Shown one piece after another: positions 1 to 21,771 of a stretch of DNA of 21,771 nucleotides. Each line of letters starts with the position of its first letter. Positions within the stretch are counted from its first letter, which is position 1. The translations under genes and the position numbers were made by a program. The notes beneath the pieces are model-generated. The model was not told where the DNA came from and ran no database searches. It was given only the letters and a program-made list of their open reading frames with translations. The stretch covers positions 1 to 21,771 of the IMG/VR virus record IMGVR_UViG_3300023279_000679; one strand, written 5' to 3'. Source of the stretch: a virus.

Positions 1-54
1 ACTCAGCAAACTTTCACCTGCTTCGTTTTTCGTAAAATAATCTCGTAATTGCAT
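1..54 (-). CDS. 5' end of an unidentified gene leaving the window
   Basis: Eighteen codons are present, starting MQLRDYFTKNEAGESLLS with ATG at 52-54 and running off the left edge, so the product cannot be named. The start is chosen because it is the first ATG that opens a frame continuing to the edge, about 130 bases downstream of a strong minus-strand promoter (181-208). The ribosome site is weak (GCGAGACA just upstream). Position after the portal gene suggests a head, scaffold or protease gene, but that is inference from gene order only. Confidence 0.5.
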   Translation of the reverse strand, partial: MQLRDYFTKNEAGESLLS

Positions 55-180
55 ATCATTGTCTCGCTATTAAAGTTAAAAATAATCCTGTTCTTGCAAC
101 AAGATAAATAACGGGAACAACTGGTATAACCAATGGACTGATATAACCTAAACGAAACGTCGCTCCGCTTGTTAATTAAT

Positions 181-208
181 ATACTATCTTTTATATATTT
201 CTTGTCAA
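181..208 (-). promoter_or_regulatory. Sigma70-type promoter inside the structural operon
   Basis: Read on the minus strand: TTGACA (203-208), 16-base spacer, TAGTAT (181-186). The -35 box overlaps the stop codon of the preceding secreted-protein gene, and the 150 bases from 55 to 204 hold no gene. It would boost transcription of the gene starting at 54 and whatever follows, as expected if abundant virion proteins lie beyond the edge. Confidence 0.6.
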
Positions 209-495
209 GAAGCATTACCACATCGCAACGCGATATGACCTTCAGCAGAAGCTATCGTGACAACGCATCTTCTATAATCACTAACATGATTCCTGACGCA
301 ATACGGGTTTCCATCTCCAGTTGATTGGGGAAGGCATGACTCAATATAATCGCCGTCTGGTATCCATACACCAGATTGAGGCATATTATCGATAACTAAT
401 GCATTTGCAGCGACTCCTCCATTATCTTCGGGAATATTGGCAAATACTAGTTGCGCTGATGGCAGCGCCAACATCAGGAATAATATTTTTAACAT
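205..495 (-). CDS. Secreted four-cysteine protein, function unknown
   Basis: A 96-residue protein. Residues 1-19 form a classic signal peptide (one Lys, then a Leu/Ile/Met-rich core ending in SAQLVFA), so the mature protein is about 77 residues and exported to the periplasm. The mature part has exactly four cysteines (ESC, PYC, RRC, LRC), consistent with two disulfides. I do not recognise the family. ATG at 495 is preferred; a TTG one codon upstream at 498 directly abuts the stop of the upstream gene, so the two are probably translationally coupled. Unusual as an exported protein in a head-gene operon; it may act on the envelope during lysis or infection, which is inference. Confidence 0.7.
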   Translation of the reverse strand: MLKILFLMLALPSAQLVFANIPEDNGGVAANALVIDNMPQSGVWIPDGDYIESCLPQSTGDGNPYCVRNHVSDYRRCVVTIASAEGHIALRCGNAS

Positions 496-498
496 CAA

Positions 499-864
499 TT
501 ACTGATCTACCTTACGTTTCAACTCACGTAATTGGCGCTCTAGTGTTTGTAAATAGATTTTTTCAGAAGCCGTTGCTTCATCCTGACCAACCTTTATTTT
601 AAGAAAAGTAATCCGGCTATCCAGATTATTAATCTCGATCAAGGCTAATTTAAGGCTCAAATCATCAGATACAGCTTGTAACGCTTTAGTTTGTTCAGCA
701 GAAGCTAATTGCACCGAATTGTACTGGCTTAAATGCACTGCATCAGCAGATTTAATAGTCTGCCAATGATAATCGCCAGCCCATACAACTGCTGTTCCGA
801 CGATCACCAATATACCTATAAGCGTTTTGATGAAATCTGCCCAGTCTTTCGGAGACAGTTTCAT
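499..864 (-). CDS. Membrane-anchored coiled-coil protein
   Basis: A 121-residue protein with one hydrophobic span at about residues 11-29 (KTLIGILVIVGTAVVWAG) and a long charged helical remainder, where residues 75-120 look like a coiled coil (ending QLRELKRKVDQ). The topology (short cytoplasmic N-terminus, one span, periplasmic coil) resembles inner-membrane spanins and small phage anchor proteins, but it lies far from the lysis genes and has no overlapping lipoprotein partner. The gene starts 6 bases after the stop of the 72-residue gene and ends directly before the secreted-protein gene. Function unknown. Confidence 0.7.
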   Translation of the reverse strand: MKLSPKDWADFIKTLIGILVIVGTAVVWAGDYHWQTIKSADAVHLSQYNSVQLASAEQTKALQAVSDDLSLKLALIEINNLDSRITFLKIKVGQDEATASEKIYLQTLERQLRELKRKVDQ

Positions 865-870
865 CAGAAT

Positions 871-1089
871 TTACGCTGCTGTCAGGCCGTCGTCAGTTGC
901 GAGCCAGTTGGTTCCATTGCTTACGGCTAAATTACCAGCAGGAGTCGCATCACTGATACGGATCAAATGACCAGTCCATTTTGTCGCGTCTGGCACGGTC
1001 GCCAATGTAAAAACTGGAACTTCCAGCGGGGCCGGATCACCGGTTGTGGGTATAATTTTTCGTACATGTAGCAGTTCGCGCCAAGACAT
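871..1089 (-). CDS. Small hypothetical protein after the portal gene
   Basis: A 72-residue protein preceded by a strong ribosome site, CAGGAGGCATT, directly before ATG at 1089. It is rich in Pro, Thr and Ala with short hydrophobic stretches and no clear membrane span. The segment around residues 45-68 (DATPAGNLAVSNGTNWLATD) resembles beta-rich phage decoration or head-fibre repeats, where phrases like NGTNW are common. Its place directly downstream of the portal supports a minor virion role, but this is inference. Confidence 0.65.
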   Translation of the reverse strand: MSWRELLHVRKIIPTTGDPAPLEVPVFTLATVPDATKWTGHLIRISDATPAGNLAVSNGTNWLATDDGLTAA

Positions 1090-1104
1090 AATGCCTCCTG
1101 TTGT

Positions 1105-1117
1105 GGGGTACTACCCC
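1105..1117 (-). other. Hairpin between portal stop and next gene
   Basis: GGGGT and ACCCC separated by three bases form a tight GC-rich hairpin about 40 bases after the portal stop and just before the ribosome site of the 72-residue gene. No T-run follows on the minus strand, so it is not a standard terminator; it may protect the 3' end of portal mRNA or tune readthrough. Confidence 0.4.
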
Positions 1118-1156
1118 TATAATCTCAAAATTACTTCACCGTTTTAAACAATATCA

Positions 1157-3565
1157 TCAAACCTCTGTTTCTTCAACATCCAGCGTGTCAGCCTGCTTAT
1201 CCTTGTTTCGATTAATCTTAATCTTTTTCTTGATCTTACCTGACTTATTATCAACGATAACCGTCAGCTCCATCGGCTTGGCTTCTGCCGCCTTCGCAGG
1301 CTCTGCGGGCGTTTCAGCCGCCTTCGCCTTTGCATCGGCTTCCTTAGATTTCGCATCAGCCTCTTTCATCTCCAGTTCTTTTTCTTTCAAATCCATGACA
1401 AGGGTGTGTTTTTCAAGGTCAGCTTCCGCGTTTATCTCGGCACGTTCCTTGATTCTGGTGGTTTCTTCATGCATCAGGCGAATAGCAGAATCCTCGTCAC
1501 GCCGCTGCTTATCGAGCGCAACCTCTTTACTGGCCTCGATCTTAGCCATTGCCTCTTCCTTACTGGAAGCTATTTTCTGCAATGAAATCTCTTCCATGTC
1601 TTTCTTGAACTGGAACTCGATCTGTATACGGTCAGCTTCGCCTTTCTGTTTGATTTCCTCAATCGCCATATCATTCTCGGCTTTAATCATTTCTGGATTA
1701 GGCGGTGGATTCTCGGCAGCTTCCTGCATGCGTTGCTGAATAACTTCTTTAGCCGGAACAATCCCGTCCATATCGAAGTCCTTAGCAACCGCCCTGAGTA
1801 TATCTGCACGACCTTCCTGACCAATAATGCCCATATCAACCTCGTTGCCAGTTAGGGCTAGGAATTCGTTTCTACGCTGTTGAGCCATATCTTTCAGGAG
1901 CAGAGCTTTCGCGCCCCTTGCTATAATTTTGGAGTCTCCCTGTATAGACCTGTCAGTAGTGGTAATCATGTTGAAATAATACATCTGCTCTATCGCGGGC
2001 GTGATGCACCCGTAGTCGAAATTACCAATAGCAGACTTGATGCCTTTCGCTGCCGAATTCATCAGCATGCTGAGTCCAGAAGCGGTTGTACCGGCACCGC
2101 CTACCTTTTCATTCCCGTGGGCATATCTCGGGATCGATGTGGCGTCGTCTGCCCTGCGTTCAAATTGTTCATAGACCGCCATAAGCTCATTGGCATTAGA
2201 TTGGGGTTGATAGAACTGTACGGCTGAACCACCACCAACTTCTGAGCCACGGGTCTGTATGACCTTCCACGGGTGTATATCCAGCTCATTTTCAAGCGGG
2301 GATAGACGTTCATAATTAACCTCAACCATTGGGCCGGATGCCATAGCCATGTTGTTCACCAGTGCGCGAGCAGTGGCGTTACAGAATTCCTGTATATCTG
2401 CCATCAGGTATCTGATGGAATTGCCCCAGAATGCACCGGGAATAGGGTCATAATTGGCTTTCTGGTAGGGTCTGCGGGCAAGTGGGTCATTATTGATCTG
2501 GCAGCGGATAATATACCGACCAATCAAAATAGCATCTATCTGGTATTCAGAGAGAGGATCAGGAATGTCTAGCCCCCATTCCTTCAACTTCGATCCTTGT
2601 ACTGATCCCCAGTAATGAATGCCATCGATCAGGCCATTCTTACCATCTCTCCACCAATGGTGGTGACGTTCGTTCTCATTTCGCTCGGTATCCTGCCACA
2701 ACCACTCACGCAGGCCATCGGTATATTCTTCAAGCACATTCTTGATTTGCTCATCTTTGTATCCCGGCACACCGATCATGCTGTACAGCTCTCCTCTGGG
2801 GAACCGTATATGCTCTATCAGGTGCCCGTCATCAATATGTTCAGCTTCCGGTGATGGATAGATGTCAAACGGACTGACTCGGGTAAATTCTGGCCTCAGC
2901 TCTTCTTTTATTTTAGGCTTCACCGATCCAAATCCTATCTGCCATGAAAGCGTTTTGCGCTTCTTCATCATCGGGCCTTTCAGTATGCAGGTAGAAAACG
3001 TGGTGAAATCGTCAATCAGGGCACTAATAACCTTACCCCACTTGGCTTCCGCCAACTGATCCTCGATCTTGATTTCCATCTGGTCTGCTGAGTATTTAGC
3101 CTGCTCATTCAGCTCCAGAGACATATACTGTCGGAGTTGTTGAAATTCCGTATCAGAACCTCCGCGCTCCTGAATGCGCTTCATAATGGCTTCTTCAGCC
3201 CATTTAGGCAGCTCTGGTATAGGTGTTGGCTCAATGCCCCATGCCTTTTCGTCTTCGGGCAAAGCAATATCTTTAATCCATGCAGAAGCAGCGCGTTGTT
3301 TGGTAGCGGTAATCATCATGTAAATTTCACTGCCGCCCTGTTCTCGTATCTGGGTCAGCTTCTGTGGATGGTACTCGCCATTTTTCGCTCGAAGGTCTTC
3401 CAGCAGAGATTCCTCGATACGAAGTTTCCCATTACGGTTTATTTCCCAATGAAGTCGAATATGTTGCGATAGCTGCGTTTCAACCGTATCTTCGATTTCT
3501 TCATCGGATATATCCGACTTAATTTCTGAGCCGGGGATGACCCTTAATAACCCGTAAGACGACAT
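1157..3565 (-). CDS. Portal protein with long C-terminal coiled coil
   Basis: An 802-residue protein forming the head vertex ring through which TerL pumps DNA. Residues about 100-590 hold the portal body, with phrases typical of podovirus portals: a VSPFDIYPSPEA segment, NDPLARRPY followed by GAFWGNSIRYLMADIQ, a QEFCNATARALVNNMAMASGP helix, and ERRADDATSIPRYAHG before GTTASGLSMLMNSAAKGIK. From about 625 to 755 comes an unusually long Lys/Glu/Ala-rich coiled coil, then a short basic tail. Members of most portal families are 400-700 residues, so this one is long. ATG at 3565 has a good site (CAGGAGTTTGAGGC) and overlaps the upstream gene by 22 bases. TerS-TerL-portal order supports the call. 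Confidence 0.92.
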   Translation of the reverse strand: MSSYGLLRVIPGSEIKSDISDEEIEDTVETQLSQHIRLHWEINRNGKLRIEESLLEDLRAKNGEYHPQKLTQIREQGGSEIYMMITATKQRAASAWIKDIALPEDEKAWGIEPTPIPELPKWAEEAIMKRIQERGGSDTEFQQLRQYMSLELNEQAKYSADQMEIKIEDQLAEAKWGKVISALIDDFTTFSTCILKGPMMKKRKTLSWQIGFGSVKPKIKEELRPEFTRVSPFDIYPSPEAEHIDDGHLIEHIRFPRGELYSMIGVPGYKDEQIKNVLEEYTDGLREWLWQDTERNENERHHHWWRDGKNGLIDGIHYWGSVQGSKLKEWGLDIPDPLSEYQIDAILIGRYIIRCQINNDPLARRPYQKANYDPIPGAFWGNSIRYLMADIQEFCNATARALVNNMAMASGPMVEVNYERLSPLENELDIHPWKVIQTRGSEVGGGSAVQFYQPQSNANELMAVYEQFERRADDATSIPRYAHGNEKVGGAGTTASGLSMLMNSAAKGIKSAIGNFDYGCITPAIEQMYYFNMITTTDRSIQGDSKIIARGAKALLLKDMAQQRRNEFLALTGNEVDMGIIGQEGRADILRAVAKDFDMDGIVPAKEVIQQRMQEAAENPPPNPEMIKAENDMAIEEIKQKGEADRIQIEFQFKKDMEEISLQKIASSKEEAMAKIEASKEVALDKQRRDEDSAIRLMHEETTRIKERAEINAEADLEKHTLVMDLKEKELEMKEADAKSKEADAKAKAAETPAEPAKAAEAKPMELTVIVDNKSGKIKKKIKINRNKDKQADTLDVEETEV

Positions 3566-3828
3566 GCCTCAAACTCCTGTGCTAAAGATTTATCATTCAG
3601 ATTGTGGATATTTTCCATTAAATTATCTAAATATTTGGGTGTTTTCAACATCTGGATCACATCGATATCTATTTCAAGATCACGATGATCATCAACCACA
3701 AACTTAATCAGGATATGACCCTCCATGCTATTCCTTCCCCTGAATATAGTAGCAACGCCTAAATATGACAGTTCTGCCTTTATCCTGTCAATAATAGGTT
3801 GCACGTTAATCTCTGTCTTGGTGCCCAT
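3544..3828 (-). CDS. Hypothetical protein between TerL and portal
   Basis: A 94-residue, acidic, alpha/beta-looking protein without membrane segments; the middle reads like alternating strands (HILIKFVVDDHRDLEIDIDVIQ). I do not recognise the family. ATG at 3828 overlaps the stop of the 104-residue gene (TGATG) and follows AGAGAG as ribosome site; its 3' end overlaps the portal start by 22 bases, so the three genes are translated as a coupled block. A head-completion or packaging-accessory role is possible from position only. Confidence 0.75.
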   Translation of the reverse strand: MGTKTEINVQPIIDRIKAELSYLGVATIFRGRNSMEGHILIKFVVDDHRDLEIDIDVIQMLKTPKYLDNLMENIHNLNDKSLAQEFEACRLTGY

Positions 3829-4142
3829 CAGAATCTCTCTGCTGATAACCGCATATCTGATACCGTGATGGTATTAGTAAAATTTAGCCGGACATAAAAA
3901 TTAACCGGACAGTTAGTAATAGTAATGGTCTCATTGGTCGTTCCTGTTGCTTGCGTAAACGATCCTAAAACATACGTTTGTCCATCGACATCATGCTCTA
4001 TTGACACATCAAGCTGCTGGGTTGTACCGGTCAATGTTATTACATCAAGGTAAAACCTTGCCGAAGCAATACCGTTTTCCCCGAGTACGTGGCCTCCACT
4101 TGTTTCATCAATAATAGCAGTGGATTGGTATAGTCTTTTCAT
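3828..4142 (-). CDS. Beta-rich protein downstream of terminase
   Basis: A 104-residue protein, rich in Thr, Val, Ile and Asn, with an alternating hydrophobic pattern over its whole length (for example QLDVSIEHDVDGQTYVLGSF and TNETITITNCPVNFYVRLNF). This suggests a small beta-sandwich such as a decoration, head-fibre or receptor-type domain. The start ATG at 4142 has GAGGAAAATGA upstream and lies 14 bases after the TerL stop. Family not recognised; a virion surface role is inferred from composition and location. Confidence 0.72.
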   Translation of the reverse strand: MKRLYQSTAIIDETSGGHVLGENGIASARFYLDVITLTGTTQQLDVSIEHDVDGQTYVLGSFTQATGTTNETITITNCPVNFYVRLNFTNTITVSDMRLSAERF

Positions 4143-4156
4143 TTCATTTTCCTCGT

Positions 4157-5590
4157 TTAAGTCCAGCCTGCTGCCGTTTTCGACTTAACTGGTCTGGGTT
4201 GTGATCTTACAATTTTAAGGCCGTGCCGTAAACGTGAACACAGGTACTGAGCCGCATCATGCGGGTGTGAATACTTGTTTTTCGCTGGTTGCTCCTTGAA
4301 TCTTTCTTCTCCAACAACCTGTACGCGCTCATATTTATAGCCACCATTGAATCCTCTGCGCAGATATTTACACCGAGGAGATATAATAAAACCGGGTTGC
4401 CCTTCCCTGTCCATCGTCTTCATATAGAACCGTACAGCGTCCAGACGGGCTATAACTTCATTAGTGGGGGCTTCTTCTGTCGGAATCCCTTCTTCTGCTA
4501 GAATGTCCATACAGGAGGTCTGCTCCGTCTGGCTGCGCTGCTTACCAGCAGGATCACCAACCGATATAATTTTCATACCGGAATATTCATTCAGCAGGGT
4601 TGGTTTAACGATATCACGCGCAAATTCACGAATACCCATGTCTTCAGTACACCATTCATCGACAATTCTGAGCTGTCCATGAGGTGATAGCTGTGCCGCC
4701 ACACACGCGGGTGTTAAGCCATAGTCCCAGCCGATATACAACGGGACGCCTTTATATATTTCTAGGTCTTCCTTCGCGCAGTGGATGTCATCGTTGTACT
4801 CACCATAAACGGGCTTTCCATCATGAATCGAGCCGTATAGTCCTAAAACATAGACATCGATCCAATCCTTGTCTTTTCCCCAGACCTGTCTAAGCCAGTA
4901 TTCATAGCCGAGTGGTTGATTAACAACATTTTCTGCATCTGGGTTTGGCAGGTATGACCCGTCCTTAATTTGTATAAGCGAGGGCGGCTGATGAAAAAAT
5001 TCGAATCCATCGGGTTTAAGTTCTTCGGCAAGTCTGTAATACCAGTGATCGTCGTCCGGCGGATTTGTATCCATGATAACGCCAGACCAAGTTGGGCCGC
5101 CACGTCGTTTCGCTGGATAGCGTCCAACACGACCAGTAGCTCCATCAAGAATTTGTTTTGGTATTTCCCTGACTTCATTTAACCATACTCCAGTTAATTC
5201 AAGTGATAACAGCTTTTTTACATCATTCGGTTTATCGAGCGCCAGAAACATGATTTCCATCTCGATTTTAGTTCCATCGGGCAGGGGCATGGTGAGTTTG
5301 CCAGTGATAGGTGGTGCCCAGTTGATTTTACATATCTCGGCAGGAAACCAGTCCTCGAATGTTTTGATCGTGGTGGACTTCAGTTCCGGATAAGTATTTC
5401 TGATCGCAGCCCATCGGGACTGTCTCAAACCCTTATGAGCCTGCTGTTCGATTGCTTTTGCAAACATCTCAATAGTGCATGCAACGGACTTTCCGGAACC
5501 AATCGGCCCCATGATGCCTCGAACGAATTTGTCTGATGCATGAAATTTCGCGGCTGTTTTCTCTGCCTGATACTCAATTTCAACTGACAC
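4157..5590 (-). CDS. terL: Terminase large subunit (packaging ATPase/nuclease)
   Basis: A 477-residue protein that translocates and cuts DNA at the portal. Walker A GPIGSGKS is at residues 28-35, Walker B plus catalytic Glu (GVWLNE) at 134-139, and a motif III-like IMDTNPP follows. The C-terminal RNase H-fold nuclease shows its acidic triad: GWDYG (D289), VGDPAG (D346) and SHPHDAAQY (D445). GTG at 5590 is preferred over an in-frame GTG at 5626 because AGGGAG lies about 10 bases before it; it overlaps TerS by 11 bases, implying coupling. Full length for the family. Confidence 0.95.
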   Translation of the reverse strand: MSVEIEYQAEKTAAKFHASDKFVRGIMGPIGSGKSVACTIEMFAKAIEQQAHKGLRQSRWAAIRNTYPELKSTTIKTFEDWFPAEICKINWAPPITGKLTMPLPDGTKIEMEIMFLALDKPNDVKKLLSLELTGVWLNEVREIPKQILDGATGRVGRYPAKRRGGPTWSGVIMDTNPPDDDHWYYRLAEELKPDGFEFFHQPPSLIQIKDGSYLPNPDAENVVNQPLGYEYWLRQVWGKDKDWIDVYVLGLYGSIHDGKPVYGEYNDDIHCAKEDLEIYKGVPLYIGWDYGLTPACVAAQLSPHGQLRIVDEWCTEDMGIREFARDIVKPTLLNEYSGMKIISVGDPAGKQRSQTEQTSCMDILAEEGIPTEEAPTNEVIARLDAVRFYMKTMDREGQPGFIISPRCKYLRRGFNGGYKYERVQVVGEERFKEQPAKNKYSHPHDAAQYLCSRLRHGLKIVRSQPRPVKSKTAAGWT

Positions 5591-6104
5591 GCTTGTATTC
5601 TCCCTCAATCGGTTCTTTATTTTCACCGAGACTCAGAGCTACCTGTACAGTCATATTGGCAACATCAACCTTGTCAGAGAACATACGCATATGCTTACCT
5701 ATCAGCTCCAGCGCCTTAGTTGCTCCATTGGCGTCGAACTTGAAATATATCGGCTCTGGCATAACGCCAAGTTCATCAGGTTGGGCATTCTTGCCATAAA
5801 CAGGCTCTGCCTCCATGCACCGATCATATATATCACGCAATCCATGCATTACCCAGTCTTCATCCATTTCCATGCGTTTCTGGCGTTTTTTAAGGAGTTC
5901 GCCTATATATTCACGTATTTTTGGTTTTTTCAGGTATTTTGTAGCCATACCATTAGCTGTTTTTCGCGCCACGTTCGGGCTTACTTTCAGATAAGCTTCC
6001 GTGCCATCTAGTGCCGGATCACAGATCAGGTGATGACAGAAGCTATGTTCATGCGGTGGCAGGCCGCTTTGAGTTGGAACCAAAAAATTAACAAGATTCG
6101 GCAT
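5580..6104 (-). CDS. terS: Terminase small subunit
   Basis: A 174-residue protein of the terminase_2 type, which recognises phage DNA and regulates TerL. Residues 35-67 show the typical N-terminal signature: an acquired-residue helix (AYLKVSPNVARKTANGMATK) followed by YLKKPKIREYIGELLKK. The centre is helical and probably oligomerises; the C-terminus is short and charged. ATG at 6104 directly follows the TAA of the upstream membrane gene, with AAGGA upstream. The downstream overlap with TerL makes the pair a normal packaging module. Confidence 0.88.
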   Translation of the reverse strand: MPNLVNFLVPTQSGLPPHEHSFCHHLICDPALDGTEAYLKVSPNVARKTANGMATKYLKKPKIREYIGELLKKRQKRMEMDEDWVMHGLRDIYDRCMEAEPVYGKNAQPDELGVMPEPIYFKFDANGATKALELIGKHMRMFSDKVDVANMTVQVALSLGENKEPIEGEYKRVS

Positions 6105-6395
6105 TTAATGAAATTCCTTTATATGAGATTCCATAACAGCATCGATTATGATTTTCACCTGTTGATCGGTAACGCCTGACTCCACTCTGGTTTCGATAGT
6201 CTTTTCAATAATTTTGATTTGAGGCATAGAGTCAGGTTCCTCTATTTCTTCAATAACTGTTTCTTCAGACGATTTCCACGGATTAATCTCATTTACATTG
6301 CCATAGATAGATATGCCAGTAATACTCAGGATAAATATCACAAAAGAAGCTATTGCTTTATGCTCCTTTACTATGAATTTTACCCATGCAAGCAT
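6105..6395 (-). CDS. Single-span membrane protein upstream of terS
   Basis: A 96-residue protein with a hydrophobic span at about residues 13-32 (AIASFVIFILSITGISIYG) followed by an acidic stretch (EETVIEEIEEPDS) and an amphipathic tail. The start at 6395 overlaps the stop of the YadA-like gene (TAATG), so it belongs to the lysis block. It could be an antiholin or a lysis accessory protein; no family recognised. Confidence 0.7.
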   Translation of the reverse strand: MLAWVKFIVKEHKAIASFVIFILSITGISIYGNVNEINPWKSSEETVIEEIEEPDSMPQIKIIEKTIETRVESGVTDQQVKIIIDAVMESHIKEFH

Positions 6396-6748
6396 TACTT
6401 AAATTTCCAGTTTACCGACGCCCCAATACCCAGTTCGCCTTCTTCAATGCTTACGGCTCCATTAAGCAGAACATCATCGTATCTTTTACCCAGACCAAAA
6501 GCAGCGGCTCCACTGCCGTCATAACTACCTACAGCAGCACACCCCTGCCAACTGTGTGTCCAGTCAAATTGACATTGACCAACAGCAATGGCGCTGGCTA
6601 CACCCTCGGATTTATACTCAGTAACCAAAGTGGTAGTGGTAGTGGTAGTGGTAGTGGTAACAACAGGAGGCTCAGTCGGTATATCGTTCCCATTGGCAAA
6701 TGCTAAATCACTAATAACTAGTGTTAAAATAGTAATAAAATATTTCAT
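6395..6748 (-). CDS. Exported mini YadA-like outer-membrane anchor protein
   Basis: A 117-residue protein starting at the second ATG (6748), which has GAGGA at proper distance; the ATG at 6760 is less likely. Residues 1-18 are a signal peptide (MKYFITILTLVISDLAFA). Residues 31-40 are ten consecutive threonines. Residues about 49-117 read like the C-terminal beta-barrel of trimeric autotransporters: AIAVGQ, AAVGSYDGSGAAAFGLG, LLNGAVS, GELGIGASVNWKF. That anchor trimerises into a 12-stranded barrel in known families. It has no passenger beyond the Thr linker. Two Cys occur in the barrel part, and the last residue is Lys after Phe, unlike the usual terminal aromatic. It may help outer-membrane disruption or alter the host surface; inference. 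Confidence 0.72.
   Translation of the reverse strand: MKYFITILTLVISDLAFANGNDIPTEPPVVTTTTTTTTTTLVTEYKSEGVASAIAVGQCQFDWTHSWQGCAAVGSYDGSGAAAFGLGKRYDDVLLNGAVSIEEGELGIGASVNWKFK
6630..6659. repeat. Five tandem GTGGTA hexamers
   Basis: Five perfect copies of GTGGTA on the plus strand, encoding on the minus strand the alternating ACC/ACT run of the poly-threonine linker in the YadA-like protein. Unit gain or loss would change linker length by two residues without a frameshift. Confidence 0.9.
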
Positions 6749-6749
6749 A

Positions 6750-6995
6750 TTATTCCTCATGAGTCGATCTGCATATTTCCTGCAACATTTTCCGCTGGGC
6801 TTTCTGGGCTTTCGAGCGGTAATAGAAAAACTCGTACAAGGGTTTATTTGTTCGTTTCATCTCGTTGATCTGAGACTTTAGCTCGGGCGAGGCTTTCTCT
6901 AAGATAAGCGGCTCCGGACAGTCTAATGGTGCCGATACCGGGACATATTGTGTAGCACACCCAGCGATCACCAGAATAAATACAAGATATCGCAT
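6750..6995 (-). CDS. Small lipoprotein, probable outer-membrane spanin
   Basis: An 81-residue protein with a lipoprotein signal: a short hydrophobic N-terminus and lipobox VIAG-C at Cys13, so the mature part is about 69 residues and lipid-anchored. A Pro-containing segment follows (YVPVSAPLDCPEP), then a charged helix. It overlaps the start of the YadA-like gene and the stop of the upstream coiled-coil membrane gene (TGATG). Position next to a single-span coiled-coil protein in a lysis block fits an Rz1-like partner that fuses inner and outer membranes. It is longer and less Pro-rich than classic Rz1, so other lipoprotein roles remain possible. Confidence 0.65.
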   Translation of the reverse strand: MRYLVFILVIAGCATQYVPVSAPLDCPEPLILEKASPELKSQINEMKRTNKPLYEFFYYRSKAQKAQRKMLQEICRSTHEE

Positions 6996-7234
6996 CAGAA
7001 TTCCTCGTCTTCTTTTTCATAATCAATTGGCTGTTCTCGAACAGACCGCACCTTTCTTACGCCTTTCCGGCGAAGATCGCTGCTTTTGTCCTGTATTTCT
7101 CGGGACTTGTCCTTAACTGCCTCTCGATCCTTCACACGTGCTTCACGGGATTTAAACATCTGTCCTCGAAAAAACAGGGCTGCCCCACTAGCTATCAGGG
7201 CGATAAAGCCAAAAATTTTGGTAAATATATTCAT
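6995..7234 (-). CDS. Single-span coiled-coil protein, probable inner-membrane spanin
   Basis: A 79-residue protein with one hydrophobic span at about residues 7-25 (FGFIALIASGAALFFRG) followed by a strongly charged helix rich in Lys, Arg and Glu (about 28-65, a likely coiled coil) and an acidic end. ATG at 7234 overlaps the TGA of the upstream gene. With the lipoprotein directly downstream it makes a plausible Rz/Rz1-type pair. It is shorter than the usual Rz (about 100-150 residues), so the call rests mainly on topology and order. Confidence 0.6.
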   Translation of the reverse strand: MNIFTKIFGFIALIASGAALFFRGQMFKSREARVKDREAVKDKSREIQDKSSDLRRKGVRKVRSVREQPIDYEKEDEEF

Positions 7235-7446
7235 GTATCCGGATACCTGTCCTTACGCCACTCCCTATGCAGCCACGGAGCCAGCACAAGGGCTATAGCG
7301 CCACCGAATGAAGCGGGGTCAATATAAGTAGTCTGTGAGCCGAAGATCATCATGTCTGATATAGCGTACTTTAAAACAATGACAGCCCACGGGATAAGTA
7401 CCAGTTTAAGAGTGGTAGACTCTCTGAAAGCGTCTGACATAGCCAT
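7231..7446 (-). CDS. Two-span membrane protein, holin candidate
   Basis: A 71-residue protein with spans at about 11-30 (STTLKLVLIPWAVIVLKYAI) and 42-60 (ASFGGAIALVLAPWLHREW), ending in a charged tail. Size, two spans and short basic end fit a class II holin, which would open the inner membrane at lysis time. ATG at 7446 overlaps the upstream stop (TAATG) with an AAGGGG site; TTG at 7452 is also in frame but less likely. It sits between another membrane protein and the probable spanin pair, downstream of the endolysin. Confidence 0.6.
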   Translation of the reverse strand: MAMSDAFRESTTLKLVLIPWAVIVLKYAISDMMIFGSQTTYIDPASFGGAIALVLAPWLHREWRKDRYPDT

Positions 7447-7784
7447 TAACAATGCCCCTTGTCGTGTTTATTTGCTAATTCACACAAATATTCAGCCCAC
7501 CATAGTCGCCATTTTTTAATATGGCTCAGGTGTACCTGACCTTGATAAGCCTTCTTGTACCGCCTTAATCTGCCAGTGACCACTTCCCATCCATCAGGAG
7601 GATCGAAAAACAAAATGGTGGCGGCGAATGTATTGACATACCAATCGAATATAAAGGCGGGCAACCCCACCATGATTCGCAACGGCTTTTCCAATGTAGT
7701 GCCTTCGACCGCATCGCGCAATTTCATCACCCAGATAAAAATCATGATGAGCAAAAGAAAATTCACTACCACAAATTCAATCAT
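7446..7784 (-). CDS. Membrane protein of lysis block, unknown family
   Basis: A 112-residue protein with one strong span at residues 4-20 (FVVVNFLLLIMIFIWVM), a second hydrophobic stretch at about 36-60, and a basic, Trp-rich cytoplasmic-looking end (RLRRYKKAYQG, KKWRLWWAEYLCELANKHDKGHC). Proteins with such a D-x-W-x-V-x-x-R-L-x-R-Y pattern and a closing D-x-G-H-C recur in phage lysis or head regions to my recollection, but without known function. The gene overlaps the endolysin stop by four bases (ATGA). It could be a holin or antiholin; uncertain. Confidence 0.7.
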   Translation of the reverse strand: MIEFVVVNFLLLIMIFIWVMKLRDAVEGTTLEKPLRIMVGLPAFIFDWYVNTFAATILFFDPPDGWEVVTGRLRRYKKAYQGQVHLSHIKKWRLWWAEYLCELANKHDKGHC

Positions 7785-8251
7785 CGTTTATCCCATCTCG
7801 CAGGGCCGTTAAGCCTGATATCGTAATGTGTGCGTCCTTTATACCTGCCGATACCATGTCTGGCAACGTAAATCATTTCAAGTTCGTCAGCGATCAAATT
7901 GTCATCTATCCTGATCCTGTTGCCATTTGGATAGATATATTCCATCCAGAAGTCAGCAGCAGAGCGCCTGTGTTCCGATGGTTTTTTTTCTTCTTCTAAT
8001 TTTAAGCCGTGTTTTTTGGCATTCTTGATTTTGAGGGCGCGGTCGTATGCGAAGCATCGATTACCGGAAGTAATATGAACAATTACATCCTTCGCGTTTT
8101 TTTCGGGATTGGCGTGATCCTGTTCCATTGCAAGAAATGTTTCTGCAAGGGACTCAAGATTGTTGACTAATTCAACGTCAACGGTGTCAAAACCACAATT
8201 ATCCTTACAGGCGAATTCATGCCTGTTAAACCGCCGCGATATATCGCCCAC
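7781..8251 (-). CDS. M15-type peptidase endolysin
   Basis: A 156-residue zinc peptidase of the D-Ala-D-Ala carboxypeptidase / L-Ala-D-Glu endopeptidase group, expected to cut the peptide cross-links of peptidoglycan. The family opening is seen as FNRHEFACKDNCGFDTVD. ITSGNRC leads to the first metal motif SEHRRSAAD (H94, D100) and the last ligand lies in THYDIR (H142). The first motif is one residue shorter than the usual S-x-H-x2-G-x-A-x-D and has Ser for Gly. The start is GTG at 8251, forced by an in-frame TGA two codons upstream. No signal peptide, so release would need a holin. It is followed by the membrane genes of the lysis cassette. Confidence 0.85.
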   Translation of the reverse strand: MGDISRRFNRHEFACKDNCGFDTVDVELVNNLESLAETFLAMEQDHANPEKNAKDVIVHITSGNRCFAYDRALKIKNAKKHGLKLEEEKKPSEHRRSAADFWMEYIYPNGNRIRIDDNLIADELEMIYVARHGIGRYKGRTHYDIRLNGPARWDKR

Positions 8252-8254
8252 GGT

Positions 8255-8380
8255 TCAGGCTCGTTTTTGACTCGGAATCGCCGGGGTTGTGAATTTTTTA
8301 GCTTGTCCTATCGGTCGCGGTTTCAGGGGAGTATAAATTCTTCCCCGTTCACGCACCGGTGGGTCTTGTGGTCTGGGCAT
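8255..8380 (-). CDS. Small Pro/Arg-rich hypothetical protein
   Basis: A 41-residue, strongly basic and Pro-rich protein (begins MPRPQDPPVRERGRIYTPLK) ending four bases before the endolysin GTG. ATG at 8380 is chosen over an in-frame ATG at 8440, which lies inside the preceding small gene and lacks a ribosome site. It overlaps the 42-residue gene by 32 bases. Codon phase is uninterrupted and adjacent genes are tight, but no family is recognised; a real gene is likely, not certain. Confidence 0.45.
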   Translation of the reverse strand: MPRPQDPPVRERGRIYTPLKPRPIGQAKKFTTPAIPSQKRA

Positions 8381-8477
8381 TTGATTTCTCGGTTTTTCCT
8401 GCTTTATCAAGTTTTTTGGCAAATTCAGTGCGACGCGCATCCTTAGACGACTGACGCGCTTTCGATATACCTGCCAT
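8349..8477 (-). CDS. Small basic hypothetical protein
   Basis: A 42-residue Lys/Arg/Ser-rich protein (begins MAGISKARQSSKDARRTEFA) that looks helical and nucleic-acid-binding in composition. ATG at 8477 has no good ribosome site; TTG just before it and a GTG overlapping the stop of the upstream gene are alternatives, the latter giving translational coupling. Similar tiny basic proteins occur before head genes in many phages, but the role is unknown. Confidence 0.45.
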   Translation of the reverse strand: MAGISKARQSSKDARRTEFAKKLDKAGKTEKSNAQTTRPTGA

Positions 8478-8497
8478 CAATTTTTTTTGACGCTTGT

Positions 8498-8641
8498 TTA
8501 GCACTTAAACTTGGTTGCAGACTTCGCGCTCTTGCCACCGGAAGTTTTTTCCTTTACGGAGCTGGCGTCAGGAGCTGAATTAGCACCCTTCGGAGTTCCA
8601 ATTTTTTTGTTACCCTGACCTGTTTTGTGAGTACCATACAT
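8498..8641 (-). CDS. Small basic Gly/Lys/Ser-rich protein
   Basis: A 47-residue protein (begins MYGTHKTGQGNKKIGTPKG, ends KSATKFKC), Lys-rich and low-complexity, probably disordered, with one terminal Cys. A clear ribosome site (AGAGGA) lies seven bases before ATG at 8641. It stands first in a chain of three tiny basic genes before the endolysin. Family not recognised. Confidence 0.6.
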   Translation of the reverse strand: MYGTHKTGQGNKKIGTPKGANSAPDASSVKEKTSGGKSAKSATKFKC

Positions 8642-8690
8642 ACCTGAATCCTCTATTGAGTGAATTATTGATTATATCCAACAATTTCGA

Positions 8691-8957
8691 CTAATCAAGC
8701 ATATCATACCCTTCCTCGAAAGCTATTTTCGACATATAAGAATCGATTTTGCCATCATACAACAAATAATAACCACCAGACCTCGGTAGATGGGATTGAT
8801 AAAACTCCTTTGATACGTCAACCATATCACTCACCTCGCCATCAGTAACTCCCGTGAGCCTAACCTTAGTCGGGGTGCCATCATCAAAATCAACAGCATC
8901 CACCCTGCTGATAACCATTGCATGCACAGTTTTATACTTTAATTCATATTTATTCAT
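8691..8957 (-). CDS. Hypothetical protein in leftward operon
   Basis: An 88-residue soluble acidic protein with alternating strand/helix pattern (VHAMVISRVDAVDF, KVRLTGVTDGEV, SGGYYLLYDGKIDSYMSK). The ending, with GGYYLLYDGKIDSYMSKIAFEEGY, resembles small phage proteins of unknown function I have seen near operon starts, but I cannot name a family. ATG at 8957 follows TAGGAGAATAAAAA and overlaps the stop of the upstream gene, indicating coupling. Confidence 0.72.
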   Translation of the reverse strand: MNKYELKYKTVHAMVISRVDAVDFDDGTPTKVRLTGVTDGEVSDMVDVSKEFYQSHLPRSGGYYLLYDGKIDSYMSKIAFEEGYDMLD

Positions 8958-9246
8958 TTTTTATTCTCCTAGCCCGAAAGCCGTCTTCATGATAAATAAC
9001 CTCGTCCTCGTCCGGCCCGATACAACTACAATCAGCATAATGCTCTGCATGCTTCTCGCAGTAAGGCTCATCACACAACCCGCATGTGCCTACATCAGAC
9101 GCATACACGATAGATTCCCATTTCGGGTTATTATTCCTTTTCGGTCTACCCAGATATCCCATAGCCTCTATCCAGTCATCAGCAATAGCCAGTCGTTCTT
9201 CGACCGTAAATTCATATTTTCCTCTTATAACCACAGTCTGTAGCAA
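8950..9246 (-). CDS. Cysteine/histidine-rich protein, first gene of leftward operon
   Basis: A 98-residue acidic protein. The centre carries C-G-L-C-DEPYC-EKHAEHYADC-S-C, six Cys and two His within about 24 residues, suggesting a zinc-binding fold. N-terminal part is helical (FTVEERLAIADDWIEAMGYLG). The start is uncertain: TTG at 9246 gives full length, GTG lies four codons later, and the first ATG (MGYLG) is deep inside. The best-looking AAGAGGAAAAT-ATG is out of frame and yields only a short peptide. First gene after the promoter at 9293-9321; it might regulate, but function is unknown. Confidence 0.6.
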   Translation of the reverse strand: MLQTVVIRGKYEFTVEERLAIADDWIEAMGYLGRPKRNNNPKWESIVYASDVGTCGLCDEPYCEKHAEHYADCSCIGPDEDEVIYHEDGFRARRIKNE

Positions 9247-9292
9247 GTAACGGCCTGTTACTCATTCGCAAATATCTTCAGTTGAAAACATA

Positions 9293-9321
9293 ATAGTAAT
9301 TAATTCACAATACCCCGTCAA
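9293..9321 (-). promoter_or_regulatory. Strong promoter for packaging/lysis operon
   Basis: On the minus strand TTGACG (9316-9321), 17-base spacer, TACTAT (9293-9298); the predicted start is near 9286, leaving a leader of about 40 bases before the first gene. A 16-base AATTGGTACAAAATTT box and a GGGTATAACCCC near-palindrome lie just upstream of -35, suitable for an activator or repressor. Confidence 0.65.
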
Positions 9322-9328
9322 CATCGAA

Positions 9329-9351
9329 AATTGGTACAAAATTTTTAGGGT
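9329..9351. repeat. AATTGGTACAAAA box, copy 1
   Basis: AATTGGTACAAAA at 9329-9341 followed by TTTAGGGT at 9344-9351. The same pair of elements recurs about 96 bases away at 9425-9465. The copy touches the upstream edge of the leftward promoter, so it is a candidate regulator-binding site. Confidence 0.55.
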
Positions 9352-9385
9352 ATAACCCCGTGATTTCCGGCATATTTGAATAATC

Positions 9386-9398
9386 GATAGCAACTATC
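9386..9398. promoter_or_regulatory. Operator-like inverted repeat GATAG-CAA-CTATC
   Basis: Perfect 5-bp inverted repeat with a 3-base centre, located between the two AATTGGTACAAAA boxes and 65 bases upstream of the leftward promoter. Symmetry and place suit a dimeric HTH regulator such as those at 13649 or 19852, but no binding is shown. Confidence 0.35.
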
Positions 9399-9424
9399 AA
9401 TGACTTACGAGCGAATCGTCCCTG

Positions 9425-9465
9425 AATTGGTACAAAAATTATATTAGAAAACGCTTATTTAGGGT
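9425..9465. repeat. AATTGGTACAAAA box, copy 2
   Basis: AATTGGTACAAAAATT at 9425-9440 with TTTAGGGT at 9458-9465, matching the order of elements in copy 1 but with a wider gap. Both copies lie in the same orientation. Confidence 0.55.
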
Positions 9466-9842
9466 GAAAGTAGCTGGCGGGCGTGTCGGATGCCTATTGT
9501 GTATCCCCCGTCGCGACGCTGCGAAAACTCAGGGGGTGGGGGGCGGCAATATTTGTGATCATGCCTTCCGATCCCATCCGTCGGTTCCATCCGCCATCCG
9601 TGCCGGTGATGGCGATGCAATCTCCTATGGATGCAAGGCAATGCAATGCAATCCGTGTACACGTGCCGCTGATAGGTAGCTGCAATGCGGGCTGTAGATA
9701 TCGGCTTCCTGTATGGCCCTGTAAGCCACGATATCGCATGCAGGCTCATGGTTATATGCCACGTATTACGACGCCTTATATCGCATCCGCATCTATATCA
9801 CCTTATATATCAACGACTTATGAATTAAGTGTAAATAATGTC
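9466..9842. other. Gene-free palindrome-rich region, possible origin or RNA
   Basis: No convincing gene on either strand; the open frames here lack ribosome sites and have unnatural composition. The stretch is locally GC-rich (CCCCC at 9505-9509 facing GGGGG at 9532-9536), and holds 10-bp palindromes CGTCGCGACG (9509-9518) and CGTGTACACG (9654-9663), the 9-mer CGTATTACG (9762-9770), three CCATCCG repeats (9574, 9587, 9594), and a long hairpin at 9697-9735 (GATATC-GGCTT paired with AAGCC-AC-GATATC). Such density fits a replication origin, control region or structured RNA. Confidence 0.5.
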
Positions 9843-9870
9843 TTTACAAGTGTTGGAAATTGGCTATACT
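9843..9870 (+). promoter_or_regulatory. Early rightward promoter
   Basis: TTTACA (9843-9848), 16-base spacer, TATACT (9865-9870), about 75 bases before the first plus-strand gene. Shares the nine bases TTTACAAGT with the promoter at 13926-13954, suggesting both are co-regulated early promoters. Confidence 0.65.
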
Positions 9871-9949
9871 TATGGGGAATCAAGGCAATTGTGCAAGGAA
9901 TGCACCATCAAACCATCAAATGAACATGCCATGATCAGGAGCTAACAAG

Positions 9950-10057
9950 ATGACTACCATTAAAGTTCTACGCCTACTTACACTGGCAATGATTATCTAC
10001 TTCCTTTATCAGCTATATATGTTTGTTAGTTCTTTTAATCTACCAACTACAGGGTAA
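9950..10057 (+). CDS. 35-residue membrane microprotein
   Basis: First gene after the early promoter, with a strong ribosome site (CAGGAGCTAAC, ending three bases before ATG). The product has one hydrophobic span at about residues 8-27 (LLTLAMIIYFLYQLYMFVSS) preceded by two basic residues. Too short for family assignment. The same AGGAGCTAAC ribosome site is used at 13990 and is mirrored in a terminator loop at 21057-21065. Early, strongly translated single-span peptides in phages often inhibit host membrane proteins; inference. Confidence 0.65.
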   Translation: MTTIKVLRLLTLAMIIYFLYQLYMFVSSFNLPTTG

Positions 10058-10063
10058 ACAATC

Positions 10064-10294
10064 ATGCGACTAATGACAGGCCGCGAGGCTATAAACGAGC
10101 TAAACGACATTATCAACGATACCGATCACGGTTCACTATCAACTACCATTCACTGTAATGATGAGATGTTCGCTACCGACGGGCTGACTACTGACCAGTT
10201 AAACCGCATTCGTTTTCTAATCGACTACGTGTATGGCGAGTTGCCTACCGATCCAGACTTCGAAGCAATGCAACGTCGCGGGATACTGGTATGA
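10064..10294 (+). CDS. Small early hypothetical protein
   Basis: A 76-residue acidic, helical protein (starts MRLMTGREAINELNDIIND) ending DPDFEAMQRRGILV. ATG at 10064 is six bases after the stop of the microprotein gene, with AGGG upstream. It overlaps the next gene by four bases (ATGA). No family recognised. Confidence 0.72.
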   Translation: MRLMTGREAINELNDIINDTDHGSLSTTIHCNDEMFATDGLTTDQLNRIRFLIDYVYGELPTDPDFEAMQRRGILV

Positions 10295-10521
10295 ATACTA
10301 TTGCAATGGCCGCGCCATCTAAATGGCTTAAAGCTCTGGTCAAAGATATCAAGGCCGCCGGTTATTATGTCGCCGCTGACTATCCCTCTGGGATGGTTGT
10401 CGGCTACATAGACAAGGGCGATAAGACTCCAGTCTTCAGAGCATTCGAACATACACGCGGTCACTGGTACGTTAAGGCCGCCGATGGAATGCTGACCACT
10501 ACTGGTGACAGTCATGCCTGA
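10291..10521 (+). CDS. Small early hypothetical protein
   Basis: A 76-residue protein with alternating pattern (KWLKALVKDIKAAGYYVAAD, MVVGYIDKGDKTPVFRAFEH, GHWYVKAADGML) that suggests a compact alpha/beta fold. The start overlaps the previous stop (ATGA), and its own end overlaps the 52-residue gene by eight bases. Unknown function. Confidence 0.72.
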   Translation: MNTIAMAAPSKWLKALVKDIKAAGYYVAADYPSGMVVGYIDKGDKTPVFRAFEHTRGHWYVKAADGMLTTTGDSHA

Positions 10522-10672
10522 TACTCCACACGAATACGAGGTAATGACCGATGATGGCATCATTATCATTGAGGCTTATACGCCATGCCATGCCGCTAGA
10601 CTCGCAGAGGATGAGGGTTATCAAACCCTGTCCTATCATCCGGTTCAACTACTGCCGAAACTGGAGTTATAA
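10514..10672 (+). CDS. 52-residue early protein
   Basis: Begins MPDTPHEYEVMTDDGIIIIE and ends in VQLLPKLEL. It has the shape of a small beta-strand/helix protein: a strand pair at residues 7-22 and a helix at about 24-34 (PCHAARLAEDEGYQ). Its last codons (CTGGAGTTATAA) double as the ribosome site of the next gene, as also happens at 11018. Supported by seamless spacing: start inside the previous gene, stop one base before the next ATG. Confidence 0.65.
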   Translation: MPDTPHEYEVMTDDGIIIIEAYTPCHAARLAEDEGYQTLSYHPVQLLPKLEL

Positions 10673-10673
10673 A

Positions 10674-11018
10674 ATGATAACCATCGACTTTTGCTATCAA
10701 ACTATTACGCCTGAATCCGCCGAACATGGTGATTTTGATTCTCATGGTTTTATTACTCGCGGTCACTGGAAATTTCCTATAAACAATGATTTTACCCCTG
10801 CCGCATACGAGCGCCAACAATGGGAACTAGGCGACCTTAGAGGCTTGATATCATTCGCACGGTCATTAGGCATCCATCAATATCCCGATGCTGACTGGTT
10901 TTATTCTCTTGACCCAGACATCAATTATCAAACCGGTGAAGAGACTACTTACAGCATGCATATTGACGGGACTACTGTCGCTACACTTAACCGAATCGGC
11001 AAACTACTGGAGTTATAA
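10674..11018 (+). CDS. Early hypothetical protein
   Basis: A 114-residue acidic, aromatic-rich protein (MITIDFCYQTITPESAEHGD at the start; QYPDADWFYSLDPDINYQTG in the middle). ATG at 10674 is chosen over an in-frame ATG at 10551 because it follows the GGAGTTATAAA ribosome site and the stop of the 52-residue gene. WFYSLDPDINYQTGEETTYSMH resembles small phage proteins of unknown function that I have seen in early regions. No catalytic motif is visible. Confidence 0.75.
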   Translation: MITIDFCYQTITPESAEHGDFDSHGFITRGHWKFPINNDFTPAAYERQQWELGDLRGLISFARSLGIHQYPDADWFYSLDPDINYQTGEETTYSMHIDGTTVATLNRIGKLLEL

Positions 11019-11021
11019 ACC

Positions 11022-11228
11022 ATGACTGAAATCACCCTAACATCAATCGAACGATTACAAGTTAAAAAGGCTGTCGCCATCGATGTATATAACGTCATAA
11101 CCATTCACTATCACGAATTAGGACAAATGACTAACATCGAATCCGCCGCCTATAAAGACATACTGCTGTCATTACTCGATAACGCAGTAGAAGCCATAAA
11201 CAAATACGATAAGGAGACGGCATTATGA
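11022..11228 (+). CDS. Small helical early protein
   Basis: A 68-residue protein, nearly all helix by composition (SIERLQVKKAVAIDVYNVIT, YKDILLSLLDNAVEAINKYD). Start ATG at 11022 follows CTGGAGTTATAAACC, where the ribosome site is made by the last codons of the upstream gene. Its stop overlaps the next start (ATGA). Function unknown. Confidence 0.7.
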   Translation: MTEITLTSIERLQVKKAVAIDVYNVITIHYHELGQMTNIESAAYKDILLSLLDNAVEAINKYDKETAL

Positions 11229-11335
11229 GCGCATATGACACAGCACCGGAATCATTAAAAGATAGGTACGACATTTATCTGGCCTGTACCGATGATAGCC
11301 CGCCGAAGTCCTTTAATGAATGGCTCAACTCATGA
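11225..11335 (+). CDS. 36-residue early protein
   Basis: The product (MSAYDTAPESLKDRYDIYLA, ending PPKSFNEWLNS) resembles short phage proteins containing a DxYLAC...P.SF.EWL pattern, which I recall as recurrent but unnamed. AAGGAGACGG just upstream is a strong ribosome site. ATGA overlaps join it to genes on both sides, supporting reality despite its size. Confidence 0.65.
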   Translation: MSAYDTAPESLKDRYDIYLACTDDSPPKSFNEWLNS

Positions 11336-11487
11336 TTTATCATGATCATGGTAACCCCTGTTCAACCCTGATAGTGGCGCTATGCGTCGCTATCTTTATC
11401 GCTGCGGCGGCATATGCACTTACTGAATATTTTAATGTCGCATACAGTATTTTGGAATCCACTTATTGTAACATAAACCGAGGTTAA
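11332..11487 (+). CDS. 51-residue single-span membrane protein
   Basis: Residues 12-31 form a clear transmembrane segment (TLIVALCVAIFIAAAAYALT), with a polar N-terminus (MIYHDHGNP) and a 20-residue polar end holding a Cys. Its start overlaps the previous stop and it ends five bases before the next gene's GTG. One of three tiny membrane proteins in this early cluster. Function unknown. Confidence 0.62.
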   Translation: MIYHDHGNPCSTLIVALCVAIFIAAAAYALTEYFNVAYSILESTYCNINRG

Positions 11488-11492
11488 ACACT

Positions 11493-11729
11493 GTGAAATC
11501 ATACGATTACAAGCATATCATTCCGCAGGATAATGGCACGTTTACCGTTAAGGGTTATGACCATTGGCCTGCTCATTCTGTACTGGCTGGGCAAGTTCGC
11601 ATTAACTTTATCGCGAGTTACCGGACGCTGACCGGTGCGCGAGAAGACCACCCAGACGCTGAATTGAGCCATCCATTTATTGAGCCTGTAAACACCTTCA
11701 ATCATCTGAGCGGCGAGGGCGATTTATGA
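11493..11729 (+). CDS. Small early hypothetical protein
   Basis: A 78-residue protein starting at GTG 11493, supported by CCGAGGTTAAACACT directly upstream. It reads like a compact soluble domain (NGTFTVKGYDHWPAHSVLAG, then QVRINFIASYRTLTGAREDH) ending in an acidic tail. The stop overlaps the next ATG. No recognised family. Confidence 0.68.
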   Translation: MKSYDYKHIIPQDNGTFTVKGYDHWPAHSVLAGQVRINFIASYRTLTGAREDHPDAELSHPFIEPVNTFNHLSGEGDL

Positions 11730-11902
11730 CATATATCAACTGGAAACCTAACGGCGACAATCACCTGCTAGAGACTATTGATCAGTTCGAAACCAGAACC
11801 GAGGCGCAAACCATGCTGCGAGAATATCAGGAAGCATATTCCGACATGGCTAACCTTTACCTATCTAACCGCAGCACTGCTGAATGGAGGGATGAACAAT
11901 GA
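11726..11902 (+). CDS. 58-residue helical early protein
   Basis: Starts MTYINWKPNGDNHLLETIDQ and continues with an amphipathic helix (TEAQTMLREYQEAYSDMANL) ending YLSNRSTAEWRDEQ. The L-x-x-Y-x-x-A-Y ... LS-R-x-x-x-x-W pattern is common in small phage proteins of unknown role. ATGA overlaps on both sides. Confidence 0.68.
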   Translation: MTYINWKPNGDNHLLETIDQFETRTEAQTMLREYQEAYSDMANLYLSNRSTAEWRDEQ

Positions 11903-12156
11903 GATATTACGACGAGGGATACAACGAAGAGCGAGACGAGTACGAACAGGAACAACAGTGGGAGGATGGTGTGCATGACCCGCTACATATCTGTTTTGCT
12001 AACAAGGGTTCAGCTTTACGCTGTTCCAGTCCTACCAACCCGCGCAACCTGTCCTGTCCGACCTGTGGCGAGCCTAACAGGCTCACGCCTGCCGATGTGG
12101 CTCTGGGCTACCAGTGCGATATATGCGCAGATAGAGACGAGCGAGGATTTTACTAA
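11899..12156 (+). CDS. Small protein with C-terminal zinc ribbon
   Basis: An 85-residue protein with an acidic, Glu/Tyr-rich start (YYDEGYNEERDEYEQEQQWE) and a C-terminal pair of CxxC knuckles, CPTCGEP then CDIC, separated by about 17 residues, typical of a zinc ribbon that binds nucleic acid or protein. Good ribosome site TGGAGGGATGAAC. ATGA overlap upstream and TAATG downstream. Confidence 0.72.
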   Translation: MRYYDEGYNEERDEYEQEQQWEDGVHDPLHICFANKGSALRCSSPTNPRNLSCPTCGEPNRLTPADVALGYQCDICADRDERGFY

Positions 12157-12377
12157 TGATATACATATCCCAACCACTAGCCAAACGTATTAACTGGATA
12201 TTTGGCGACCTGCTAACTAGTACGATGACGAGAATTCAAGGCGAATATCAAGTAACCAAAATGACGCTGACAAGGCGAGGCATGGCAATGGTCATCACGC
12301 CAGAAACCACACTGGTCGATTTAGGCCGTATGATTAACCACTACAACCAACCCGATGGAGAGAATCATGACATTTAG
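12156..12377 (+). CDS. Small early hypothetical protein
   Basis: A 73-residue basic protein (starts MIYISQPLAKRINWIFGDLL), with QGEYQVTKMTLTRRGMAMVI suggesting a beta hairpin. Start overlaps the previous stop (TAATG); the 3' end overlaps the next gene by 11 bases. No family recognised. Confidence 0.68.
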   Translation: MIYISQPLAKRINWIFGDLLTSTMTRIQGEYQVTKMTLTRRGMAMVITPETTLVDLGRMINHYNQPDGENHDI

Positions 12378-12543
12378 CCAATGGATGAAACGAGTAGACT
12401 GCGAGATAATGAGTATATCTGGCCTGTGTTCTGGTGATTTAGCTGATCGCCCTTACTATGATCAATTCGAAGATGAAATCAGCCCGTATGATGCTGCTAT
12501 CGAGTGTCTGGAATACAATGATTACCCTGTAGAGCTGCTTTGA
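12367..12543 (+). CDS. Conserved small phage protein (SGLSSxDLxD type)
   Basis: A 58-residue protein. ATG at 12367 is chosen over an in-frame ATG at 12355 because GATGGAGAGAATC precedes it. It follows a layout I recall from many phage genomes: M-T-F-x-Q-W at the start, VD then a GL-C-SGDLADRPYYDQFEDE core and a P-x-x-AA-x-x-x-L end. Function remains unknown in the family. It overlaps genes on both sides. Confidence 0.75.
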   Translation: MTFSQWMKRVDCEIMSISGLCSGDLADRPYYDQFEDEISPYDAAIECLEYNDYPVELL

Positions 12544-12773
12544 ATCGTTTAAATATCTATGTCGGTGACCGGATTAAATTCCGGTCATACGACGGTAAAC
12601 GAATCATTGACAGGCGAGTGAATGGCATCCGCGATGGCATCCCATTAGTTCGCTATCACGGCTGGAAAGAGTTCAGGGTCAATATGTCCGATATAACCAC
12701 AGTCTATAACGCTGAGCGCACTTGTGTTCATGGTGTCTGGACTAATTTCGAGGTAATTAGATATGAGATATAA
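12540..12773 (+). CDS. Small early hypothetical protein with TTG start
   Basis: A 77-residue basic protein with SH3-like strand pattern (NIYVGDRIKFRSYDGKRIID, GIPLVRYHGWKEFRV). TTG at 12540 overlaps the previous TGA and has GTAGAG upstream; no usable ATG exists until late in the frame. The 3' end overlaps the next gene by 11 bases. Confidence 0.65.
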   Translation: MNRLNIYVGDRIKFRSYDGKRIIDRRVNGIRDGIPLVRYHGWKEFRVNMSDITTVYNAERTCVHGVWTNFEVIRYEI

Positions 12774-13431
12774 AACACTGACAGCAAAAGAAGATTACTC
12801 GCTCGGTGAAATCGGTTTAATGATTGATGGTGTTCGCATGATGGACTATCCTAGCGTCGCTATGGAAGGGCGCTTGATAGCTCATGATATCCTTGAGCAT
12901 CAGAACGGCCTGCATAACATAGGTTCAATAGGTGATGAGCTAGAAGCATTAGGCGGCGTCTGGTATGTGAGAGGACAGCACGGTGATATCACCCGCGATT
13001 ACAACGTAAACACACCATCGCAGCATATAGCCGCTGATATTTCCAATATGGCTATGATGTTTGTTGATGGTGTCGGGCTTAACCATCCAATACCGCGCAC
13101 CTATTCGCATGATTATGACGAAGATTTCAGGGATATTATTAATCTAGCTCGGCATGATTATTTAAGGGAATTGCAAGATAGGGATATAAGCGATTATAAC
13201 CAACAAATACCAGAATATTTCGATGCCTGCCTGCACTGTATGCGCAGCGGGTTTAATAAAGCGGCTCGTCGGTTTGCCAATATCGACGCCAACGGGCTAT
13301 TTTGGGAGATAGCCAAAACAGTTGACCCCCACGCTAAACATATTGAATACGAGGGACAGCAATTCAGGCTCGGTTATGATAGCAATCAGGTGCAATGTTA
13401 TGAGATAATAGAAGATGAATATTACCTTTAA
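12763..13431 (+). CDS. Conserved phage hypothetical protein
   Basis: A 222-residue acidic protein, the largest of the first early cluster. Notable stretches: YPSVAMEGRLIAHDILEHQN and GDELEALGGVWYVRGQHGDI near the N-terminus, then a helical middle and a C-terminal EGQQFRLGYDSNQVQCYEII. The MEGR-x-x-AHDILEH-x-NG ... ELEALG-x-x-W-x-VRGQHG pattern recurs in phage early proteins to my recollection, without a known role. No catalytic motif visible. ATG at 12763 follows CGAGGTAATTAG. Confidence 0.78.
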   Translation: MRYKTLTAKEDYSLGEIGLMIDGVRMMDYPSVAMEGRLIAHDILEHQNGLHNIGSIGDELEALGGVWYVRGQHGDITRDYNVNTPSQHIAADISNMAMMFVDGVGLNHPIPRTYSHDYDEDFRDIINLARHDYLRELQDRDISDYNQQIPEYFDACLHCMRSGFNKAARRFANIDANGLFWEIAKTVDPHAKHIEYEGQQFRLGYDSNQVQCYEIIEDEYYL

Positions 13432-13454
13432 TAATAAAGCCAGGATTTATATAT

Positions 13455-13535
13455 ATGAAAGCCACATTATACCTATTCACATTCGTTGTAATTGTTCATT
13501 TTATCCTATTCGCGCTCAGCGGTGTTAGCGCCTAA
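13455..13535 (+). CDS. 26-residue membrane microprotein
   Basis: MKATLYLFTFVVIVHFILFA followed by LSGVSA: one hydrophobic span over nearly the whole length. CAGGA lies nine bases before ATG. It is the last gene before an intrinsic terminator, so transcription includes it. Could be a real micro-membrane protein or a chance frame; no family. Confidence 0.5.
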   Translation: MKATLYLFTFVVIVHFILFALSGVSA

Positions 13536-13547
13536 GACATGATAAAT

Positions 13548-13580
13548 AAAGGCATACACTGATAAGGGTATGCCTTTTTT
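13548..13580 (+). terminator. Intrinsic terminator of first early operon
   Basis: AAAGGCATAC (13548-13557) pairs with GTATGCCTTT (13568-13577) around a 10-base loop, followed by T residues to 13580. It ends the transcript from 9870, isolating the downstream HTH gene, which must have its own promoter. Confidence 0.85.
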
Positions 13581-13648
13581 AATCGCCTGACGAGCCACAC
13601 AGGCATCCAAATTGTTAAAGAACTGGCAAATTATACCATAAAACAGCC

Positions 13649-13921
13649 ATGAGTGACCGTTTAACCCCTTCTAGCGTGATTCTCAATCAACAGGTATTAG
13701 TCCGACTTCAGCGGGTAATGACCAAATATAAACTAAAAAGAATACAGGTATCAGACCTGATCGGCGTATCCAGATCACTAATCACCCGATGGTTCGCCCA
13801 CCATAAGCGTTGCCCCGAACACGTCCCTGAGCTGCTGAGAGCTATTATGATGATTCGATCCAAAGAAAGCATTCAGGCCGAATTACTCATGAAGCGCACA
13901 GGTAGAACTAAACGTAAATAA
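13649..13921 (+). CDS. HTH (Cro/C1-type) DNA-binding regulator
   Basis: A 90-residue basic protein. Residues about 20-60 form a helix-turn-helix domain: KYKLKRIQVSDLIGVSRSLI then TRWF, the usual Q-x-x-x-A/D-x-x-x-GVS-x-x-x-x-x-W arrangement; the tail is basic (MKRTGRTKRK). ATG at 13649 has no ribosome site; a TATACC element at 13631-13636 would place transcription start only a few bases upstream, so the mRNA may be leaderless like lambda cI from pRM. ATG at 13718 with GCGGGTA upstream is an alternative start, but it would cut into the domain. Candidate repressor for the two TTTACAAGT promoters. Confidence 0.75.
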   Translation: MSDRLTPSSVILNQQVLVRLQRVMTKYKLKRIQVSDLIGVSRSLITRWFAHHKRCPEHVPELLRAIMMIRSKESIQAELLMKRTGRTKRK

Positions 13922-13925
13922 AAGC

Positions 13926-13954
13926 TTTACAAGTAATGTGATCAGGTATATAGT
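13926..13954 (+). promoter_or_regulatory. Second early rightward promoter
   Basis: TTTACA (13926-13931), 17-base spacer, TATAGT (13949-13954), starting five bases after the HTH gene stop and about 45 bases before the next gene. It shares TTTACAAGT with the promoter at 9843, and the gene it drives shares the AGGAGCTAAC ribosome site with the gene at 9950. Confidence 0.7.
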
Positions 13955-13999
13955 CGGCTCCACCATGTAACAAACCGCCAAATACACAGGAGCTAACCC

Positions 14000-14320
14000 A
14001 TGAAGAATATCGATTTATTTTTAAGCATCATCGACTCTGTAAAAGAAGTTGAACAATGCTACCTTTTTTGCTCATATGATGATGGTGATAACCCGTTATG
14101 CCTTATCGCAACAGCCATTCGAAACGGAATCGATGTGCCAAGAAAAGCGGCATATATCGAAGAGTTCAGCAACCTGTTCGATGTAAGCCGGAGTGAGGCT
14201 TATAGCATGCTATATCTGCGCAATACGGAATATTATGACTTCAACGGTCATGTATCTGGAATGAGCTACTTTAACACAGGTGTGGCATTACTTGCCCAAC
14301 ATGGAGTAGCTCATGCCTAA
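14000..14320 (+). CDS. Hypothetical protein
   Basis: A 106-residue acidic protein (KNIDLFLSIIDSVKEVEQCY at the start, FSNLFDVSRSEAYSMLYLRN in the middle). Mostly helical; the VSRSEAYSML segment looks like a helix pair but not a convincing HTH. Strong ribosome site CACAGGAGCTAACCC. Its end overlaps the next gene by eight bases. Confidence 0.75.
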   Translation: MKNIDLFLSIIDSVKEVEQCYLFCSYDDGDNPLCLIATAIRNGIDVPRKAAYIEEFSNLFDVSRSEAYSMLYLRNTEYYDFNGHVSGMSYFNTGVALLAQHGVAHA

Positions 14321-14909
14321 AGTCACATATGTAAGAAAGGCCAGAAAAGATAACCCTGTATGCAAGAAGGGCGAGCCATACTACTGGTGGAAGTTCCCAT
14401 TCAGTGGCAGGCGTTTCAGCCTGACATACCCGAAGCCACAACAGCTAACCCAATCCGGTTATTTTATCTCGGTCTATGATCTGCTAGACAAGGCCAATGA
14501 CTGGCACGTGATCGCCGGTGACGAGTCTGATTACCAGAACTATATCGATGAGATAGCCAGTGATATCGCAGAGATAGGCGACCAATGCCAAGAATCTCTC
14601 GATAACATGCCTGAAGCACTCCAGTACGCACCAACCGGCGAGCTACTACAGGAACGCATCGATGCCTGTTACGAGGCTCAAAACGAAATAGAGTGCTTAC
14701 AGGAGCCTGACCAATGGCAGGAAGTACGTGATCAACAGGAAGAACATGACCAGTGGCGAGCAGATGAGCCTGAAGATGACGGCGCTGACAATGACAAATG
14801 GGAAGAAGCGCACGAAGATTGGCAGGCAGATGAGCCTGATAAGCCCGAAGAATTCGAAGATTTTGACAGTAGTGATGCCACTACTGCTATTGATAATATG
14901 CTGATATAG
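14313..14909 (+). CDS. Conserved phage protein with acidic repeat tail
   Basis: A 198-residue protein. The N-terminal 50 residues carry a recurrent phage pattern: K-A-x-KDNP-x-x-K-x-G-E-x-YYWWKF-x-x-x-GRRFS-x-x-x-P-x-x-QLTQS. The middle is helical, and residues about 128-190 are extremely acidic with imperfect repeats (WRADEPEDD, WQADEPDKP), rich in Trp, Asp, Glu and Gln. Such tails can mimic DNA or bind basic proteins; that is inference. Function of the family is unknown to me. Confidence 0.8.
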   Translation: MPKVTYVRKARKDNPVCKKGEPYYWWKFPFSGRRFSLTYPKPQQLTQSGYFISVYDLLDKANDWHVIAGDESDYQNYIDEIASDIAEIGDQCQESLDNMPEALQYAPTGELLQERIDACYEAQNEIECLQEPDQWQEVRDQQEEHDQWRADEPEDDGADNDKWEEAHEDWQADEPDKPEEFEDFDSSDATTAIDNMLI

Positions 14910-14918
14910 GAGTTAATT

Positions 14919-15134
14919 ATGAACAGAAGTGAAACAGGACTATCCCCTAAGCCAGAAATGCCCGACTACTGCACAGAAGATCACCTGATCTTTCTGGACG
15001 ACCTGCGAGAAAGCGGAATTACTAATATGTACGGTGCAGGCTCCTATCTCGAAGAAGAATATGGTATCGACCGGCGTGAAGCGGGAGATATTCTTCAATA
15101 CTGGATGAAAACATTCGGAGCGAGGAAAGTATAA
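14919..15134 (+). CDS. Small conserved phage protein
   Basis: A 71-residue acidic helical protein. The MPDYCTEDHLIFLDDLRESG and GAGSYLEEEYGIDRREAGDI stretches match a layout common in small phage proteins: two helices joined by M-x-GA-x-x-L, then a helix ending in YWM. It lies after a strong AGGAGTTAATT site and overlaps the next start by one base (TAATG). Unknown function. Confidence 0.78.
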   Translation: MNRSETGLSPKPEMPDYCTEDHLIFLDDLRESGITNMYGAGSYLEEEYGIDRREAGDILQYWMKTFGARKV

Positions 15135-15364
15135 TGCGATTCACTCCCGTAGGCGTAAGGTTAGTGCGTGATATTCCGGAACCATATAAAGATGATATGC
15201 GGTCGATACTGGATAATATACTCGCCGCACCGGACTGCAACCCATTTCAACGCAGTATGCTTAACGCTGAATACTACGTGCCGAGGCTCCAGCAAGTTGT
15301 TGACCTGTTAGTAGAGTATCAGTCAGATATGCATCGCTATCCACGTATTGGAGAAAAAAAATGA
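15134..15364 (+). CDS. Hypothetical protein
   Basis: A 76-residue basic helical protein (RDIPEPYKDDMRSILDNILA, then RSMLNAEYYVPRLQQVVDLL). Start overlaps the previous stop; the end overlaps the next gene by four bases. No recognised domain. Confidence 0.7.
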   Translation: MRFTPVGVRLVRDIPEPYKDDMRSILDNILAAPDCNPFQRSMLNAEYYVPRLQQVVDLLVEYQSDMHRYPRIGEKK

Positions 15365-15666
15365 AAGATTTAGAATTCGAAGAACTGGTCGATAAATTAT
15401 CGTTTGCATGCGATAACCACGGGTTAGACACTGTTATAGCTTCCGGAATGTGTATTGTTGAACAATCAATCATGGAAATAATACGTGTTACGGAAAACTT
15501 CACTAAGCATATCGATACCGCAGAAACACTGGCATATGGATTAACAGCACAGAGATTGGAGTATTTGGCAAAATTACTGCGCGGTGAACAACCAGAAGAC
15601 CCACACGAAAATTTAATTAATACAATCGACCGAATACAGGAGCCAGAAAATGAAAACACTCATTAA
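15361..15666 (+). CDS. Hypothetical helical protein
   Basis: A 101-residue acidic, all-helical protein (MKDLEFEELVDKLSFACDNH; TLAYGLTAQRLEYLAKLLRG) with a charged end. GGAGAAAAAA directly before the ATG is the ribosome site, lying inside the previous gene. The 3' end overlaps the DUF3846 gene by 17 bases. Unknown function. Confidence 0.72.
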   Translation: MKDLEFEELVDKLSFACDNHGLDTVIASGMCIVEQSIMEIIRVTENFTKHIDTAETLAYGLTAQRLEYLAKLLRGEQPEDPHENLINTIDRIQEPENENTH

Positions 15667-15928
15667 GCCAGACGGCACTACAGAGCGTATAGAGGGTGTA
15701 GTGACATTATCTGCTGCACAGTCACTCGTAGGCGGATATATCGAGTTCGTGCCTTTAAAGGATGAATACGCGGGCAAAAACCTGCAATTGATCGTAAACG
15801 AGGAAGGTCTGCTTAAAGGTCTGCCAATAAACGGAGTTGCCAGTGATTATGTCCACCCCAATACATTAATGATAGACGGCATCCGAGGCAACGCAATTCT
15901 TTTAACTGATGGGGATAGAATGTCATGA
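15650..15928 (+). CDS. DUF3846-like protein
   Basis: A 92-residue protein matching the DUF3846 layout seen in phages and conjugative elements: an opening beta hairpin (MKTLIKPDGTTERIEG), LSAAQSLVGGYIEFVPL, then a NEEGLLKGLPIN motif and a closing GNAILLTDGD. The function of the family is not established. ATG at 15650 has CAGGAGCCAGAAA upstream. Called from motif order, so fairly sure of the family. Confidence 0.82.
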   Translation: MKTLIKPDGTTERIEGVVTLSAAQSLVGGYIEFVPLKDEYAGKNLQLIVNEEGLLKGLPINGVASDYVHPNTLMIDGIRGNAILLTDGDRMS

Positions 15929-16197
15929 GATATCAATGCAGGGCCAACTATGAAGTAATCAATGAAAACAAGGATTCGGTGATCATTAAGGACATAGGGC
16001 CGTGGGACAAATACCAGACCATTACTAACAACGCTGAAGGTGTAGTAGAGGAGCTATCTTATAATAACAACCGATTGTTGTCACCATTAGGCAACCGACA
16101 CATCTACTACATCGACAGCTCGGGAGTAACCGACGAACTGCTGCATCGTAACGGACGGTTCGTGGGCTTTAAAACAACTCACAACCACCAATGGTGA
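15925..16197 (+). CDS. Hypothetical phage protein
   Basis: A 90-residue beta-rich protein (ANYEVINENKDSVIIKDIGP; YQTITNNAEGVVEELSYNNN; RHIYYIDSSGVTDELLHRNG) with the alternating pattern of a small barrel or hairpin repeat. The phrase V-I-I-x-D-x-G-P-W-x-x-Y-x-T-I-T-N-x-A-E is recurrent in phage proteins of unknown role. ATGA overlap with the DUF3846 gene. Confidence 0.76.
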   Translation: MRYQCRANYEVINENKDSVIIKDIGPWDKYQTITNNAEGVVEELSYNNNRLLSPLGNRHIYYIDSSGVTDELLHRNGRFVGFKTTHNHQW

Positions 16198-16200
16198 TGT

Positions 16201-16632
16201 ATGAATGAGAGCAAATGGGTTTCAAAAATACTCAAGCGCGGAAATGATGCTGCGAGTAAAATAGGTGAAGCAATGCACAGACATCATCGAATAAAGTGGG
16301 AGACAGACAACCTAAATGCACTAGACAATGGACATCTGTATGCATTCGGTCAGCGCGAACACTGCACCGTTAGCGAATGGATATTATCTGAGCGCCTATG
16401 TGATGCACTGGATATCATCCAGATACTGGCATGGGAATGTCGCGCTCTATCTAGCAATAAAAATGCCTACGATGACGAGAACCACCACAGTGTTAATATG
16501 GATGCCGTGGAAGCGTTCCTTATCTCTGGGAAACTAGACCCGAATAATATAAAAACCACAGCGGCATCAGGATGGAGGCGTGGCGTGGCGGCTAAAGACT
16601 TCAAGCAGGCCGAGCGTAAGGGTAAATCCTAA
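16201..16632 (+). CDS. Hypothetical protein, last of rightward block
   Basis: A 143-residue basic protein with mixed helices; residues 1-40 are Lys/His-rich (MNESKWVSKILKRGNDAASK), and the middle has VSEWILSERLCDALDIIQIL. It begins three bases after the previous stop with GGTGATGT upstream, and its last 32 bases overlap the rusA gene tail to tail. No intrinsic terminator is visible between them. Family not recognised. Confidence 0.7.
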   Translation: MNESKWVSKILKRGNDAASKIGEAMHRHHRIKWETDNLNALDNGHLYAFGQREHCTVSEWILSERLCDALDIIQILAWECRALSSNKNAYDDENHHSVNMDAVEAFLISGKLDPNNIKTTAASGWRRGVAAKDFKQAERKGKS

Positions 16633-16987
16633 CCACACAGCGACCATTGGGCCGGTCAATCTCTCCGCGCTCAATGGTCAGCTTATCCACACACTCGTCA
16701 TCTACCCAAAGCTTTGCATGGGTGAGACTATCTAACAAAACCTTCGCGAAATTATCCAGATCATATGTGCCTGCTGTCGGTGGGTGCAACGTGATATATA
16801 CCGATACCCTGTCCTTATCCTTAACCTTGTTGCCAAACACCCGCTCCAGAACATCAGCGCGATAGTTGATCCCTCTGGTGCCGATAGCTACATTGACATA
16901 CCCTTTGCTACCCTTGTATCTAACCGATTTCACCAGATAATTATTAACACTGGGCGGAAACGGCAGGACTAACTCAATCATTATCAT
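16601..16987 (-). CDS. rusA: RusA family Holliday junction resolvase
   Basis: A 128-residue homodimeric structure-specific endonuclease that cuts Holliday junctions. The start shows the family opening LPFPPSVNNYL. The catalytic core is TYDLDNFAKVLLDSLTHAKL followed by WVDD; D76, D78, K82 and D97 match the E. coli RusA D70, D72, K76 and D91 at constant spacing, so it should be active. Length is normal (E. coli 120). The first ATG (16987) overlaps the Ref-like stop; the second (16981) is also possible. Last gene of the recombination operon. Confidence 0.93.
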   Translation of the reverse strand: MIMIELVLPFPPSVNNYLVKSVRYKGSKGYVNVAIGTRGINYRADVLERVFGNKVKDKDRVSVYITLHPPTAGTYDLDNFAKVLLDSLTHAKLWVDDECVDKLTIERGEIDRPNGRCVVRIYPYARPA

Positions 16988-17295
16988 TCAAACCTGTGGT
17001 GAGTCCATAAACCTCGCATTCTGCTCTCAACGAGCTGGAGTAATTCTGACTCGGTTCCGTATGCATCTTCGAATCGGGCTTTATAAGGATGTCTTGAAAC
17101 GCACTTACCATTAGTACCATCGTAGCCACCCCTGTGATGTGGTACACAAAGCGGGAGAACATAAAAATGACCCTTTCTTGTACTGCCGTCAATTATATGA
17201 TGTATTTCTGCCGGTGAATAGATATTGTATGTGCGGCACACGATACAGCCGAGCGACTGCACCCTGCTCAAATGAAGCTTCTCGTCAGCCCGCAT
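16984..17295 (-). CDS. ref: Ref-like RecA-dependent nuclease
   Basis: A 103-residue HNH-type protein resembling the nuclease domain of phage P1 Ref, which makes targeted breaks at RecA-made D-loops. Seen: C17-x-x-C20, then H32-H33, GH (residue 43) and LCVPHHRG (C50, H53, H54), followed by SRHPYKARFEDAYGTE. P1 Ref is longer because of an N-terminal extension absent here; compact homologs are common beside rusA. ATG at 17295 overlaps the DUF1367 stop. With RusA and SSB it suggests RecA-linked recombination or repair during replication. Confidence 0.86.
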   Translation of the reverse strand: MRADEKLHLSRVQSLGCIVCRTYNIYSPAEIHHIIDGSTRKGHFYVLPLCVPHHRGGYDGTNGKCVSRHPYKARFEDAYGTESELLQLVESRMRGLWTHHRFE

Positions 17296-17737
17296 AACTC
17301 ACGATCTGATCAACGTATTCCTCTAGCTCTGCCGGTGTGACTGTGGGTAGGAATTTATGCAGCACCAGTGCGACGGCATTGTTATAAAACGTGTGGAACT
17401 CCAATTCGTCCATACTGGCAAACGAGATAGACTTAGGTATCCGTATCTCGACCGGTACACCCGTACCAGACCAATGAGTGCCACTGATCTGCATGGTGTC
17501 GTAATGGCCTATCTCGATCTTGATAACATTAAGCATGCTCTCAATGGATGCATAGTTGTCCTGATTGTTGTAGACAACCCGCACCATCGACATAAATTTA
17601 TTCTGAAATAACGGATTACGCGGTTTCTTATACTCAACCTGAATGATTGAGCCGTCCTTAATCCGCTTCAGGCTGTCGTAGTCCTGCTCGGACAGGGGCT
17701 TAAATCGATCCCCGTCACGTGTTAAATATATTTTCAT
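17285..17737 (-). CDS. DUF1367 family protein (recombination region)
   Basis: A 150-residue protein. The opening (MKIYLTRDGDRFKPLSEQDY, then SLKRIKDGSIIQVEYKKPRN) and the R-N-x-x-F-x-x-K-F phrase match DUF1367, a family found in lambdoid and P22-like nin/recombination regions. The function is not known. ATG at 17737 is preferred over an in-frame GTG at 17746 because CGGAG lies nine bases ahead of it and it forms TAATG with the upstream gene. Later parts, ISFASMDELEFHTFYNNAVA and LVLHKFLP, also fit. Confidence 0.85.
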   Translation of the reverse strand: MKIYLTRDGDRFKPLSEQDYDSLKRIKDGSIIQVEYKKPRNPLFQNKFMSMVRVVYNNQDNYASIESMLNVIKIEIGHYDTMQISGTHWSGTGVPVEIRIPKSISFASMDELEFHTFYNNAVALVLHKFLPTVTPAELEEYVDQIVSYAG

Positions 17738-17961
17738 TAGTAACACTCCGTAAACATCATGCCTGCACCGCCACTACTGCCATTCATATACAGGCTTCTA
17801 ATATGCGCTCGCTTCTTAGGATGATTGCTTAAATCAATCTTGGGCATGGCTTTCAATAGCACCGCATGGGCTTTCTCGCACTCAACCGCATTCTTGTATA
17901 CATCGGTGTATACGTCCCAAACTCCATGCTGAACCATCAGCCATAGCATCATGGTTTTCAT
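17737..17961 (-). CDS. Small hypothetical protein, possibly exported
   Basis: A 74-residue protein with a hydrophobic start (MKTMMLWLMVQHGVWDVYTD) that could be a weak signal or amphipathic helix, two Cys, and a Gly/Ser-rich segment (MNGSSGGAGMMFTECY) at the end. The start overlaps the previous stop (ATGA). No family recognised. Confidence 0.68.
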   Translation of the reverse strand: MKTMMLWLMVQHGVWDVYTDVYKNAVECEKAHAVLLKAMPKIDLSNHPKKRAHIRSLYMNGSSGGAGMMFTECY

Positions 17962-18251
17962 TTTCTAATCGAGATGTCAAACGATGCTGTGAATTTCTGG
18001 CTCAACAGGGTTTCTATATCGACCGCCAATTGTCTTAACTCATTCGCGTCATCGGCAGTGCCGGTACGCAACATGTAATCGCCCAACCCCTTCACCACAG
18101 CTGCCAATGATCCGTAATATGCAAAACTGACCCATTCAGTCGTGGGTTTGGATCGTTTACATATCATCCATTGCATGGAGTCTGACTTAATTGCCAGATG
18201 GTCATTAATCTGTATAAAATTACCAGTCCTTTTTTTGGGATTGTCTGTCAT
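17958..18251 (-). CDS. Conserved phage hypothetical protein
   Basis: A 97-residue protein: strands at residues 12-45 (FIQINDHLAIKSDSMQWMIC, then WVSFAYYGSLAAVVKGLGDY) followed by two helices (ANELRQLAVDIETLLSQKF). The F-x-Y-Y-x-x-L-x-x-x-x-x-x-L-x-D-x-x-L-R layout is common in phage proteins adjacent to recombination genes and resembles the DUF5405 type, but I am not certain. A CGAGGCGAACC site precedes ATG at 18251, inside the upstream gene. Confidence 0.72.
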   Translation of the reverse strand: MTDNPKKRTGNFIQINDHLAIKSDSMQWMICKRSKPTTEWVSFAYYGSLAAVVKGLGDYMLRTGTADDANELRQLAVDIETLLSQKFTASFDISIRK

Positions 18252-18435
18252 GGTTCGCCTCGTAATATGATTGGCATTCCGCTATCGCTTCTTTAACTGA
18301 CGGAAACATCCCAAACCGCTCAAACGGATTCAGCTTATAAGCCATAACCATGCCCTTGCCACTGGAATGAATACGATAATCACCCGCACTGGCGCTAACC
18401 AAGCCGCCAGATACGAGTTTCTTCCACTTTAGAAT
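18220..18435 (-). CDS. Small phage protein with probable ATT start
   Basis: The reading frame extends upstream of TTG (18402) to 18435, right behind a perfect AGGAGG (18440-18445), where the first codon would be ATT (18433-18435), four bases from the site. The extra residues (LKWKKLVSGG) read like typical protein, followed by LVSASAGDYRIHSSGKGMVM and AYKLNPFERFGMFPSVKEAI. This would make 71 residues. If ATT is not used, the start is TTG without a ribosome site and the product is 60 residues. Fold looks like a strand-rich N-terminus and a C-terminal helix; function unknown. Confidence 0.6.
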   Translation of the reverse strand: MLKWKKLVSGGLVSASAGDYRIHSSGKGMVMAYKLNPFERFGMFPSVKEAIAECQSYYEANHDRQSQKKDW

Positions 18436-18986
18436 GGAACCTCCTCATCGACATTGGGGCTATAATGAGTCTTAACCCCCATGTCGCAACCACAATCTTC
18501 CATGAAGCGCTCCAGTAGGAGATTGGTTTTAGCAACCTCATTGGTAAGAACGTCCAGATGACGCTGAAAGTGCGCTAAATCCGCAGGATCAAACATATCC
18601 TTAGTGAACTCCACGGTTCCCTCGACTGCCTGTCCCTGTTTCGCTTGTTTACGCAATTTACGAGCCTGTTCGGCATCATGCCCATTATTCCGCTCACGTT
18701 CTTCAATGTATGCCGCTAATAAAGCAGTCGCCTGACTATCCGATGGTATTTCATCGAGATTAACCCATGCACTCTTACCCCGACCTTTAATTAACTCGAT
18801 GTAACCGAGTTTACGCGCTTTATTTGCCAGTATGTCCTTACCAGCCTGATTCTCCCATTTAGCAGGAACACAAAACCCTTGAGTAATGGTTTCCAAATAA
18901 GCTGTCCTTAGCCATTTAATACAAGCCTCCTCATCAATAGCTTCCATTTTTTTCCTACCTGTTGCGTTTGTTTTTCGTTCTGACAT
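18429..18986 (-). CDS. Hypothetical recombination-operon protein with SSB-like tail
   Basis: A 185-residue protein. The N-terminal 75 residues look like a small winged-helix-type domain (ACIKWLRTAYLETITQGFCV; KARKLGYIELIKGRGKSAWV), the middle is a charged helix, and the last residues (NVDEEVPF) mimic the acidic-hydrophobic tip by which SSB binds host repair proteins. The start at 18986 has TAGGAGCTAGTT, near-identical to the ribosome sites at 9937 and 13988. It lies nine bases downstream of the SSB-like gene. Possibly a replication or recombination mediator; inference. Confidence 0.72.
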   Translation of the reverse strand: MSERKTNATGRKKMEAIDEEACIKWLRTAYLETITQGFCVPAKWENQAGKDILANKARKLGYIELIKGRGKSAWVNLDEIPSDSQATALLAAYIEERERNNGHDAEQARKLRKQAKQGQAVEGTVEFTKDMFDPADLAHFQRHLDVLTNEVAKTNLLLERFMEDCGCDMGVKTHYSPNVDEEVPF

Positions 18987-18995
18987 AACTAGCTC

Positions 18996-19640
18996 CTAAA
19001 AAGGGATATCATCAAATTCATCCGCAGCAATGACAGCCTCTGCTGTATTTTTAATCACCTCCGGTGGTGGATTAGCAATCGCTTTATACTCATACGATTC
19101 TTCAATGCGCTTTTTCAAACCGGATGACATTTTTTCAAATACATCCTGATCAAAATCCTCCAACGAAAAATACACCAAACCATTCACGGCAGGCGGGCAT
19201 TCCAGACCTTTCGGCATGGGAGTAACGGCCTTGATAGACGCTACAATTTTTCCGGCCTTACGTTTATGGGGAGTGTGTATTACATTGATCATACAGGGCT
19301 TGCCCAGAATGTTTTTAGAATCAAAACCCTCCAGTTCCGCCTCGGTGAATGATTTACTGCGCCATGACTCCAGATCGGTGCGTAAATGAGCGCCTTCTGA
19401 TAGTGACATGGTGTAAAACTTACCAATGGTGAATGGCTCCACCACTTCTTTATCGTCCTTGTCCTTATATGTCTTCATTTCGTTGGGGATTTCCCACATC
19501 AGAAAACAATCATGCTTGTCCTTATCGTACATCGCATCGCGGGCAGTTCCTAAATCGATCACTCGGATGCATCGCGCCACATGCATTGCGGCAGGGGCTG
19601 GTTCAAAATCAATTGATGAACCTGTTTCTTTCCACTTCAT
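18996..19640 (-). CDS. ssb: Phage single-stranded DNA-binding protein
   Basis: A 214-residue protein with the form of phage SSB-like OB-fold proteins: MKWKETGSSIDFEPAPAAMH and VARCIRVIDLGTARDAMYDK at the start, MWEIPNEM, FTIGKFYTMSLSEGAHLRTD, LESWRSKSFTEAELEGF, and NILGKPCMINVIHTPHKRKA. It ends with the acidic tip DEFDDIPF, close to the E. coli SSB end. ATG at 19640 is preferred because AGGAGAAG is eight bases ahead; the same frame runs up to ATG at 19763 and would add 41 residues. First gene of the recombination operon; it would coat ssDNA for RusA and Ref-like partners. Confidence 0.78.
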   Translation of the reverse strand: MKWKETGSSIDFEPAPAAMHVARCIRVIDLGTARDAMYDKDKHDCFLMWEIPNEMKTYKDKDDKEVVEPFTIGKFYTMSLSEGAHLRTDLESWRSKSFTEAELEGFDSKNILGKPCMINVIHTPHKRKAGKIVASIKAVTPMPKGLECPPAVNGLVYFSLEDFDQDVFEKMSSGLKKRIEESYEYKAIANPPPEVIKNTAEAVIAADEFDDIPF

Positions 19641-19763
19641 ATCTACTTCTCCTGAGCCTTTAAGCTCTCTTTGTTGGTCTTCAAACCGTATTTGCCCATC
19701 CCGAGCGCTCCAATCAGCATACCATTCGCTGTGGTCGTCTATTTCTTCTGATTTATTCCACAT
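19641..19763 (-). other. Unresolved 5' region of ssb: N-extension or tiny gene
   Basis: Two readings exist. In the ssb frame an ATG at 19763 with TTAAGAG upstream gives a 41-residue acidic extension (MWNKSEEIDDHSEWYADWSA...). In another frame ATGCTGATTGGAGCGC begins a 25-residue product (MLIGALGMGKYGLKTNKESL...) whose TAG lies two bases before the ssb ATG, typical operon spacing. Sequence alone does not decide. Confidence 0.4.
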
Positions 19764-19778
19764 TAGACGCTCTTAACC

Positions 19779-19811
19779 TTGTATTTGTATATACTAACGT
19801 ATTATAATCAA
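19779..19811 (+). promoter_or_regulatory. Divergent promoter/operator region
   Basis: Plus strand: TTGTAT (19779-19784), 18-base spacer, TATAAT (19803-19808), driving the HTH gene. On the minus strand TTGATT (19806-19811) with TACAAA (19784-19789) at 16 bases is a weaker match for the recombination operon. The palindrome GTATATAC (19787-19794) and the repeated TACTAAC (19792, 19831) between and beside them may be operators. Overlapping divergent promoters allow one regulator to switch both. Confidence 0.5.
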
Positions 19812-19851
19812 TAAAGCAAATATTTTATTTACTAACAACTAAGGGACAGGT

Positions 19852-20112
19852 ATGAGAAAGATCGAAAAAATTAAATATCCCGTAAAATTTAACATTAAGG
19901 CAAATGGACGGGTAATAGAGAATGCTATCAGACAGTGTGGCTCACAGGCCGAGCTTGCTAGAAAATTGGCAGCCAGTGCCAATGTGAAATGCTATGCCCA
20001 GAAAATTAACGAATGGCGTCTACGGGGTGTAGTTCCACCGTACTGGGTGCGACCGTTGGCTGAAGTAATGAATGTAGAACCGAAGAAGATCGATCCGGTG
20101 TTATATGATTAA
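19852..20112 (+). CDS. Cro/YdaS-like HTH regulator
   Basis: An 86-residue basic protein. Residues 30-75 form a helix-turn-helix region of the Cro/YdaS type: CGSQAELARKLAASANVKCY, then QKINEWRLRGVVPPYWVRPL. The opening PVKFNIKANGRVIENAIRQC and the closing EVMNVEPKKIDPVLYD also fit, as these proteins pair Q-x-x-LA-x-x-L with R/G-x-VP and a D-P-x-L-Y end. Ribosome site AAGGGACAGGT. Divergent from the recombination operon and the likely repressor of its promoter. Its TAA ends one base before the tRNA gene. Confidence 0.82.
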   Translation: MRKIEKIKYPVKFNIKANGRVIENAIRQCGSQAELARKLAASANVKCYAQKINEWRLRGVVPPYWVRPLAEVMNVEPKKIDPVLYD

Positions 20113-20113
20113 G

Positions 20114-20206
20114 GGATGTGAGGCGAATATTGGTGTAAGTCGCATCGGATTGTAAATCCGAATTCTGCTAGACAGGGTGATGGTTCGATTCCATCCACAT
20201 CCACCA
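20114..20206 (+). tRNA. tRNA-Tyr (anticodon GTA)
   Basis: A 93-base gene with acceptor stem GGATGTG/CACATCC, D stem GCGA/TCGC, anticodon stem TCGGA/TCCGA with loop TTGTAAA (anticodon GTA), a long class II variable arm, T arm GATGG-TTCGATT-CCATC, and encoded ACCA end. All arms pair. A long variable arm is right for bacterial tRNA-Tyr. It begins one base after the HTH gene's stop codon, so it is likely processed from that transcript. A phage-borne copy, not a truncated attachment-site remnant as far as can be seen. Confidence 0.93.
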
Positions 20207-20243
20207 GTTAAATAAATAAGCAGCCTGAGATTATAGCTACTTA
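20207..20243 (-). terminator. Intrinsic terminator of large minus-strand RNA
   Basis: On the minus strand TAAGTAGC (20236-20243) pairs with GCTGCTTA (20217-20224; one U-G pair) around an 11-base loop, followed by TTTATTTAAC. It lies immediately next to the 3' end of the tRNA on the opposite strand, so the two transcripts meet tail to tail. Confidence 0.6.
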
Positions 20244-20990
20244 ACGCCCCCTCTCGGTAGATTACCCACCAGTTCCGCTGATGGTTGCTACCTTATCCAC
20301 TACGACTGGTTTCCCACACCGCAGTTAAAGCGCATAGCGGCAGTTTAAAGTCATGCAACGGACTCGAAATAAGGCACTACTCAACGCTTCACTTACCTGT
20401 GTTAGCTGCTAGGCCGCCACAGTGCATTCCACGTTAAACCAGATCAGCTTGGGACTTCTCCGGTTCCATGTTCCCTTGCGGGCATGGATTTACGCTATTT
20501 TCGTACCCTACCAACAGTCGTCTTTCCAATGTGTCGCGAAACACACTTTCAGAGTGTAGTGGTGGCTATTCAAAGCCAATCGCTCCTGCTTATCATGTGC
20601 GACCGCTGGTAGTACCGAACCCGTGAGGGAACAGTATGCTACACACAACATGCCTTTCGCCTGTCGGCTATAAAGCTGATTTTCTCGACATATGATTTCT
20701 CAACCACCGCCAATTAACCTGATCTTTGCCCTTATTTACCAACTCGGACTCTGACCTACCCTTTGCTCTCACTGCTCGCTAATTCTGAATGCCTCTCAGC
20801 AAGGTTTTTGATTATTCACCCGAAATCAGTCTTCGCTTACAGCTATCTCCGACCTGAATCGAAGCTCCAGTACACGACCGGAGAGCTTGGCTTGCTTTGG
20901 AATGGCCCGATGCCGAAGCACCATTGGGTGGGGATACGCAGAAATTCACCCCTTTTTACTGGTTGCCCAGTATTATCACTTCCAAGCGAG
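20208..20990 (-). ncRNA. Probable ~780-nt structured RNA, GOLLD/ROOL-like in setting
   Basis: No plausible gene on either strand. On the minus strand a TTGACA-N16-TATTAT promoter precedes it and a terminator closes it. Hairpins in order: 20957-20972 (TACTGG-GCAA-CCAGTA), 20926-20951 (GGGTG/CACCC), 20901-20925 (AATGG/CCATT holding TGC-TTCG-GCA), 20831-20864 (CTTCG/CGAAG), 20760-20804, 20662-20690 (TGTCG/CGACA), 20609-20642 (symmetrical loops), 20563-20578 (TGGCT/AGCCA), 20543-20557, 20465-20488 (TCCATG, CCC-GCAA-GGG), 20256-20292 (GGTAG/CTACC). Two GCAA (GNRA) loops and a C(UUCG)G loop exist only in the minus sense, fixing orientation. Size, phage origin and a neighbouring tRNA recall GOLLD and ROOL RNAs; family not proven. 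Confidence 0.65.
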
Positions 20991-20996
20991 GGACGC

Positions 20997-21024
20997 ATAA
21001 TAAAGCAAATATTTATGATGTCAA
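20997..21024 (-). promoter_or_regulatory. Near-consensus promoter of the large RNA
   Basis: On the minus strand: TTGACA (21019-21024), 16-base spacer, TATTAT (20997-21002); transcription would start near 20990. The best sigma70 match of the window. No ribosome site or open frame follows, as expected for an RNA gene. Confidence 0.75.
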
Positions 21025-21037
21025 GGATTTATTTACA

Positions 21038-21078
21038 AATAAAAACGCCCACGAAAGGAGCTAACGATCCGTGGGCGT
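21038..21078 (-). terminator. Intrinsic terminator upstream of the large RNA
   Basis: ACGCCCACG (21070-21078 in minus sense) pairs with CGTGGGCGT (21045-21053) over nine bases, loop of 16, followed on the minus strand by TTTTTATTTG. The loop contains GTTAGCTCC, the complement of the AGGAGCTAAC ribosome site. On the plus strand there is no T-run, so it acts on the minus strand only. Confidence 0.75.
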
Positions 21079-21142
21079 ACAAGGAACTCAACCATGTGGG
21101 TGTTGAGCGTTATCACACGTTCTCGGAGTAGATAGGCGTGAC
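21038..21142 (-). ncRNA. Possible ~100-nt small RNA with anti-Shine-Dalgarno loop
   Basis: A minus-strand promoter candidate, TTGTGT (21173-21178), 17 bases, TAGTAT (21150-21155), would start a transcript near 21142 that ends at the terminator at 21038. It would contain a first hairpin (CTCAAC 21102-21107 with GTTGAG 21087-21092) and the terminator hairpin, whose loop GUUAGCUCCU is perfectly complementary over 10 bases to AGGAGCUAAC. No open frame with a ribosome site exists in it. The promoter is only a moderate match, so existence is tentative. Confidence 0.35.
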
Positions 21143-21166
21143 AGGAACGATACTATAATATATCAT
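21138..21166 (+). promoter_or_regulatory. Promoter of the 54-residue gene
   Basis: GTGACA (21138-21143), 17-base spacer, TATCAT (21161-21166); a perfect TATAAT lies at 21154-21159 but without a good -35. It overlaps the divergent small-RNA promoter candidate. Its transcript would carry only one gene before a terminator. Confidence 0.5.
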
Positions 21167-21197
21167 TTATAAACACAACCTTTACGGGGAATAAGTG

Positions 21198-21362
21198 ATG
21201 CACCATAAGCGCCACAGACCTAAGAACCGCAGGGCCGGATGTCTAATGTGCAAGCCTCATAAGCAGAACAATGCCGGAGCGATACTGAATCAGTCGCATA
21301 GAGGAGGGTTTGGAAATATCCGTAAGCTAGACGGAACAAAACGAGAGCTAAGCGCCCAATAA
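21198..21362 (+). CDS. Small basic protein with CxxC knuckle
   Basis: A 54-residue strongly basic protein (starts MHHKRHRPKNRRAGCLMCKP, then HKQNNAGAIL). The A-G-C-L-x-C-K-P-H-K core is recurrent in small phage proteins and plasmid-like elements to my recollection; one CxxC pair with nearby His may bind zinc or nucleic acid. GGGGA eight bases before ATG is a good site. It has its own promoter and terminator, as an isolated accessory gene between non-coding stretches. Confidence 0.7.
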   Translation: MHHKRHRPKNRRAGCLMCKPHKQNNAGAILNQSHRGGFGNIRKLDGTKRELSAQ

Positions 21363-21405
21363 AAAACCCACACTTGACAGGGTGCCGAGTGTGGGTTTAT
21401 ATTTA
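21361..21405. terminator. Bidirectional intrinsic terminator
   Basis: AAACCCACACT (21364-21374) pairs with AGTGTGGGTTT (21388-21398), 11 bp, loop of 13. Plus-strand tail is TTTATATTT, ending the 54-residue gene; minus-strand tail is TTTTTTATT, a very strong stop for any leftward transcript from 21406-21771. Confidence 0.85.
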
Positions 21406-21771
21406 CAGCATCGGTGATAGACCACCTTTGAACCTGATTGACTATGGGTTACACGCGCTAATCAGATATTCTTACGCCATATCTGGCGGATTATGCACAA
21501 AAACCTATAGTAGTCAACCTTATCATTGAATAAGTCTATATAACACCGGACAGCCGATCCGCTGAGAGTGTAGGGGTAAAACTGGGCCTGATGTCACAAA
21601 TCCAGTGAAAGATTGCTAACATAAACTGGTCGCCCCCTGACCGTTAGCCGACGTGGAACCTTCGAGGACACAGGACAGCCGATTACTTGTGTGACCATAC
21701 AAGGAAAGGGGGGTAGTAGTGAGTGTAATTTATATCTAAACAAATTATTTCTTGACTAATAACGGCATGGG
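21406..21771. other. Gene-free, structure-rich stretch
   Basis: No open frame longer than a few codons on either strand. Stems: 21434-21439 with 21460-21465 (CTGATT/AATCAG), 21464-21469 with 21479-21484 (AGATAT/ATATCT), competing CGCCA/TGGCG at 21475-21488, AGGGG (21572-21576) with CCCCT (21634-21638), and ACTGG (21581) or ACTGG (21625) both able to pair with CCAGT (21602). The 11-mer GGACAGCCGAT occurs at 21548 and 21673. A TTGACT at 21752-21757 may be a -35 box whose -10 lies outside. A second structured RNA is likely, strand undecided. Confidence 0.45.

Follow-up and report, generated by a model that had tools for sequence, protein, structure and literature searches.

The DNA analyzed here (the window) is the entire 21,771-base IMG/VR virus contig IMGVR_UViG_3300023279_000679, which carries portal and large terminase genes and whose closest cultured terminase relatives (∼41 to 47% identical) include Pelagibacter, Vibrio, and Cronobacter phages. 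Within it, positions 20208 to 20990 had been described in the initial annotation as a gene-free stretch of about 780 bases, and this was borne out: all open reading frames (ORFs) inside it are at most 122 amino acids (aa) long, the five that were tested matched no Pfam family, and the sole PHROGs match among them was a 19-bit hit to a family of unknown type. Two features of the plus strand adjoin the stretch:

19852 to 20112, plus strand: gene for a YdaS/Cro-like helix-turn-helix (HTH) protein of 86 aa, directly upstream of tRNA-Tyr, with a weak PF15943 match (E 2e-4, below the cut-off)
20114 to 20206, plus strand: tRNA-Tyr (anticodon GUA), ending in ...CCACATCC-A-CCA, found by ARAGORN and by RF00005 (43.8 bits)

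On the other side, a basic 55-aa ORF without an assigned family (MHHKRHRPKNRRAGCLMCKPH..., 21195 to 21362) is followed by a terminator-like hairpin, and a second gene-free stretch (21395 to 21760) contains GGACAGCCGAT twice (21548 to 21558 and 21673 to 21683) and folded no better than its shuffles on either strand.

A cmscan search, which the initial annotation had proposed, matched the GOLLD family end to end on the minus strand: model RF02032 was covered from position 1 to 416 of 416 at 20222 to 20651, with 113.4 bits and displayed E values of 1.4e-30 and 7.3e-31. The accession under which GOLLD had been named, RF01998, was wrong, the family being RF02032. In the family-wide study of Kretsch et al. 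2025 (PMC12286853), GOLLDs were recognized by an E value below 1e-5, and the match at ∼1e-30 lies under this limit. A scan at Rfam gathering thresholds returned no match in the window, and as the gathering score of RF02032 is 150 bits, a default Rfam scan misses this GOLLD. That score is a limit set for searches and not a trait of the structure, and the GOLLD of a second virus, G008 (IMGVR_UViG_3300022413_000032, positions 27400 to 28320), also stays below it with 117.8 bits. Both being true GOLLDs, the Rfam cut-off thus misses real members of the family. The setting is likewise that of GOLLDs, which lie in phages or prophages and often near tRNAs: the contig is that of a virus with portal and large terminase genes, and tRNA-Tyr is adjacent.

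Identity to the RF02032 consensus amounted to 42% (163 of 391 letters), and blastn of the stretch against 50,697 phage records gave no match. In the alignment to the model, which was itself fitted to the structure, 83 of the 92 scorable model pairs (90%) were standard pairs, 48 of them through changes on both sides relative to the consensus, and standard pairs fell to 33 to 43% when partners were slid by 1 to 3 positions. Between the window and G008, 28 pairs were changed on both sides yet kept. The 3' domain, its closing helix, and a pseudoknot helix lie as follows:

20222 to 20651, minus strand: conserved 3' domain of GOLLD, from the RF02032 match and the pair changes
20503 to 20512, minus strand: 5' strand of the closing helix of the 3' domain (the [[[...]]] of the Rfam model), from the model alignment
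20368 to 20377, minus strand: 3' partner strand of that helix, from the model alignment
20600 to 20605, minus strand: pseudoknot helix covarying in GOLLDs, first strand (CGGUCG), pairing with 20515 to 20520
20515 to 20520, minus strand: same pseudoknot helix, second strand (CGACUG), pairing with 20600 to 20605

Since the pairs had been counted in an alignment fitted to the structure, an independent test was sought outside the model. In GOLLDs, a pseudoknot of 7 to 8 bp joins the P14/P13 junction inside the first helix to the segment preceding the long closing helix; it is not contained in the Rfam GOLLD model, and it covaried strongly in the GOLLDs collected. A stem of at least six pairs was present in 44 of 50 distinct GOLLDs, made from 28 different strand sequences, with a mean stem score of 17.2 versus 11.2 when partners were re-dealt (maximum 12.9 in 200), a count in which eight sequences were left unparsed and a few misparsed. 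The strands are CGGUCG and CGACUG in the window and GAGGCCAG and CUGGCCUC in G008. On its sequence, the region from 20208 to 20998 (minus strand) is a complete, divergent GOLLD RNA, adding one more member to a known family. The initial annotation had wavered between a divergent member and a new class, of which the former stands and the latter is rejected; homologues show covarying stems instead of codon conservation, as seen in the pair changes, the pseudoknot, and the alignment with G008.

Folding energies pointed the same way, with −266.9 kcal/mol for the minus strand versus −251.0 kcal/mol for its shuffles (z −1.9; 1 of 20 shuffles equally good) and no better folding than shuffles for the plus strand (z 0.05). 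By itself, this energy is weak, and the weight of the evidence lies with the covariance-model match. The two GCAA hairpins and one UUCG tetraloop hairpin that had been noticed in the minus sense could be read directly as CUGG-GCAA-CCAG, GCCC-GCAA-GGG, and GGUGC-UUCG-GCAUC.

Both ends of the RNA carry signals on the same strand:

20997 to 21024, minus strand: sigma-70-type promoter of the GOLLD RNA, with TTGACA (21019 to 21024), a 16-nt spacer, and TATTAT (20997 to 21002), matching the consensus at 11 of 12 positions
20210 to 20244, minus strand: hairpin P27, lengthened into a terminator-like stem (AAGUAGC/GCUGCUU) and followed by AUUUAUUU

A near-consensus minus-strand promoter had been proposed from the first, and it was supported both by the consensus scan and by its counterpart in G008, TTGACA-17-TATCAT, at the equivalent position. 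The RNA would be expected to start near 20990, and the limits first proposed, 20208 and 20990, agree almost exactly with those of the transcript predicted here. The proposed minus-strand intrinsic terminator needs rewording: the hairpin and U-tract exist, as GOLLD helix P27 with AUUUAUUU, and they were absent from the output of the consensus scan. A U-tract likewise follows P27 in 56 of 64 other distinct GOLLDs versus 21% of random flanking positions, which identifies the putative terminator as a GOLLD helix. Because the U-tract directly follows P27, this helix probably doubles as an intrinsic terminator, and it is plausible that such termination is a general property of GOLLDs; in GOLLDs with a same-strand tRNA downstream, processing of the tRNA 5' end could take its place.

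In a set of 50 records, gathered for the most part by way of the terminase, G008 was the one other GOLLD carrier, and it was also the only relative recovered through the HTH protein and the only viral contig with the DNA pattern of this sub-lineage; the same pattern gave 30 matches in genome contigs, by estimate no more than chance. Its terminase is 79% identical to that of the window, its HTH protein 64%, and the following 255-aa protein ∼55%. A search of eight further records closely related by terminase found this last protein in none. The two viruses share synteny, promoter position, neighbor genes (among them the HTH gene, a conserved and convergent neighbor of both GOLLDs), and an RNA that aligns over its whole length. 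They differ in that G008 has tRNA-Ile(UAU) in the linker, in the same orientation as the RNA, a separate strong terminator downstream, and no tRNA-Tyr at the 3' end. Elsewhere, a further record, G097 (IMGVR_UViG_3300042869_000878), was observed to hold two GOLLD copies on one strand (19736 to 20149 and 36280 to 36673).

The remaining parts of the RNA were delimited with the help of G008:

20652 to 20996, minus strand: 5' domain of the GOLLD RNA, homologous to G008, its 5' end placed by prediction
20521 to 20589, minus strand: variable linker without a tRNA, from the model alignment; G008 has tRNA-Ile(UAU) here
20409 to 20412, minus strand: self-complementary tetranucleotide CUAG in the P21a-equivalent loop, read from alignments

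The ∼345 nt upstream of the model match fit a less conserved 5' domain and a total GOLLD length of ∼800 nt. This domain was 69% identical to that of G008 over 158 nt by blastn and could be aligned with it throughout, and in a consensus fold of these two sequences 19 of 86 pairs were kept by two-sided change, a comparison that rests on one relative. No similarity was found to the 5' domains of the other GOLLDs fetched. Neither ARAGORN nor cmscan found a tRNA in the linker.

Taken together, 20208 to 20998 (minus strand) very probably constitutes one GOLLD RNA with its own promoter, a P27 end, and a two-domain fold, which most likely self-assembles into a cage. In a tailed phage, an RNA of ∼780 nt would be transcribed from its sigma-70-type promoter, end at P27 with its U-tract, and fold into a lineage-specific 5' domain and a conserved 3' domain closed by the pseudoknot helix. 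During infection, such RNAs would then most likely assemble by themselves into a cage of RNA only that encloses the linker, as suggested by homology with GOLLD env-38. The latter forms a closed, hollow homo-14-mer cage in cryo-EM (Kretsch et al. 2025, PMC12286853), in which 5' domains cap the half-shells, 3' domains form the ring, and the linker is inside, and GOLLD expression goes up during phage lysis (PMC12286853). A role in infection would be expected for the window RNA too, and cages of this family might hold tRNA, ribosomes, or other cargo. Shared with RF02032 and env-38 are the whole 3' domain, a separate 5' domain, a length of ∼780 nt, the linker position, the pseudoknot helix, the terminal UAAUCUCAG hairpin with its U-tract, a phage genome, and an adjoining tRNA. 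In contrast, the window RNA has 42% consensus identity, a sub-threshold score, no P21b, a 5' domain without detectable likeness to others fetched, and a convergent tRNA. ROOL is likewise a large ornate phage RNA found near tRNAs and forms a cage (PMC12286853); the ROOL models of Rfam 15 gave no match in the window at E values up to 10, and unlike ROOL, its sequence and secondary structure are those of GOLLD.

The cage is put forward as the most likely product with a reservation over P21b. This hairpin is absent in the window and G008, and in env-38 its loop, L21b, makes bridge B9 (PMC12286853), so that assembly could differ from the solved cage. A true GOLLD acting as a monomer or smaller assembly, its lineage having lost the self-kissing loop that contributes to joining the half-shells, is nevertheless unlikely in our view. 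P21b is missing in other GOLLDs too (L095 and L264), and nine further bridge types occur in the solved cage (PMC12286853). Moreover, the P21a-equivalent loop of the window RNA contains CUAG and that of G008 contains GUAC, different letters that are both self-complementary and that fit a retained self-kissing contact; the commonest GOLLD loop at this site offers only a GC dinucleotide. From these two sequences, it is possible that the loops make a contact between chains as needed for bridge B8, which is such a self-kissing contact in the env-38 structure (PMC12286853).

A decaying GOLLD remnant that has lost folding or expression would account for the low bit score, the missing P21b hairpin, and the linker without a tRNA. 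It is very improbable, however, as 90% of model pairs are kept, many by two-sided change, as promoter, pseudoknot, and 3' end are all intact, and as G008 has a near-equal score and likewise no P21b, which makes both features traits of the lineage rather than signs of decay. The reading as a large structured phage RNA of a new class, without relation to GOLLD, drew on the empty Rfam scan at gathering thresholds, the empty blastn search, and a 5' domain similar to one fetched record only; it is ruled out by the end-to-end RF02032 match, the 83 of 92 pairs, and the conserved pseudoknot outside the model, and the UAAUCUCAG 3'-end motif with its U-tract is also shared with GOLLDs. A protein-coding stretch or mere untranslated spacer, to which a 122-aa plus-strand ORF crossing one end might point, can be dismissed outright, given conservation that tracks base pairs, with indels in loops, rather than codons, and the lack of protein families except for one weak match of unknown type.

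The divergent GOLLD described here is thus a family member with an unusual neighbor. tRNA-Tyr lies 3 nt beyond the GOLLD U-tract on the opposite strand, convergent with it and directly after the HTH gene. For comparison, tRNAs were surveyed with ARAGORN, with approximate RNA limits, at 74 IMG/VR loci bearing the GOLLD 3'-end motif, 6 of 80 having been left out for want of a model match. There was no tRNA within 2 kb at 55 of the 74; where present, tRNAs lay less than 150 nt downstream (12 GOLLDs), within the RNA (5), or less than 300 nt upstream (3), and every tRNA within 2 kb was on the GOLLD strand. The convergent layout, suspected early on to be unusual, is therefore so. It is a genuine oddity and not a new system, and as it is known from one contig, it could also stem from misassembly. 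The simplest reading is that tRNA-Tyr belongs to the HTH transcription unit.

tRNAs in the GOLLD linker are already known (PMC12286853; PMC6582537). The linker-tRNA GOLLDs seen here (L102, L116, L162, L167, and L123) were low scoring (∼118 to 185 bits), which suggests a separate branch poorly covered by the Rfam model. The linker tRNA of L116, near 6490, has anticodon CUA and was called tRNA-Pyl by ARAGORN; it is possibly an amber suppressor inside a GOLLD linker. More speculatively, and with rather low probability, the tRNA partner may have left the linker in the window lineage and been replaced by the convergent tRNA-Tyr next to the terminator, in which case GOLLD RNA from read-through would run antisense to that tRNA and the cage would work with no tRNA cargo, whether internal or co-transcribed.

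Adding the pseudoknot helix to the Rfam GOLLD model should sharpen that model. A lineage that does without the P21b contact helps to define the minimal cage. Furthermore, the pair formed by G008, with a linker tRNA, and the window, with none and an inverted tRNA, is a natural test of the cage's dependence on tRNA, and a tRNA-free cage, if true, would separate cage function from tRNA carriage.
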